Shown piece after piece: positions 1-64,000 of a stretch of DNA of 64,000 bases. The notes beneath the pieces are model-generated. The model did not search any database. It was not told the origin of the DNA and saw only the letters and a list, made by a program, of their open reading frames with translations. Positions within the stretch are counted from its first letter, which is position 1. Each line of letters begins with the position of its first letter. The stretch spans positions 558,001-622,000 of the forward strand of contig NZ_WTYO01000002.1 in the NCBI RefSeq assembly GCF_009827515.1, read 5' to 3'. The stretch is from Pelagerythrobacter marinus. GTDB lineage: Bacteria > Pseudomonadota > Alphaproteobacteria > Sphingomonadales > Sphingomonadaceae. Made by a program: the position numbers and the translations under genes.

Positions 1-80
1 GAGATCAGGATGTCAAGATCGTCCGACAGGCCGATCAGCCCCCGGTCGAACATCCAGTGCGCGGTGCTGGTTTCCAGATG
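1..80 (-). pseudogene. HNH endonuclease, 3' remnant (runs off the window edge)
   Basis: Reading the minus strand from about base 80 to base 1 gives a peptide containing TAHWMFDRGLIGLSDDLDIL. This resembles the segment around the last histidine of HNH restriction-type endonucleases (family knowledge). Upstream the frame meets a TAA at bases 131-129, inside the 3' end of the KAP gene. Between that stop and the conserved segment there is no ATG, GTG or TTG. The first two residues of the H-N-H motif are missing. I read it as a decayed gene end left at a recombination junction. The rest of the gene lies outside the window, so its 3' state is unknown. Confidence 0.5.
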
Positions 81-100
81 CGGCCATGCTAATGGCCTGC

Positions 101-3100
101 CTATTCCGGCTGTTCTGCTTCCGTCTTGTTAACAGGGAAGCCCAAGAGCTTTCGAATAGACACTTGCCCCTCGTCTGTATCACCTTCCAGACCTTCAACA
201 AACTCTCTCAGTTGGCCGACAAGGTCTCGGTCTGCAGCTTGCATGCAATCTTTGAAGATGTCCTTCTTTGCCTCAATGAACGCCTTGGCTTCTGACGAAT
301 TCTCCCTCGCCAGAGGAAGCAAGTATCGTTCAACTGTCCGGTTGGGATTGGTTCGATAGGGTAAACGGTCTAGTATGGATCGGAGATGCTCGAGAGCAGC
401 AGAAACCGCGCTGGTATGTGAGTTATGCCGATCGAAGAATTCGCTCTCAAATCTTCTTTGCGAGCTCGGCGGTAGAGATTTCAAAAGTATCCCGTAGTTC
501 CGCTCCGATTTTTTCGGATCGTACGCCCCCGTCATAACTTTCAAAGCATTACTCATAAGGGGTTCAAAAAATTCTGTGGATGTAAGTTTAACGGGCTTAA
601 CCGTGTTTCGCTCGCACAGCAACTTCACCAATGCGCCATCTTCATCGAGTTCCTTCTGCCAACGAGCAGAGCCCACTGACTTCAGCATTTCGGCGATACT
701 GGTCGTGAAGCTCTCCCATCCAATCTCCGTCCGACCTTCAACTTCCCTCAGCATTGACAGGGAAACGCGCCCGAGCTCTGCCGATTGCCAGTATGCTGCT
801 ACAGATGACGTTCCCACTAAGGACAACAGCGTCTGAAACTGTTCACCAAGGGCCTTCCTGAGTTTCAGAAAATTTGAAATGACGAAAGTCGCATCAGGCA
901 GAGTTGCTTCGTTCCGAGCTAGCATGGCTCGAGCCACCGATTTGAACAGCTCACGGCCGTCTTCCTCGGAACATGCATGCTTCAACACGTATTCGAAGGC
1001 CGCTGTACGGTTAGCGATTTCCGCAATGGAGTTCACAAAGTCTGGCTCGAGTTCGCTGGTAGTTAGTTTCGCCCGGAACCAGTTGTACTCAGTCAACATA
1101 TTCCCGAAGATTGGCGCCTGTTGCGGTTGCGGCATTCCTGGTTGTTCGTGCTTGTACTCGCGCATGGCCAGCCAGAAGAATAGGGCCGTCGCATGACCTC
1201 GAATCTTTCCTCCATCTTTGTCGGCATGATAGGCATAATACATCGGCGCGCCGGATTGGAAGAAGTCTTGAAGCGCTGTTGTGGCGGGCTCGTTACCGAT
1301 GGGAACCGCGCTTTGGAGCACGTCCACTGTTTTAATAAGCGCTCTGAACTCGTCTGTGCTAATGTCGAGCTTCTTCGCCTTTGCGTTCTCTAAGGCAACC
1401 TCAAGCAGATGGACGCATTGCTCTACATCAAACAGGTGCGACAGCTCAGCCCACATGTAGGAAAAGAAGTCACTTCCCGTTGCATACTGGTCGAGCGCTG
1501 CAACGATGTCCTTTTCATTCGCAGGTCTTTTGAACTGGCGAATGTGGTAGTCGGTTTCATCACAATCAAGCGCCGCGCCTAGGACCGCAGCGGAACCTGA
1601 AGGCAGCACAATTGTCGGCAGCACCTTGCTCACCGCGTCTGTGCCCTTCGCCGACTTCACGGCATCACAGATCGCCGCGACGATCTTGATCCAAGACCGC
1701 CCATGCTGAAGTGTCTGCTTCGCGGGTTCTGCGGGTAGTCCAGCATTTATCGCTCGGACCATGGCTCCCACGAAGCTGGGCAGTGTAGCCTCTTCGATGA
1801 AGGCAGAAGCCTTCCATAGTCCTGACAAACTCGGCATCTGAGCGAAGGGGAAGGCCTTCACCGCCTGTAATGTTGTTGCCAACGTCTTTTGGCTGTACTC
1901 CAAGTCTGTGCGATCGATGTTGACTGCTGCAATATTCGAAATGGCCGCGCTGAGCTCCGTCAGATTCTCGGACCCCCAGTCCTGGCTCAATTCATCGACG
2001 AGCCTGTTCAAGTTCTCCGCAAATCCATTCACGGATGCGGAATCTGCGAGTTCTTGAAGCAAGTCCGGCTGATCTACCGTCAAAGCTCGTTGGATTTGAA
2101 CGTGCGAGAGAACCTGGAAGGCTAAATCGCGATCGACATTGTACGCTAATGAAGCCAGATCTCGGAAAATGTCGGGCTGGTTCGCGAGCTGAACCATCCG
2201 AGGATCGATCGTATCGCTGGACCGCAAACTACCCGGGTCGGAAAGAAGCTTTGTCTTGTTCGCGACAAATACCGCGACAGACTCGGGTGCGATAGCGCCC
2301 TCCCACTGTTCCCAATAGCTTGCTACATCGTTGATAAACGATATCACCTGGCGTGGTGTCGGAGGTGCATTCGAGGACTCGATGTTTAAATTGAAAATGC
2401 GGTAAATTCTTTTGATCGAGTCTAGAGAGATTTGATCTCCGACACTTGCAATGAACTTTTCTCGAAAGAACGTTGACGCGTCTGAAAGTACCGGAGGCGA
2501 AACATTGAACACGATATCGAACGATTTTCTGAACACATCGCCAGCAATGATACTCGACTCGCTTGGAGGCGGCGAAGCACATTCGCCGCCCATAGCGCTG
2601 AGCGCAATTCGTTCAGCATACGGCACGATGGCTATGATGCTTCCATCGGTCTCAGCGCCGAAGTGTTCACCATAGAAGACTCCTCGAACTTCAGACCATA
2701 CGTCCGGAATTCGCTTCGATGGCAGCCGGTCTATGTTGTCGAAAACTACTATCAAGCGATTCTGATTGTCCTGCAGCCTCGCCGAAATCTCTCTGAATAT
2801 CTTTGTAAATTCATATTGAGTCGGATCTTCGTCCCGTATTGTCTGATTTACCCGCCTCACCTCCGCGTCTCGCGAAAAGATCGAGATCACTTGCGAAAAC
2901 GCTTCTACCCAACGTGCCGACGTCCGCTCTGAAGGCAAGCGCCTCCAGACGGCTATGAGGAATGACACAACATAGATTCCAAGCAATATGCCCGCCGCTG
3001 CGGCACCCGCGTTGAACTTGACCGCGCCAGTGGAATCTCGGAGCGCTGTCGGCGCAAGCCACAAATACAAAAGCGGCGTCAGGTATAGAAATATAACAGT

Positions 3101-3559
3101 AAAGAGTCCAAACTTACTGAATTTCTTGTAATTGTTTGTTTCTATCTTTTGATTTTTGCTTTCGATCTTCCTACGCCATTCGTCAATAGCGCTTCCTTTA
3201 TCAGGGAACTCCTTCGAACCCCAGCTCAACAATGCTTCGAGAAATGCTCTTCGGAAATGTCCGGTCTGGTTCGCCCAAAGATCGAATGTAAATATGTGAT
3301 ACGTGCGTCCCGCATCAACCTCAGCAAGCGCCGTCTTAGCCATTCGGACGATGGAGGATTTGCCTGAGCCCCATGAGCCTTCGATTCCGACAGCGTGGTC
3401 GCCGGACCTAAACTGTGAGATGGCCCTTGCAAGAGCATAGGCGGTCCGTGCGTGTCCGCGGCCAGAGAATTGATCTGTCTCGGTCGGGCTATCCTGAAGT
3501 ATAGTCCGACGTACGGCTCTATTCTTGTCGTCTGATTGGCCTGACACTCTTCCCCCCAT
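101..3559 (-). CDS. KAP family P-loop NTPase (membrane-anchored)
   Basis: A large 1152-residue protein. It has a Walker A motif GSWGSGKSS at residues 61-69, two hydrophobic helices at about 149-169 and 183-204, then a Walker B segment LIVVFDNID at about 269-277. Membrane helices inserted between Walker A and Walker B are the hallmark of KAP NTPases (Kidins220/ARMS and the F-plasmid exclusion protein PifA). The C-terminal 800 residues show no motif I recognise. The chosen ATG lies 24 nt after the lepA stop; an open frame continues upstream but only as an out-of-frame reading of lepA. The gene is much poorer in GC than its neighbours and uses codons rare elsewhere in the window, which indicates horizontal transfer. 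A role in phage exclusion is an inference from the family and context. Confidence 0.85.
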   Translation of the reverse strand: MGGRVSGQSDDKNRAVRRTILQDSPTETDQFSGRGHARTAYALARAISQFRSGDHAVGIEGSWGSGKSSIVRMAKTALAEVDAGRTYHIFTFDLWANQTGHFRRAFLEALLSWGSKEFPDKGSAIDEWRRKIESKNQKIETNNYKKFSKFGLFTVIFLYLTPLLYLWLAPTALRDSTGAVKFNAGAAAAGILLGIYVVSFLIAVWRRLPSERTSARWVEAFSQVISIFSRDAEVRRVNQTIRDEDPTQYEFTKIFREISARLQDNQNRLIVVFDNIDRLPSKRIPDVWSEVRGVFYGEHFGAETDGSIIAIVPYAERIALSAMGGECASPPPSESSIIAGDVFRKSFDIVFNVSPPVLSDASTFFREKFIASVGDQISLDSIKRIYRIFNLNIESSNAPPTPRQVISFINDVASYWEQWEGAIAPESVAVFVANKTKLLSDPGSLRSSDTIDPRMVQLANQPDIFRDLASLAYNVDRDLAFQVLSHVQIQRALTVDQPDLLQELADSASVNGFAENLNRLVDELSQDWGSENLTELSAAISNIAAVNIDRTDLEYSQKTLATTLQAVKAFPFAQMPSLSGLWKASAFIEEATLPSFVGAMVRAINAGLPAEPAKQTLQHGRSWIKIVAAICDAVKSAKGTDAVSKVLPTIVLPSGSAAVLGAALDCDETDYHIRQFKRPANEKDIVAALDQYATGSDFFSYMWAELSHLFDVEQCVHLLEVALENAKAKKLDISTDEFRALIKTVDVLQSAVPIGNEPATTALQDFFQSGAPMYYAYHADKDGGKIRGHATALFFWLAMREYKHEQPGMPQPQQAPIFGNMLTEYNWFRAKLTTSELEPDFVNSIAEIANRTAAFEYVLKHACSEEDGRELFKSVARAMLARNEATLPDATFVISNFLKLRKALGEQFQTLLSLVGTSSVAAYWQSAELGRVSLSMLREVEGRTEIGWESFTTSIAEMLKSVGSARWQKELDEDGALVKLLCERNTVKPVKLTSTEFFEPLMSNALKVMTGAYDPKKSERNYGILLKSLPPSSQRRFESEFFDRHNSHTSAVSAALEHLRSILDRLPYRTNPNRTVERYLLPLARENSSEAKAFIEAKKDIFKDCMQAADRDLVGQLREFVEGLEGDTDEGQVSIRKLLGFPVNKTEAEQPE

Positions 3560-3582
3560 CTCGTCAGGAACAAGACCGGATC

Positions 3583-5400
3583 TCACTCCTCCCCCATCCG
3601 CAGCGCCGCGATAAACGCCTCCTGCGGGATCGACACATTGCCATACTCCCGCATCCGCGCCTTCCCCTTCTTCTGTTTTTCCAACAGCTTTTTCTTGCGC
3701 GTGATGTCGCCGCCGTAGCATTTCGCCGTCACGTCCTTGCGCAGCGCGGCGATCGTCTCTCTCGCGATGACCTTGCCGCCGATCGCGGCCTGGATCGGGA
3801 TCTTGAACAGGTGGCGCGGGATCAGGTCCTTCAGGCGCTCGCACATGCCGCGGCCGCGCTCTTCGGCGACCGAGCGGTGGACGATCAGCGACAGGGCATC
3901 GACCGGCTCGTTGTTCACCAGGATGTTCATCTTGACGAGGTCGCCCTCGCGCAGGCCGATCTGCTCGTAATCGAAGCTGGCGTAGCCGCGGCTGATCGAT
4001 TTCAGGCGGTCGTAGAAATCGAACACCACCTCGTTCAGCGGCAGCTCGTAGGTCACCTGCGCGCGGCCGCCGACATAGGTGAGGTCGGTCTGGATGCCGC
4101 GGCGGTCCTGGCACAGCTTGAGGATCGCGCCGAGGTATTCGTCGGGCGTGTAGATCGTCGCCTTGATCCACGGCTCCTCGATCCACTCGATCCGGTTGGG
4201 ATCGGGATAGTCGGCCGGGTTGTGCAGCTCGATCGTCTTCGCTTCCTCGTTCTTCGTCTTGCCCAGTCGCAGGCGATAGACGACGCTGGGCGCCGTCGTG
4301 ATCAGGTCCAGATCGTATTCGCGGCTCAGCCGTTCCTGGATGATCTCCAGGTGGAGGAGGCCGAGGAAGCCGCAGCGGAAGCCGAAGCCGAGCGCGGCGC
4401 TGCTTTCCATCTCGTAGCTGAAGCTCGCATCGTTGAGGCGCAGCTTGCCGATCGATTCGCGCAGCTTCTCGAAATCGGCGGCATCGACGGGGAAGAGGCC
4501 GCAGAAGACCACGGGCTGGACTTCCTTGTACCCGGGAAGGGCCTTGTCCGCCCCGCCCTTCACCGTGGTGATCGTGTCGCCCACGCGCGCCTGTTCGACT
4601 TCCTTGATCTGCGCGGTGATGAAGCCGATCTCGCCCGGGCCGATCTCCGGCAGGTCCACCCGCTTGGGGGTGAAGGCGCCGACCCGGTCGACCAGGTGCT
4701 GCGTGCCGCCCTGCATGAAGCGGACCTGCAGGCCCTTCTTCAGCACGCCGTCCATCACCCGCACGAGGATGACCACGCCGAGGTAGGGATCGTACCAGCT
4801 ATCGACCAGCATGGCTTTGAGGGCTGCGTCGCGGTCGCCGGTGGGCGGCGGGATGCGGGCGACGATCGCCTCCAGCGTGTCCTCGATCCCGATGCCGGAC
4901 TTCGCGCTGGTGAGCACGGCGTCGCTGGCGTCGAGGCCGATGATGTCCTCGATCTCGGCCTTGACCTTGTCGGGCTCGGCCGCGGGCAGGTCGATCTTGT
5001 TGATGACGGGGACGATCTCGTGATCGTGCTCGATCGACTGGTAGACATTGGCGAGCGTCTGCGCCTCGACCCCCTGCGCGGCATCGACCACCAGCAGCGC
5101 GCCCTCGCACGCGGCGAGGCTGCGGCTGACCTCGTAGGCGAAGTCGACGTGGCCGGGGGTGTCCATCAGGTTGAGCTCGTAGGTCCGGCCGTCCCGGGCG
5201 GTGTAGTTGAGGCGCACGGTCTGGGCCTTGATCGTGATCCCACGCTCACGCTCAATGTCCATGTTATCAAGGACTTGCGCGCTCATCTCGCGCTCGGTCA
5301 GCCCGCCGCAGACCTGGATCAGCCGATCGGCGAGCGTCGACTTGCCATGGTCGATATGCGCGATGATCGAGAAATTGCGAATAAGGCCAAGATCAGTCAT
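3583..5400 (-). CDS. lepA: Elongation factor 4 (LepA), ribosome-associated GTPase
   Basis: A 605-residue translational GTPase, close to the 599 residues of the E. coli protein. The G1 loop AHIDHGKST is at residues 14-22, G3 DTPGH at 80-84 and G4 NKID at 134-137. The C-terminal domain with [17 protein letters not shown] is typical of LepA. The protein acts on stalled or mispositioned ribosomes. The ATG at 5400 gives the canonical start [20 protein letters not shown]. The gene stands alone at its 5' side. Its 3' end is followed 24 nt later by the foreign KAP gene, so any terminator originally here may have been displaced. Confidence 0.98.
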
Positions 5401-5478
5401 CGCGGCCCCTTATAACCCCGGCCGGAAAGCTGCAACGACGGAGACGTTGGCTCGCCCCCATCGCAGCGGGAATGGCGG

Positions 5479-8178
5479 TCAGGCGCGGGCCTTGCGCGGC
5501 TCTTCCGCCGGGGGCCGGGCGCCGTCGATGTCGAGCGGGATCGGGCGGTCGAACTGCACGCCCATGCGGTTGTCGATGCACCAGCGGCTCGTCGCATCGA
5601 CCGTCAGCGTATCGGACAGGGCAATGCGGAAGCGCGTGCCGACCGGGACGTTCCACAGCCCCTCCACCATCGCGCCCTCGGTCGAGGCATTGCGGACGGT
5701 GCCGGCGTAGTGCTGCCCCGCGTGTTCGAGCACGACCTTGCGCAGCATCGTCTTGCGCGGGGCGCGGGCCGCACGCGGGCCGACCGCTTCCATCGCGAGG
5801 CCGTTCGCGAGCCGTTCTTCCACCGCCTGGCTGCTCAGCGCCTTGTCGTAGATATAGCCCTGGACATGGGTGCAGCCGTGCTGGCGCACGAGGTCCAGCT
5901 CGTCGAGCGTCTCGACGCCTTCGGCCGTGACGTCCATTCCCAGCGCCTGGGCGAGGCTGGTGATCGAGGCGATGATCGCGCCGTTCCGGCTCCCCGGCCG
6001 CGTGGCGCCGCGCACGAAGCTCTGGTCGATCTTGATCTTGTCGAAGGGCGCCTTCTTCAGATAGCCGAGCGAGGAATAGCCGGTCCCGAAATCGTCGAGC
6101 GCCAGGCGCACCCCGATGCGCTTGAGCGCGGCGAACATCGCCTCGGTCCCCTCGTCGTCGTTGAGGAAGACGCTCTCGGTAATCTCCAGCTCCAGGCGCG
6201 AAGGATCGATGCCGGCCTGGGCGATCGCGTTCGTGATGATCGCCGGGAGCTGCGGACTGGCGAACTGGAGCGGCGAGACGTTGACGGCGCAGCGCACTTC
6301 CTCCGGCCATTCGGCCAGCGCGCTGCAGGCGGTGCGGATCGCCCATTCGCCGATCGCGGCGATGAGGCCGGTATCCTCGGCAATCGGCACGAACTTGTCG
6401 GGCGAGAGCCAGCCGCGCCGCGGATGATTCCAGCGCAGCAGCGCCTCGAACCCGGCAATCCGTTCGCTGCTCGCGTCCACCACCGGCTGGTAGAACAGTT
6501 CCAGCCCGCCGTGGGCGATCGCATCGCGCAGGTCCTGTTCGAGCGCATTGCGTTCCTCCGCCGCGCTGTGGAGGTCGCTGGAATAGAAATGGCACCGGCC
6601 CCGCCCGGCGTCCTTCGCGGCGTACAGCGCGAGGTCGGCGTTGCGGATCAGCGCCTCGCTGGTCACGCCGTGATCGGGCGAGACGGCAATGCCGATGGAC
6701 GATCCGATCACCACCCGCTGCCCGTCGATCGAATAGGGCTGCGACAGGGCGTGGATGATTTCCTGCGCCAGGTGGCCGAGTTGTTCGTGTTCGACCCGGC
6801 CGGGGACGATCACCTGGAACTCGTCGCCGCCGAGCCGCCCCACGCGGCCCTGCTTGCCCACGGCCCGTTCCAGCCGCTGGGCGACCTGCTTGAGCAAGGC
6901 GTCGCCGGCGGGATGGCCCAGCGTGTCGTTGACGTGCTTGAACCGGTCGAGGTCGAGCAGGAAGATCGCGCACTCGCGCTCCCTTTCCTGCGGGCTGCAG
7001 ACGATCTTTTCCAGCGTCTGCGACATCTGGAAACGGTTCGCCAGGCCGGTCAGCGAGTCGTACCGCGCGAGCCGCTTGGCATTTTCCTCGCTCAGCTTCT
7101 TCTCGGTCAGGTCGGTGCCCGAACCGCGAAAGCCGCAGAAATTGCGGAAACCGTCATAGACCGGCCGCCCGTTGATCGACCACCAACGCTCTTCGTCGGG
7201 AACGGCGGCCTTGACCGCCAGCCCCTCGAACGAGGAGCGGGAGGACAAGTGGAACGTCAGCGTCCGCTCGCCTTCGCGGTTCTCGTCGCCGAGATCGAAC
7301 AGGCGCGAGAACGCGCGCCCGACCAGTTCGTCTTCGGCGCGCCCGAGCGCGCGCGCGACCGAAGGCGAGAGGTAGGTGAGCCGTCCGCGACGGTCGGTTT
7401 CCCAGAACCAGCCCTGCCCCGTTTCCTCGTAGTCCTGGAGAATGCTCTGCGCCCGGTCGCGAACGCGGGCGAGCGCGGCTTCCTCTTCGGCCCGCGCCCG
7501 CTCGAAACGCAGCTGGTAACTGGCCACGAGCCCGCTCGTGATCGCGGCGATCGCCAGGCCGGAAAATGCATAGAACGAGCCGTCCACAAGCGCCACAGGG
7601 GCCCAGCAGCCGAGCTTGCTCATGAAAACCAGCACGATCCGGTCGCTGAGAAGGGCGGCGAACAGGATATTGACCGTGACCAGCGCGGCGACGCCGATGC
7701 GCCAGTCGAGCGATCCCGAATACATCCACTCCGCCAGGCCGAACCCGACCCCGGCCGACGACAGGAGGACAAGCGCGACGGCCAGCCCCTGCCGGGCCGG
7801 AACGGGCAGCGCCGCGCCGTCGCCCCAGGCATTGACCGGGCGGCCGAGCGCAGCGGTCCCGATGCCGAGCAGCGCGGCGACGATGCAGGCGGCGGGCGGC
7901 GCGGAGAGCGCGATCACCCCGGAAATCGCGAAAGCGGCGGCGATCGCCACGCTCATCCAGGCAAACGGGGGCGGAACGATCGGCGGCGCTTTCGCCACCG
8001 CGGCAACCTTGTTGCGCTTGACCTCGCGCCGGTCGCGACGCTGGCGGCGTTCATCGGGCACGGCGCGCAGCGGCGGCTGGGCACGGTCCGGCGCATCGGC
8101 ATGCGTCGCGGGACCGGCCCAAAGCATCGAACCGGGCGCCTCGGGCTCACTCGCGGTTCTTGCTGACGCCACCACCAT
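5479..8178 (-). CDS. Membrane PAS-GGDEF-EAL-PilZ cyclic-di-GMP protein
   Basis: A multidomain regulator of about 899 residues. An arginine-rich cytoplasmic N-terminus is followed by several membrane helices (about 70-220) and a PAS domain (about 250-370). A diguanylate cyclase domain has an intact GGDEF at 450-454. A phosphodiesterase domain has EAL at 578-580 plus ELEITES and DDFGTGYSS. A C-terminal PilZ-like domain has NASTEG at about 830-835, matching the D/NxSxxG ligand motif. Both catalytic motifs look intact, so it may make and degrade c-di-GMP and also sense it. The start is uncertain: in-frame ATGs exist at 8178 and 8127, and the frame stays open further upstream into the divergent gene. 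An inverted repeat GGCAGGA/TCCTGCC (8224-8247) lies in its upstream region. Confidence 0.88.
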   Translation of the reverse strand: MVVASARTASEPEAPGSMLWAGPATHADAPDRAQPPLRAVPDERRQRRDRREVKRNKVAAVAKAPPIVPPPFAWMSVAIAAAFAISGVIALSAPPAACIVAALLGIGTAALGRPVNAWGDGAALPVPARQGLAVALVLLSSAGVGFGLAEWMYSGSLDWRIGVAALVTVNILFAALLSDRIVLVFMSKLGCWAPVALVDGSFYAFSGLAIAAITSGLVASYQLRFERARAEEEAALARVRDRAQSILQDYEETGQGWFWETDRRGRLTYLSPSVARALGRAEDELVGRAFSRLFDLGDENREGERTLTFHLSSRSSFEGLAVKAAVPDEERWWSINGRPVYDGFRNFCGFRGSGTDLTEKKLSEENAKRLARYDSLTGLANRFQMSQTLEKIVCSPQERERECAIFLLDLDRFKHVNDTLGHPAGDALLKQVAQRLERAVGKQGRVGRLGGDEFQVIVPGRVEHEQLGHLAQEIIHALSQPYSIDGQRVVIGSSIGIAVSPDHGVTSEALIRNADLALYAAKDAGRGRCHFYSSDLHSAAEERNALEQDLRDAIAHGGLELFYQPVVDASSERIAGFEALLRWNHPRRGWLSPDKFVPIAEDTGLIAAIGEWAIRTACSALAEWPEEVRCAVNVSPLQFASPQLPAIITNAIAQAGIDPSRLELEITESVFLNDDEGTEAMFAALKRIGVRLALDDFGTGYSSLGYLKKAPFDKIKIDQSFVRGATRPGSRNGAIIASITSLAQALGMDVTAEGVETLDELDLVRQHGCTHVQGYIYDKALSSQAVEERLANGLAMEAVGPRAARAPRKTMLRKVVLEHAGQHYAGTVRNASTEGAMVEGLWNVPVGTRFRIALSDTLTVDATSRWCIDNRMGVQFDRPIPLDIDGARPPAEEPRKARA

Positions 8179-8386
8179 GCCGCCCGCATGCGCCAGACCC
8201 CTTGAAAAAACGGTTAATCGAAGGGCAGGATTCGGCAATTTCCTGCCGCGCGAGCGCGCTTGCCAAGGCGCGTGGGCACGTGCATGAATCGCCCGTTCGG
8301 ATACGGGCAAGAAGAAGAGGGTGCATGGCAGCCAGGGCGCAGCCGGTAGACGCGACACGCACGGCCCGCGGGCGGCCCGCCACCTG

Positions 8387-9703
8387 ATGCGGCACCTCGC
8401 CATCGTCGGCTCGGGCCCTGCGGGCTACTACACCGCGGAAGCTGCCCAGAAACACTGGGGCGACGAGATCCGCGTCGATATCTTCGACATGCTGCCGGTG
8501 CCCTACGGCCTGATCCGCACCGGCGTCGCCCCCGATCACCAGTCCATCAAGGGCGTCAGCCGCCGTTACGAGGCCACGGCCCTGACCGAGAACGTGCGCT
8601 TCGTCGGCAATGTCGCGGTGGGGCGGGACGTCACCGTGCCCGAGTTGCAATCGCTCTACGACGCGGTCGTGTTCGCCACCGGCGCGCCCAACGATCGCGC
8701 GCTGGGGATAGAGGGCGAGGCGCTGCCCAATGTCTTCGGCAGCGCGGCCTTCGTCGGGTGGTACAACGGCCACCCGCAGTTTGCCGGGCTCGCGCCGGAT
8801 CTTTCCGGCCGCCACGCGGTCGTGATCGGCATGGGCAACGTCGCGCTCGACGTGGCGCGCATCCTCGCCAAGACCGAGGCGGAATTCGCGGGGTCCGACA
8901 TTGTCGCCCACGCGCTCGACGCGCTGCGCGCCGCGGCGATTTCGACGATTACCATCGTCGGGCGGCGCGGCCCGCACCAGATCATGATGACGCCCAAGGA
9001 ACTGGGCGAACTGATGCACCTGGAACGCGCCAGTCCCCGCGTTGCACCGTCCGATCTTCCGCCCGAGGCCGATGACGCGCTGCTCGAACCCGGCCTGCGC
9101 AAGTCCGTCGCGCACTTGCGGAGCTTCGCCGCGTTCCCGGAGAGCGAGCGGGCGGACAAGAGCGTGGAGATTGACTTCGACATGTTCGCCAGCCCGGTGC
9201 GACTGCTGGGCAAGGACAGGGTCGAGGCGATCGAGCTGGAGCGCACCCGGGTCGAGGCCGGGCGCGCGGTCGGAACGGGGGAGACGTACACCGTCCCGGC
9301 CGATCTCGTGATCAGTTGCATCGGCTATCGCAGCTCGCCGATTCCCGGCGTCCCGTTCGACGAGCGCGCGGGCCGCTTCGCGAACGACGAGGGGCGGATC
9401 CTGCCCGGCCTCTATTGCGTGGGCTGGGCCCGGCGCGGCCCGACCGGGACGATCGGGACCAACCGCCCCGACGGCTTCGGCGTGGTCGAGAAGATCGCCG
9501 AGGACATGGACGGCGGCGCGCTCGGACCGCGCGGCAAGGAAGGGCGCGCCGGGTTCGACCGGCTCGCCGAAGAGCGCGAGATCGAGGTCGTCACCTTCCG
9601 CGACTGGAAGAAGATCGAGGAGGCCGAGGCCCGGGCCGCGCGCGAGGGCGCCCCGCGCGAGAAATTCGTCGATGTCGAGGCGATGATCCGCGCCCGCGAA
9701 TAG
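8387..9703 (+). CDS. Ferredoxin--NADP+ reductase, adrenodoxin-reductase/FprA type
   Basis: A 438-residue flavoprotein. The N-terminal FAD-binding motif VGSGPAGYYTAEA starts near residue 6. DMLPVPYGLIRTGVAPDH is the signature of the adrenodoxin reductase/FprA family. The NADP-binding segment IGMGNVALDVARIL and GRRGP follow, and GWARRGPTGTIGTN near the C-terminus closes the FAD site. It passes electrons between NADPH and a ferredoxin. The 2Fe-2S ferredoxin encoded at 35274-35609 is one possible partner (inference). The ATG at 8387 places the Rossmann strand directly at the N-terminus; an ATG 66 nt upstream would add an unlikely basic tail. It is transcribed divergently from the c-di-GMP gene and converges on dnaN. 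Confidence 0.93.
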   Translation: MRHLAIVGSGPAGYYTAEAAQKHWGDEIRVDIFDMLPVPYGLIRTGVAPDHQSIKGVSRRYEATALTENVRFVGNVAVGRDVTVPELQSLYDAVVFATGAPNDRALGIEGEALPNVFGSAAFVGWYNGHPQFAGLAPDLSGRHAVVIGMGNVALDVARILAKTEAEFAGSDIVAHALDALRAAAISTITIVGRRGPHQIMMTPKELGELMHLERASPRVAPSDLPPEADDALLEPGLRKSVAHLRSFAAFPESERADKSVEIDFDMFASPVRLLGKDRVEAIELERTRVEAGRAVGTGETYTVPADLVISCIGYRSSPIPGVPFDERAGRFANDEGRILPGLYCVGWARRGPTGTIGTNRPDGFGVVEKIAEDMDGGALGPRGKEGRAGFDRLAEEREIEVVTFRDWKKIEEAEARAAREGAPREKFVDVEAMIRARE

Positions 9704-9748
9704 GCCCGGCTGCCCGCGGCCCTGCCCGGGCGCCAATCCCGATTGAGC

Positions 9749-9765
9749 CGCCCGCCCCGCGGGCG
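9749..9765. terminator. GC hairpin between convergent fpr-type gene and dnaN
   Basis: CGCCCGC, loop CCC, GCGGGCG forms a 7-bp perfect stem between the 3' ends of the ferredoxin reductase gene and dnaN. There is no uridine tract on either strand, so this is a weak terminator candidate, chosen mainly for its position. Confidence 0.35.
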
Positions 9766-9776
9766 GGCGCGGGCCG

Positions 9777-10904
9777 TCAGACCCGCATCGGCATCAGGAC
9801 ATAGAGCGCGGGGCTGCCGGCATCCTGCCGGATCAGCGTCGGCGCGCCTGCGTCGGCCAGGTGCAGTTCGACCGTGTCGCTGTCGATCTGGCTGAGGATG
9901 TCCTTCAAGTAATTGGCGTTGAAGCCGATCTCGAACCCTTCGGCCGAATAGTCGGCGGGCACTTCCTCGGCCGCGGTGCCGTTGTCCGGGCTGGTGACCG
10001 AGAGGATCACCTTGTCCTGGTCGAGCCCCATCTTGACCGCGCGGGTCTTCTCCGTGGCGATGGTCGCCACGCGGTCCACGCCTTCGTAGAAACTGCGCGG
10101 ATCGAGCTTGAGCAGCTTGTCGTTCCCGGTCGGGATCACGCGGCTGTAGTCGGGGAACGTCCCGTCGATCAGCTTGCTGGTCAGCACCACGCCGCCCTCG
10201 CCGCCCAGCGTGAAGCGGATCTTGCTGGCGGAGAGATCCACCTGGACGTTGCCGTCCAGCGATTCCTCCAGCAGCTTGCGCAGTTCGGCCACGGCCTTGC
10301 GCGGCACGATCACGTCCGGCATCCCCTGCGCGCCGTCGGGCTGGTCGATCGTGAACCGCGCGAGACGGTGCCCGTCGGTCGCCGCGGCCTTCAGCACCGG
10401 CTTGTCTTCCTCCGACACGTGGAGGAAGATGCCGTTGAGGTAATAGCGGGTTTCCTCGGTCGAGATCGCGAAGCGGGTGCGATCGATCAGCTCGGCCAGG
10501 GTCTTGGCCGGGATCTCGAAACTGGTCGGCAGGTCGCCTTCGACGATGACCGGGAAATCGTCACGCGGCAGGGTCGGAAGCTGGAACCGGCTGCGGCCGG
10601 CCTTGATCGTCATCCGGTTCTCGGCCGTCTCGAGGCTCACCTGGCTGCCTTCGGGCAGCTTGCGCGCGATATCGAACAGCAGGTGCGCCGAAACCGTGAT
10701 CGCGCCCGAGCTTTCGACCGAGGCGGCGGCCATGTTCTCCACCACCTGCAGGTCGAGGTCGGTCGCCATGACCTTCAGCGAGCCGCCATCGGCCGCCTCG
10801 ATCAGCACGTTGGAGAGAATGGGGATCGTGTTGCGCCGCTCCACCACCGACTGGACGTGGCTGAGGCACCTGAGGAGCGTTGCGCGTTCGATAGTGGCCT
10901 TCAT
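9777..10904 (-). CDS. dnaN: DNA polymerase III beta subunit (sliding clamp)
   Basis: A 375-residue processivity clamp. The N-terminus MKATIERATLLRCLSHVQSV and the C-terminus ending ALYVLMPMRV are typical of DnaN. The C-terminal PxRx-like end shapes the peptide-binding pocket used by polymerase, ligase and Hda. The protein forms a dimeric ring around DNA. An AAGGGGGA ribosome-binding site lies just before the ATG at 10904. The gene is on the minus strand downstream of fabG, but a 215-bp gap suggests its own promoter. It is not beside dnaA here, as is common in sphingomonads. Function is certain from overall similarity. Confidence 0.98.
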   Translation of the reverse strand: MKATIERATLLRCLSHVQSVVERRNTIPILSNVLIEAADGGSLKVMATDLDLQVVENMAAASVESSGAITVSAHLLFDIARKLPEGSQVSLETAENRMTIKAGRSRFQLPTLPRDDFPVIVEGDLPTSFEIPAKTLAELIDRTRFAISTEETRYYLNGIFLHVSEEDKPVLKAAATDGHRLARFTIDQPDGAQGMPDVIVPRKAVAELRKLLEESLDGNVQVDLSASKIRFTLGGEGGVVLTSKLIDGTFPDYSRVIPTGNDKLLKLDPRSFYEGVDRVATIATEKTRAVKMGLDQDKVILSVTSPDNGTAAEEVPADYSAEGFEIGFNANYLKDILSQIDSDTVELHLADAGAPTLIRQDAGSPALYVLMPMRV

Positions 10905-11119
10905 CGCGTATCAATTCCCCCTTTGCGCTCACGGACGTCGCGCTCTCAGACGGCCCGACGCCCGGGTGGGCGAAAGTCGGCGGAGACCAGGGTCCCCGGG
11001 GACGGGTCCGCGGCCGGAATCGCCCGCGAGCGCCGGAATGTTGCGAATATCCTTAGTCCCGAGGCCGGACGGGGCAAGGACCAAAGCCCCGCCGTCCCGA
11101 TTCCTTGGGGATAAATCTG

Positions 11120-11872
11120 TCAGGAAAGCATCGCCATGCCGCCGTTGACGTGCAGCGTCTGCCCGGTGACATAGGCCGCCTCGTCGCTGGCGAGATAGGC
11201 CACCGCGGCCCCGATGTCCTCGCCCTCGCCCATCCGGCCCATCGGGATGCGGGCGTTGAGCGCGTCTTTCTGCGCGTCGGGCAGCTGGTCGGTCATGGCG
11301 GTGCGGATGAAGCCCGGCGCGACGCAATTGACGGTGATCCCGCGGCTCGCAAGCTCCTGCGCCAGGCTCTTCGACATGCCGACGAGGCCCGCCTTGGCGG
11401 CGGAATAGTTCATCTGGCCGGGATTGCCGGTGGCGCCCACCACGCTGGTGATGCTGACGATCCGGCCGCCGCGCGCCTTCATCATCGGGCGCGCCGCCGC
11501 GCGCATCAGGCGAAAAGCGGCCTCGAGGTTGATCCGCATGACCGCGTCCCACTCCTCGTCCTTCATCCGCATGGCCAGGTTGTCCCGCGTGACGCCGGCA
11601 TTGTTCACCAGGATGTCGATCCGGCCCAAGGTATCGACCGTGGCCGGCACCAGTTCCTCGACCTGTTCGGGGTTCGACAGGTCGCAGGTGATTTCCACGT
11701 GGTCGCCGCCGACCTCGTCGTTGATCTGTTCGCGGAAGGCGCGCAGCTTGCCGCTGTTCGATCCGCTGAGCGCGAGGCGCGCGCCCTGCCGCGCCAGGGC
11801 ATAGGCGATGGCGGAACCGATCCCGCCGCTCGCGCCGGTGACCAGCGCCGTCTTTCCTTCGAGCGAAAACAT
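11120..11872 (-). CDS. fabG: 3-oxoacyl-[acyl-carrier-protein] reductase
   Basis: A 250-residue short-chain dehydrogenase. The NADPH-binding motif is TGASGGIGSA near residue 12, NNAG marks the core, and the catalytic Ser and Tyr-Lys lie in SVVGATGNPGQMNYSAAK. The C-terminus GQTLHVNGGMAML is diagnostic of FabG rather than a generic SDR. It performs the first reduction of the type II fatty-acid elongation cycle. The start codon overlaps the fabD stop codon as TAATG, so the two genes are translationally coupled. Confidence 0.97.
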   Translation of the reverse strand: MFSLEGKTALVTGASGGIGSAIAYALARQGARLALSGSNSGKLRAFREQINDEVGGDHVEITCDLSNPEQVEELVPATVDTLGRIDILVNNAGVTRDNLAMRMKDEEWDAVMRINLEAAFRLMRAAARPMMKARGGRIVSITSVVGATGNPGQMNYSAAKAGLVGMSKSLAQELASRGITVNCVAPGFIRTAMTDQLPDAQKDALNARIPMGRMGEGEDIGAAVAYLASDEAAYVTGQTLHVNGGMAMLS

Positions 11873-12810
11873 TATCCGATCTCCTTCGCGAGGGCTTCGA
11901 TATCGGCCATCGTGATCACGCTGGTGGCCGGGGCTTCCTTGTCGATGCGGCCGATCATCGGGCCCAGGACCTTGCCGCCCAGCTCGACGAAGCCGTCGAC
12001 CCCGGCAGCGCGCATGGCCAGGACGCTTTCGCGCCAGCGCACGCGCCCGGTCACCTGTTCGACCAGCAGGCGCTGTTCCTGCGCCGGATCGCTGACCTCG
12101 CCGGCGGTGACGTTGGCATAGAGCGGCAGGGCGAACGGGCCCGGCGCGGTCTTCTCCAGGGCCTCGGCCATGGCATCGGCGGCAGGGCGCATGAGATCGC
12201 AGTGGAAGGGTGCCGAGACCGGCAGCAGGACGCCGCGCTTGATCCCGTGGTCCTTCACCATGGCCACCGCACGCTCGATCGCACCCTTGTGGCCCGAGAG
12301 GACGACCTGGCCCGGATCGTTGTCGTTCGCGACCTGGCACACTTCACCCTGGGCCGCGGCATCGGCCAGGGCCCGGGCCTTGTCGAGATCCGCCCCCAGC
12401 AGCGCGCACATCGCGCCCTCGCCGACCGGGACGGCGGCCTGCATCGCGCGCCCGCGCAGCTTCAGCAATCGGGCCGTGTCGGCAAGCGAGAAGGCCCCGA
12501 CCGCGCAGAGCGCCGAGTATTCGCCCAGCGAGTGCCCGGCGACGCAGTCGCCCTTCTCGGCCAGGACGATGCCGAACTCGCGCTCCAGAACGCGCAGCGT
12601 GGCGATCGAATTGGCCATGATCGCCGGCTGGGCATTCTCGGTCAGGGTCAACTGGTCTTCCGGCCCCTCGCGCATGATCGCGGAAAGGCCCTGCGACAGC
12701 GCCTCGTCGACTTCCTCGAAAACCTCGCGCGCGGCGCCGCTCGCCGCGGCGAGTTCCGCCCCCATTCCGACTTTCTGGCTACCCTGCCCGGGAAAAACGA
12801 ATGCACGCAT
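11872..12810 (-). CDS. fabD: Malonyl-CoA--ACP transacylase
   Basis: A 312-residue acyltransferase that loads malonyl groups onto acyl carrier protein. The N-terminal FPGQGSQ motif and the active-site serine in AGHSLGEYSALC are plain. The catalytic histidine is probably in SAPFHCDLM. A strong AAGGAGAT ribosome-binding site precedes the ATG at 12810, which fixes the start at MRAFVFPGQGSQ; the frame is open upstream but runs through another gene. It lies 26 nt after the LD-carboxypeptidase gene and overlaps fabG by one base. Confidence 0.97.
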   Translation of the reverse strand: MRAFVFPGQGSQKVGMGAELAAASGAAREVFEEVDEALSQGLSAIMREGPEDQLTLTENAQPAIMANSIATLRVLEREFGIVLAEKGDCVAGHSLGEYSALCAVGAFSLADTARLLKLRGRAMQAAVPVGEGAMCALLGADLDKARALADAAAQGEVCQVANDNDPGQVVLSGHKGAIERAVAMVKDHGIKRGVLLPVSAPFHCDLMRPAADAMAEALEKTAPGPFALPLYANVTAGEVSDPAQEQRLLVEQVTGRVRWRESVLAMRAAGVDGFVELGGKVLGPMIGRIDKEAPATSVITMADIEALAKEIG

Positions 12811-12836
12811 AACGATCTCCTTGTCGCGGCGGGCAA

Positions 12837-13673
12837 CTATGCGCGGCCGGGCGCGCGGGCAAGCCCGAAAGGAACGATCTTGTTGCCGCCGTCGTGCCCG
12901 ATATCGGCGAAACCGAGATACGGGATGCCGGCCCTGTCGCACCAGTAGCGGGCGATATCCTCCTCGCTCGAACCGAACGGGCGATCGTTCTCCGGCACGT
13001 CGCTGATCCGGCCGAGGCGCAGGCCGGCGATGCCCGCCAGGTGCTGGGTGACGTGGAAGAACAGGCGATCGACGGCGTAGAGGTGTTCGGACACTTCCTC
13101 CACCATGACGACGTGCCCGGCAAGATCCGGCATCAGCTCGGTGCCGCACAGCATGGCGAGGGTGATCAGGTTGAAGGCGACCGCGGGCGACCCCTCGCCG
13201 CCCCGCTCCAGTCCGCCTTCGAGGCCGTCGTCCTTGCCGCAGAGCCAGTCGAGCGCGCGCATCACTGCGCCTTCTCCCCCGTCGCGGCGGATGTCCGCCG
13301 CCATCGGCCCGTGCGCCGGACGGCCGATGCCCGCGCGGTAGAGCGCGGCGAGGAGATAGCCGGTGTCGGAATAGCCGAGGAAAGCCTTGTCGCGCGCGGC
13401 CGGCCCCATGCGGGCGACGGCATCGGCCGCGATCCGGTTCGCGCCATAGCCGCCGTGGGCGAACCAGACCGCGTCGAACGCCGGGTCGTCGGCACATTCT
13501 GTCAGCGCGGCAAGCCGCGTGGCGTCGTCGCCGGCGAAATGGCCATGGCGGGCGAAGCACTGCTTGTGAAACACCAGTTCGACGCCCGCGCGGTCGGCCG
13601 CGAGGTCGGCCACCGCATCGGCGTGTTCCCGCTCGAGCCGCTTGCCCGGCGCGCAGATGGCAATGCGTGTCAT
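12837..13673 (-). CDS. LD-carboxypeptidase, peptidase family S66
   Basis: A 278-residue member of the S66 family that trims the terminal D-alanine from murein tetrapeptides during recycling. The nucleophilic serine sits in FLGYSDTGYL, the catalytic glutamate probably in VVMVEEV and the histidine in GFADIGHDGGNK. The ATG at 13673 starts MTRIAICAPGKR, which is the expected first beta strand; an ATG 36 nt upstream is less likely. It is close to the usual length (about 300). It sits upstream of fabD on the same strand, so envelope lipid and murein functions are neighbours. An LdcA-type role is inferred from the family. Confidence 0.88.
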   Translation of the reverse strand: MTRIAICAPGKRLEREHADAVADLAADRAGVELVFHKQCFARHGHFAGDDATRLAALTECADDPAFDAVWFAHGGYGANRIAADAVARMGPAARDKAFLGYSDTGYLLAALYRAGIGRPAHGPMAADIRRDGGEGAVMRALDWLCGKDDGLEGGLERGGEGSPAVAFNLITLAMLCGTELMPDLAGHVVMVEEVSEHLYAVDRLFFHVTQHLAGIAGLRLGRISDVPENDRPFGSSEEDIARYWCDRAGIPYLGFADIGHDGGNKIVPFGLARAPGRA

Positions 13674-13748
13674 GTCGCGCGGACTAGGGCCAGCGGGACC
13701 GCGCATCAAGCGCCGGCAGGGGCTGGCTGCCGCGCGCGGCGGATCCGG

Positions 13749-14513
13749 TCAGGCCTCGTGCACTTCGGCAGCGGCGATGACGATGCCCATGAAGCTTTCC
13801 GCCGTCAGGCTGGCGCCGCCGACCAGCGCGCCGCCCACTTCGTCGGCACCGAGCAGTTCGCGCGCGTTGTCCGCCTTGACCGAGCCACCGTAGAGGATGC
13901 GCACAGCGGCGCCGTCTTCCTCGCCGAACAGCTCGACCAGCAGGGCGCGGATCTCGCGGTGCATGGCACCGATATCCTCCACCGTGGGGGTGCGGCCCGT
14001 GCCGATCGCCCAGACCGGTTCGTAGGCGACGGTCAGCATCTCGCCCGCGCGCTCCAGCGTGTCGGGAAGCGAGGCGCGCAGCTGGGCGGTGACATGTTCG
14101 ACCGCCTTGCCCGCGTCGCGCACGTCCTCCGTCTCGCCGCAGCACATGATGACGCGCAGCCCGGCGGCGAGCGCCGCCTGCGCCTTGGCGCGCACGAGGG
14201 CATCGGTCTCGCCGTGGTTCTGGCGGCGTTCGCTGTGGCCGAGAATGACGAACTTGGCCCCGGCGTCGGCGGCCATCGTCGCCGAGATGTCGCCGGTATG
14301 GGCACCGTCGTCGGCCGGGTGGCAATCTTGCGCGCCCACCCCGATCTGCTCCACCTCGCGGTGGGTCGCGTGGACCAGCGTGAAGGGCGGCGCCAGAGCG
14401 ACCTCGACCTTCATCATGTTCTGCGCCGCACGGTCGATCGCACGCGCCTGGGCCAGCATGGCCCGCGTGCCGTTCATCTTCCAGTTTCCAACGATGTAGG
14501 GCCGTTCGGCCAT
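13749..14513 (-). CDS. tpiA: Triose-phosphate isomerase
   Basis: A 254-residue TIM-barrel enzyme that interconverts dihydroxyacetone phosphate and glyceraldehyde 3-phosphate. Catalytic lysine lies in NWKMNG near residue 12, histidine in ILGHSERR and glutamate in AYEPVWAIGTG. The phosphate-binding YGGSV is also present. Length matches the family. It is divergent from ppiD with a 201-bp shared upstream region. Confidence 0.98.
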   Translation of the reverse strand: MAERPYIVGNWKMNGTRAMLAQARAIDRAAQNMMKVEVALAPPFTLVHATHREVEQIGVGAQDCHPADDGAHTGDISATMAADAGAKFVILGHSERRQNHGETDALVRAKAQAALAAGLRVIMCCGETEDVRDAGKAVEHVTAQLRASLPDTLERAGEMLTVAYEPVWAIGTGRTPTVEDIGAMHREIRALLVELFGEEDGAAVRILYGGSVKADNARELLGADEVGGALVGGASLTAESFMGIVIAAAEVHEA

Positions 14514-14714
14514 GACGAATCCCGCTTCCTTGGTCCCGATTTCAACGATTCCGGTCGCCGTTTAATATGGGGCGACGGGCCCGGCCTGCCAGATGCTTCA
14601 TCTTGCAACGCCAAAAGCGCTGCCGACCTGTTGCCGGGAGGTCGCAGGGCGGATAAAGCGCTCGCCGCACAGCGCAACCCCTAATCGCACCTCGCCTACG
14701 GAACATCCCCCAGT

Positions 14715-16649
14715 ATGCTTCAGTTCTTCCGCAGATTCTTCCAGTCGAAGCTCGGCATTCCGCTGACGCTGGCCTTCCTCGCGCTGATCGCGTTCGCTTT
14801 CGCCAGCAGCGATGTCGCCAATACCGGGACGTTCGGCGGGGTCGCCGGGGGCGACCGGGTCGCCGTGGTCGGCGGGCAGAAGATCGATTCGGCCGATCTC
14901 GTCGCCAGCGCGCGCGACGCGCTCGACCAGGTGCGCCAGCAGAACCCGAACATGTCGATGGAAGCCTTCATCGCGCAGGGCGGGCTCGACGACGTTCTCG
15001 ACCAGATGATCGACCGCGCGGCGATCGCCGAATATGCGCGCCGCCACGGCCTGCGCGCGGGCGAAAACCTGGTCAACAGCGAGATCATAACTTTCCCGCA
15101 GTTCCGCGGCCCGAACGGGGAATTCGACACCACGACCTTCCGCCAGGCGCTGGGCGCGCGCGGCATTTCGGAAGCGACCTTCCGCAACGACATCTCGCAG
15201 GGCCTGCTGGCGCAGCAATTGCTGATGCCCGTCGTGTTCGGCGCCCAGGCGCCCGACAAGCTGGCAACGCGCTATGCCGCGCTGCTGCAGGAACGGCGCC
15301 GCGGCAGCATCGCCATGCTCCCGTCGAGCGCGTTCGCCCCCGAGGGCACGCCCGACGATGCCGCACTGAAGGCGTTCTACGACGAGAATCGCGACGATTT
15401 CATCCGCCCCGAACGGCGCGTGATTCGCTATGCCGTGTTCGGCCCGGAGGACCTCGACGCCCGGATCGAGCCGACCGACGAGGAAATCGCCGCGCGTTAC
15501 GAGGAAGACGGCGCGCGCTATGCCGCCAGCGAAACGCGCCGCCTGAGCCAGCTGATCGTGCCGACGCAGGAAGCCGCCAACGCGATCCGCGCGCGCGTGA
15601 CGGGCGGCGGATCGCTCGAGGCCGCCGCGCGCGAGGCCGGATTCGACGTTGCCGCCCTCGGCCCCCTGTCGCAGGCCGAATATGCCGCGCAGGCTTCCGC
15701 CGAGGTTGCCCGCGCCGCCTTCGCTGCCGGGCGCGGCGAGCTTGCCGCCCCGGCCCGCAGCGCGCTGGGCTGGCACGTCGTGCGCGTCGACGCGGTCGAG
15801 CGCACCCCCGCGCGCAGCCTCGCGCAAGTTCGCGGCGAAATCGCCGATACGCTGCGGACCGAGAAACGCCAGCGCGCCCTGGCCGACCTCGCCGCGAGTA
15901 TCGAGGAACAGCTGACCGACGGCGTCTCGCTGGGCGACATCGCCGGCCAGCTCGGCGTGGACGTCGAAACGACCCGCCCGCTCCTGGCCAGCGGCGATGT
16001 CTATGGCGCGCCGGGACAGACCGCGCCCGAGGTTCTCGGCCCGGCGCTCGAGACCGCGTTCCAGATGATCGAGGGCGAGCCCCAGTTGGCGGAGATCGAA
16101 CGCGGCGAGACCTATCTTGTCTTCGAGGCAGGCCAGATCGTCGAATCGGCCGCCGCGCCGCTGGCCGAAATCCGCGACGACGTGATCGCCGCCTGGCGCC
16201 GCGACCGCGGTGCCGCCGCGGCGCGCGCCGCGGCCGATCGCGTGCTGGAGCGAGCGAAGGAAGGGACGAGCCTCGCCGCCGCCGTGCAGGCGGAGGAAAC
16301 CGCCCTGCCCGGGGTCGAACCGGTCAACCTGACGCGCCAGCAGCTGGCCGCGCTCCAGGGCCAGTTCCCCGCCCCGCTCGCGCTGCTCTTCAGCATGGCC
16401 CAGGGCACGACCAAGAAGCTCGAGGCGCCCGACGACAACGGCTGGTACGTGGTCGACCTGGACGAGATCGAGGCGGGCGAAGTGGACCGCGAAGACCCGG
16501 TCTTCGCCCAGGTGAAGCGCGAGCTGGGCAGCGCGATCGGCAGCGAATACGCCGACCAGTTGCGCCTCGCCCTGCGCCAGGAACTGGGCGTGGAACGCAA
16601 CGAGACCGCGATCGAGGCGGTTCGCAAGCAACTGCTCGGGCAGAACTGA
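14715..16649 (+). CDS. ppiD: PpiD-type periplasmic peptidyl-prolyl isomerase
   Basis: A 644-residue membrane-anchored chaperone. One N-terminal transmembrane helix lies at about residues 13-33, followed by a SurA-like N-terminal domain (about 40-220). A parvulin PPIase region is at about 265-370, and a long C-terminal chaperone region follows. It helps fold outer-membrane and secreted proteins at the periplasmic face of the inner membrane. The start MLQFFRRFFQSKLGIPLTLAFL is canonical for the family. The trpE start follows four bases after the stop, so ppiD probably shares a transcript with the trp genes, an arrangement seen in other alphaproteobacteria. Confidence 0.92.
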   Translation: MLQFFRRFFQSKLGIPLTLAFLALIAFAFASSDVANTGTFGGVAGGDRVAVVGGQKIDSADLVASARDALDQVRQQNPNMSMEAFIAQGGLDDVLDQMIDRAAIAEYARRHGLRAGENLVNSEIITFPQFRGPNGEFDTTTFRQALGARGISEATFRNDISQGLLAQQLLMPVVFGAQAPDKLATRYAALLQERRRGSIAMLPSSAFAPEGTPDDAALKAFYDENRDDFIRPERRVIRYAVFGPEDLDARIEPTDEEIAARYEEDGARYAASETRRLSQLIVPTQEAANAIRARVTGGGSLEAAAREAGFDVAALGPLSQAEYAAQASAEVARAAFAAGRGELAAPARSALGWHVVRVDAVERTPARSLAQVRGEIADTLRTEKRQRALADLAASIEEQLTDGVSLGDIAGQLGVDVETTRPLLASGDVYGAPGQTAPEVLGPALETAFQMIEGEPQLAEIERGETYLVFEAGQIVESAAAPLAEIRDDVIAAWRRDRGAAAARAAADRVLERAKEGTSLAAAVQAEETALPGVEPVNLTRQQLAALQGQFPAPLALLFSMAQGTTKKLEAPDDNGWYVVDLDEIEAGEVDREDPVFAQVKRELGSAIGSEYADQLRLALRQELGVERNETAIEAVRKQLLGQN

Positions 16650-16653
16650 GCCG

Positions 16654-18189
16654 GTGGCGCAGGTCGCCCCCGGTCTCCGCAACGCCGAGGCCGCGGCCGC
16701 CGCGCTGGCGGCCGGCCGGCCCGCGCTCGTCTGGCGGCGGGTCGTCGCCGATACCGAAACCCCGGTGGGCGCGGCGCTGAAGCTGTTCGATCCGGGCCGG
16801 GGCGACTTCCTGCTCGAATCGGTCGAAGGGGGCGAGGTTCGCGGGCGGTACAGCCTGCTCGGCATCGATCCCGACCTTGTCTTCCGGGCCGAGGGCGACA
16901 GCGCGGCGATCAACGCCCGCTGGCAGGCCGACCGCGAGGCCTTTGCGCCCTGCCCCGGCGGCGCGCTGGACGAACTGCGCGCGCTGGTGGAACGGTGCCG
17001 GATCGACGTGCCGGCCGAACTGCCGCCGGCGCTCGCCTGCCTGGTCGGCTATTTCGGCTACGAGACGATCGGCCTGGTCGAGAAGCTTCCACGCGCACCC
17101 GCGAGCCCGCTGGAAATGCCCGACATGCTGTTCGTGCGCCCCACGGTCCTGCTGGTGTTCGACAGCCTCGGCGACGAGCTGTTCTGCATTGCCCCGCTCT
17201 GGGCCGGGGAGGACGCCCCCGACGCGGCGATCGCGGCCGCTGGCGAGCGGATCGACGAGACCCTGCGGCGGCTTTCCGGGCCGCCGCCCGCCGAAGCGTG
17301 CGCGGCGGACCTGCCCGACATGGCGCTGACCCCGGTGGTCGCGGCGCAGGACTACGCCGCCGGCGTGGCCCGCGCGAAGGGCTACATCGCGGCCGGCGAC
17401 ATCTTCCAGGTCGTCCTGGCGCAGCGGTTCACCTGCCCCTTCCCCCTGCCGCCGATCGCGCTCTACCGCGCGCTGCGCCGGGTCAATCCATCGCCGTTCC
17501 TCTATTTCCTCGACCTGCCCGGCTTTGCCGTGGTCGGCTCCAGCCCCGAAATCCTCGTGCGCGTCAGGGGCGGGGGCGACGGGCCGAAGGAAGTCACGAT
17601 CAGGCCGATCGCCGGCACCCGCCCGCGCGGCGCCACGGTCGAGGCCGACCGCGCCGCTGAGGCAAGCCTGCTGGCCGATCCGAAGGAACGGGCCGAGCAC
17701 CTGATGCTGCTCGATCTCGGCCGCAACGACGTCGGGCGGGTGGCCGCCCGCGGCACGGTGGAGGTGACCGACAGCTTCACCATCGAACGCTACAGCCACG
17801 TCATGCATATCGTCAGCAACGTGGTCGGCCGGCTCGATCCCGATCTCGACGCGCTCGACGCGCTGTTCGCGGGCTTTCCCGCCGGCACGGTCAGCGGCGC
17901 GCCCAAGATCCGGGCCTGCGAGATCATTGCCGGGATAGAGCCCGAAACCCGCGGCGCCTATGCCGGCGGGGTCGGCTATTTCGCGCCCGACGGCTCGGTC
18001 GACAGTTGCATCGTCCTGCGCACCGGCGTGGTGAAGGACGGCACTCTCCACGTCCAGGCCGGCGCGGGCATCGTGGCCGACAGCGACCCGGCCTACGAAC
18101 AACGCGAGTGCGAGGCCAAGGCGAGCGCCCTCCTCGCCGCCGCGCGCGAGGCCGCGCGGATTGCGCAGGAGCCGGGGTTCGGCCAGTGA
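16654..18189 (+). CDS. trpE: Anthranilate synthase component I
   Basis: A 511-residue chorismate-binding enzyme that forms anthranilate with the TrpG glutamine amidotransferase. The chorismate domain has RPIAGTRPRG, LLDLGRNDVGRV, FPAGTVSGAPK and a C-terminal GAGIVADSDP. The N-terminal region LLESVEGGEVRGRYSLLG is the tryptophan feedback-binding part. The start is a GTG, four nt after ppiD; no better ATG exists nearby. No leader peptide or attenuator fits in this gap. It is followed by two genes unrelated to tryptophan before trpG and trpD resume. Confidence 0.97.
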   Translation: MAQVAPGLRNAEAAAAALAAGRPALVWRRVVADTETPVGAALKLFDPGRGDFLLESVEGGEVRGRYSLLGIDPDLVFRAEGDSAAINARWQADREAFAPCPGGALDELRALVERCRIDVPAELPPALACLVGYFGYETIGLVEKLPRAPASPLEMPDMLFVRPTVLLVFDSLGDELFCIAPLWAGEDAPDAAIAAAGERIDETLRRLSGPPPAEACAADLPDMALTPVVAAQDYAAGVARAKGYIAAGDIFQVVLAQRFTCPFPLPPIALYRALRRVNPSPFLYFLDLPGFAVVGSSPEILVRVRGGGDGPKEVTIRPIAGTRPRGATVEADRAAEASLLADPKERAEHLMLLDLGRNDVGRVAARGTVEVTDSFTIERYSHVMHIVSNVVGRLDPDLDALDALFAGFPAGTVSGAPKIRACEIIAGIEPETRGAYAGGVGYFAPDGSVDSCIVLRTGVVKDGTLHVQAGAGIVADSDPAYEQRECEAKASALLAAAREAARIAQEPGFGQ

Positions 18190-19043
18190 GGCGGCGGCGC
18201 CTCCTCTTTCTGGCGCCCTGCGCGGCCACTGTCCTGACCGGTTGCGGACCGCAGCCGGAAGGCGAGCCGGTGATCCGGACCGAAATCGGCAGCGGCGTCG
18301 CCGAAAGCGACAGCGAGCCTGGTCCCGCGGCCGAGCCGAGCCCGACACCCACGCCGGCGATGGCTTCCGCCTGCGACAGCACGACCTTCGAAGGGGCCGC
18401 TCTTATCCACTGCATCGCCGATCCCGCGCGGCACCGGATCGTGACCGTGCTGGGCCCGGCCGATGGCGCGCCCTATCGCGGCTTTGCCGCGCTCGCAGCC
18501 AAGCGGGCGGCCGATGCCGCGCCGGTCGCCTTCGCGATGAACGCGGGGATGTACGACGGCGAAGGCAAGCCGATCGGATACTACGTGGAGGATGGCCGGC
18601 GGCTGAAAGAGCTCAACCGCGCCGACGGGCCGGGCAACTTCCACCTGAAGCCCAACGGCGTGTTCTACGGCACGGGCGGCAAGTGGCAGATCCGCACGGC
18701 CGACGATTTCTACGCCAATGTCGCCGACCGCCCCCAGTTCGGCACCCAGAGCGGCCCGATGCTCGTGATCGACGGCAAGCTCCATCCCAAGATCGCCGAG
18801 GACGGTCCGAGCAAGGCCGTGCGCAACGGGGTCGGCGTCGACCGCGCCGGGCGGGCGCATTTCGTCATTTCGGAAGAGCCGATCTCGTTCGGCGTGCTCG
18901 CCCGCTATTTCCGCGACGAGCTCGAAACGCCCGACGCGCTGTTCCTCGACGGCAATGTCAGCGCCCTGTGGGACCCCGCGCGCAAGCGGATGGACAGCGG
19001 CAGCCGGTTCGGGCCCATGCTGGTGGTCGAAGAGAAGGACTGA
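18186..19043 (+). CDS. Phosphodiester glycosidase (DUF2233/NAGPA-like) lipoprotein
   Basis: A 285-residue exported protein. The GTG start overlaps the trpE stop (GTGA) and gives a short lipoprotein signal VRRRRLLFLAPCAATVLTGC with the lipidated cysteine at residue 20. A Pro/Glu/Ser-rich linker follows. The globular part has AMNAGMYDGEGKPIGYYVE and LKPNGVFY, characteristic of the DUF2233/NAGPA family. Its relatives remove phosphodiester-linked sugars. The substrate here is unknown. Its place inside the trp cluster suggests co-transcription but not a role in tryptophan synthesis. Confidence 0.85.
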   Translation: MRRRRLLFLAPCAATVLTGCGPQPEGEPVIRTEIGSGVAESDSEPGPAAEPSPTPTPAMASACDSTTFEGAALIHCIADPARHRIVTVLGPADGAPYRGFAALAAKRAADAAPVAFAMNAGMYDGEGKPIGYYVEDGRRLKELNRADGPGNFHLKPNGVFYGTGGKWQIRTADDFYANVADRPQFGTQSGPMLVIDGKLHPKIAEDGPSKAVRNGVGVDRAGRAHFVISEEPISFGVLARYFRDELETPDALFLDGNVSALWDPARKRMDSGSRFGPMLVVEEKD

Positions 19044-19049
19044 AGGCCG

Positions 19050-20009
19050 ATGGACTACGAACGCACGCTCTACCCCGAGATCGAGCCTTACGACAGCGGC
19101 ATGCTGGACGTCGGCGAAGGGCACACGCTCTACTGGGAACGGGTCGGCACGCCGGGCGCCAAGCCGGCCGTGTTCCTGCACGGCGGACCGGGCGGCGGAA
19201 TGAGCCCCAACCATCGCCGCCAGTGGGACCCGGAACTGTACGACGTTCTCCTGTTCGACCAGCGCGGCTGCGGCAAGTCGCTGCCTTTCGCCGAGATCGA
19301 GCGCAACGACACCTGGCGCATCGTCGAGGATATCGAGCGGCTGCGGACGATGTGCGGGCACGAGGAATGGCAGGTGTTCGGCGGAAGCTGGGGCGCAACC
19401 CTCGCGCTCGCCTATGCCCAGGCCTACCCCGAACGGACCAGCGAGCTGGTCCTGCGCGGCGTGTTCCTCGGCCGCCGGAAGGAGAAAGCCTGGCTCTACT
19501 CCTACGGCGCGAGCGAGATCATGGCCGAGCAGTGGGACGCCTTCTCCGGCCTGATTCCCGCCGAGGAACGCGACGATCTGGTCGCGGCCTATCACCGGCG
19601 GCTGACGAGCGACGACGAGGACGTCCGGCTCGCCGCGGCGCGCGAGTGGTCGCTTTGGGAAGGCAGCGTTGCCACCCTCCTGCCGGACGAGAGCCTGCTC
19701 GATACCTTCGCCGACCCGGCGAAGGCCCTGCCTTTCGCGCGCATCTGCGCCCGCTTCTTCCTGGAAGATTTCTTCCTCGAGGAAGGGCAGCTGCTCGCCA
19801 ATGCGGACCGGCTGAAGGGCATCCCCGGGATCATCGTCCAGGGCCGGCACGACATCTGCACCCCGCCCACTTCGGCCTGGGCGCTGAAGAAGGCCTGGCC
19901 CGAAGCCGAGCTGTGGATCGTCCACGACGGCGGCCATTCCGCCAGCGAACCGGGCATCGTCGACGGGCTGGTGCGGGCGACCGACCGGTTCGCCGGGAAG
20001 GCGGCCTGA
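19050..20009 (+). CDS. pip: Proline iminopeptidase
   Basis: A 319-residue alpha/beta hydrolase of peptidase family S33. The oxyanion-hole HGGPGGG, FDQRGCGKS and the nucleophile elbow GGSWGATLALAYAQ are diagnostic of prolyl aminopeptidase. Catalytic aspartate is in VQGRHDICTP and histidine in VHDGGHSASEPG. It removes N-terminal proline from peptides in the cytoplasm. It starts seven bases after the lipoprotein gene and is 50 bp before trpG. Confidence 0.94.
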   Translation: MDYERTLYPEIEPYDSGMLDVGEGHTLYWERVGTPGAKPAVFLHGGPGGGMSPNHRRQWDPELYDVLLFDQRGCGKSLPFAEIERNDTWRIVEDIERLRTMCGHEEWQVFGGSWGATLALAYAQAYPERTSELVLRGVFLGRRKEKAWLYSYGASEIMAEQWDAFSGLIPAEERDDLVAAYHRRLTSDDEDVRLAAAREWSLWEGSVATLLPDESLLDTFADPAKALPFARICARFFLEDFFLEEGQLLANADRLKGIPGIIVQGRHDICTPPTSAWALKKAWPEAELWIVHDGGHSASEPGIVDGLVRATDRFAGKAA

Positions 20010-20059
20010 AACCTAAACTTGCTTGATCGGGCCGGGCGAACGGCCGAAGGCGGCGCGCG

Positions 20060-20671
20060 ATGATACTGGTGATCGACAACTACGACAGCTTCACCTTCAA
20101 CCTGGTCCATTACCTGATGGAGCTGGGCGCCGAGGTGCGGGTGGAACGCAACGACGCGCTGTCCGCGGCCGAGGCGGTGGCCAGCGGCGCGAAAGGCGTG
20201 CTGATCTCTCCCGGCCCCTGCACCCCGAACGAGGCCGGGATCAGCCTCGACCTCGTTGCCGCCTGTGCCGATGCGGCCCGGCCGCTGCTGGGCGTGTGCC
20301 TCGGCCACCAGGCGATCGGCCAGCATTTCGGCGGGCGCGTGGTGCGCGGCGGGCTGATGCACGGCAAGACCTCGCCGGTCGATCACGACGGAACCGGCGT
20401 CTTCGCCGGCCTGCCCTGCCCCTTCACCGCGACCCGCTACCACTCGCTGGTGGTGGAGGACGTGCCTGACGCGCTGGCGGTCAACGCGCATAGCGAGACC
20501 CCGGGCCTCGACGGCACGTGCGTGATGGGCTTCCGCCACCGCGACCTGCCGATCCACGGGGTCCAGTTCCACCCGGAGAGCATCGCCACCGATCACGGCC
20601 ATGCCCTGCTCGCCAACTTCCTGCGCCTGTGCGGGATCGAGCCCCGCCTGCCGGCAAGGGCCGCGGGATGA
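20060..20671 (+). CDS. trpG: Anthranilate/aminodeoxychorismate synthase glutamine amidotransferase
   Basis: A 203-residue class I glutamine amidotransferase that supplies ammonia to TrpE and possibly also to PabB. The nucleophile cysteine is in [10 protein letters not shown] and the His-Glu pair in [32 protein letters not shown] is the standard start. The stop overlaps the trpD start as ATGA. With folP close by, a dual role in folate synthesis is plausible, as in many bacteria with a single such subunit. Confidence 0.96.
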
Positions 20672-21660
20672 GGACGCTGCCCGAGGCGGAACCGCACCTG
20701 AGCGAGGCCGAGGCGGAGGAAGTCTTCGGCTGGATCCTCGACGGGGAGACGAGCGAGGAGGAGATCGCCCGTTTCCTGATCGCGATCACCGAACGCAGCG
20801 AGACGGCGGAGGAGATCGCCGGCGCCGCCCGCGCGCTGCGCGCCCGCCTGATCCCGGTCGCCGCGCCCGTAGACGCGGTCGACTGCTGCGGCACCGGGGG
20901 CGACGGGCACCACACGCTGAACGTGTCCACCGCCGTCAGCCTGGTGGTCGCATCGGCCGGCGTGCCGGTCGCCAAGCACGGCAACCGCGCGGCGAGCAGC
21001 AAGTCCGGCGCGGCCGACACGCTCGAGGCGCTGGGCCTCGACATGGAGGCGGCGGGCCGCACGGCGGAGAAGACGCTGGCCGAGATCGGCATCTGTTTCC
21101 TCTTCGCCAAGAACCACCATCCCGCGATGGGCCGCATCCAGCCGATCCGCCAGCGGCTGGGCCGGCGCACGATCTTCAACCTGATGGGCCCGCTGTCCAA
21201 CCCCGCCGGGGTGCGGCGGCAGCTGATCGGGATCGCCCGGCCCGCCTATGTCCCGATCTATGCCGCGGCGAAGGCGCGGCTGGGGACCGAGCGGACCTTC
21301 ATCGCTTCCGGCGACGAGGGGCTCGACGAACTGAGCCTGGCCGGCGGCAACGAGCTGGCCGACGTCGCCGGCAACGACTTCGAGATGCGCCGCGTCGAAG
21401 CCGCCGAAGCCGGCCTGCCGAGCGCCCCGGTGGAGGCGATCCGCGGGGGCGACGCACGGCACAACGCGCGCGCGCTGAAGGCCCTGCTGGACGGCACGCC
21501 CGGCCCCTATCGCGACGCCGTGCTGTTCAACGCCGCCGCCACCCTGATCGTCGCCGGCCGGGCGAGCGGCTGGGAAGAGGGCGCGGCGATCGCCGCCGAA
21601 TCGCTCGACAGCGGCAAGGCGGGCGCGCTGCTCGACCGCTGGATCGCGCTGGCGCAATAG
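20668..21660 (+). CDS. trpD: Anthranilate phosphoribosyltransferase
   Basis: A 330-residue enzyme that attaches phosphoribose from PRPP to anthranilate. The PRPP/magnesium motif [31 protein letters not shown] and GPLSNPAG identify TrpD. Start ATG overlaps the trpG stop (ATGA). The gene ends four bases before the convergent folP stop, so the cluster ends here with no trpC following. Confidence 0.97.
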
Positions 21661-21664
21661 CGCC

Positions 21665-22786
21665 CTAGCCACCCCCCCCGGGCAATTGCGAGAAGTCGGT
21701 CAGCGCCGCGTCGCGCAGGCCGCGCCAGACGTTGCGCGCCTGGACCGTCGCGGCCACGTCGTGCACGCGCAGCAGCTGCACCCCCGCGTCCATCCCCGCG
21801 ATCGCGAGCGCCAGGCTGCCGCCGAGCCGCTCGTGCGCCGGGGCCTCGTTGCTGAGCGCGCCGACCATCCGCTTGCGGCTGGCGCCCAGCATCAGCGGTT
21901 GGCCCAGCGCGTGGAACAGCGGCAGCGCGTTGATCAGCGCGAGGTTTTCCGCCAGCGACTTGCCGAAGCCGATCCCGGGGTCGAGCACGATCCGCTCGCG
22001 CGCGACGCCGGCCGAGAGCACCGCGTCGCGCCGCGCCCGAAGCCAGTCGAACACGTCGAACACGACCGCGTCGTAATCGCCACCGGCATGAAGGTCGTCG
22101 CCTTCGCCCGGGGCATGCATCAGGATCACCGGGCAATCGCGCGCGGCGACGAGTTCGAGGCTGCGCGGATCGTGGCGCAGGGCCGATACGTCGTTGACCA
22201 TGTGCGCGCCTGCGTGGAGCGCGGCGTCCATCACTGCCGGCCGGCGGGTATCGACGCTGATCGCCGCGCCCATCGCGGCGCAGTATTCGACCGCGGGGAT
22301 CACCCGCTCGATCTCCTCCCCTTCCCACACCGCCGCCGCGCCCGGGCGCGTGCTTTCGCCGCCGATATCGACGATCGCGGCCCCCGCTTCCAGCATCGCA
22401 GCGGCATGGTCGCGGCCGTGTTCGGGCCGGTCGAGGAACTGCCCCCCGTCGGAGAAGCTGTCGGGCGTGACGTTGAGGATGCCCGCCACTTGCGGCTGGT
22501 CGAGCCGAACGGTCCGCGCGCCCAGTTCCAGCGGCGGATGGGCCAGGCGCAGGTTCGCCCATTGCTCCTCCGCCTCGGCGTCGAGCCCGGCGGGCAGGCG
22601 GGCGAACGTCTCGGCCGCGGTTTCGGGCGTGAAGCGCCAGCGCTCCACCACCGCGCCCTCGCGCCGCACGACGGCGGCGAAGCGATGGGCATAGACCATT
22701 CCCCCGCCCAGGCGGATGCAGTCGCCTTCCTCCCCCTGCGGGCTCGCCGCAAGGCCGATCGGCTGGAGATAGACCCGTTCGCTCAT
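21665..22786 (-). CDS. folP: Dihydropteroate synthase
   Basis: A 373-residue enzyme that joins p-aminobenzoate to the pterin diphosphate in folate synthesis, the sulfonamide target. The core starts at about residue 95 with GILNVTPDSFSDGG, then VDIGGESTRPGA, VNDVSALRHD and LMLGASRKR. About 90 extra N-terminal residues precede the core compared with the E. coli enzyme (282 residues). This extension has no motif I recognise. Convergent with trpD. The 178-bp region upstream, before ccrM ends, shows nothing recognisable. Confidence 0.95.
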   Translation of the reverse strand: MSERVYLQPIGLAASPQGEEGDCIRLGGGMVYAHRFAAVVRREGAVVERWRFTPETAAETFARLPAGLDAEAEEQWANLRLAHPPLELGARTVRLDQPQVAGILNVTPDSFSDGGQFLDRPEHGRDHAAAMLEAGAAIVDIGGESTRPGAAAVWEGEEIERVIPAVEYCAAMGAAISVDTRRPAVMDAALHAGAHMVNDVSALRHDPRSLELVAARDCPVILMHAPGEGDDLHAGGDYDAVVFDVFDWLRARRDAVLSAGVARERIVLDPGIGFGKSLAENLALINALPLFHALGQPLMLGASRKRMVGALSNEAPAHERLGGSLALAIAGMDAGVQLLRVHDVAATVQARNVWRGLRDAALTDFSQLPGGGG

Positions 22787-22964
22787 TGCCCTGCCGGCCC
22801 GATGATATGTTGAGACATGGACCGCATGTTACACAGTCCTGGACCAAAAGAATCGCGCTGCACGAAGCAGGTGCAAAACGGGCGCGATGCAGGGCGAATC
22901 ACGGTCATGCATCCGGCCTAGCGGGTGAGAGCCGTGTAGGACAGCGTGCGCCGCGCCCGGCGCA

Positions 22965-24134
<1,170 letters not shown>

Positions 24135-24143
24135 TTATCCACA
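24135..24143 (+). promoter_or_regulatory. Perfect DnaA box upstream of ccrM
   Basis: TTATCCACA matches the consensus DnaA-binding 9-mer exactly. It lies 21-30 bases upstream of the ccrM start codon, where it would overlap the 5' leader or promoter. A perfect match is expected about 0.1 times by chance in a 64-kb window of this base composition (my estimate). A TTGACG -35-like element occurs on the minus strand at 24171-24166, but I see no convincing -10 at standard spacing. Confidence 0.55.
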
Positions 24144-24147
24144 GGGT

Positions 24148-24300
24148 GAGTCCAAGCGGACTCGGCGTCAAGCACCGATTTCGCGCGTGGCATCCGGCCG
24201 GTGCCGACCTTGCCGGAGAACGAAAGGAGTCCCCCACAAGATATTGAGTCCGCGCGATTCGGCCCGACTCGATATGCTGCGGGTGTTGCCCGAAGGACTC
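24148..24300. promoter_or_regulatory. Cluster of seven GANTC (CcrM target) sites upstream of ccrM
   Basis: GANTC occurs at 24148, 24159, 24227, 24246, 24256, 24266 and 24296. From base composition one site per roughly 330 bp is expected, so seven in 153 bp is strongly enriched. The three sites at 24246, 24256 and 24266 are spaced exactly ten bases apart. The gap between ccrM and rnhB contains no gene. In Caulobacter the ccrM promoter is itself sensitive to GANTC methylation, so an autoregulatory role is a reasonable inference. Confidence 0.75.
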
Positions 24301-24344
24301 AATTGCATCGCGAAAGCCGGGGGTTCGCGAACGCCGGCGGCGCG

Positions 24345-24980
24345 TCAGGCCGGGGCGGCGAACAGGTCCATCTGCGCGACGGGAGCGAAGCTGCGGCGGT
24401 GGAGCGGGGTCGGCCCGTGCAGCCGCAGCGCCTCGACATGGTCGCGCGTGCCATAGCCCTTGTTGCGTTCCCACCCGTAGTGCGGGTGTTCGCGCGCGGC
24501 GGCGACCATCATCCGGTCGCGCCATTCCTTGGCCACGATCGAGGCGGCGGATATCGCCGGCTCCTTGCCATCGCCGCCGACGATCGCGCGCGCGGGCCAG
24601 CGCCATTCGGCCCGGCGGCCGTGCGGGGTCAGGTTGCCGTCCACCAGCACTTCGTCCGGATCGCGCGCCAGCGCCTCGGCCAGGCGGGCGACCGCCAGGG
24701 TCATGGCCAGCATCGTCGCGCCGAAGATGTTGAGCCGGTCGATCTCCGCCACTTCGACCACCCCCACGCCCCAGGCGCAGCGCCGCCGGATCGCCTCGTC
24801 GATCCGCGCGCGCGAGCCGGCGCAGAGCCGCTTCGAATCGTCGAGCCTGGCCGGTCGCGGCTTGCACAGCGCGACGGCTGCCGCCACAACCGGTCCGGCC
24901 AGGGGGCCGCGCCCGGCCTCGTCCACGCCGACGACCAGCGGCGTTGCACCGAACGACTGATGGGGAGTTGCACTGAACAT
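24345..24980 (-). CDS. rnhB: Ribonuclease HII
   Basis: A 211-residue nuclease that removes RNA embedded in DNA, including single ribonucleotides. VGVDEAGRGPLAGPVVAAAV carries the first catalytic Asp-Glu pair, and VLVDGN and AISAASIVAKEWRD the other conserved positions. The ATG at 24980 gives a 17-residue lead before the first strand. This start codon overlaps the ATG of the divergent dehydrogenase within the palindrome CATG, so one of the two starts may be misplaced. It lies upstream of ccrM on the same strand. Confidence 0.93.
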   Translation of the reverse strand: MFSATPHQSFGATPLVVGVDEAGRGPLAGPVVAAAVALCKPRPARLDDSKRLCAGSRARIDEAIRRRCAWGVGVVEVAEIDRLNIFGATMLAMTLAVARLAEALARDPDEVLVDGNLTPHGRRAEWRWPARAIVGGDGKEPAISAASIVAKEWRDRMMVAAAREHPHYGWERNKGYGTRDHVEALRLHGPTPLHRRSFAPVAQMDLFAAPA

Positions 24981-26169
24981 GACCAAGACCGCGATCCTTG
25001 CCGCTATCCTATCGCCATGCATGCTGCTTTCCGCAAGCTGCAGCGCCGAACCGTCCGGGGAAACCGGGTCGACCGCCGCCGCCCCCGCCGCCGGGGAACC
25101 GGTGTCGGTGCTGGAAGGCGGCGATTTCGCAACCCGCTCTTTCGGCAGGTTCGACGAGCCCTGGGCCGCCGCCTTCGCGCCGGGCACCGCGACCCTGTTC
25201 GTGACGGAGAAGAGCGGGACGATGAAGTTCGTCGATACCGCGACCGGGCGGACCGGCACGGTCGCAGGGATGCCGCAAGTCGATTACGGCGGCCAGGGCG
25301 GCCTGGGCGACGTGGCCTTCCTGCCGTCCGAAAGCGCGGACACGCTGGGCCGGCGCACGATTTACCTGACCTGGGCCGAGGCCGGGGAAGGCGACACCCG
25401 CGGCGCGGCCCTGGGCCGGGGCACGCTGGTCTGCGAACAGGCCGATGCCTGCGCGGTCGAAGGGCTGGAGGTGATCTGGCGCCAGCAGCCCAAGGTGACC
25501 GGGCGCGGCCACTATTCGCACCGCATCGCGATCGCGCCCGACGGGCAGCACCTGTTCCTGTCGTCGGGCGACCGGCAGAAACTGGAGCCGGCGCAGGACC
25601 TGTCGAACACGCTCGGCTCGATCCTGCGGCTGACGCTCGACGGCGAGGCCGCGCCGGGCAATCCCTTCGCCGATCGCGGCAGCCCGTCGGACCAGATCTG
25701 GTCCTACGGCCATCGCAATGCCCTGGGCCTGCAGTTCGACGCCCAGGGGCGCCTGTGGGATCTCGAGCATGGCCCGGCGGGGGGTGACGAGCTGAACCTG
25801 GTCGAACGCGGCGCCAACTACGGCTGGCCGGTCGTCTCGAACGGCGAGCATTACAATGGCGATCCGATCCCCGCCCACGCCACCCGGCCCGAATTCCGCG
25901 CCCCGGCGATCGGCTGGACCCCGGTGATCGCGCCGGGCGACTTCCTGTTCTACTCGGGCCGCCTGTGGCCGGAATGGGAAGGCCAGGCGATCATCGCGGC
26001 GATGAAGCCGGCGGGGATCGTGCGCGTCGCGATCGACGGCGAAAGCGCGCGCGAGGTCGCCCGCATCCCGTCGGAAAACCGCATCCGCGAGATCGTCGAG
26101 GGCCCCGACGGCGCGCTGTGGATCCTCGAGGACGGCGACGGCCGGCTGATCCGCATCGCGCCGGCCTGA
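24979..26169 (+). CDS. PQQ-dependent aldose sugar dehydrogenase-like lipoprotein
   Basis: A 396-residue six-bladed beta-propeller of the soluble glucose dehydrogenase/YliI family. The signal ends with LLSASC, so the protein is probably lipidated at cysteine 21. YGGQGGLGDVAF, GRGHYSHRI, WSYGHRNALGL and EHGPAGGDELN are the family's PQQ- and calcium-binding signatures. It oxidises aldose sugars in the periplasm if PQQ is available. A GGGGAG sequence lies 11 nt before the ATG. Confidence 0.9.
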   Translation: MTKTAILAAILSPCMLLSASCSAEPSGETGSTAAAPAAGEPVSVLEGGDFATRSFGRFDEPWAAAFAPGTATLFVTEKSGTMKFVDTATGRTGTVAGMPQVDYGGQGGLGDVAFLPSESADTLGRRTIYLTWAEAGEGDTRGAALGRGTLVCEQADACAVEGLEVIWRQQPKVTGRGHYSHRIAIAPDGQHLFLSSGDRQKLEPAQDLSNTLGSILRLTLDGEAAPGNPFADRGSPSDQIWSYGHRNALGLQFDAQGRLWDLEHGPAGGDELNLVERGANYGWPVVSNGEHYNGDPIPAHATRPEFRAPAIGWTPVIAPGDFLFYSGRLWPEWEGQAIIAAMKPAGIVRVAIDGESAREVARIPSENRIREIVEGPDGALWILEDGDGRLIRIAPA

Positions 26170-26218
26170 TCCCGCGCCCGCCTTCCGCCCCCGCCCGGCT
26201 GCCGGGCCGCCGGGGCGC

Positions 26219-26265
26219 GCAAAGCCGGGGCGGTGCAAAGCCGGGGCGTGCAAAGCCGGGGCGGG
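26219..26265. repeat. Three tandem copies of a 15-16 bp GC-rich unit
   Basis: The unit GCAAAGCCGGGGCG(G)T occurs three times head to tail at 26219, 26235 and 26250, between the dehydrogenase and acetyltransferase genes. Copies differ only in one G and at the last bases. The intergenic stretch (155 bp) shows no other feature. It is likely a slippage-prone minisatellite. Confidence 0.7.
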
Positions 26266-26324
26266 GCTGGCCCAAGGCGAATTTGGTCGACTCCGCCGCC
26301 CCGCGCGCCTAACCGCGCGCGCCA

Positions 26325-26855
26325 ATGGCAACGATCGTCCCCCTTGGCTCCATCGACCCGGCGCTGGTCGAGGAACTGCTCGACCGCGCTTTCGGGCCGG
26401 ACCGGCACGCGCGCACGGCCTATCGCATCCGCGAGGGGACGCAGTGGCTGCCCGCGCTCAGCTTCGCCGCGGCGGACGATGCCGGATACCTTGTGGGCAC
26501 GATCCAGCTCTGGCCGGTCGCGCTGACCGATCCCGCCGGGCGCGCGCACCCGATGATCATGGTCGGCCCGGTGGCGGTCGTGCCCGAGCGGCAGCAGGAA
26601 GGGTTCGGCAAGGCGCTGATGCTCGCCGCGCTCGGCGCGCTGGAACCGGGCGCCCTGCCGCAGGTGATGATCGGCGATGCGGAGTACTACGGCCGCTTCT
26701 TCGGCTTTTCCGCCGCCCCCACGGTGGGCTGGCGCTGCCCCGGCCCTTACGACCCGGCGCGCCTGCTGGTGCGGTGCGACAACCCGGCGATCCTGCCGGC
26801 CGAAGGGATGCTGGGGCCCTGGCCGGAGCAGGGGGCTCCGAGCGCCGAGGATTGA
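26325..26855 (+). CDS. GNAT family N-acetyltransferase
   Basis: A 176-residue acetyltransferase. The acetyl-CoA loop region appears as VGPVAVVPERQQEGFGKALM, with Q/R-x-x-G-x-G/A-like spacing, and YYGRFFGF near residue 125 is a common GNAT feature. Substrate cannot be read from the sequence. It begins 155 bp after the dehydrogenase and leads into the DUF1285-NUDIX-cca genes on the same strand. Confidence 0.82.
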   Translation: MATIVPLGSIDPALVEELLDRAFGPDRHARTAYRIREGTQWLPALSFAAADDAGYLVGTIQLWPVALTDPAGRAHPMIMVGPVAVVPERQQEGFGKALMLAALGALEPGALPQVMIGDAEYYGRFFGFSAAPTVGWRCPGPYDPARLLVRCDNPAILPAEGMLGPWPEQGAPSAED

Positions 26856-26881
26856 GTCGCCCCCGGCAATCTGCCAACCGG

Positions 26882-27436
26882 ATGGCGATGCCTTACGATC
26901 CGCCTCCCGAACTCGCGGGCCTGACGCTCGACCAGGTCGCCGAACAGGTCGCGCAGCGCAAGCTGCCGCCGGTCGAGCAGTGGAGCCCGGAAAAGACCGG
27001 CGACAGCGCGATGCGCATTGCCGCCGACGGCACCTGGTTCCACGAGGGCAGCCCGATCGCGCGCCAGGCGATGGTGCGCGCCTTCGCCGGGCTGCTCACG
27101 CGCGATGCCGCGGGCCGGCACTGGCTCGTGACCCCGTTCGAGAAACTGGCGATCGCGGTCGAGGACGCGGCCTTCATCGCCACCGACGTCGTGCGCCGCG
27201 ACGGCGGGCTGGCCTTCCGCCTCAATACCGACGACCTGGTGATCGCCGGCCCCGCGCACCGCCTGCGCGCCGCCGGCACGGCGGACAATCCGGCGATCTA
27301 CCTCGGCGTGCGGCGCGGGTGCGAGGCGCGGCTGAACCGGAGCACCTGGCTGCAACTGGCCGAAATCGCGCTGGCCGAAGGCGACGGCACGCGCGTGACC
27401 AGCGGGGGCGAGACGTTCTCGCTGATGCCCGGATGA
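26882..27436 (+). CDS. DUF1285 domain protein
   Basis: A 184-residue protein of unknown function. DGTWFHEGSPIARQAMVRAFAGLL and the later HWLVTPFEKLAI are characteristic of DUF1285. Two ATGs (26882 and 26888) are possible starts. Its stop overlaps the next start (ATGA), so it is translationally coupled with the NUDIX gene. The DUF1285-NUDIX-cca order is conserved in alphaproteobacteria, which hints at a role near RNA or nucleotide metabolism. Confidence 0.85.
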   Translation: MAMPYDPPPELAGLTLDQVAEQVAQRKLPPVEQWSPEKTGDSAMRIAADGTWFHEGSPIARQAMVRAFAGLLTRDAAGRHWLVTPFEKLAIAVEDAAFIATDVVRRDGGLAFRLNTDDLVIAGPAHRLRAAGTADNPAIYLGVRRGCEARLNRSTWLQLAEIALAEGDGTRVTSGGETFSLMPG

Positions 27437-28038
27437 GCGCGCTGTTCGACCGGCTTCAGACCCTGTTCGAACAGGGGCACCGCGCCGAGATACCCGATCT
27501 CCTGTCCGACGAACGCTTCGCCGATGCCGAGCGGGTGGCCGATGCCGCGGTGCTGATCGCGGTGACCGACCGCCCCGCACCCGGCGTGATCCTGACCCAG
27601 CGGCCCGCCGGGATGCGCGACCACCCGGGCCAGGTCGCCTTTCCCGGCGGCAAGATCGACCCGGGCGAGAACGCGATCGAAGCCGCCCTGCGCGAGGCGG
27701 AAGAGGAGCTGGCGATGCAGCCCGCGCATGTCCGCGTGATCGGCGCGACCGACCGTTACCAGACCGGCACCGGGTTCGACATCACGCCGGTTCTGGGCGT
27801 CGTCCCGCCCGACCTTCCGCTGGAACCCAATCCGGGCGAAGTCGAGGCCTGGTTCGAGGCCCCGCTCGACGTCCTGCTCGCGCGCGAGAACTGGAGCGAG
27901 CACGAGGTCTTCTGGCGCGGCGCGACGCGGCGCTATCTCGAATACCACCACCAGGGCTTCCGCATCTGGGGCGTGACCGCGGCGATCATCGCCAACCTGT
28001 CGCGCCGGATCGAATACAGGGCGCTGTTCGATGCCTGA
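27433..28038 (+). CDS. CoA pyrophosphatase, NUDIX hydrolase
   Basis: A 201-residue NUDIX protein. The NUDIX box G-x5-E-x7-REUxEE-x-x-EL appears as GGKIDPGENAIEAALREAEE followed by EL. LTQRPAGMRDHPGQVAFPGGK upstream of the box is the extra motif of CoA-diphosphatases (NudL/Pcd7 type). It hydrolyses CoA and derivatives to phosphopantetheine and ADP. Overlaps DUF1285 by four bases and cca by eight. Confidence 0.93.
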   Translation: MSALFDRLQTLFEQGHRAEIPDLLSDERFADAERVADAAVLIAVTDRPAPGVILTQRPAGMRDHPGQVAFPGGKIDPGENAIEAALREAEEELAMQPAHVRVIGATDRYQTGTGFDITPVLGVVPPDLPLEPNPGEVEAWFEAPLDVLLARENWSEHEVFWRGATRRYLEYHHQGFRIWGVTAAIIANLSRRIEYRALFDA

Positions 28039-29221
28039 TCCGCTGCCTTCCACCCTGCCCCCGGCCGACTGGACCCGGCGCGAAGGCCTCGCCGCGCTGG
28101 TCGCCGCGCTGGGCGCGGACCAGGTGCGCTGGGTCGGCGGCGCGGTCCGCGACACCCTGCTGGGCCAGCCGGTGAACGATGTCGACGCGGCCACCCCGCT
28201 GACGCCCGACGCGGTGATCGACCGGCTGCGCGCGGCCGGCATCCGCGCGATCCCCACCGGGATCGAGCACGGCACCGTCACCGCCGTCCTGCCCGACGGC
28301 AATGTCGAGGTCACGACCCTGCGGCGCGACGTTTCCACCGACGGGCGACGCGCCACCGTCGCCTTCGCGACCGAGTGGCGCGAGGATGCCGCGCGCCGCG
28401 ATTTCACGATCAACGCGCTCTACGCCGCGCCCGACAGCGGCACGGTCTTCGACTGGTTCGGCGGGCTGGACGATCTCGCCGCGCGCCGCGTGCGCTTCAT
28501 CGGCGAGGCACGCCAGCGCATTCGCGAGGACCACTTGCGCATCCTGCGCTATTTCCGCTTCCAGGCCCGTTTCGGCACGCGGCTGGACGAGGAGGCGGAG
28601 CAGGCCTGCGCCGAGCTGGCGCCGATGCTCAAGGGCCTGTCGCGCGAGCGTGTCGCGGCGGAGCTGCTCAACCTGCTGTCCCTGCCCGATCCCGCCGACA
28701 CGCTCGAGCGGATGCATGGATTGGGCGTGCTGCCGGTCGTCCTGCCCGAGGCCGGACGCGCCACGATCGCCGCGCTGCGCCGCCTGGTCGCGGCGGAGCG
28801 GGCATCGGCCGTCGCGCGCGATCCCGTGCGGCGCCTCGCCGCGCTGCTGCCCGCCCTGCCGCCGGTGGCCGAGACGGTCGCCTCGCGCCTGCGCCTGTCA
28901 AAGGCCCAGCGCGAGCGGATCGCCTGCGCGGCCGCGCGCAGCGCCGCCGACCGCGAGGATCCGCGCGCGCTTGCCTATCGCGAGGGGCGCGAATGCGCGA
29001 TCGACCGCCTGCTGCTGGCGGGCGAAGACCCGTCCCCGCTGATCGGGTGGGAGGTGCCGCGCCTGCCGCTCAAGGGCGGGGAGATCGTCGCCCGCGGGGT
29101 CGCCGCCGGGCCCGAAGTCGCGCGGCTGCTGCGCGCGGTCGAGCGCGAATGGGTGGCCGAAGGCTTCCCGCCGCGCGAAAGAGTCGAGCGTATTCTTGAA
29201 AAAATGCTCCAGACTTTCTGA
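28031..29221 (+). CDS. cca: CCA tRNA nucleotidyltransferase / poly(A) polymerase family
   Basis: A 396-residue class II nucleotidyltransferase that builds or repairs the tRNA 3' CCA end. WVGGAVRDTLLG and VNDVDAAT hold the glycine loop and catalytic aspartates, RRDFTINAL follows, and RIREDHLRILRYFRFQARFG is the conserved neck helix. The start overlaps the end of the NUDIX gene by eight bases. The tRNA gene in this window already encodes its CCA, which suggests a repair role for that tRNA at least. Confidence 0.94.
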   Translation: MPDPLPSTLPPADWTRREGLAALVAALGADQVRWVGGAVRDTLLGQPVNDVDAATPLTPDAVIDRLRAAGIRAIPTGIEHGTVTAVLPDGNVEVTTLRRDVSTDGRRATVAFATEWREDAARRDFTINALYAAPDSGTVFDWFGGLDDLAARRVRFIGEARQRIREDHLRILRYFRFQARFGTRLDEEAEQACAELAPMLKGLSRERVAAELLNLLSLPDPADTLERMHGLGVLPVVLPEAGRATIAALRRLVAAERASAVARDPVRRLAALLPALPPVAETVASRLRLSKAQRERIACAAARSAADREDPRALAYREGRECAIDRLLLAGEDPSPLIGWEVPRLPLKGGEIVARGVAAGPEVARLLRAVEREWVAEGFPPRERVERILEKMLQTF

Positions 29222-29466
29222 ATCTTGCTTCATCGTGGTTTAATGTCGCCGTCCCTATAAAGAGGCGGTTGCCATCGCCTGCGACGCTTGCGATGGAGCC
29301 GTTCGCCCATTTTCGGGCGTTTCGGGGTTCCTGCTATTCATGGCGGGGCACGGCGCGGGAGGTGCATTACCTCCGCCGGCGCCCCCGTATTCCAGAACGG
29401 TCGATTTCCTGCGGGCCCAGTGCGCGCGTGTAAGTCCCTTGATTTGAATTGTTACGGAGTGATTTT

Positions 29467-30000
29467 ATGAAGTTCTCGAAAATGGCCATCGCCGCCGTCG
29501 CCGCCGCCGGCCTCGCCACCGCAGCGCACGCCCAGGGCGTGGCCGTGGGCGCGACCGTCTATGGCCCCGAAGGCAACCCGGTCGGCACGATCGAGAGCGT
29601 CGCCGACGGCGTCGTGACGGTCGACACCGGCAAGCACCGCGCCCCGCTGCCCGCCGATGCCTTCGGCGAAGGCGAGCAGGGCCCGACGATCACCGTCACC
29701 AAGGGCGATCTCGACGCGATGCTGGACCAGCGGCTTGCCGCCGCCAACGAGGCGCGCGACGCGGCACTGGTCGAAACCGCCGCTGTCATCACGGCCGACA
29801 ACCAGCCGCTCGGCGTGGTCAAGAGCGTCGAAGGCGACGCGGTGATTGTGACCGGTTCCGAAAGCGACCTGAACCTGCTGCGCGAACACTTCGCAGTGAA
29901 CCAGAGCGGCCAGCTCATGGTCCTGTTCACCCAGGCGCAGATCCAGGAAGCGCTCGCGGCGCAGACCGCTGCCGCGCGGGGCGGCCAGGACGGCGCCTGA
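29467..30000 (+). CDS. Periplasmic protein with two PRC-barrel-like repeats
   Basis: A 177-residue exported protein. The signal peptide MKFSKMAIAAVAAAGLATAAHA is probably cleaved before QG. Two similar units follow: VGATVYGPEGNPVGTIESV...VVTVDTG (about 26-95) and AVITADNQPLGVVKSVEGD...VIVTG (about 105-165). Both have the x-D/G-x-x-G-x-x-x-G-x-V pattern of PRC-barrel beta domains. Function is unknown. GGAGTG precedes the ATG. The 245-bp region upstream of the gene holds a TATAAA at 29256-29261 but no gene, so a long leader is possible. A strong terminator follows. Confidence 0.8.
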   Translation: MKFSKMAIAAVAAAGLATAAHAQGVAVGATVYGPEGNPVGTIESVADGVVTVDTGKHRAPLPADAFGEGEQGPTITVTKGDLDAMLDQRLAAANEARDAALVETAAVITADNQPLGVVKSVEGDAVIVTGSESDLNLLREHFAVNQSGQLMVLFTQAQIQEALAAQTAAARGGQDGA

Positions 30001-30054
30001 GCCAGTCCCCGATGCGGGAGCCGGCGCGCCGGCCCCGCCCGGGCAGAAAACGTG

Positions 30055-30093
30055 AAAGGGCCGGTCGCGCGATTGCCGCGACCGGCCCTTTTT
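30055..30093. terminator. Strong intrinsic terminator after the PRC-like gene
   Basis: A perfect 15-bp stem AAAGGGCCGGTCGCG / CGCGACCGGCCCTTT with a 7-nt loop, followed by TT (a five-T run in total). The A-rich left side gives a weaker U tract on the minus strand, so it may also end parC transcripts arriving from 30198. Confidence 0.9.
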
Positions 30094-30197
30094 CCGTGTG
30101 GGCCAGCTTCCTGCCGGCCGATTTCCCTGCCGGCCGATTCCTCGTCGGCGGTTCCCTGGGCGGGCCAGCGCGGCGATCGCGCCGGCGTCCCGCCCCG

Positions 30198-32495
30198 TCA
30201 GAAGCGGTTGTCCTTGGGGAAGCCCTGGGGCGGCAGGCGGCCGGCGGCGCCGCGGGCGACCTTCCACTGCCAGATCTCGTTCTCGGTCCGCGTGCGCCCG
30301 GTCTCGCCGCCCATCGTCCAGCTCAGCCCGTCGGCCAGGGTGAACGTGGTCGCATCGCTCAGCCCCCCGTCGCGGTAGCGCTGCAGGGTCACCCCCTGGC
30401 CGCGCGCGAGCATCGGCAGTTCCTCGAGGTTGAAGACCACCAGCTTGCGGTTGTCGCCCACCACCGCGACGTGATCGTGCGCCTCGGCGATTTCGCGCAC
30501 GACGCGCAGCTTCGCCCCGCCCTTGAGGTTGACGACCTGGCGCCCCTTGCGCGTTTCGGCCAGGATTTCCTCGGTCGCGGCGGCAAAGCCCTTGCCCGTC
30601 GTCGCGGCCAGGAGCAGCTGCCCCCTGGGCCGGTGGACGACCAGGCCGACGACTTGCGCCTCCGGGTCCATGTCGATCATGTTGCGGATCGGCTCGCCGA
30701 AACCGCGCGCGCCGGGCAGCTTGTCCGCCCCCAGGGTGAAGATGCGCCCGTTGTCCGCGGCGACCAGCAGCTTGTCGGTCGTCTGCGCGTGGAGCGCGAA
30801 GGCCGGGCCGTCGCCTTCCTTGAACTTCCATTCGCTGTCGAGATCGGCGTGCCCCTTGGCCGCGCGGATCCAGCCTTTCTGCGACAGGATCACCGTCACC
30901 GGTTCCTTCTCGATCATCGCGTCCATGCTGAACTCGACCGCGGGGGCGGCCTCGCGGATGGTGGTCCGCCGCCGGCCCAGCGGGGTATCCTCGGCATATT
31001 CCTTGCGCAGGGCCACGAGGTCGCGCTTGAGCCGGGTGCGCTGGCGCGCCGGGCTGCCGAGCAGTTTTTCCAGCTCGTCCTGTTCCTTCAGCAGGTCGGC
31101 CTTTTCCTGCCGCAGCTGCATTTCTTCCAGCTTGCGCAGGGACCGCAGGCGCATGTTGAGGATCGCTTCGGCCTGCCGCTCGGTCAGGTCGAACTCGGCC
31201 ATCATCACCGGCTTCGGCTCGTCCTCGGTGCGGATGATCTCGATCACCCGGTCGAGGTTGAGGAAGGCGGCGATATAGCCTTCGACCAGCTCCAGCCGGC
31301 GGGCGATCTGGTCCAGCCGGTGGCGGCTGCGGCGCTGGAGCACGTCGATCTGGCTCTGCACCCAGTGGGTCAGCAGTTCCTTCAGCCCCATGACCATGGG
31401 CGTGCGGCCCATGCCCTCGGTGACGTCGAGCACGTTGAGGTTGAGGCCGAAGCGCGTTTCCAGGTCGCTCAGCTTGTAGAGCGATTCCTTCAGCAGCTCG
31501 GGATCGACGTTGCGGCTGCGCGGGACGAAGACGAGGCGGATGTTCTCGTCGCTCTCGTCGCGGATATCCTCCAGGATCGGCAGCTTCTTGTCGGCGATCA
31601 GCTGGGCGACCTGTTCGATCAGCTTGCCCTTGGGCACCTGATAGGGGATCTCGCTCACGACGAGCTGCCATTGCCCGCCGCCCAGCCGCTCGATCCCCGC
31701 CTCGCGGTCTTCGGGCTTCTCCGCCTCCGCCGCGTGGAACCGGGCGCGGATGCGGAACGATCCGCGGCCCGTCTCGTAAGCGTGCGAGATCGTCGCCGGG
31801 CTATCGACCACCAGCCCGCCGGTGGCGAAGTCCGGGCCCCTGAAAAGCTCCATCAGCCGGGCATGTTCGACATGCGGGTTGTCGATCAGCTCCAGCGTGG
31901 CATCGATCACTTCGGCGACGTTGTGGCTGGGGATATTGGTCGCCATGCCCACCGCGATCCCGCTGGCGCCGTTGGCCAGCAGGTTGGGGAACAGGCCGGG
32001 AAAGACCTCCGGCTCGCTTTCCTCGCCGTTATAGGTCGGGATGAAATCGACCGTCCCCTCGTCCAGCCCCTCCATCAGGCGCAGGGCGGTCTTCGTCAGG
32101 CGCGCTTCGGTGTAGCGGTAGGCGGCGGCGTTATCGCCGTCGATATTGCCGAAGTTCCCCTGCCCTTCCACCAGCGGATAGCGCAGGGCGAAATCCTGCG
32201 CGAGGCGGACCATCGCGTCATAGACGCTGGCATCGCCGTGCGGGTGGTACTTGCCGATCACGTCGCCCACGACGCGGGCCGATTTCTTGAACGCGCTCGC
32301 CGGGTCGAGCTTCAGCTGGCGCATGGCCCACAGCAGCCGGCGATGGACCGGCTTCAGCCCGTCGCGCAGGTCGGGCAGCGAACGCGCGGTGATGGTGGAC
32401 AGGGCATAGACCAGGTACCGTTCCTCCAGCGCGGAATCGAACGGTGCATCGACGATCGCGTCGAAGGGATCTTTTTCATCTTCCAGAGTGGCCAT
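30198..32495 (-). CDS. parC: DNA topoisomerase IV subunit A
   Basis: A 765-residue type II topoisomerase subunit that decatenates sister chromosomes. [20 protein letters not shown] is the quinolone-binding region, and the catalytic tyrosine is in AYRYTEARL. The C-terminal beta-pinwheel (about 500-740) lacks the GyrA box, supporting ParC rather than GyrA. In the quinolone region, alanine follows HGD where E. coli has serine. It is transcribed away from the DJ-1 gene. Confidence 0.95.
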
Positions 32496-32594
32496 GCCAC
32501 TGGTCCTAGCAGCGCCACGGGCCGGCTAGAAGAGCGGAACGGCGCGCTTTCCCCACGCGTTGCCGGGGCAACTGCAATCAACAGGAGAAACCCC

Positions 32595-33134
32595 ATGGCA
32601 CGTGCACTCATCCTTGCCACCGACGGCTTCGAACAGTCCGAGCTGACCGGCCCGCGCGACAACCTGGAAGAGGCGGGCATCGACACGACGATCGCCAGCC
32701 TCGAAGACGGCGAGATCCGCGGCTGGGACCAGAAGGACTGGGGCGAGAGCGTGAAGGTGGACATCACCGTGGGCGAGGTCGAGGTCGGCGATTACGACGC
32801 GATCGTCCTGCCCGGCGGCCAGATCAATCCCGACGTCCTGCGGATGGACGAAGACGCGGTCGCCCTCGTGCGCCGCTTCGCCGAGGCGGACAAGACCGTC
32901 GCCGCGATCTGCCACGCGCCCTGGCTTCTGGCCGAGGCGGGCCTGGTCGAAGGCAAGACGGTGACGAGCTGGCCCTCGATCCGCACCGACCTGAAGAACG
33001 CCGGCGCCAACGTGGTGGACCAGGAAGTGGCCGAAGACGGCAACTTCATCACCAGCCGCAACCCCGACGACATCCCGGCCTTCTCCGAAGCGATCATCTC
33101 GCGGCTCCAGGGCGTCGATCGCGCGGCCGCCTGA
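32595..33134 (+). CDS. DJ-1/PfpI family protein
   Basis: A 179-residue type 1 glutamine amidotransferase-like protein. VLPGGQINPDVLR and the nucleophile elbow VAAICHAPWLLAEAG, with cysteine at residue 106, mark the PfpI/YhbO subfamily. Relatives have been described as stress proteins, deglycases or proteases; the exact activity is debated. AGGAG lies nine nt upstream of the ATG. It is divergent from parC and followed by a terminator. Confidence 0.9.
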   Translation: MARALILATDGFEQSELTGPRDNLEEAGIDTTIASLEDGEIRGWDQKDWGESVKVDITVGEVEVGDYDAIVLPGGQINPDVLRMDEDAVALVRRFAEADKTVAAICHAPWLLAEAGLVEGKTVTSWPSIRTDLKNAGANVVDQEVAEDGNFITSRNPDDIPAFSEAIISRLQGVDRAAA

Positions 33135-33182
33135 TTGCCTGCGCGGCACATGGCGCGCCCGCTTTGCCGGAGCGCGCCCACG

Positions 33183-33212
33183 GGGCCCGTCGCACCGCGC
33201 GGCGGGCCCTTT
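33183..33212 (+). terminator. Intrinsic terminator after the DJ-1/PfpI gene
   Basis: GGGCCCGTCGC and GCGGCGGGCCC pair over 11 positions (one G-T pair) with a 5-nt loop, followed by TTTC. It lies 49 nt after the stop codon. The T run is short. Confidence 0.65.
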
Positions 33213-33252
33213 CGCATCGGGCGCGGCCTTCAGCCCGGGTCTGGCGTGGCCC

Positions 33253-34416
33253 TCAGGCCGGGTCGGCCGCGGCGTCCCCCGCGTCGGGGTCGCGGCGGGG
33301 CATGGTCAGGGTGAAGCGCGTTTCACGCTCGTCCGAGGCGACGTCGAGCGTGCCGCCGTGCAGCCGCGCAATCTCGCTGGCGATGAACAGCCCGAGGCCT
33401 AGCCCTTTCTGCCCTTCGCGGAAATCGGCGCGGTAGAACGGTTCGAACAGGCGCGCGCGCGCGGCCGCGGGGATCGGGTCGCCCCCGTTGGCGACCGACA
33501 GGATGAATTCGTCGTTCGTGGTCCGCGCCTCCAGCCGCACCGGCTGGTCGGGCGCGCCGTGGGAAATCGCGTTGCCCATCAGGTTGGAGGCGAGCTGCCC
33601 GATGCGGTCGGCGTCGCAGTCCACCGCGCGCTCGAGCGCCAGCGAGACGTCGAACTCGCGGCGCGGGGCGATCGCCCGGCTTTCCGCCGCCACTTGTTCC
33701 AGCGCCTGCTGCAACGGCGCATCGGCGGTCTTCTGCACCGCCAGGCCGCCGCCCAGCCGCCCGCGGGCGAAATCCATCACGTCGTCGATCAGGCGGTTGG
33801 CGCGCGCGATGCTGCCTTCCATCTCGCGCAGGATCAGGTGCTCGCGCTTCCCCAGCCCCTCGCACCGCTTGACCAGCCGGGTCCCGGCCTCCAGCGCGGC
33901 CAGCGGGTTGCGCAAGTCGTGGCCGAGGACGGCGATGAACTGGTCGCGCAGCTCGATCGCCTCGTGCTCCGCCCGGGCCTGGGTCTCGGCCTTGATCCGC
34001 GCCTCGATCAGGCTGCGTTCGAACGTGCGCCGATCGACCGCCTTGAACACGGTGAGACGGGTGAAGAGATGGCGCTCCCCCTCCCCCCGCCGCTCGGCCG
34101 CGTTGGCGATCACCGGGATCTTGTTGCCCCGCGCATCGACCAGGTCGAGCGCGATCTCATGCACGAAACCCTGCAGACGCAGGAGCGGGGCGAGATGGGT
34201 CTCGAACGCGATCTTGCCCCCGAAGCTCAGGATCTCGTGGACCGTGCGGCCGAGGATCTCGTCCTCCTCGCGGCCGATCCAGTCGCACAGCGTACGGTTG
34301 AGCTTGACCACGCGCCCGTCGGGCGACAGCGACAGGTAACCGCACGGCGCGTTGTCGTAGAGGTCCTTCAGGTCCTCGGCCGGGGTATCGTCGGGGGGAC
34401 GGCCGGCTTCAGACAA
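33253..34416 (-). CDS. PAS-domain sensor histidine kinase
   Basis: A 387-residue cytoplasmic kinase without membrane segments. A PAS domain spans about residues 14-130 (NAPCGYLSLSPDGRVVKLNR). The H-box has phospho-acceptor His166 in AVLGHDLRNPLAALEAG. The N-box is NLMGNAISHGAP and the G-box GLGLGLFIASEI. No receiver or response regulator is adjacent. Its start overlaps the 3' end of the RsbQ-like hydrolase gene by eight bases, so the two are translationally coupled; the hydrolase may act as its signal input. A PAS protein is also the partner of RsbQ in Bacillus (RsbP). Confidence 0.9.
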   Translation of the reverse strand: MSEAGRPPDDTPAEDLKDLYDNAPCGYLSLSPDGRVVKLNRTLCDWIGREEDEILGRTVHEILSFGGKIAFETHLAPLLRLQGFVHEIALDLVDARGNKIPVIANAAERRGEGERHLFTRLTVFKAVDRRTFERSLIEARIKAETQARAEHEAIELRDQFIAVLGHDLRNPLAALEAGTRLVKRCEGLGKREHLILREMEGSIARANRLIDDVMDFARGRLGGGLAVQKTADAPLQQALEQVAAESRAIAPRREFDVSLALERAVDCDADRIGQLASNLMGNAISHGAPDQPVRLEARTTNDEFILSVANGGDPIPAAARARLFEPFYRADFREGQKGLGLGLFIASEIARLHGGTLDVASDERETRFTLTMPRRDPDAGDAAADPA

Positions 34417-35206
34417 AGGCGCGCATGGCCCTGATCACCTCGTCCGGCGCGCTCAGGTTCGGGCAGTGGCCGCTGGCGTCGAGCATGACGAAGCTGCTGT
34501 TCGGCAGGTTGCGGTGGACATATTCGCCCACGCAAGGCGGCGCGATCACGTCTTCGCGGCATTGCAGCACCAGGGTCCGCGCGGTGACGCGGGCCAGGTC
34601 GTCGCGGTTGTCGGAGAAGAACGTCACCCCGGCGAATTCGCGCGCGATGTCCGGATCGGTGCTGCAGAAGCTGTTGGTCAGCCGCTCGCCCAGTTCGGGC
34701 CGGTCGGCATTGCCCATGATCGTGGGGCCCATCGTGGCCGCCCAGCCGAGGTGGTTCTCGGCCAGGAATTCCAGCAGCTCCTCTATCTGCGCGTGCGAGA
34801 AGCCGCCGGTATAGCCCTCGTCGTCGATGTAGCGCGGCGAGGGGCCGACCATCACCAGGTCGGTGAACATGCCCGGCTCCTCTATCTGGGCGAGGGCGCC
34901 GATCATCGCGCTGACCGAATGGCCGACGAAGATCGCGCCCGACAAGTCCAGCGCGCGGCCGATTTCCACCACGTCGGCGGCATAGCCGTCGAGCGAGCCG
35001 TAGCGCGCGGAATCGTAGGCCGAGAGGTCCGACTGCCCGGCCCCGACGTAGTCGAACAGGACGACGCGGAAATCGTCCTCGAACGCGCTGGCGACGTCTT
35101 TCCACATCGTCTGGTCGCAGCCGAAACCGTGGGCGAAGACCATCGTCCTCTCCCCAGCGCCGCGCACCTGCACGTTGTTGCGCGCGAGAATGTCCTGAGC
35201 CCTCAT
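34409..35206 (-). CDS. RsbQ-like alpha/beta hydrolase
   Basis: A 265-residue hydrolase of the RsbQ/D14/KAI2 group. The oxyanion region is FAHGFGCDQTMW. The triad appears as Ser97 in FVGHSVSAMIG, Asp219 in LQCREDVIAP and His247 in LDASGHCPNL, positions nearly identical to those of Bacillus RsbQ (Ser96, Asp219, His247) as I recall them. RsbQ proteins turn over a small hydrophobic molecule and activate a PAS-domain partner. Here the gene is upstream of and overlaps a PAS histidine kinase gene, which is a plausible partner. Confidence 0.9.
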   Translation of the reverse strand: MRAQDILARNNVQVRGAGERTMVFAHGFGCDQTMWKDVASAFEDDFRVVLFDYVGAGQSDLSAYDSARYGSLDGYAADVVEIGRALDLSGAIFVGHSVSAMIGALAQIEEPGMFTDLVMVGPSPRYIDDEGYTGGFSHAQIEELLEFLAENHLGWAATMGPTIMGNADRPELGERLTNSFCSTDPDIAREFAGVTFFSDNRDDLARVTARTLVLQCREDVIAPPCVGEYVHRNLPNSSFVMLDASGHCPNLSAPDEVIRAMRAFV

Positions 35207-35273
35207 GGCGGCGGTGACTAGCAGGTCGCGGCCGATAACGGTAGCCGTCGCATGCGCCCCGCCGCGCGTCCGC

Positions 35274-35609
35274 TCAGATCACGCTCATGTCGTGCGCCTC
35301 GGCGGGAATGCGCACTTCGAGCCCGTCGAGCGCGCGGGTCAGCAGGACCTGGCAGGACAGGCGGCTCGTGCGCTGGACCCCGGCGGCGAGGTCGAGCATG
35401 TCCTCTTCCTCCTCGCTCGCCTCGGGCAGCCGGGCGAACCATTCGGCGGCGACGATCACGTGGCAGGTGGAACAGGCCATCTGCCCTTCGCAGGTCCCCT
35501 CCAGCGGCATCCCCGCCGCCTGCGCAAGTTCGAGCAGCGGCGTGCCCTCTTCCCCCTCGGCCTCGGTCACCGCGCCGCGGGGCGAGACGAAGCGGACGCG
35601 CACGCTCAT
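35274..35609 (-). CDS. 2Fe-2S ferredoxin, ISC/adrenodoxin type
   Basis: A 111-residue ferredoxin. The cluster ligands are Cys40, Cys46, Cys49 and Cys86 (CEGQMACSTC and SRLSC), the C-x5-C-x2-C spacing of ISC and adrenodoxin-like ferredoxins. It donates electrons for Fe-S assembly or to monooxygenases. The start overlaps the upstream cysteine desulfurase stop as ATGA, linking it to sulfur mobilisation. Confidence 0.94.
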   Translation of the reverse strand: MSVRVRFVSPRGAVTEAEGEEGTPLLELAQAAGMPLEGTCEGQMACSTCHVIVAAEWFARLPEASEEEEDMLDLAAGVQRTSRLSCQVLLTRALDGLEVRIPAEAHDMSVI

Positions 35610-36685
35610 GCGCGCTGCCCTTCGGCCGCGGCGTCGATCAGCGCCGCCGCGCGTTCGAGCTGGTCGATCGTGGTATAGCGGCCGAAGCCGACGCGGATCG
35701 CGGTCTTCGCCTCGGCATCGGACAGGCCGATCGCCCTCAGGACATGGCTGGTCTTGCCCGACCCGCTGGCGCAGGCCGAGCCGGCGGAGAACATGACCTC
35801 GCGGCACTCGCTCATCAGCCGGGCCACATCCAGCCCCTCGCGCCGGATATTGAGGTTGCCGTGCCAGCGGGCATCGGCGCTGCCGTTCAGCGTCCAGCCC
35901 GAAAACAGCTCGCGCGCGCGGTTCCACAGCGCCTCGACATGGGCGGCATCTTCCGCCCGCCGTTCCAGCGCCACTTGCGCCGCGGCGCCGAACCCGGCGC
36001 AGAGCGCGGGGCTGAGCGTGCCCGAACGCAGCCCCTCCTGCAGCCCGCCGGTGACTTGCGGGTCGAGGTCCAGCCCGTCGCGCACCCACAGCGCGCCGAT
36101 CCCCTTGGGGCCGTGCATCTTGTGCGCGCTGATCGCGATCATGTCGGCCGCCGGCACGTCCATCTTGCCGCAGGCCTGGACCGCGTCGCACAGGAACAGC
36201 GCGCCGGCCCGCTGCGCGCGTTCGCGCCACTGGTCGACCGGCTGGATCGTCCCGATCTCGTTGTTGACCGCCATGACCGCGACCAGCCCGACATCGGCGG
36301 GCAGCGGGGCATCGGGATCGGCCACCCCGTCCGGCCCCACGGGAATCGCGCTCGCCTGGCCCAGCGCCAGCGCGGTGTCGCGCACGGCCGCGTGCTCGAC
36401 CGCCGTGAAGGCAATGCCCGCCTTGCGCCGCGGGGCCGATCCGCGCATCGCGAGGTTGACCGCCTCGCAGGCATTGCCGGTGAAGATCACCCGCCCGCCC
36501 GGCGGCAGCAGCGCCGCGACCCGTTCGCGCGCGACCTCGACCGCGGCTGCCGCCTGCCGCCCCATCCGGTGCGGACTGTGCGGATTGGCGAAAGCCGTGC
36601 CTTCGGGCCCGTCGAGCCAGCGCAACATGGCCTCGCGCGCCTCGGGCGCGAGCGGGGTCGTGGCCTGGTAATCGAGATAGATCAT
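35606..36685 (-). CDS. Cysteine desulfurase (first copy)
   Basis: A 359-residue PLP enzyme that releases sulfur from cysteine for Fe-S clusters or thiolation. It starts MIYLDYQATTPL. The PLP lysine is Lys189 in ISAHKMHGPKG, His98 is in AVEHAAV, and the sulfur-carrying Cys305 is in SAGSACASGSGKTSH, a short loop as in NifS/IscS. FTGNACEAVN replaces the usual TSGATEA pattern. It overlaps the ferredoxin gene and lies 91 bp after a second desulfurase gene on the same strand. Confidence 0.93.
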   Translation of the reverse strand: MIYLDYQATTPLAPEAREAMLRWLDGPEGTAFANPHSPHRMGRQAAAAVEVARERVAALLPPGGRVIFTGNACEAVNLAMRGSAPRRKAGIAFTAVEHAAVRDTALALGQASAIPVGPDGVADPDAPLPADVGLVAVMAVNNEIGTIQPVDQWRERAQRAGALFLCDAVQACGKMDVPAADMIAISAHKMHGPKGIGALWVRDGLDLDPQVTGGLQEGLRSGTLSPALCAGFGAAAQVALERRAEDAAHVEALWNRARELFSGWTLNGSADARWHGNLNIRREGLDVARLMSECREVMFSAGSACASGSGKTSHVLRAIGLSDAEAKTAIRVGFGRYTTIDQLERAAALIDAAAEGQRA

Positions 36686-36776
36686 CGTGCTGCGATTCCT
36701 TTCCGTCGCGCCCTGGCCTTTCAGCCGCGCCCCGGCCTTCCGGCTGCGCCCCTGGCTTCGGTTGTGCCCATATCCT

Positions 36777-37811
36777 TCACGTCAGCGATGTCCATGCCGC
36801 GGCGAAGCGTTCCAGCTCGTCGGCGGTCGTGTTCCAGCCCAGGCTGACCCGGATCGTGCGCGCCGCGACATCGTCCGCCACGCCGAAGGCATCGAGCACG
36901 CGGCTTTTCTTCAGCGTGCCGGAAGAACAGGCGCTGCCGGCCGAAACGGCAAAGCCCATCGCGTCGAGCCGGATCAGCAGCGCCTGCGCGCTCATCGCCG
37001 GATGGGCGAGCGCGAGGATATGCGGCGCGTGGTCCGCGCCGGGCGCGATCCGCGCGGGGGCAAGGGTTTCGGCGAAGGCAAGCCGCTCGGCCGCATCGGT
37101 CCGCCAGTCGCCGGCGCGTTCCAGCGCGGCGGCGAACCCGGCGATCGCGGGCAGGTTTTCCGTCCCCGCGCGATAGCCGCGCTCGTGCCCGCCGACCGGT
37201 TCCAGCAGCGCGAAATCGCGCACCAGCAGCGCCCCGACCCCGACCGGACCGCCCAGCTTGTGCGCGGAGACGACCGCCATGTCGCAATCGGGCAACGCGA
37301 TCTTGCCCGCCGACTGGGCGCAATCGGCGAGCAGGAGGCCGCCCCCCGCGCGGACTTGCGCGGCAAGCCCGTCGCCCGGCAGCATCAGCGTGCCGGTTTC
37401 CGGGTTCAGCTGCTGGATCGCGACCACGCAGGGGCCCTGCCCCGCCAGCGCCGCCGCCAGCGCGGCGGAATCGATGCGCCCCCCGTCCGCCGGCAGGATC
37501 GCGGCGTCGCGGGCGGCACGGAACACCGCGTCGTGTTCGGCCGCGCTCGCGGCCCGGCGATCCGCTCTGGCCCGCCCGAGCGCGATCGCCAGCGCCTCGC
37601 TCGCGCCCGACGTGAAGATCACTTCGCCCTCCCAGTCCAGCGCGCGCTTCACCCGTTCGCGCGCGTCCTCCAGCGCGGCCTTGGCCTTGCGCCCTTCGGC
37701 ATGGGGGCTGGAAGGATTGGCCCAGAGGGCGAAGGCGTCCTCCATCGCCGCGCGCGCTTCGGGGCGCAGCGGGGTGGTTGCGGCATGGTCGAGGTAGATG
37801 CGGTCGGGGAT
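36777..37811 (-). CDS. Cysteine desulfurase (second copy), start codon problem
   Basis: A PLP-dependent NifS/IscS-type protein. The lysine is in VSAHKLGGPVG and the active cysteine in SAGSACSSGTLKKSR. The first normal start is an ATG at 37745 (322 residues), but the conserved N-terminal segment IYLDHAATTPLRPEAR is encoded in frame just upstream of it. Between the in-frame TAG near 37870 and 37745 there is no ATG, GTG or TTG. A GAGAGAG ribosome-binding-like sequence precedes an ATC codon at 37811-37809, which would give a 344-residue protein. I use this as the likely start: either an ATC start, a mutated ATG, or a base error. The conserved segment argues against 37745. Confidence 0.8.
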   Translation of the reverse strand: MPDRIYLDHAATTPLRPEARAAMEDAFALWANPSSPHAEGRKAKAALEDARERVKRALDWEGEVIFTSGASEALAIALGRARADRRAASAAEHDAVFRAARDAAILPADGGRIDSAALAAALAGQGPCVVAIQQLNPETGTLMLPGDGLAAQVRAGGGLLLADCAQSAGKIALPDCDMAVVSAHKLGGPVGVGALLVRDFALLEPVGGHERGYRAGTENLPAIAGFAAALERAGDWRTDAAERLAFAETLAPARIAPGADHAPHILALAHPAMSAQALLIRLDAMGFAVSAGSACSSGTLKKSRVLDAFGVADDVAARTIRVSLGWNTTADELERFAAAWTSLT

Positions 37812-37933
37812 GGCTCTCTCGTCGTGGTCGGGCCGGCGTGGCGGCGATTGCGATTTTGCTCCGGCGCACTATATAGCCCGGCACCTCGCGCGCGCCAGCC
37901 GCGCGGTTGTCAGCTCTAGCAGGTGCCACCCCG

Positions 37934-38590
37934 ATGCCCTCAGTCATCTTTCCCGGCCCCGAAGGCCGCCTCGAAGGTCGTTTCTCCCCGCCCCCGCGCC
38001 CGCGCGCGCCGGTCGCGATGATCCTCCACCCGCACCCCCAGGGCGGCGGCACGATGAACGAGCGGATCACGCAGCGCCTCTACAAGACTTTCGTCGATCG
38101 CGGCTTCGCCACGCTGCGGTTCAACTTCCGCGGCGTCGGCCGCAGTCAGGGCAGCTTCGACAACGGCGTGGGCGAACTGTCCGATGCCGCCGCCGCGCTC
38201 GACTGGGTCCAGTCGATCCACCAGGAAGCGCAGGTGACATGGGTCGCCGGGGTCAGCTTCGGCGCGCTGATCGGGATGCAGCTGCTGATGCGCCGGCCCG
38301 AGATCCGCGGCTTCATCTCGATCGCGCCGCCGGCCAACATGTACGATTTCAGCTTCCTCGCCCCGTGCCCGGCCAGCGGCATCTTCGTGCAGGGCGCGGC
38401 CGACACCGTGGTCCAGCCGGCCGCGGTGACCAAGCTGGTGGAAAAGCTGCGCACGCAGAAGCACATCACCATCCACCACGAGGAAATTCCCCGGGCCAAC
38501 CACTTCTTCGAGAACGAGATCGACGAGCTGATGGCCTCGGTCGACAACTACCTCGATTTTCGGCTCGATCCCGACTGCCCGATCAAGTGA
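37934..38590 (+). CDS. Alpha/beta hydrolase (YqiA/dienelactone-like)
   Basis: A 218-residue hydrolase. HPHPQGGGTMNER is the characteristic N-terminal loop of a widespread alphaproteobacterial family, and the nucleophile serine lies in AGVSFGALIGMQ. FVQGAADTVV and ANHFFE provide the aspartate and histidine. The ATG at 37934 is preferred over an upstream TTG at 37907. This family often sits beside Fe-S assembly genes in alphaproteobacteria, and it is divergent from the desulfurase here. Substrate unknown. Confidence 0.88.
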   Translation: MPSVIFPGPEGRLEGRFSPPPRPRAPVAMILHPHPQGGGTMNERITQRLYKTFVDRGFATLRFNFRGVGRSQGSFDNGVGELSDAAAALDWVQSIHQEAQVTWVAGVSFGALIGMQLLMRRPEIRGFISIAPPANMYDFSFLAPCPASGIFVQGAADTVVQPAAVTKLVEKLRTQKHITIHHEEIPRANHFFENEIDELMASVDNYLDFRLDPDCPIK

Positions 38591-38776
38591 CCGCCACCCC
38601 CGCTGCCGCCGCGACCGGGCGGTAACGGGGGGCCGGCGCCGCACCACGCGCGGCGCGACGGGTTGCAGCACGCAACGCGAAATCGCTGGGTACCGACCAG
38701 GTCACGTTGTATCATTCCTGTCACGGGAGGGACCTGCCCCGGCTTGCCGCGGGCAGACCGGAGAGAGGAATGTCCC

Positions 38777-39454
38777 ATGGCCTATACCGATAACTAGTCG
38801 CGCGCGGACCGCGCAAAGTCGATCGCCGGCGTCGTCGCCGTTCACGGCGCTCTCGGCTATGCCCTGCTCGTCGGCCTCCAGGCGAGCGGCGTGATCGAGC
38901 AGCCGCCGCGCCTGACCGGGACCACGGTGACCGTGCCGGTCGCCCCGCCGCCCGAGCCCGAGCCGGAACCCCGGGCCGGGAACCCGCCTTCGGCCGCCAG
39001 CCCCTTGCCCGCGCCGACCCCGCCGATCGACCTGCCCCGCACGCGGACCGAGATTGCCGTGATCGACGTGGAGCTGCCGCCGGTCACGCTCGATACCGAC
39101 CTCGCGCCGCTGCCGCTGCCGTCCACCGCGTCCGCCCCGGGCGCCGGCGCAGGGCAGGACGCGGTCGCCGCGAGCCCGCGCAACGACCCGGCGCGCTGGA
39201 TCACCCAGGCGGACTATCGCAGTTCGTGGATCAACCGCGAGCTGACCGGGGTGGCGCGATTCCGGCTGCAGGTCGGTGCCGACGGGCGGGTCCGTTCCTG
39301 CACGATCACCGGTTCCAGCGGCCATGCCGAGCTGGACCGGGCGACCTGCGACCTGGTGACGCGCCGCGCCCGGTTCGATCCCGCGCGCAACCCCCGGGGC
39401 GACCGCGCGCCGGGCAGCTACAGCAGCGCGGTGGTCTGGCAGATCCCGGACTGA
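38777..39454 (+). pseudogene. tonB: TonB energy transducer interrupted by an amber codon at codon 7
   Basis: An ATG at 38777 with a good ribosome-binding site (GAGAGAGGA, 38761-38769) begins MAYTDN and then meets TAG at 38795-38797. The same frame continues without another stop to 39454. It encodes a typical N-terminal helix (IAGVVAVHGALGYALLVGLQ), a proline/glutamate-rich spanner (PPPEPEPEP) and a TonB C-terminal domain (GVARFRLQVGADGRVRSCTI). The first start codon after the TAG is a GTG at 38891, which would drop the membrane anchor TonB needs for ExbB/ExbD coupling. A nonsense mutation of a CAG-type codon is the simplest reading; a base error is possible. Confidence 0.8.
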
Positions 39455-39461
39455 CGGCGGG

Positions 39462-39671
39462 CTAGTCGGCGGCGCCCTGCTCGATCCGGTCGAGCGGGGC
39501 CTCGCCGTCCGATGTCGGCACGGTCCAGATCGCGACATTGGCGAAACAGACCAGCGCGAGGACCACCATCAGCAGGGCCTGACGGGGGGAGCCGCCCTTG
39601 CGCCAGAGGATGAATGCCCCGACCAGGAGCGCGATCCCGGCCAGCATGACGATCGAAAGCACGGTGCCCAT
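39462..39671 (-). CDS. Small two-helix membrane protein
   Basis: A 69-residue protein with two transmembrane helices (about 2-23 and 31-51) joined by a short basic loop WRKGGSPRQ, and an acidic C-terminus. Start at 39671 is preferred because GGAGGGAG lies about eight bases upstream; an ATG at 39689 is possible. It converges on tonB with a 7-bp gap. No family recognised. Confidence 0.72.
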   Translation of the reverse strand: MGTVLSIVMLAGIALLVGAFILWRKGGSPRQALLMVVLALVCFANVAIWTVPTSDGEAPLDRIEQGAAD

Positions 39672-39772
39672 CGCGGGTTCTCCCTCCATTTCCTGCCTGC
39701 GGCCCTAGCGCTGCGGGCCGCGCGGCACCAGTTCGTTTGACACCCGCGGGCCGCCGGGCCAGACATTCGGGC

Positions 39773-41635
39773 ATGACCCGGATCACCACTTCGCTCACCC
39801 GTCGCCAGGCCCTCGCGGGCGTGGGCGCCGGCGTCTCGCTGGTCGCGCTGGGCGGCTGCCAGCGCGCGCTTTCCGCCACCGCCGCAAGCGCCGGCCCCGC
39901 CACCGGCGGCCAGACGGGTGCCGCCCTGCTGGAAGACGTGGCCTACAACCTCCTCGCGCACGAGCCGGAGCGAGCGACCGGGCTGGGCGTGGACACCGGC
40001 GTTCACGCCGCGCTGCGCGCGCAGCTGGAAGACCAGTCGCCGGCCGGCCAGCGCGCCTATGCCGAGACGCTGCGGGCCGACCTTGCGCGGGTGCGCGCCT
40101 TCGACACCGCGACGCTCGACGCCGACACGCGGACCAGCTTCGAAGTGGTCGAAAGCGCCTATTCCACCGCGCTCGACGGGTTCGCCCTGCCCTATGGCGA
40201 CGTCGCGGTCGGCAGCTGGCGCAATTCGCCCTACGTCGTGATCCAGAACGTCGGCACCTACATCGACATGCCGCGCTTCATGGACACGACCCACCCGGTG
40301 CGCGACGCCGCCGATGCACAGGCCTACCTCGCGCGGCTGGAGGCACTGCCCGCGGTGCTCGACGGCGAGCTGGCACGCATCCGCGATGCCCGCGCGATGG
40401 GCCTCGTCCCGCCCGATTTCCTGCTCGACCAGGCGATCTCGCAGATGGAACAGACCATTGCGGAGACCGCCGGGGGCGGCACGCTGGTCGAATCGCTCGC
40501 CAGCCGCACGCGCGAGGCAGGGATCGCGGGCGACTGGCGCGGGCAGGCCCATGCCCTCGTCAGCGGGCCGGTGACCGCCGCCCTGCGCCGCCAGCTGGCC
40601 GAGCTGCGCGCCCAGCGGGCGGTGGCGACGCCGGAGGCGGGCATGTGGGCCCGGCCGCAGGGCGACGAATGGTACGCCTGGGGCCTGCGCGCGGCGACCA
40701 CGACCACGCTTTCGCCGGACGAGATCCACCAGATCGGCCTCGACGAACTGGCCGCGCTGCACGGGCAGATGGACCCGATCCTGAAGGAGATCGGCTATAC
40801 CCGGGGCACCGTGGGCGAGCGGATGCGCGCCCTGGCCGAAGACCCCCGCTACAAATTTGCCGAAGGCGATCCGGGGCGGAAGGAAATCATGGATTTCATC
40901 CACGAACGGATCGACTGGATCAAGGCGCAGATGCCGCGCGCGTTCAACACGCTGGTCGATCCCAACCTCGAGGTTCGCCGCCTGCCGCTCGCCGAAGAAC
41001 CCGGCGCGCCGGGCGCCTATGGCGGCGCGGGCAGCAAGGACGGGTCGATCCCCGGCCGCATGTGGATCAACCTGCGCACGACCGACCTGCACCGCAAGTA
41101 CGACCTCGCCGACCTGACCTATCACGAGACGATCCCCGGCCACGTGTGGGAAGGCGAATATTCGAACCGGCTGCCGCTGATCCGCTCGATCCTGTCGTTC
41201 AGCGCCTTTTCCGAAGGCTGGGCGCTCTATGCCGAACAGATCGCCGACGAACTGGGCGCCTACGACGATTTCAAGGTCGGGCGCCTCGGCTACCTGCAGA
41301 GCCTGGCCTTCCGCGCCTGCCGCCTGGTGGTCGATACCGGGTTGCACCACAAGCGCTGGACGCGCGAGGAAGGGCGGCGCTTCTTCGTCGAGCGCAACGG
41401 GTCCAAGCCCGACGAAGTGGCGAGCGAGGTCGATCGCTACTGCTCGTGGCCCGGCCAGGCCTGTGCCTACAAGATCGGCCACAGCGAGATCGCCCGCCAG
41501 CGCGCCCGCGCGCAGGCCGCGCTGGGCGACGCCTACAGCTTCAGGGCGTTCAACGATGCCGTCGTCCTGGGCGGCAATGCCCCGCTGGACGTGATGGCCA
41601 AGAACGTCGGCCGCTACCTCGAGCGCGCCGGCTGA
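39773..41635 (+). CDS. DUF885 family exported protein
   Basis: A 620-residue protein. The N-terminus TRRQALAGVGAGVSLVALGGC resembles a Tat signal with a lipobox-like end, so it is probably an exported lipoprotein. The conserved TYHETIPGHVWEGEYSN, an HExxxGH metal-binding pattern, marks DUF885, a family of putative zinc-dependent carboxypeptidase-like proteins. PGRMWINLR and SFSAFSEGWALYAEQ are further conserved blocks. Peptidase activity is inferred from the metal motif. Confidence 0.88.
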   Translation: MTRITTSLTRRQALAGVGAGVSLVALGGCQRALSATAASAGPATGGQTGAALLEDVAYNLLAHEPERATGLGVDTGVHAALRAQLEDQSPAGQRAYAETLRADLARVRAFDTATLDADTRTSFEVVESAYSTALDGFALPYGDVAVGSWRNSPYVVIQNVGTYIDMPRFMDTTHPVRDAADAQAYLARLEALPAVLDGELARIRDARAMGLVPPDFLLDQAISQMEQTIAETAGGGTLVESLASRTREAGIAGDWRGQAHALVSGPVTAALRRQLAELRAQRAVATPEAGMWARPQGDEWYAWGLRAATTTTLSPDEIHQIGLDELAALHGQMDPILKEIGYTRGTVGERMRALAEDPRYKFAEGDPGRKEIMDFIHERIDWIKAQMPRAFNTLVDPNLEVRRLPLAEEPGAPGAYGGAGSKDGSIPGRMWINLRTTDLHRKYDLADLTYHETIPGHVWEGEYSNRLPLIRSILSFSAFSEGWALYAEQIADELGAYDDFKVGRLGYLQSLAFRACRLVVDTGLHHKRWTREEGRRFFVERNGSKPDEVASEVDRYCSWPGQACAYKIGHSEIARQRARAQAALGDAYSFRAFNDAVVLGGNAPLDVMAKNVGRYLERAG

Positions 41636-41638
41636 TCG

Positions 41639-42865
41639 CTAGCCGGCAGGGATCGCGAGGACAACGTCCCTGCCCCCGCGCACGACGGTGAGCCGTTCGG
41701 CCTCGCCCGGGCGCGCCGCGCCGGCCAGCCACTCCATCGCCTCGCAGCGGCTGGCCGGGCCGATCGCCGGCACGCGCACGCCGTCGATCGCCACGATCCG
41801 GTCACCCAGCCGCAAGCCGGCGCGGGCGGCGGGCGATTGCGCGAAGAGGCGCACGACGCGCACCGCGCCATCGGCGATCGCGAGCGCGTAGCCCGCCTCG
41901 GCCGCCGCCGGCGCCGGGTCGGCGCGGGGCGCAAAGACCGCTTGCCCGCCCGGGTAGTCGAGCGTCACGACATGGCTCGCGAGCAGCCCGGTCCCGACCA
42001 GGCTCGGCGGCACGACCCGCGTGGTCGCCCGGACCGGCGCGAGCTGCCGGCCGCCGATGACGAAGCTGTCGAGGGTGAAGCGTTCGAGCGGCCCCGGCGC
42101 GCCCCGCCCGCCGGCCGAAACCCCGTGCGAGCCCTCGCCCCGCGCCAGGCTGCCGGGCCGGATCGCCGCGCGCACCGGCCGGGAGGCGGCCGCCCGGTCG
42201 TAGAGCACGACGCTGTCGGGGGAGCCCGTGTCGAACAGGAGCCGGTCGGCCATCTCGTCCACGCGGTAATCGATCACCGGCGCGTGCGGATAGCCGAAGC
42301 GGTGCAGCGGCGCGACAACGGCCCCCTCTTCCGCCGCGGGCACGGCGCCGGGCGCGAAGATCGACAGTTCCCCCGCGCCCGCGTCGATCCGCCAGGCGCT
42401 GCCGGGCAGGATCTCGGACCCGATCACGCCGCCGTCGAACAGGCAGGGGCCAAGCTCTATCGCCGCATAATCGAACACCAGCACCGGCACGTCGCGGAAA
42501 GTCACCCCGCCGATTTCGAGCCGGTCGAGGACGACGAAGTCCATCGTCACCTGAGCCCCATTGGCATCGCGCCCGGTATTGCTCCCGATCGTTCGCAGGC
42601 CCAGTTCATCGGCCAGCTCGCGCGAGATCATGCTGGGGGAACCGGTATCGAACACGAATTCGCGCGCGACGCCGTTGGCCCGCGCCTCGATCACCAGCAT
42701 GTGGCGCGAGCGGGTGAAGGGGACCACCGCGACGGGCTCGGCACGCTCGATGGCGACCGGTTCGGCCAGCACGGCGGTCAGCGGCTTGTCCTGCGCGGCC
42801 AGAGCCGCCCCGCCGGGCAGGGCCAGCGCTGCCAGGATGACCGTGATCGCATTGTCGGCGCGCAT
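41639..42865 (-). CDS. Retropepsin-like aspartic protease with C-terminal PDZ domain
   Basis: A 408-residue secreted protein with signal peptide MRADNAITVILAALALPGGAALAA. It contains two aspartyl-protease motifs, FVFDTGSPSMIS (about 72-84) and LLFDTGSPDSVV (about 210-222), so a two-lobed active site could form within one chain, and a PDZ domain at about 315-400 (SPAARAGLRLGDRIVAIDG). It converges on the DUF885 gene with a 3-bp gap. The start at 42865 is favoured by the signal peptide and a GGAGACGAG upstream; 42883 is an alternative. Substrate unknown. Confidence 0.85.
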   Translation of the reverse strand: MRADNAITVILAALALPGGAALAAQDKPLTAVLAEPVAIERAEPVAVVPFTRSRHMLVIEARANGVAREFVFDTGSPSMISRELADELGLRTIGSNTGRDANGAQVTMDFVVLDRLEIGGVTFRDVPVLVFDYAAIELGPCLFDGGVIGSEILPGSAWRIDAGAGELSIFAPGAVPAAEEGAVVAPLHRFGYPHAPVIDYRVDEMADRLLFDTGSPDSVVLYDRAAASRPVRAAIRPGSLARGEGSHGVSAGGRGAPGPLERFTLDSFVIGGRQLAPVRATTRVVPPSLVGTGLLASHVVTLDYPGGQAVFAPRADPAPAAAEAGYALAIADGAVRVVRLFAQSPAARAGLRLGDRIVAIDGVRVPAIGPASRCEAMEWLAGAARPGEAERLTVVRGGRDVVLAIPAG

Positions 42866-43052
42866 CGTCTCGTCTCCCGCCATTGATCCCGGCGCGAGAG
42901 AATGGACGGCCGGCGGGCAAATGCAAGCGCCGGTGCCCGGGCGGCCGCTAACGCACTGAGCGCGCGGGCTTTCGATTTTTCCTATGGGCCGTTGTGCGAC
43001 GGGAAAGGCGCGGATGCGGGCGCAACGCGAGGGCGCGCCGGCGCTGCGAATA

Positions 43053-44492
43053 TCAGCGGATCGTGGCGCTCACGCTCAGGAACTCGGGCTGCGGCCCGTT
43101 CCACTCGCCCGGCGGCACCGGGGTATCGTCCTCGCGGCGGCCGCGGCGCTTTTCCGGGCGCTCCCCGCGCGGAGCCGACTTCTCGCGGCGCGGCTTGCGG
43201 GGGCTGTCGCCGCCTTCCGCGCGCTCTTCGGCGCGCGAACGGCGCGCGCGGCGCGGCTTCTCGTCGTCGTTCCGGGTGCCCCTGGAACCGGACTCGCGGC
43301 CCTCGGAGTCCCTGCTTTCGGCCCTGTTGCCTTCCGAGTTCTGGCCTTCCGGTGGCGGCTTCAGCTCGACGCGAACGTCCTTCTTGCCGAACACGGGAAT
43401 CTCGGAGCCGGTCAGCTTCTCGACATTTTCGATCGCCTCGGCATCTTCTTCCGCGACGAAGGTGAAGGCGCGGCCCTTGGCCCCCGCGCGGCCGGTGCGG
43501 CCGATGCGGTGGACGTAATCGTCCGGGTGCCACGGCGTGTCGAAGTTGAACACGTGGCTGACGCCCTTGATGTCGAGCCCGCGCGCAGCGACGTCGCTGG
43601 CGACGAGGATGTTGACCTCGCCCGCCTTGAACCGGTCGAGCTCGCGCAGGCGGCTGGTCTGGTCCATGTCGCCGTGGATCTCGCTGCTGGCGAAGCCATG
43701 GCTCTGCAGGCTCTTGTTCAGTTCGCGCACCGTGGTCTTGCGGTTGGCGAAGATGATCGCCGTCTCGACCAGGTCGTTGCGCAGCAGCCAGCGCAGCGTC
43801 TCGCGCTTCTGGCGGCTCTTAACCGGCACCTTGAAGGCGGTGATGTCCTTGTTCGTGCTGGCCGCGCGGCTGACCTCGATCCGCTTCGGATTGTCGAGGA
43901 ACTTCTTGGCCAGCTTCTCGATCGGCGGCGGCATCGTGGCCGAGAACAGCATCGTCTGGCGCGTGTCGGGCAGCTTGGAACAGATGAACTCGATATCGGG
44001 GATGAACCCCATGTCGAGCATCCGGTCGGCCTCGTCGATCACCAGCAGCTCGCACCCGTTGAGCAGGATCTTGCCCCGTTCGAACAGGTCCATCAGCCGG
44101 CCCGGGGTGGCGATCAGCACGTCGACGCCTTCGTTCAGCGCCTTGACCTGGTCGCCCATCTGCACGCCGCCGATCAGCAGCGCCATCTTGAGATCGTGGT
44201 TGGTGCCGTACTTCTCGAAGTTTTCCGCCACCTGCGCGGCCAGTTCGCGGGTCGGCTCCAGGATCAGGCTGCGCGGCATCAGCGCCCGGCGGCGGCCGCT
44301 GGCGAGAACGTCGATCATCGGCAGCACGAAGCTGGCCGTCTTGCCCGTGCCGGTCTGGGCGATGCCGATGATGTCCTTCATCATCAGCACGGGCGGAATG
44401 GCCTGGGCCTGGATCGCCGTCGGCTCGGTATAGCCGGCGGCTTCGACTGCCTTGAGCAATTCAGGTGATAGGCCGAGATCGGCGAAGGTCAT
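43053..44492 (-). CDS. DEAD-box RNA helicase (RhlE-like)
   Basis: A 479-residue ATP-dependent RNA helicase. Motifs in order: Q motif TEPTAIQAQAIP, Walker A AQTGTGKT, PTRELA, TPGRL, DEAD, SAT, and HRIGRTGRAG. After residue 380 the tail is a charged Arg/Glu/Ser/Gly-rich region, low complexity and likely disordered, which binds RNA in related proteins. It remodels ribosomal or messenger RNA. The 185-bp upstream gap contains a TTGACT -35-like element but no clear -10. Confidence 0.93.
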   Translation of the reverse strand: MTFADLGLSPELLKAVEAAGYTEPTAIQAQAIPPVLMMKDIIGIAQTGTGKTASFVLPMIDVLASGRRRALMPRSLILEPTRELAAQVAENFEKYGTNHDLKMALLIGGVQMGDQVKALNEGVDVLIATPGRLMDLFERGKILLNGCELLVIDEADRMLDMGFIPDIEFICSKLPDTRQTMLFSATMPPPIEKLAKKFLDNPKRIEVSRAASTNKDITAFKVPVKSRQKRETLRWLLRNDLVETAIIFANRKTTVRELNKSLQSHGFASSEIHGDMDQTSRLRELDRFKAGEVNILVASDVAARGLDIKGVSHVFNFDTPWHPDDYVHRIGRTGRAGAKGRAFTFVAEEDAEAIENVEKLTGSEIPVFGKKDVRVELKPPPEGQNSEGNRAESRDSEGRESGSRGTRNDDEKPRRARRSRAEERAEGGDSPRKPRREKSAPRGERPEKRRGRREDDTPVPPGEWNGPQPEFLSVSATIR

Positions 44493-44677
44493 GCGTTAGG
44501 TGCTGTCCGGGTCATGGGCAAAGAGCCTGGCAGGCGCTTCGCACCTGCACAATCGCCGCGCCCTTTGCGCGGGACGCGCGCAAAAGTCAAGGAAAGCCCT
44601 TTGCCGGCACCGGCCCGGCAATGGCCGGGGATGTGTGAGGGCGATGTGTGGGAGCGATGTGGTGGCGATGCGGGGGG

Positions 44678-45241
44678 TCAGTCGCGTTCGGCGACGAGGC
44701 GGTGCAGCTTCTGCACTTCGCACTTCACCCCGTTGCGCGATTGCAGCTTGTCGCGATCGACGCACAGCATCCCGTCGGAATTGCGCTCCACGTAGAAGCC
44801 CGAATAGAAATCGCGCGCGAAGCACGACCGCTCCAGCCGCGCGGCATAGACGCGCCGGTCGCGCATGTAGAGCATCAGGCGGTTGTCGCGCGAAGGCTGG
44901 ACCGCGCCGATCGCGGCGACCGGCAGGCACTCGCCCGCCTCGCGCTCCACCACCCGCCGGCTCGGCGCGGCGCGCGGGGCGACGAAGGAACTCATGTTCT
45001 GCCGCCCGCTGTCGCTGCGCGGGCCGATGCGGATGATCACGCGCTGTTCGATCCGCACCTGGGCCTGTGCCGGGACGCTGCGTGCCGCCTCGATCGCGAG
45101 CCATCCGGGGGCAGCCCGGTCCGCGCCCGGCGCATCGCGCTGCTCCGCCCGCGGCAGCAGATGCGCGTCCTGCCCGCCGGTCGGCAGGGGCGGCGTGAAC
45201 AGCAGCATCAGCGGTGCAAACAGGACGGCAGGACTGGTCAT
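44678..45241 (-). CDS. Conserved hypothetical exported protein
   Basis: A 187-residue protein with a hydrophobic N-terminal segment (TSPAVLFAPLMLLFTPPLP) that could be a signal peptide. The C-terminal half has RLMLYMRDRRVYAARLERSC and FYSGFYVERNSDGMLC, cysteine-containing blocks that I believe are conserved in sphingomonads. Three cysteines in this part could form disulfides in the periplasm. Function unknown. It is divergent from the FAD-linked oxidase gene. Confidence 0.7.
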   Translation of the reverse strand: MTSPAVLFAPLMLLFTPPLPTGGQDAHLLPRAEQRDAPGADRAAPGWLAIEAARSVPAQAQVRIEQRVIIRIGPRSDSGRQNMSSFVAPRAAPSRRVVEREAGECLPVAAIGAVQPSRDNRLMLYMRDRRVYAARLERSCFARDFYSGFYVERNSDGMLCVDRDKLQSRNGVKCEVQKLHRLVAERD

Positions 45242-45436
45242 CGGCGCGGGTCGCGGTCTCCGTCATCGTGGCGGGGCGTCGGGGCGAGAGGGCCTGGGCA
45301 ATGCCCCTATTCGCCCCGGCGTCCTAGCGCAAACGCTTGAATGCAGCCTTAATCCTGCCGCCCGCGCGCGGTGGAACAGGGGCGAAGCGCCGCGACGTGT
45401 GGCGCAGGGCGACGCGCCTGTGCCATAGGCGGGGCC

Positions 45437-46885
45437 ATGCACGATCCCGATTCCTTCCTCTCCGCGGCGGCCGACCTGCTCGGCGAACGCGGGCTGACCC
45501 GCGACCCGGAACTGATGGACGCCTGGCTGACCGACTGGCGCGGCCGCTATCGCGGCAAGGCCCTGGCGCTCGCCTCGCCCGCCTCGACCGCGCAAGTCGC
45601 CGCGCTCGTGCGCCTCTGCGCGCAGCATCGCGTGCCGATCGTGCCCCAGGGCGGCAACAGCGGCATGTCCGGCGGGGCGACGCCCGACGACAGCGGCACC
45701 GCCCTGCTGCTTTCGCTGCGCCGGATGGACGCGATCCGCGCGATCGAGCGCGACGCGCAGCAGGCCGTGTGCGAGGCGGGCGTGGTCCTGCAATCGCTGC
45801 ACGAGGGGGCCGCGGCCGCGCGGATGCGCTTCCCCCTCACCCTGGGCGGCAAGGGTTCTGCCACCGTGGGCGGGCTGATCGCTACCAATGCCGGGGGCAC
45901 GCAGGTCCTGCGCCACGGCACGATGCGCGCGCAGGTCCTCGGGCTGGAGGCGGTGCTGGCCGACGGCAGCGTGTTCGATGCCCTGACCCCGCTGAAGAAG
46001 GACAACCGCGGGTTCGACCTCAAGCAGTTGCTGATCGGGTCGGAAGGGACGCTGGGCATCGTGACCGCGGCGACGCTGCGGCTCCTGCCCGAGACCGGCG
46101 GGCGCGCGGTGCTCTGGGCCGGGCTCGGCTCGATCGCCGATGCGCGCCGTCTCCTGCTTCATTGCGAGGAGCGCGCGGGCGGCGAGCTCGAAGGGTTCGA
46201 GGTGATCCCGGCGCACAGCCTAGCCGCCGTGCTCGACCACCTGCCCGACGCGCGCAGCCCGCTGGCCGGCGAGCACGCCTGGCACGCGCTGATCGAACTG
46301 GTCGCCGCCCCCGGCGAGGCCGAGGGGCTGGCCGGACTGGCCGAGAGCCTGCTGACCGCCGCGTTCGAGGCCGGCCTGGTCGAAGACGCAACGATCGCCG
46401 CGAACGAGGGGCAGGCCGAACAGTTCTGGCTCCTGCGCGATTCGATCTCCCCGGCGGAGCGGGCGCTGGGCCCGGCGATGCAGCACGACATCTCCGTCCC
46501 GGTGGCACGCATGGCCTCCTTCGTCGAACAGGCCGTGCCGGCGGTGGAAGGGCGCTTCCCCGGCACCCGCGCGGTCGCCTTCGGCCACCTGGGCGACGGG
46601 AACGTCCATTTCCACGTACTCGCCCCGCCGGGCACCGCGCGCGGCGCGTGGGAAGACGGCGAAGGCAAGGCGATCAGCGCCTTCGTCCACGACCTGGTGA
46701 CCGACTGGGGCGGCTCGATCAGCGCCGAACACGGGATCGGCCAGATGAAGCGCGACGAACTGGCGCGCCTCGGCGACCCGGTCGCGCTGGCCATGATGCG
46801 CAGCGTGAAGCAGGCGCTCGACCCGCACGGCCTGCTCAATCCGGGCAAGCTCGTTACGCTTGCGCCCGCAGCGCCCAGCAACTAA
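45437..46885 (+). CDS. FAD-linked oxidase, D-2-hydroxyglutarate dehydrogenase-like
   Basis: A 482-residue flavoprotein of the GlcD/D-2-hydroxyacid dehydrogenase family. The FAD-binding PCMH domain (about 35-215) contains VPQGGNSGMSGGA, GGKGSATVGGLIATNAGG and LIGSEGTLGIVT. The C-terminal domain has AFGHLGDGNVHFHV, with metal-binding histidines, and ISAEHGIGQMKRD. It oxidises a D-2-hydroxy acid, probably 2-hydroxyglutarate or lactate. The serine biosynthesis enzymes that make 2-hydroxyglutarate are not in view. The ATG at 45437 fits the family N-terminus. Confidence 0.92.
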   Translation: MHDPDSFLSAAADLLGERGLTRDPELMDAWLTDWRGRYRGKALALASPASTAQVAALVRLCAQHRVPIVPQGGNSGMSGGATPDDSGTALLLSLRRMDAIRAIERDAQQAVCEAGVVLQSLHEGAAAARMRFPLTLGGKGSATVGGLIATNAGGTQVLRHGTMRAQVLGLEAVLADGSVFDALTPLKKDNRGFDLKQLLIGSEGTLGIVTAATLRLLPETGGRAVLWAGLGSIADARRLLLHCEERAGGELEGFEVIPAHSLAAVLDHLPDARSPLAGEHAWHALIELVAAPGEAEGLAGLAESLLTAAFEAGLVEDATIAANEGQAEQFWLLRDSISPAERALGPAMQHDISVPVARMASFVEQAVPAVEGRFPGTRAVAFGHLGDGNVHFHVLAPPGTARGAWEDGEGKAISAFVHDLVTDWGGSISAEHGIGQMKRDELARLGDPVALAMMRSVKQALDPHGLLNPGKLVTLAPAAPSN

Positions 46886-46949
46886 GCGCGCAGGGCGCGG
46901 GGCCCGCTCCCTGCCGAGCAGACATTCCTAGCGATCCGGAGAGATTTTC

Positions 46950-47735
46950 ATGGCCAGCGCGCCGCAGCCCAACCTGCCCTTGTTTTACAACGACCTGATG
47001 CCGCTCAACAGCCGCGATCACGCCAAGTGGCACACGCGCACCATCGATTCGGCCAAGTGGCTCACCAACCAGCACGCGATCCCGCTGACGGTGGACGAGT
47101 TCGTCCAGGCCCAGCGCGATTTCCCGATCGTCTTCTCCTCCGGCGACAACCCGCTGCCGCTGGCGCTGATGGGCCTGAACGAAGGCGTGAACACTTTCGT
47201 CGACGAACAGGGCAAGGTGAACGATCCGGTTTATCTGCCGGCCTATATCCGCCGCTACCCGTTCATGCTCGCGCGGCTGAAGCAGGATTCGGACGAGCTT
47301 TCGCTGTGCTTCGACCCGACGACCGAGGCGGTCGGCGAATTCGACGAGGGCGAGGCGCTGTTCGACGACGAGGGCAAGCCGACCGAGGCGACCCAGCGCG
47401 TGCTGGAATTCTGCCAGCACTTCGAGGAAGCCGGCCAGCGGACCAAGGCCTTCGTCGATGAACTGAAGAAGCACGACCTGCTGATGGACGGCGAGATCTC
47501 GATCTCGCTCCAGGCCAACCCGGACAACCCCTACGTCTATCGCGGCTTCCAGATGGTGAACCAGGAAAAGCTGCGCGAAGTGCGCGGCGACGTCCTGCGG
47601 ACCTGGAACCAGAACGGCCTGCTGGCCCTGATCAATGCCCACATGTTCTCGCTCGACCTGATGCGCTCGATCTTCGCGCGCCAGCAGCAGCAGGGCAAGG
47701 GCCCGGAAATCCCCGCCCCCGCGGCGGCAGGCTGA
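46950..47735 (+). CDS. SapC family protein
   Basis: A 261-residue protein of the SapC family (Pfam PF07277), named after a Campylobacter surface-layer secretion protein. FYNDLMPLNSRDHAKW, HAIPLTVDEFVQAQRDFPIVF and LRTWNQNGLLALINAH are the conserved blocks. No signal peptide or membrane helix is visible. In sphingomonads the family often neighbours TonB-dependent receptors and tryptophan halogenases, none of which is seen here. Role unproven. A small-RNA gene follows on the same strand. Confidence 0.88.
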   Translation: MASAPQPNLPLFYNDLMPLNSRDHAKWHTRTIDSAKWLTNQHAIPLTVDEFVQAQRDFPIVFSSGDNPLPLALMGLNEGVNTFVDEQGKVNDPVYLPAYIRRYPFMLARLKQDSDELSLCFDPTTEAVGEFDEGEALFDDEGKPTEATQRVLEFCQHFEEAGQRTKAFVDELKKHDLLMDGEISISLQANPDNPYVYRGFQMVNQEKLREVRGDVLRTWNQNGLLALINAHMFSLDLMRSIFARQQQQGKGPEIPAPAAAG

Positions 47736-47773
47736 ACCGGCGACGAGCCGGTTTCAGGCGGCGCCGGCCGGGG

Positions 47774-47802
47774 TTGAAACCGCCCCGGCCAGCGCCTAGA
47801 TT
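47774..47802 (+). promoter_or_regulatory. Sigma-70-like promoter for the small-RNA candidate
   Basis: TTGAAA (47774-47779), a 17-bp spacer, and TAGATT (47797-47802). Transcription would begin near G47809. It lies 38 nt after the sapC stop, in a gap that otherwise encodes no protein. Confidence 0.65.
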
Positions 47803-47808
47803 GTTCCC

Positions 47809-47914
47809 GTCGGGACGGCGCTCCCCCTCATGGCCTGTCCCGATCGGTGCATTTCGATGCACCTCCTCCCTGAACCTTGGCCACCTCGTGCATTTTCGCA
47901 CGAGGTGGTTTTTT
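47809..47914 (+). ncRNA. Candidate trans-acting small RNA with anti-Shine-Dalgarno motifs
   Basis: A predicted RNA of about 106 nt. Hairpin 1: TCGGGAC (47810-47816) pairs with GTCCCGA (47837-47843), exposing CTCCCCCTC in its loop. Hairpin 2: GGTGCAT, tetraloop TTCG, ATGCACC (47846-47863). A single-stranded stretch then carries CCTCCTCCC (47862-47870, first two bases in hairpin 2), complementary to ribosome-binding sites. Hairpin 3 is a perfect terminator. Exposed CU-rich anti-SD motifs are typical of alphaproteobacterial regulatory RNAs such as AbcR and CcsR types. A promoter lies at the right distance. Homology to a named family cannot be tested here. Confidence 0.72.
47881..47914 (+). terminator. 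Intrinsic terminator of the small RNA
   Basis: An 11-bp perfect stem CCACCTCGTGC / GCACGAGGTGG with loop ATTTTC, followed by six Ts. It is one of the two strongest terminators in the window. Confidence 0.92.
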
Positions 47915-48013
47915 CTTGCCCGGCTGGCCGCAGCATGCGGACCCTGCGCTATTGCGCGCCGTCATTCGTCTCCGTCATCCTGCCTCGTTCTTCGCCCCCG
48001 TCATTCAGCCCTG

Positions 48014-48961
48014 TCATTCAGCGGCGAGCGGCTGCGCGCCCGCGCGGCCCAGCCCTGCCACGGCCTGGCCCAGCTCGCGCACGAGGCCGGTGACGAGGCG
48101 CACGATCGCCCCCGCCCGGGCCGAGGGTTCGCGCAGCGCGGCATCGAGGTAGGTCGTGCGGCAGATCTCCAGCTGGATCGCGTGGATCCCGCGCGCCGGC
48201 GCGCCGTGACGGTCGAGGATATAGCCGCCGGCATAGGGCCGGTTGTGCGCCGCGCGTCGCTCGTGCCCGGCCAGCCAGCCCAGCGCCTGCGCCGCCAGTG
48301 CCGGATCGCACGAGGCGCCGAACCGGTCGCCGACGACGAATTCCGCCGTCCGCTCGCCCGGAACCCGCGGCCGCAGCGGGGGCATCGAATGAAGGTCGAG
48401 CAGGAGCGCCGCCCCCCAGCGATCGCGCAACCGGTCGAGCGCGTCGCCCAGCGCGGCGTGATAGGGCCGGTGGATCCGCTCGATCCGGGCCTCCAGCTCC
48501 CCGCGCTCGAGCGGCGCCTTCCAGATCTCGCCCAACCCGCTCAGCCGGCGCGGCACCAGCCCCAGCCCGCTGCGCGAACGGCGGTTGAGCAGCGAGTGCC
48601 GGACCGGCCGCGGCGACCCGCCGCGCACCATCGACCAGTCCACGTCGTCGCAGGCACGGTTGAGGTCGAGCATGGCGCGCGGCGCGTGGGCGACCAGCAG
48701 CCCGGCCCCGGTGGCGGCCGCGATCTCGCGCGCGAGGCGGTCGACGTGGCGATCCTCCAGCCGCAGGGCGCTGTAATCGGCATCGCGCATCCGCTCGCGC
48801 AGGGCCGGCGGATAGACGCGCCCGGCATGGGGCGCGGCGACGAGCACGGGGATCGGCGCGCCGCGCGGCAGGTGAAGCTCGAACGCGGGCCCGTCGGCGC
48901 CGGGGATCGCGCCGCCGAAGGCGACGCCCTGCCCATTGTCCGCCGGTTGCTGGCCGTCCAT
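48014..48961 (-). CDS. N-formylglutamate amidohydrolase family protein
   Basis: A 315-residue member of the N-formylglutamate deformylase family (HutG type). VLVAAPHAGRVYP, RLEDRHVDRLA, DLNRACDDVDW and LLLDLHSMPPL carry the conserved metal-ligand histidines and acidic residues. It would release glutamate from N-formylglutamate at the end of histidine breakdown, but no other hut gene is present, so another N-acyl amino acid substrate is possible. It converges on the small-RNA gene. Confidence 0.87.
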   Translation of the reverse strand: MDGQQPADNGQGVAFGGAIPGADGPAFELHLPRGAPIPVLVAAPHAGRVYPPALRERMRDADYSALRLEDRHVDRLAREIAAATGAGLLVAHAPRAMLDLNRACDDVDWSMVRGGSPRPVRHSLLNRRSRSGLGLVPRRLSGLGEIWKAPLERGELEARIERIHRPYHAALGDALDRLRDRWGAALLLDLHSMPPLRPRVPGERTAEFVVGDRFGASCDPALAAQALGWLAGHERRAAHNRPYAGGYILDRHGAPARGIHAIQLEICRTTYLDAALREPSARAGAIVRLVTGLVRELGQAVAGLGRAGAQPLAAE

Positions 48962-49056
48962 CGCGCCCTTGTGGGTAATCGCCGGGCCTGTGTCAAAGCA
49001 GGGCAGTCTCGACGTGGCGAAAGATTTCTTAAGCGGGGTGCGATAACAGCCCGGGC

Positions 49057-49446
49057 ATGACGATCACCAACCGCCTCAGGATCCTGCTCGCCGAAGACGA
49101 GGAGGCGATGCGCGACTACCTTTCCCGCGCACTGCAGAACGCCGGTTTCGACGTCGTCGCGGTGGACCGCGGCACCGACGCGCTCCCCCTGCTCGAATCG
49201 GAGCATTTCGACCTCCTCCTGTCCGACATCGTGATGCCGGAAATGGACGGGATCGAACTGGCCCAGCGCTGCAACGAGGTCAGCCCGCGGACCAAGGTGA
49301 TGTTCATCACCGGTTTCGCGGCGGTGACGCTGAAGGCGAGTCGCGAGCAGCCGCAGGCGAAAGTCCTGTCGAAACCGTTCCACTTGCGCGATCTCGTGCT
49401 GGAGGTCGAACGGGTCTTCGAAGACCGGCTTCACGCCACTGTCTGA
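49057..49446 (+). CDS. cpdR: CpdR-type single-domain response regulator
   Basis: A 129-residue receiver domain. The acidic pocket is in LAEDEEAM, the phospho-acceptor Asp57 in LLLSDIVMPEMDG and the conserved Lys106 in VLSKPFHLRDLV. No output domain follows. The sequence pattern matches CpdR, which when unphosphorylated primes the ClpXP protease to degrade CtrA and other substrates at the G1-S transition; it is dephosphorylated through ChpT and CckA. cckA itself lies at the right end of this window. Confidence 0.88.
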   Translation: MTITNRLRILLAEDEEAMRDYLSRALQNAGFDVVAVDRGTDALPLLESEHFDLLLSDIVMPEMDGIELAQRCNEVSPRTKVMFITGFAAVTLKASREQPQAKVLSKPFHLRDLVLEVERVFEDRLHATV

Positions 49447-49528
49447 AGGGCCCGATTCAGGGCTTGCGCGGGGGCGGAGCAGTCGCTAGATGGCGCGCCT
49501 GCCGCACGACGCGGCACGCCGATGGTTC

Positions 49529-49603
49529 GGGCGTATAGCTCAGTGGTAGAGCACTGTGTTGACATCGCAGGGGTCGGAAGTTCAACTCTTCCTACGCCCA
49601 CCA
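49529..49603 (+). tRNA. tRNA-Val (anticodon GAC)
   Basis: A complete cloverleaf: acceptor GGGCGTA/TACGCCC, D-arm GCTC/GAGC, anticodon stem CTGTG/CGCAG with loop TTGACAT (anticodon GAC), T-arm GGAAG/CTTCC with loop TTCAACT. The CCA end is encoded. A strong hairpin terminator follows 47 nt downstream. Confidence 0.96.
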
Positions 49604-49650
49604 TCGCACCCCGGCCGCGACCGAACGTACCGGCCGTTACCGAACGCAAG

Positions 49651-49676
49651 AGGCGCCGTGAAAACGGCGCCTTTTT
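49651..49676 (+). terminator. Intrinsic terminator of tRNA-Val
   Basis: AGGCGCCGT, tetraloop GAAA, ACGGCGCCT, then a five-T run sharing the last stem base. The 9-bp stem is perfect and lies 47 nt after the tRNA. Confidence 0.9.
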
Positions 49677-49819
49677 CGTATCCGGCCGGAAGGCACCGCG
49701 CGCGCCGCGTGGGGGCGCAAGGGACGGGCTGCCCGCCCTTCCCTTGCGCGCGCCCCCTCCTCTGCTAAAGCCCGCGCAAATCCATTCGACACCTTCCCAG
49801 GACAACAGACAGGGCAGAC

Positions 49820-51040
49820 ATGCAGAAAATTCAGGTCAAGAACCCCATCGTCGAACTCGACGGCGACGAAATGACGCGCATCATCTGGAAGTGGATCCGC
49901 GAACGGCTGATCCTTCCCTATCTCGACGTCGACCTGAAATACTACGACCTGTCGATCCAGAAGCGCGACGAGACCGACGACCAGATCACCGTCGATGCGG
50001 CCAACGCGATCAAGCAACACGGCGTCGGCGTGAAGTGCGCCACGATCACCCCGGACGAGGCGCGGGTCGAGGAATTCGACCTCAAGAAGATGTGGGTCAG
50101 CCCCAATGGCACGATCCGCAACATCCTGGGCGGCGTGGTCTTCCGCGAACCGATCGTGATCGACAACGTGCCGCGGCTCGTCCCCGGCTGGACCGATCCG
50201 ATCGTGGTCGGCCGCCATGCCTTCGGCGACCAGTACCGCGCGAAGGACACGCTGATCCCCGGCGCGGGCAAGCTGCGCCTGGTGTTCGAGGGGAATGACG
50301 GCGAGAAGATCGATCTCGACGTGTTCGAATTCCAGTCCAGCGGCGTCGCGATGGCGATGTACAACCTCGACGATTCGATCCGCGATTTCGCCCGCGCCAG
50401 CATGAACTACGGCCTCGATCGCGGGTGGCCGGTCTACCTGTCGACCAAGAACACGATCCTCAAGAAATACGACGGCCGCTTCAAGGACCTGTTCCAGGAA
50501 GTGTTCGACAACGAGTTCAAGGACAAGTTCGAAGCCGCCGGCATCACCTACGAACACCGCCTGATCGACGACATGGTCGCCGCCGCGCTGAAGTGGAACG
50601 GCAAGTTCGTCTGGGCCTGCAAGAACTACGACGGCGACGTGCAGTCCGACACGGTGGCCCAGGGCTTCGGCTCGCTCGGCCTGATGACCAGCGTTCTGAT
50701 GACGCCCGACGGCAAGACCGTGGAGGCCGAGGCCGCGCACGGCACCGTCACCCGCCACTATCGCCAGCACCAGGAAGGCAAGGCGACCAGCACCAACCCG
50801 ATCGCCAGCATCTTCGCCTGGACCCGCGGCCTGATGTATCGTGGCAAGTTCGACGGCACGCCCGATGTCGTGCGGTTCGCCGAAACGCTGGAGAAAGTCT
50901 GCATCAACACGGTCGAGCGCGGCCAGATGACGAAGGACCTGGCCCTGCTGATCGGCCCGGGCCAGAACTGGCTGACGACCGAGCAGTTCTTCGAGGCGAT
51001 CGTGAACAACCTCGAAACCGAGATGGCGAACTGGAAGTGA
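49820..51040 (+). CDS. icd: NADP-dependent isocitrate dehydrogenase
   Basis: A 406-residue enzyme of the eukaryote-like (type II) family. It starts [32 protein letters not shown] binds isocitrate, and [30 protein letters not shown] carries catalytic and metal-ligand residues. [11 protein letters not shown] with Arg/His marks NADP specificity. It oxidises isocitrate to 2-oxoglutarate in the TCA cycle. A large inverted repeat follows the stop codon. Confidence 0.97.
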
Positions 51041-51045
51041 AACGA

Positions 51046-51089
51046 TTTCCCCCTTCCGGCATTGTCCCGGCAATGAAGGAAGGGGGAAA
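51046..51089 (+). promoter_or_regulatory. Inverted repeat masking the ribosome-binding site of the next gene
   Basis: TTTCCCCCTTCC (51046-51057) is a perfect 12-bp complement of GGAAGGGGGAAA (51078-51089), with an inner CATTG/CAATG. The right arm contains the Shine-Dalgarno-like AAGGGGG, 11 nt before the GTG at 51098. It could attenuate icd read-through, mask the next ribosome-binding site, or both. No T tract follows. Confidence 0.6.
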
Positions 51090-51097
51090 GCCCGCCA

Positions 51098-52753
51098 GTG
51101 GCCAAGGCACCTAGGAAGAAGCCAGCGGCACGCCGCAAGGCGCCCGAACGGTTCGGCAGGCGCCGGCTGGAAATCCGCAACGCGCGGGCGAAGGACATTC
51201 GCGGGATCGCCGCGCTCGTCCGCCGCGTCTACGAGGACATGCCCGCCTATACCCACGGCGAGATCCGGGGGCAGATCAACAATTTTCCCGAAGGCTGCTT
51301 CGTCGCCCTGCTGGACGAGGAAGTCGTCGGCTATTGCGCAACGATGCAGATCGCGGAAGCGCTCGCCTTCCAGGACCATACCTGGGACGAGATCACCGGC
51401 AACGGCTTCGGCAGCCGGCACGATCCGACCGGCGACTGGCTCTACGGCTACGAGATGTGCGTCGATCCCAAGGTGCGCGGTGTGCGCATCGGGCGGCGCC
51501 TTTACGAGGAACGGCGCGCCCTCGCCGAAGAGCGCGACCTGACCGGGATCGTCTTCGCCGGGCGAATGCCCCACTATCGCCGCAACAAGCGCAAGGTGGA
51601 CGGGCCGGAGGATTACCTCGACCAGGTCGTGGCCGGGCGCCTGCACGACCCGGTCCTGCGCTTCCAGCTCGCCAACGGGTTCGAGCCGGAACGGATCATG
51701 CGCGGATACCTGCCGGAGGACAAGAAGTCCGAGGCGAACGCGGTCATGATGGTCTGGCGCAACCCCTACGTCGAGCGCGACCAGCCGGTGAAGAAGCGCC
51801 TGCCGCGCGGGGTGGAGGCGGTGCGGGTGGCGACCTGCCAGCTGCAGGCGCGGGCCGTGTCCGACTATGCCGAGTTCCTGCGCGCGATCGAGTATTTCGT
51901 CGATGTCGCAAGCGATTACGAATCGGACTTCATCGTCTTTCCCGAGCTCTTCACGCTCCAGCTGCTGAGCTTCGAGGAGCGCGAGCTCTCGCCGGTCGAG
52001 GCGATTGAGCGGCTTTCCGAATATACCCCGCGCATCAAGGCCGACCTGTCGGACATGGCCATGCGCTACAACATCAACATCGTCGGCGGTTCGCACCCTA
52101 CGCGGATGGAGGACGACGACATTCACAACGTCGCCTACGTCTGCCTGCGCGACGGATCGGTGCACGAGCAGGAGAAAGTGCACCCGACCCCGAACGAGCG
52201 GTATTGGTGGAACATCCGCGGCGGCGATTCGATCGACGTGATCCCGACCGACTGCGGGCCGATCGGGGTGCTGATCTGTTACGACAGCGAGTTTCCCGAG
52301 CTGGCCCGCCGCCTGGCCGACGAAGGCGCGCGGATCATCTTCGTCCCCTTCTGCACCGACAGCCGCCAGGGTTACCTGCGCGTGCGCTATTGCGGGCAGG
52401 CGCGGGCGATCGAGAACCAGTGCTTCGTCGTGCTGTCGGGCAATGTCGGCAACCTGCCCAACGTCGCCAACATGGATATCCAGTATGCGCAAAGCTGCAT
52501 CCTCACGCCGTGCGACTTCCCCTTCGCACGCGACGGGATCGCGGCGGAAGCGAGCGAGAACGTGGAGACGCTGACGATCAGCGACATCAACCTGGCCGAC
52601 CTGTCGTGGGCCCGGGCCGAAGGGACGGTGCGCAACCTCGCCGACCGGCGGTTCGACCTCTACCGGATCGAATGGGACGAGGCCGGGAAGCATCCCGGCA
52701 AGCCCCGCCCGCGGCGCGAGCCGCTGGGCCCGCACACGGTCGGCGGCGGCTGA
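51098..52753 (+). CDS. Bifunctional GNAT acetyltransferase / carbon-nitrogen hydrolase
   Basis: A 551-residue fusion. After a basic leader (KAPRKKPAARRKAPERFGRR), residues about 24-215 form a GNAT domain with YGYEMCVDPKVRGVRIGRRLYEE as the acetyl-CoA loop region. Residues about 240-540 form a nitrilase-superfamily domain with the triad Glu in FIVFPELFTLQ, Lys in QEKVHPTPNE and Cys in GVLICYDSEFPE. Fused proteins of this kind are a recognised family of unknown substrate. Start is a GTG; the ribosome-binding site lies inside the preceding inverted repeat. Confidence 0.92.
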   Translation: MAKAPRKKPAARRKAPERFGRRRLEIRNARAKDIRGIAALVRRVYEDMPAYTHGEIRGQINNFPEGCFVALLDEEVVGYCATMQIAEALAFQDHTWDEITGNGFGSRHDPTGDWLYGYEMCVDPKVRGVRIGRRLYEERRALAEERDLTGIVFAGRMPHYRRNKRKVDGPEDYLDQVVAGRLHDPVLRFQLANGFEPERIMRGYLPEDKKSEANAVMMVWRNPYVERDQPVKKRLPRGVEAVRVATCQLQARAVSDYAEFLRAIEYFVDVASDYESDFIVFPELFTLQLLSFEERELSPVEAIERLSEYTPRIKADLSDMAMRYNINIVGGSHPTRMEDDDIHNVAYVCLRDGSVHEQEKVHPTPNERYWWNIRGGDSIDVIPTDCGPIGVLICYDSEFPELARRLADEGARIIFVPFCTDSRQGYLRVRYCGQARAIENQCFVVLSGNVGNLPNVANMDIQYAQSCILTPCDFPFARDGIAAEASENVETLTISDINLADLSWARAEGTVRNLADRRFDLYRIEWDEAGKHPGKPRPRREPLGPHTVGGG

Positions 52754-52831
52754 CGGGTCGCGGCCGGCCACGCGCGGGGCCACCCGGCCCCCCGTCGTGA
52801 CAAGCCGGCCGGCCCGGTCTAGGACAAGGCA

Positions 52832-54595
52832 ATGGCAGGCGAGATCGCACCGACCCCCGCGCTATCGGATGCGCTGGTCATCCTGGGCGCGGCGGGCATC
52901 GTCATCCCCGTCTTCACCCGCTTCCGCGTCACCCCCGTGATCGGGTTCATCCTGATCGGTATCGCGGTGGGCCCGTTCGGGCTGGGCGAGCTGGTCTACG
53001 AATACCCGTGGCTGGGGCACGTAACGATCAGCGACCCGGAGGGGCTTGAGCCTTTCGCCGAGTTCGGGATCATCCTCCTGCTCTTTTCAATCGGTCTCGA
53101 ACTTTCGTTCAACCGATTGTGGCAATTGCGAAAACTCGTCTTCGGCCTGGGCGCGCTGGAGCTGCTGATCATCGGCAGCTGCCTTGCCATCGCGCTATCG
53201 ATGATGGGGCAGTACTGGACCGGCGCGGTCGGGCTGGGACTGGCCCTGGCGCTTTCCTCCACCGCCATCGTCCTGCCCATTTCGGGCACCCACACGCCGG
53301 TCGGCCGCGCGGCGCTGGCCATGCTCCTGTTCGAAGACATCGCGATCGTGCCGATCATCTTCATGCTCGGCGCCATGGCCCCCAATGCCCAGGCCGAAGG
53401 GTGGGAGGGGCTGGTCGATACCCTGTGGCAGGGCGGCCTGGTGGTGGCCGTGCTGCTGGTCGCCGGCCGCATCGCCCTGCCCCGTCTCTTCGCCCAGGCG
53501 GCGCGGACCAAGAGCCCGGAACTGTTCCTCGCCGCGACGCTGCTGGTCGTGATCGGGGCCAGCCTGGCGACCGCGGTGGTCGGCCTGTCGCCGATCGTCG
53601 GCGCGCTGATCGCGGGCCTGCTGATCGCCGAGACCGAGTATCATGGCGAGGTCGAGGCGATCATGGAACCGTTCAAGGGCCTGGCGCTGGGCGTGTTCCT
53701 GATCACCGTGGGCATGAGCATCGACCTCGCCACGATCTGGCAGCACCTCGGCTCGATCGCACTCGCCGTGGTCCTCGTCCTCGCATTCAAGGCGCTGGTC
53801 ACCGGCGTCCTGCTGCGGATGATGGGCGCGCGGCGCGGCACGGCGGCGGAAACCGGGGTGCTGATGGCCAGCCCTTCGGAAACGACGCTGATCGTGCTCG
53901 CGGCCGCCAGCTCGGCGCTGCTGATCCAGCCCGGCACGGCGCAGTTCTGGCAGATCGTGACCGCGATCGGGCTGACGATCACCCCCCTCCTCGCCAAGCT
54001 GGGCCGGGCAATCGCCCGGCGCGTGGATGGGGGGGTGGACATGCCCGTCCAGCCCGACGGCGAACCGCGCGTCATCATCATCGGCGCGGGCCGGGTCGGG
54101 CGGCTGGTGGCGCAGATGCTCACCGTGCACGACAAGCCCTATGTCGCGATCGATTCCGATGCCGACATCGTCGCGCGCGCCAAGCGCGAAGGCTATTACG
54201 CGATATTTGCCGACGCCTCGCGCCGCGACTCGCTCGAACGGCTCGGGCTCGATCGCGCGACCGCGCTCGTCCTGACGATGGACGAGCCGGTCCTGGCCCA
54301 GCGGATCGTGGCCAAGGTGCGCCGGCACTATCCCGACCTGCTGATCGTCGCACGCGCGCGCGATTCGATCCACGCGGCCGAGCTCTACCGCGCCGGCGCG
54401 AGCCACGCGGTGCCCGAAACGCTGGAAAGCTCGCTGCAGCTATCCGAAGCGGTCCTGGCCGATATCGGCGTGGCGATGGGGCCGGTGATCGCATCCATCC
54501 ATGCCAAGCGCGACGAGCTGCGCGAAAGGATCCAGAAGGAAGGCGCGCTGGAGCACAAGCCGAAGCTGCGAACCGGCCCGGTCGAGACGACGTAG
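52832..54595 (+). CDS. Kef-type monovalent cation:proton antiporter (CPA2) with RCK domain
   Basis: A 587-residue membrane protein. About 12 hydrophobic segments cover residues 8-385, including ALSSTAIVLP and LIAGLLIAETEYHGEVE, typical of CPA2 exchangers. A Rossmann-type RCK_N domain (VIIIGAGRVGRLVAQML) spans about 410-530 and binds nucleotides or glutathione adducts in KefB/KefC. It likely exchanges potassium for protons under electrophile or pH stress. No KefF/KefG accessory gene is next to it. Confidence 0.92.
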   Translation: MAGEIAPTPALSDALVILGAAGIVIPVFTRFRVTPVIGFILIGIAVGPFGLGELVYEYPWLGHVTISDPEGLEPFAEFGIILLLFSIGLELSFNRLWQLRKLVFGLGALELLIIGSCLAIALSMMGQYWTGAVGLGLALALSSTAIVLPISGTHTPVGRAALAMLLFEDIAIVPIIFMLGAMAPNAQAEGWEGLVDTLWQGGLVVAVLLVAGRIALPRLFAQAARTKSPELFLAATLLVVIGASLATAVVGLSPIVGALIAGLLIAETEYHGEVEAIMEPFKGLALGVFLITVGMSIDLATIWQHLGSIALAVVLVLAFKALVTGVLLRMMGARRGTAAETGVLMASPSETTLIVLAAASSALLIQPGTAQFWQIVTAIGLTITPLLAKLGRAIARRVDGGVDMPVQPDGEPRVIIIGAGRVGRLVAQMLTVHDKPYVAIDSDADIVARAKREGYYAIFADASRRDSLERLGLDRATALVLTMDEPVLAQRIVAKVRRHYPDLLIVARARDSIHAAELYRAGASHAVPETLESSLQLSEAVLADIGVAMGPVIASIHAKRDELRERIQKEGALEHKPKLRTGPVETT

Positions 54596-54661
54596 CCCCG
54601 CGACGGATGCGAGAACCCTTTGCCCGCTTCGTTCGTTGATGGGGCAAAAGGAGACGAAAGC

Positions 54662-54844
54662 ATGAGCGACCAGGACCCGACCAAGCCGATCCCCAACGAC
54701 GAGAAGTTCAAGCCGCAGAACGTCGCCGGCAGCGCGAAGTCCGGCCAGGGCCGCGATGCCGATCGTCCGGCCGATACCGGCGGGCGCGACCTGCCGCGCG
54801 GGAGCGAGCCCGAAACGCGCGATTCCAGCAACTTGCGCCGGTAA
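54662..54844 (+). CDS. Small hydrophilic protein
   Basis: A 60-residue protein rich in Asp, Pro, Lys and Arg (SDQDPTKPIPNDEKFKPQN), predicted disordered, with no signal or membrane helix. A strong AAGGAGACGAAAGC ribosome-binding region precedes the ATG, which supports real translation. It lies 66 bp after the antiporter and converges on alaS with a 28-bp gap. No family recognised. Confidence 0.65.
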   Translation: MSDQDPTKPIPNDEKFKPQNVAGSAKSGQGRDADRPADTGGRDLPRGSEPETRDSSNLRR

Positions 54845-54872
54845 ACCCGCCGACAGGCGAGCCGGCCCGGCC

Positions 54873-57560
54873 TCAGGCCGACACGGTTTCCTCGATCGCG
54901 GCGCGCACAGCGGCAATCGCCGCGCCCGCCGCCGCCCCGTCGGGGCCGCCGCCCTGGGCCATGTCGGGCCGGCCGCCGCCGCCCTTGCCGCCGAGCGCTT
55001 CGACCCCGCGCCGCACCAGCGCGATCGCATCGTGCCGGTCGGTCAGGTCGTCGGTCACGCCCACGGCGATCGCCGCGCGCCCGCCGTTCACCGCCACCGC
55101 CGCGGCGATCCCTGAGCCGAGGCGTTTCTTCGCCTCGTCCAGCAGGCCGCGCAGTTCCTTGGCATCCAGCCCGTCGAGGACCTGGCCGGAGAACTTGATC
55201 CCGGCCACTTCTTCTTCAGCGGCACCCTGCGCCGGCGCACCTGCGCCGCCGCCACCGCCGAGCGCGAGCTGCTTGCGCGCCTCGGCCAGTTCGCGTTCGA
55301 GCCGCTTGCGCTCGTCCACCAGCGCGGCGACCCGCGTTTCGACTTCGTCGGGCGCGGCCTTCAGCGTGCCGGCGACCGATTTCAGCGCCTCCTCGCGTCC
55401 GACCAACCACTGGCGCGCGGCTTCGCCGGTCAGCGCCTCGATCCGGCGGACGCCGGAGGACACCGCGCTTTCGGACACGATGCGGAACAGCCCGATGTCG
55501 CCGGTGGCGCCGACATGGGTGCCGCCGCACAGCTCGACCGAGTAATTGCGTTCCCGGCCGTCGTCGCCCTTGCCCTTGCGGCCCATCGACAGGACGCGCA
55601 CTTCCTCGCCGTACTTCTCCCCGAACAAGGCCAGCGCGCCTGCCTCGACCGCCTCGTCGGGGCTCATCAGCCGGGTCTGCACAGTCTCGTTGGCGCGGAT
55701 TTCCGCGTTCACTTCGGCCTCGATCGCGGCGATGTCTTCCGCGGTCAGCGGGCGCGGGTGGGAGAAATCGAACCGGAACCTTTCGGCGGCGACCAGCGAA
55801 CCCTTCTGCGTCACGTGGCTGCCCAGGCGGTTGCGCAGGGCGGCGTGGACGAGATGGGTGGCCGAGTGATTGGCGCGAATCTGGTCGCGCCGCTCGGCAT
55901 CGACGGCCATGTGCACGCTGTCGCCCACGGCGACTTCACCGCTCTCGACCCGCGCGTGGTGGGCGTGGAGGCGGCCAAGCGGCTTCGAAGTGTCGGACAC
56001 CGCGATCTTCAGCCCCTCGGGCGTGAAGATCGTCCCGGCATCGCCCGACTGGCCGCCGCTCTCGCCGTAGAACGGCGTCTGGTTGGTGAGGATGGTCACC
56101 TCGTCGCCCGCGGCGGCGCTGGACACTTCGGCCCCGTCGCGCACGATCGCGACCACCTGGCCCTCGCCCTCGGTCGCCGAATAACCGGTGAACTCGGTGC
56201 TGCCCTCGCGCTCGGCAATGTCGAACCACAGCTCGCCGTCGGCGGCCTCGCCCGATCCCTTCCAGGCAGCGCGCGCGGCGGCCTTCTGGCGCTCCATCGC
56301 CGCTTCGAAGCCCTCGCGGTCCACCCCGATGCCGCGCGCGCGCAAGGCATCCTCGGTCAGGTCGTAGGGGAAACCGTAAGTGTCGTAGAGCTTGAACGCG
56401 GTTTCGCCCGCAAGTTCGCCGCCCTCGCCCAGCCCGGCGGTTTCCTCGTCCAGCAGGCGCAGGCCCTTTTCCAGCGTGCGGCGGAACTGCGTTTCCTCGC
56501 GCTGCAGGACTTCCTCGATCAGGGCCTGGCCGCGCTGCAGCTCGGGATAGGCCTGGCCCATCTCGGTCACCAGCGCGGGGACGAGCCGGTGCATCAGCGG
56601 TTCCTGCGCGCCCAGCAGGTGGGCGTGGCGCATGGCCCGCCGCATGATCCGGCGCAGGACATAGCCGCGCCCCTCGTTCGAGGGCAGGACGCCGTCGGCC
56701 ATCAGGAAGCCGCTCGAGCGCAGGTGGTCGGCGATCACCCGGTGGCTGGCGCGGCGATCGCCCTCGGCCGCGACGCCGGTCAGGCTCTCGCTCGCGGCGA
56801 TCAGTTCGCGGAAGGTGTCGGTATCGTAGTTGTCGTGGACGCCCTGCATGACCGCGGCGATCCGTTCCAGGCCCATGCCGGTATCGATGCTGGGCTTCGG
56901 CAGGTCGGCCCGCGTGCCATCGGCCGACTGCTCGAACTGCATGAAGACAAGGTTCCAGATCTCGATGAACCGGTCGCCGTCCTCGTCGGGCGATCCCGGG
57001 GGGCCGCCGGGGATATGGTCGCCGTGGTCGTAGAATACCTCGCTGCACGGGCCGCACGGGCCGGTTTCGCCCATCGACCAGAAATTGTCGCTGGTGGCGA
57101 TGCGGATGATACGGTCTTCGGGCAGGCCCGAGATCCTGCGCCAGAGATCGTAAGCCTCGTCGTCGGTGTGATAGACGGTCGCCGTCAGCCGCTCCGCCGG
57201 CAGGCCCCATTCTTTCGTCAGCAGGGTCCAGGCATGTTCGATCGCCTGTTCCTTGAAATAATCGCCGAACGAGAAATTGCCGAGCATCTCGAAGAACGTG
57301 TGGTGCCGCGCGGTATAGCCGACATTGTCGAGATCGTTGTGCTTGCCCCCGGCGCGGACGCACTTCTGGCTGCTGACCGCGGTCGGCCCGGGCGGGGTTT
57401 CGAGCCCGGTGAAGACGTTCTTGAACGGCACCATCCCGGCGTTGACGAACATCAGCGTGGGATCGTTGTACGGCACCAGCGGGGCGCTTGGCACCGTGGC
57501 GTGGCCGTGGCCGGCGAAATAGTCGATGAAGGACCGGCGTATGTCGTTGGTCGAGGTCAT
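54873..57560 (-). CDS. alaS: Alanyl-tRNA synthetase
   Basis: An 895-residue class II synthetase. The catalytic core begins with [27 protein letters not shown]. The editing domain has the zinc-binding [11 protein letters not shown] and [15 protein letters not shown]-terminal oligomerisation/C-Ala domain with a coiled coil (about 720-765) follows. It charges tRNA-Ala and clears Ser or Gly mischarging. The ATG at 57560 gives the canonical N-terminus; a longer frame upstream is not conserved-looking. Confidence 0.97.
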
Positions 57561-57701
57561 GCCAGCGCAGTTAGTTGCTGGCGCACCGCGCGACAAGCGG
57601 ATTAAGCCCCGCGATCCCCGGCACTGCACGGGCGCCGGGGTCGCCAAGGGTGCACGGCAGGGGCCGAAGGCTGCACCGGGCGCGGCGCGATTTCCACGAC
57701 G

Positions 57702-58541
57702 TCATCCCGGGGCGCGGGCCTCCACCAGCCAGGCCGCGGCCTGCGGCGCGATGCGCCCGCCATTCTCCCACCCGGCGAGCAAGGCGCGCAGGCGGGTGAT
57801 GAAGTCCGCCCGCGCCGGCCCCTCCAGCTGCGCGGCGGCGCGCGCGGCGGGCCCGATGACGAGGAAGTACGACAGGGCATCCTCGACCGCTTCCGCCCCC
57901 TCGCCGGCGAGGTAGGGGAAATCGACCGGCTCGAACGTGGCGTCGCGCCAGCCCGTACGGCCCAGGACCTGCTCGACATGGTCCGGATCGGCGAAGGCGA
58001 AGGGGCCCGGCTGGCCCGGCGGGGGCGGCGCGCCCGCACCATCCGGGAGGAGCGAGGCAAGACCGCGCGCCCATTCGTTCTCGGCCGCCGCGCGGAAACA
58101 GGTGAAGGCGAGCCGGGCGCCCGGGGCGGCGATCGCGGCCAGGTGGGCGAAGGCCGCCACCGGGTCGGCGAAGAACATGACCCCGTGCCGCGATACGAGC
58201 AGGTCCGGCGCGAAGCCGGGCCGCGACCAGGCGGCGGCATCGGCGCATTCGAACCAGACGCTGCCCCGGTCCGGGGCGCGACCCTGGGCGCGGTCTCGCG
58301 CCACGGAAAGCAGGTCCTCGCTGACATCGACCCCGACGACCTGCCCATCGGGCCTGCGCTCTGCCAGCGCCAGCGAGACCTCGCCGGCCCCGCAGCCGAT
58401 ATCGAGCGCGCGGGCGAACGGTTCGGCCGCGGCCGCCGCGACCAGCCGCCGAGTGAGCGCGGCGAAGCTGCGATCGGTCCGGTGCCATTCGCCGGCCCAG
58501 CTGCGCCCGACGCGCCCTTCCCATTCGAGTTTCTCGGTCAT
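57702..58541 (-). CDS. Class I SAM-dependent methyltransferase
   Basis: A 279-residue methyltransferase. Motif I is ALDIGCGAGEVSLALAE at about residues 45-61, then VVGVDVSEDLL, and motif IV-like FAPDLLVSRHGVMFFADP. The rest matches the UbiE/COQ5-like fold without a substrate signature. It lies between recA and alaS on the same strand. Substrate unknown. Confidence 0.85.
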   Translation of the reverse strand: MTEKLEWEGRVGRSWAGEWHRTDRSFAALTRRLVAAAAAEPFARALDIGCGAGEVSLALAERRPDGQVVGVDVSEDLLSVARDRAQGRAPDRGSVWFECADAAAWSRPGFAPDLLVSRHGVMFFADPVAAFAHLAAIAAPGARLAFTCFRAAAENEWARGLASLLPDGAGAPPPPGQPGPFAFADPDHVEQVLGRTGWRDATFEPVDFPYLAGEGAEAVEDALSYFLVIGPAARAAAQLEGPARADFITRLRALLAGWENGGRIAPQAAAWLVEARAPG

Positions 58542-58916
58542 GCGTCGTGCCGGCCCTTTCCCGCCGCGTCGTCCGGGCGTCCGCCCTTGCTAGGGCGGGC
58601 GACGCGGCTGGCCAATCGAAATATCGCCGCGCGGGGGCGCTGTGCGCGCACCGGTGGCCGGGGCAGCGCGGGAACGCCCGGCTGCGTCGTGCGCGAGTGG
58701 CAGGGGCAGCGCGAAGGGGGGCAGCGCGGCGGGCAGCATGGCAGGCGACATCGCGCCCAGCGCCGCGATCCCGGCGCGCGGGCCAGCGTCGTGGCCGTTT
58801 CGGGAGGGGAACCCCGCGCCCCTGCCCGACGAAAAACCGGCGCGGCACCATGGGGTGCGCGCGCCGGCTTTCCATTTTCCCGGGTGCTGGGGCGCACCCG
58901 CTTGAGGCGATGGATG
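58542..58916. other. Gene-free stretch between recA and the methyltransferase
   Basis: This 375-bp GC-rich region has no credible coding frame: possible frames are short and lack ribosome-binding sites or recognisable protein. The only feature I can support is the recA terminator hairpin at 58832-58867. A short promoter for the downstream methyltransferase could lie here but I see no clear match. Confidence 0.6.
58832..58867 (-). terminator. Intrinsic terminator of recA
   Basis: On the minus strand CCGGCGCG-x-GCACC pairs with GGTGC-CGCGCCGG around a 4-nt loop (one unpaired base), followed by five Us. It lies 50 nt after the recA stop. Confidence 0.85.
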
Positions 58917-59975
58917 TCAGTCGTCCGCGTCCGGACCCGTCATCATCTCCTCGGCGACTTCGTCGGTCCGGCCGCGGATCGCGGCTTCCAACCTGTCGCA
59001 AACTTCGGGGTTCTCGGTCAGGTACTTCTTCGCGTTCTCGCGGCCCTGGCCGATGCGGATCGAATCGTAGCTGAACCAGCTGCCCGATTTCTCGACCAGC
59101 CCGGCCTTGACCCCCAGGTCGAGGATCTCGCCGATCTTGGAAATGCCCTGGCCGTACATGATGTCGAACTCGACCTGCTTGAACGGCGGGGCGACCTTGT
59201 TCTTGACCACTTTCACCCGGGTCGAGTTACCAATGATCTCGTCACGGTCCTTGATCTGGCCCGTGCGGCGAATGTCGAGGCGGACGCTGGCATAGAACTT
59301 CAGCGCGTTGCCGCCGGTCGTCGTCTCCGGGTTGCCGTACATCACGCCGATCTTCATCCGCAGCTGGTTGATGAAGATCACCATGGTCTTCGACCGGCTG
59401 ATCGACCCGGTCAGCTTGCGCAGCGACTGCGACATCAGCCGCGCCTGGAGGCCGACGTGGCTGTCGCCCATCTCGCCCTCGATCTCCGCCCGAGGGACCA
59501 GCGCGGCAACCGAATCGACCACCAGCACGTCGATCGCGTTCGAACGCACCAGCGTGTCGGTGATTTCCAGCGCCTGTTCGCCGGTGTCGGGCTGCGAGAC
59601 GACCAGTTCGTCGATATCGACGCCCAGCTTCTTGGCATAGACCGGGTCCAGCGCGTGTTCGGCATCGACGAAGGCGGCGGTGCCACCGTTCTTCTGCGCT
59701 TCGGCGATCACGTGCAGCGCCAGCGTCGTCTTGCCCGAGCTTTCCGGCCCGTACACCTCGATCACGCGGCCTTTCGGCAGGCCGCCGACGCCGAGCGCGA
59801 TGTCGAGCCCGAGCGACCCGGTGGAGATCGCCTCCACCTGCATCGCCTCTTTCTGGCCCAGTTTCATCGCCGAGCCCTTGCCGAACGCGCGATCGATCTG
59901 CGCCAGCGCGGCATCGAGTGCCTTTTGACGGTCCACGTTGCTTTCCTTCTCAACCAGCTTCAGTTCCGCCGCCAT
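58917..59975 (-). CDS. recA: Recombinase RecA
   Basis: A 352-residue strand-exchange ATPase and LexA co-protease. Walker [10 protein letters not shown] and Walker [23 protein letters not shown] are intact, followed by loop L2 [23 protein letters not shown]. The C-terminus is acidic, as usual. An alphaproteobacterial SOS box lies 78-92 bp upstream, and a terminator follows, so it is a single-gene SOS unit. Start [20 protein letters not shown] is canonical for sphingomonads. Confidence 0.98.
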
Positions 59976-60052
59976 CGCATGGCCTCCTTCGCTTGCCTAG
60001 GGCCTCGATCCCGTTATCGACCGGAGCCCGTTGTATCCGATTTGTTCCATAA

Positions 60053-60067
60053 GAACAAGAGCGGAAC
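60053..60067 (-). promoter_or_regulatory. LexA/SOS box upstream of recA (GTTC-N7-GTTC)
   Basis: On the minus strand GTTCCGCTCTTGTTC matches the alphaproteobacterial LexA operator GTTC-N7-GTTC exactly, 78-92 bp before the recA start. A further inverted pair GTTCCATAAGAAC (60044-60056) overlaps it. Confidence 0.85.
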
Positions 60068-60121
60068 AAACATTCTTCGCGAAGGCCAGTTAATTGCGTT
60101 TAAACAGGGGGTTGCGCGCCA

Positions 60122-61705
60122 TTATTCGCCCGAACGCCGCACGCGCCAGCGAATTTTCCGATCCGAATTGGCGGGAATTTTCGTCTCGATCTCGTGCATC
60201 CCGTCGCGGACCTGCCCGGTGCCCCGGCCGCGCACTTCCCACGCCGCGGTGGGGCCGAGCGCAACCCGCACGGTGACCGGGATCGGCAGGGCATTGGCCA
60301 GCTCCGCCTCCATCCGCGTCCACTTGCGCGGCGCCTCCCCCGGATCGTGTTCGCTCGTGCGGCGGCACGCGACCTGCACTTGCGCGCTGGTGCCGAGCGC
60401 AATCTCGACATCCTGCCCCTCCGCGTGGTCGCGCAGCCGTTCCTCCCCGACGAGCAGCGGCCCGCGCGACGACGGCTCGAAGATCGTCACCCCGCCCGAA
60501 GGCAGGGCGAGGCCGAGGCCGTGATCCGCGTCGTTCACCGTTTCGAGGACCCGCGCCGCCGGCTGGAAATCGGCGCGCCCGGCACCGGGCAGGCAGGCAA
60601 CCTCGTACAGGAAGCGCCCTTCGACCCTGTCCTTGCGCAGGAACGCGACCTGCTTCAGCCCCTTGGCCGCCACGGTGACCGGTTCGGGCACGCGGTAGAG
60701 CTTGAGATCGCCGAGCGCTTCCTCCCCGGCCATGACCGCGGCGCCCGCGCCTTCGGTGCGGCGCGCCGCGGTTACCTCGATCGCCATGTCCGCCTGCGGC
60801 GCCATCACCGGCGGCGGGGCCGGTGGCGGCACCCGGCGGGGTATCGGCGAGCCGGCGGCCGTGCTGCCCAGCGGATAGCAGGTCAGGCGCAGCCGCTCCG
60901 CCTGCGGGGGATCGGCCAGCGCCTGGAAATCGCTTTCGACGTTGAGCGTGCCCGCCACGGCCATCAGCTCGGCATCGGGAAAGCCCTGGGCATTGTCGTT
61001 GAGCAGGGTGAGCCACGAGGTGAGCGCCAGGTCCACGCCCCCGCGCCCGTCCCCCGCCCCCAGCGTCGCGACATAGTTCGCCTGCCAGTCGAACCCCCAG
61101 GCGAGATAAGTCAGCACCACGCGGTAGGTCCCGCCGCCGGGATCGTGCGTGTCGATCGAGAACACCGGCTGCGCCGAAAGCCCTTCCGGCACGCGGTCGA
61201 ACGTCAGCTTCTCCGGCAGGCCGGCGCAGCGCACCGCCTCGAACCCCTCGCGCGTTTGCAGGACCAGCCCGCCGTCGGCCCGGGTCCGCACGACCGCTTG
61301 CTCGCTCTGCGTCTGCCCGGTGGCGGGGTTGGTGCGGGTGATCGTGACCCTGTTGCCCAGCGCGCCGTTGACCAGCGCGGCCGGGGACAGCAGCTCCGCA
61401 TTGCGGTTCTTCTCGATCGTGCCGCCCGGCAGCCCGGTCACGATCGCGCTGACGGCGACCATGCCTTCGGCCACGCCGTCGAACCGCACCGTGCTTTCCC
61501 CCGGCGGCAGGGTGACGGTGCGCGTCTCGCTGATCATCGCGAATCCGCGCGGCCAGTCGCGATCCATCGCCTCGTCCGCGCCGCGCGCGGGGTCGCGATA
61601 GACGGTGACCGCCAGCCCTTCGGGCGCGGAAGCGTCCACCGCGGTCCGCGCGCCCGCGGCGCCAGGCAGGAGGGCCAGGGCCAGCAGGATGGCACCGCGC
61701 CGCAT
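60122..61705 (-). CDS. Exported DUF4139-type protein (downstream paralogue)
   Basis: A 527-residue exported protein with signal peptide MRRGAILLALALLPGAAGA. The middle contains LTYLAWGFDWQANYVATL, the counterpart of YLTSGLDWSADYVALY in its neighbour, and a C-terminal region resembling the DUF4139 beta domain. A proline-rich break PRRVPPPAPPPVMAPQ lies near residue 300. It starts 14 bp after the paralogous gene. Function unknown; related proteins are often described as mucoidy-inhibitor-like. The chosen ATG is fixed by the signal peptide. Confidence 0.82.
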   Translation of the reverse strand: MRRGAILLALALLPGAAGARTAVDASAPEGLAVTVYRDPARGADEAMDRDWPRGFAMISETRTVTLPPGESTVRFDGVAEGMVAVSAIVTGLPGGTIEKNRNAELLSPAALVNGALGNRVTITRTNPATGQTQSEQAVVRTRADGGLVLQTREGFEAVRCAGLPEKLTFDRVPEGLSAQPVFSIDTHDPGGGTYRVVLTYLAWGFDWQANYVATLGAGDGRGGVDLALTSWLTLLNDNAQGFPDAELMAVAGTLNVESDFQALADPPQAERLRLTCYPLGSTAAGSPIPRRVPPPAPPPVMAPQADMAIEVTAARRTEGAGAAVMAGEEALGDLKLYRVPEPVTVAAKGLKQVAFLRKDRVEGRFLYEVACLPGAGRADFQPAARVLETVNDADHGLGLALPSGGVTIFEPSSRGPLLVGEERLRDHAEGQDVEIALGTSAQVQVACRRTSEHDPGEAPRKWTRMEAELANALPIPVTVRVALGPTAAWEVRGRGTGQVRDGMHEIETKIPANSDRKIRWRVRRSGE

Positions 61706-61719
61706 CGCAGCCGACCCGC

Positions 61720-63201
61720 TCAGAACCGGGTTTCGTAAGTGACGCGGACGACGCGCTCGCCTTCGGCCGGGACGGGGACCGTCCACTTGCGCCGGTCGAT
61801 GTTCAGTTGCTGCCCGGGCAGGTCCTCGCTGACGATGCGATAGTCGTTGCCCCACCAGCCACGGTCGAGCCCGGCCTGGACGAGATCGACCTCGACCGGC
61901 GCGGCCTTGGCGTTGGTGAAGGTGTAGCGCATCGTCGTGCGGTAGAAATTCGTCGGCCGTTCGACCTCGACTTCCTCCACCGTCTCGCCTTCGCGGATCA
62001 CGCGATAGCGCGCGCTGCGCTGCCATTCGGCGGCGCTGATCGTCTCGCGGCTTTCGACTTCGGCCTGCACGAAGATGTCGAAGGCCTGGCCGGTGCGCAG
62101 GCTCAGCTCGCTGCCCATCGGCGTGTGATCGATGAAGTTCTCGCCGATGAACTGGGCGTTCCCGCGGCTGTCGCGCTGGTAGAAGCGGACCGCCCCTTCC
62201 GGCAGGGCATCGCCAAGCCCGCCCTCGCGCGAGGAGGAGAAGGCGATCTCGCTCGCCACGTTGACCGGATCGCTGTCGCTCGCCAGCCAGCCGACCGTGC
62301 GCGCATAGACCTTGCGCGCGGGCACGCCCTGCACGTCGAGAAAGCTGACCTGCTTGGTCTGGTTGTTCGCGATCGTCGTGCGCGCGCCGATCGGGTAGAG
62401 GTAGAAATCGCCGACCCGCTCGCGCCCCGCGCTCTCGGTCCCCGGCCGCACCATGCCGCCGCGGCCCGCCCGGCGATAGCTGCCGCCGCCGGGGTCGCCG
62501 GCGACCAGCAGGGTGTCGGCGGCGTGGAAGGTCGTGCCGGTCTCGTTCGTCAGGGTGACCCAGCCCTGCATGTCGATCGTCCCGGCCCCTTCGTCGTAGA
62601 GCGCGACGTAATCGGCCGACCAGTCGAGCCCGCTGGTGAGATAGCGGATCGCGGCCGGCCGCGTGCCCGCCTCCGAACTGTCGACCGTGACCGACAGCGT
62701 GGGCCGCGCGCGCAAGTTGGGCGGCACCCGGTCGAACACCGCGCGCACCGGCAACCCGTCGTCGCGCAGGATCTCTATCCGGTCGCCGATCCGCACCACG
62801 ACGCCGCCCGCGGTGGACAGCACGGTCGCGCGTTCGCGGGTCTCGGCGCCGGTGGCCGGGTTGGTGCGCACGAGCGTGATGGTCTGCCCGATCGCCTTTT
62901 CCATCAGCTTGCCCGGCGTCAGCAGGTCGAAGTCGAAGTTCTGCTCGACGATCGCCGCGCCCGGGGCGTTGAAGCTCAGCGTTTCGGGCCGGATGTCGCC
63001 CGAGACGTCGGGAAACTCGATCCGGCTGCGCCCGCGCGCGATCGGCAGCTGGCGCACGTCCTGCACCAGCGCCTGCCCATCGCTGTAGATGGTGACCGAG
63101 ACATCGCCCTGCGCCGTCTGCCCGGCGGCATCCTGGCCCACCGCGGCGGGCGTGAGGAGCGTGAAAGACAGTGCGCTGCAGGCGGCGAAAGTGCGAAGCA
63201 T
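61720..63201 (-). CDS. Exported DUF4139 domain protein (upstream paralogue)
   Basis: A 493-residue exported protein with signal MLRTFAACSALSFTLLTPAAVG. It begins SVTIYSDGQALVQDVRQLPI, has an N-terminal beta region with TLVRTNPATGAETRERATVLS, then SGLDWSADYVALYDEG and a C-terminal DUF4139 domain with NQTKQVSFLDVQGVPARKVY and YTFTNAKAAPVEVDL. The same order occurs in the next gene, so the pair arose by duplication. Likely periplasmic; function unknown. Confidence 0.86.
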   Translation of the reverse strand: MLRTFAACSALSFTLLTPAAVGQDAAGQTAQGDVSVTIYSDGQALVQDVRQLPIARGRSRIEFPDVSGDIRPETLSFNAPGAAIVEQNFDFDLLTPGKLMEKAIGQTITLVRTNPATGAETRERATVLSTAGGVVVRIGDRIEILRDDGLPVRAVFDRVPPNLRARPTLSVTVDSSEAGTRPAAIRYLTSGLDWSADYVALYDEGAGTIDMQGWVTLTNETGTTFHAADTLLVAGDPGGGSYRRAGRGGMVRPGTESAGRERVGDFYLYPIGARTTIANNQTKQVSFLDVQGVPARKVYARTVGWLASDSDPVNVASEIAFSSSREGGLGDALPEGAVRFYQRDSRGNAQFIGENFIDHTPMGSELSLRTGQAFDIFVQAEVESRETISAAEWQRSARYRVIREGETVEEVEVERPTNFYRTTMRYTFTNAKAAPVEVDLVQAGLDRGWWGNDYRIVSEDLPGQQLNIDRRKWTVPVPAEGERVVRVTYETRF

Positions 63202-63283
63202 CGGTGCAGTCCCTCCCTGGCCGGCCCCGGCGATCGTGCCGGAGGGCTCCGGGAAGGGAAGCTAACGCCCCCCGCCCGCCCTG

Positions 63284-64000
63284 TCAGGTGGAATCTGCGC
63301 CCGCCCGGCCCCGGCTCTCGGCCAGGACGCGCGCCACCTCGTCGCTGATCTGCTGGACGCTGAACGGCTTGGCGATGAAATGCATGTCGTCCACGTCGAT
63401 CTCGCTGCGAAGCTGCTCTTCGGCGTAGCCCGACATGAACAGGACCGGCAGGTCGGGCCGCACCTTGCGGACCGCGCGGACCATCGCCGGGCCGTCCATG
63501 CCCGGCATGACGACGTCGGACACGATCAGGTCGAAGGCCCCGCCGTTGGCGATCGCGGCCAGCCCTTCCTCGCCGTCGCAGGCCGTCGTCACCTCGTACC
63601 CGGCGCGCGAGAGCGCGCGTTCGGCGACGGCGCGGACCATGTCCTCGTCCTCCACCAGCAGGACGCGCCCGCCCGACGACCAGCCGCTGGCGCGCGCGGC
63701 GGCATCCTCGCGCGCCTCGCGCCGTTCGGTGCCGCGGTGGACCGGCAGGTAGATCGTGAACCGCGCCCCTTCGGGCTCGCCGCCCGGCCCCGCGACGTTG
63801 TCGGCGAAGATGAACCCGCCCGACTGCTTGACGATGCCATAGACGGTCGAAAGGCCCAGGCCCGTCCCCTTGCCCTGCTCCTTGGTGGTGAAGAACGGTT
63901 CGAAGATCTTGCCCAGCAGGCTTTGCGGAATGCCGCCGCCGTTATCCTGCACCACCAGCACGGTGTAATCGGCCACCGGGATGATGTCGGACCCCATCTT
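63284..64000 (-). CDS. cckA: Hybrid histidine kinase CckA, C-terminal part (5' end outside window)
   Basis: The last 238 residues of a hybrid kinase; the N-terminal PAS and H-box part lies beyond the window. The kinase ATP domain shows DNGGGIPQ (G1/N-type box), [34 protein letters not shown] (positions about 29-62 of this fragment). A receiver domain follows with VEDED, phospho-Asp in [13 protein letters not shown] and Lys in FIAKPFS. This combination and the wording of the ATP-lid region match CckA, which phosphorylates ChpT, CtrA and CpdR. The location near recA and alaS matches known alphaproteobacterial synteny. Confidence 0.88.

Follow-up and report, generated by a model that had tools for sequence, protein, structure and literature searches.

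A predicted NrdR-type operator built around CcrM sites upstream of ccrM in Pelagerythrobacter marinus

In Caulobacter, the ccrM promoter is activated by CtrA, with the site TTAA-N7-TTAA or TTAACCAT, and GANTC, the CcrM target, is present in its leader. Several other types of control bear on the locus described here. Caulobacter promoters with GANTC between the −35 and −10 elements are described as activated at 40–60 minutes (PMC4287350), and GcrA, for which the Caulobacter motif is given as YGAKTCG (PMC7987155), as recruiting RNA polymerase to methylated promoters (PMC7403470). NrdR requires two boxes and binds with spacers of 14–17 bp according to the account in PMC12051234; in each box, G:C pairs nine apart are described as critical for binding, and the boxes as lying upstream of and overlapping transcription starts (PMC9110341). 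An nrdR deletion has been made in Caulobacter (PMC12186491). Brilli et al. (PMC2877005) count GANTC ahead of genes of the cell cycle but derive no control from the counts, and published counts before ctrA reach five in Sphingomonadales (PMC8116508).

Upstream of ccrM in Pelagerythrobacter marinus, a cluster of GANTC sites is found, and comparison with relatives makes it rather likely that ccrM is a target of NrdR whose operator is also a substrate of CcrM, together with a core promoter and a DnaA box. In the accessible parts of the open-licence literature on NrdR, NrdR boxes, CcrM, Caulobacter and ribonucleotide reductase/GANTC, we did not find a paper placing ccrM under NrdR. The word methyltransferase is absent from the main text of a study of 186 proteobacterial NrdR regulons (PMC5343134). 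A report cited in PMC12176259 deals with something else, a possible contact between the NrdR protein of Acinetobacter and the adenine methylase AamA.

The conserved GANTC cluster in the rnhB–ccrM gap

All coordinates are positions in the window, the whole 64,000-nt stretch of P. marinus that was analysed (GCF_009827515.1, NZ_WTYO01000002.1, 558,001–622,000), and "family" in all counts is the family of this species (GTDB Sphingomonadaceae). Both genes are on the minus strand, with a gap of 231 bp (24114–24344) between the stop side of rnhB (24345) and the start of ccrM (24113). The ccrM product (Table 1) scores 605 bits against the NCBIfam CcrM model NF050803, below a cut-off of 830 that is tuned to Caulobacter.

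The seven GANTC sites listed for this gap by the first-pass annotation are all present, and the excess of about fifteenfold that it gave comes out at 14-fold, with 0.50 GANTC expected from base composition in 149 start positions (231-bp gap). At the rate of the window as a whole, 79 GANTC in 64 kb, 0.18 are expected and the Poisson probability of seven or more is 1.2e-9, before correction for position; a harsher model, a first-order Markov chain of the gap, gives a mean of 1.36 and a probability of 0.00055. GANTC is scarce in the window, the 79 observed comparing with a mean of 301.5 in dinucleotide shuffles; ten occur within about 830 bp at 2280–3108, which is unusual for this window.

The rank of the cluster was checked in 81 stretches of the genome, window included, containing 1950 GANTC in 1,581,884 bases, with a 12-kb overlap included (about 1.57 Mb, or about 52% of 3,001,465). 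The ccrM gap is the sole place in them with seven GANTC in 153 bp, the runners-up being one cluster of five and eight of four. The cluster of five, the second densest, spans 109 bp (L270:8514–8622) and is flanked by a nadD-like gene and a gene for an M23 peptidase.

A ccrM orthologue is found in all 149 family genomes searched. One collection supplied 80 ccrM loci, the best 80 of at least 592, with flanks of up to 10 kb. In all 72 long loci, some 200-bp interval upstream of ccrM has 3 to 10 GANTC; compared with all other 200-bp intervals of its locus, it has the most in 68, ties in 3 and is beaten in 1 (duplicates were retained in this comparison, 109 loci). The background of GANTC in the relatives' loci is 0.235 per 200 bp. 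From other families, 40 loci were fetched, best matches first, out of 115 genomes with a ccrM match, some candidates being passed over because of contig ends. Of these alphaproteobacterial loci, 36 have at least one GANTC, and up to 8, in the 300 bp upstream of the ccrM match, and 4 have none there.

The alignment of 106 family upstream regions, on which the box counts and the shuffle test also rest, omits three duplicates (L031, L038, L040) and one locus that is too short (L058); the 107 regions of the core-promoter count omit only the duplicates. In many of the 48 regions without site 6 in the same column, a GANTC has moved by one to three columns. The cluster upstream of ccrM exceeds chance and is conserved. 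Two outcomes had been named beforehand as counting against it, a similar density in many unrelated gaps and a loss of conservation between species, and neither is seen.

Table 1. Features of the ccrM locus (positions in the window; fractions are of the 106 aligned family upstream regions, N being the middle base of GANTC)
Feature	Position	Strand	Description
ccrM, 382 aa	22965..24113	-	Pfam N6_N4_Mtase 214.7 bits, RAMA 76.2 bits
DnaA box, perfect, TTATCCACA	24135..24143	+	spans predicted ccrM transcription start
Predicted -10, CACCCT	24143..24148	-	from spacing and CANNNT pattern; start unmapped
GANTC site 7, proximal, -10 edge	24148..24152		87/106; N = C74, T8, A5
GANTC site 6, proximal, in spacer	24159..24163		same column in 58/106; N = G43, C12, A3
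Predicted -35, TTGACG	24166..24171	-	TTGAC-N14-GANTC pattern
GANTC site 5, adjoining box B	24227..24231		55/106; N = C51, T4
NrdR-type box B, ACTCAATATCTTGTGG	24234..24249	-	13/16 to consensus
GANTC site 4, within box B half-site	24246..24250		93/106; N = C in 92
GANTC site 3, spacer between boxes A and B	24256..24260		position kept in only 5/106
GANTC site 2, within box A half-site	24266..24270		86/106; N = G in 86
NrdR-type box A, CCGCAGCATATCGAGT	24267..24282	-	10/16 to consensus, C4 and G13 present
GANTC site 1, outermost	24296..24300		99/106; N = G in all 99
rnhB (ribonuclease HII), upstream gene	24345..24980	-	NF000595 225.7 bits, above cut-off

The predicted proximal core promoter and the DnaA box

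Read in the orientation of ccrM, the proximal part of the gap has the layout TTGACG-N13-GACTC-A, with a second GANTC inside the spacer and the DnaA box after it. The element that we take as the −10, CACCCT, begins with the C that closes the GANTC at 24148. The pattern TTGAC-N14-GANTC is present in 86 of the 107 family upstream regions and in 23 of the 40 outgroup loci (88/107 and 25/40 with N13–15 allowed, 78 of the 88 enclosing another GANTC); on one strand of all family loci, 1.585 Mb, it occurs only 94 times, duplicates counted. A simple sigma-70 consensus scan gives 0 matches. The frame offers a predicted core promoter for ccrM across the class.

The middle base separates sites kept for methylation, where it is free, from sites kept for another reader, where it is fixed. 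At the two proximal sites it drifts while GANTC stays (Table 1), so that methylation itself looks selected there. The genome encodes GcrA (PF07750, 81.2 bits) and, as in GcrA-type promoters, a GANTC lies between the −35 and the putative −10; the proximal sites read CGAGTCC and GGACTCA, and YGAKTCG is absent at both. A hairpin GAGTCC-N4-GGACTC in the RNA, considered as the purpose of the proximal pair, is rejected because the variants of site 6 (GACTC in 12/58, GAATC in 3/58) disrupt the pairing. An rnhB terminator is rejected as well: no terminator-like site was found, and GANTC stays before ccrM even though the distance to the end of the rnhB match ranges from 186 to 3717 bp among the relatives whose loci reach far enough upstream.

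Perfect DnaA boxes number four in the genome and matches to the reversed control pattern three, so the count alone carries little weight. In family ccrM upstreams a perfect box is present in 75 of 106, versus 3 elsewhere in 1.495 Mb, and 54 of the 77 such boxes begin 50 to 21 bp before the gene. Two others in this genome (L167:10128–10136 and L163:10668–10676) precede ftsZ, by about 90 bp, and mipZ, by about 115 bp (the latter identified by Pfam MipZ, 217 bits); DnaA motifs are also described for Caulobacter mipZ (PMC4287350). The fourth is inside a PglX/Eco57I-like methylase gene (L166:8093–10990), in a stretch with several GANTC triplets that may be a defence island. Since the box of ccrM overlaps the predicted start, repression by DnaA would be the simplest reading of its position.

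The paired NrdR-type boxes and the competing readings

The distal part of the gap has two NrdR-type boxes 33 bp apart, with a 17-bp spacer and with C4 and G13 in both, scored against the NrdR box consensus. The spacer and the C4/G13 letters agree with the published requirements of NrdR, and an nrdR gene is present in the genome (TIGR00244, 173.7 bits, above cut-off). The facing half-sites of the boxes contain GANTC (sites 2 and 4): in the NrdR register, the G letters of site 2 fall at box positions 13 and 15, and the C letters that mirror them in site 4 at positions 4 and 2. The distal middle bases, which CcrM ignores, are near-invariant (G 99/99, G 86/86, C 92/93 and C 51/55 at sites 1, 2, 4 and 5), the GAGTC-N15-GACTC spacing is maintained, and the flanks are conserved past GANTC. 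At site 2, with column conservation of G 0.98, A 0.86, G 0.98, T 0.82 and C 0.92, the A and T that GANTC needs are less well kept than the letters for NrdR contact; as read from the list, 16 of the 20 upstream regions without GANTC at site 2 retain G13 and G15. The flanks of the pair, at 24217–24231 and 24283–24300, have GASTC-YTTYCG in common. The weak point of the NrdR reading is the geometry: the boxes are about 100–145 bp upstream of the predicted, unmapped transcription start, and a second ccrM promoter, as yet unseen, may be needed.

Single boxes with up to 3 mismatches are found at 8 places in the genome, the ccrM gap among them; by strand, there are 5 hits forward and 8 reverse, versus 3 on each strand for the reversed control. 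When pairs are scored with the consensus in 848 kb of the genome, ccrM and nrdA tie first at 23/32, both with C4/G13, and 21/32 is the most reached elsewhere. In the 76 loci of relatives, the ccrM upstream region is the unique best place for the plain consensus in 62; among permuted palindromic consensuses, 3 of 150 do better (70, 68 and 67), all three near variants with ACWC ends.

A matrix was trained on 17 of the 25 nrdA loci of relatives, excluding the genome's own nrdA, 7 loci without C4/G13 in the called pair and one from another family (L195). In the 81 stretches (about 1.57 Mb), only nrdA (31.4 bits) and ccrM (25.5 bits) pass 16.2 bits. With this matrix the ccrM upstream region is the unique best place in 72 of the 76 loci (in L048, L060, L061 and L107 it is not), the best pair being spaced by 33 bp in 54 of them, by 32 bp in 13 and by 31 bp in 5, and 0 of 1201 random windows contain a locus maximum. 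GANTC is frequent in nrdA boxes, so that the matrix could be responding to it alone; shuffles were therefore made with the GANTC letters fixed and the rest permuted. The ccrM score of this genome is attained in 0 of 3000, and 94 of the 106 relatives exceed 16.2 bits versus 5 of 2120 shuffles (0.24%), while 60 of the 2120 match the score of their own locus. In 65 of those 94 relatives, both facing half-sites contain GANTC with the boxes 33 bp apart.

In the outgroups, 11 of the 40 ccrM upstream regions exceed 16.2 bits (versus 15 of 2000 shuffles) and 29 are below; some pairs are near-perfect (e.g., in L132), and outside the ccrM upstream regions (72,630 bases) pairs above 16.2 bits occur in 2 loci. 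The plain consensus does no better there than permuted ones, being the unique best in 19 of 40, equalled by 22 of 150 permutations; for single boxes, 43 of 150 permutations do as well. The link between NrdR and ccrM thus appears strong in the family and partial outside it, and control across the class is only partly supported. The elements themselves, their conservation and their rarity elsewhere are established at the level of sequence.

A factor other than NrdR, with a site like ACTCAA-N4-TTGAGT, could own the distal palindromes, the likeness to the nrdA boxes being then convergent or due to a factor shared with nrdA. The slightly higher scores of the permuted consensuses with ACWC ends would suit such a factor, as would CCACACC (left) and TTTCGTTC (right), which are conserved near the pair in relatives and have no explanation. 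We consider it unlikely, since the matrix, derived from nrdA alone, finds ccrM and nothing else near its score in 1.57 Mb, the spacing and the C4/G13 letters are as for NrdR, and the pair recurs above the threshold in 11 of the outgroup loci, near-perfectly in some.

The first-pass annotation had instead suggested that the seven sites could act as a graded methylation sensor for passage of the fork. In such a model, GcrA or another reader of m6A would register how many GANTC are hemimethylated, and the letters flanking GANTC would matter little. The premise of the sensor holds, in that the cluster is non-random and conserved; the seven sites, the drifting middle base at the proximal sites, the presence of GcrA, and the distal CGATTCG at 24255 and CGACTCG at 24265, counted as fitting YGAKTCG, all go with it. 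A single homogeneous array is not what is found: the sites are split between a core promoter and a paired NrdR-type operator, site 3 is seldom kept, and the fixed distal middle bases, the constant spacing and the conserved flanks speak against it. Passage of the fork must hemimethylate all seven sites, so that fork sensing as such is compatible with this arrangement; the grading has no support, and we regard the sensor as distinctly improbable. A chance cluster in an AT-richer gap, toward which the Markov mean and the general over-representation of intergenic GANTC described for Alphaproteobacteria (PMC3973325) would lean, is rejected as next to incredible, being contradicted by the conservation of site positions in relatives and by the rank of the cluster in the sampled genome and in relatives.

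Proposed control of ccrM, nrdA and related systems

With NrdR as the preferred factor, the gap would be the control region of ccrM, made of the core promoter, the DnaA box and the paired NrdR-type operator. The two GANTC sites of the core promoter, in the spacer and at the −10 edge, can make its activity dependent on methylation, probably with GcrA, and the DnaA box at the predicted start would allow DnaA to block initiation, or to tune it, in early S phase. NrdR with dATP and ATP, when there is little DNA synthesis, would bind the pair and lower ccrM along with ribonucleotide reductase; once dATP is consumed, it would release the ccrM operator. Because GANTC supplies the facing half-sites of both boxes, CcrM would methylate its own operator, which passage of the fork would leave hemimethylated, and NrdR binding may then change. 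The dNTP level, fork passage and methylation could meet at this operator. Binding by NrdR, the direction of its effect, its sensitivity to methylation and the ccrM start site are what we infer.

Many family nrdA promoters read GATTCAGTATCTAGTGG, with a GANTC one base before the box, in the register of ccrM box B. This register is seen in 12 of the 25 nrdA loci of relatives (L187–L211), or 9 of the 18 with C4/G13, and in the genome's own nrdA, whose operator is at about 2763–2812 of L212 (+ strand); beyond the 12, L189 and L209 have the same GATTC, the box being called there at an offset of two bases. In 9 of the 25 loci (L190–L193, L197, L200, L204–L206), another GANTC follows in the same arrangement, 11 bp further out. 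As GANTC costs the consensus A at position 3, it is probably kept in the nrdA boxes for its own sake. In a Caulobacter ccrM mutant, nrdA falls, and the nrdA promoter is described as having a conserved GANTC (PMC3973325); this fits methylation opposing NrdR and, equally, plain activation by GcrA. We propose only tentatively that one kind of composite operator, with CcrM sites as parts of NrdR half-sites, serves both ccrM and nrdA in sphingomonads, and that the strength of NrdR repression of the two genes would depend on the methylation state in which the fork leaves it.

Control of ccrM by NrdR, if real, would tie the epigenetic clock of these bacteria to the dNTP pools. CcrM sites within NrdR boxes, at ccrM and often at nrdA, would form a methylation-gated dNTP switch, and a single switch would couple the supply of nucleotides, the passage of the fork and the methylase by which the switch is reset.

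As in the Caulobacter ccrM promoter, GANTC sites are present before the gene. A CtrA site was not found, with no TTAA in 24114–24344; the predicted NrdR pair and the DnaA box are there instead. The sequence TTAACCAT, a CtrA half-site, is present in 45 of the 106 family ccrM upstream regions (versus 56 in all 1.585 Mb) and absent from the gap of this genome. With the DnaA-controlled promoters of mipZ and ftsZ, ccrM shares in this genome a perfect upstream DnaA box; the one at ccrM overlaps the predicted start. Like Caulobacter GcrA-type promoters such as ctrA P1 (PMC4287350), it has GANTC between the predicted −35 and −10; it differs from them in having two sites, in the fixed TTGAC-N14-GANTC frame with the second site fused to the predicted −10, and in the lack of YGAKTCG at these two sites. 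The NrdR operators of ribonucleotide reductase genes offer the closest likeness to the distal pair, both having two palindromic boxes of 16 bp that keep C4 and G13 and are separated by about three helix turns. Unlike them, the ccrM pair precedes the gene of a DNA methylase, lies at a greater distance from the predicted start and has GANTC in both facing half-sites; GANTC in one box is common to many nrdA promoters of the family.
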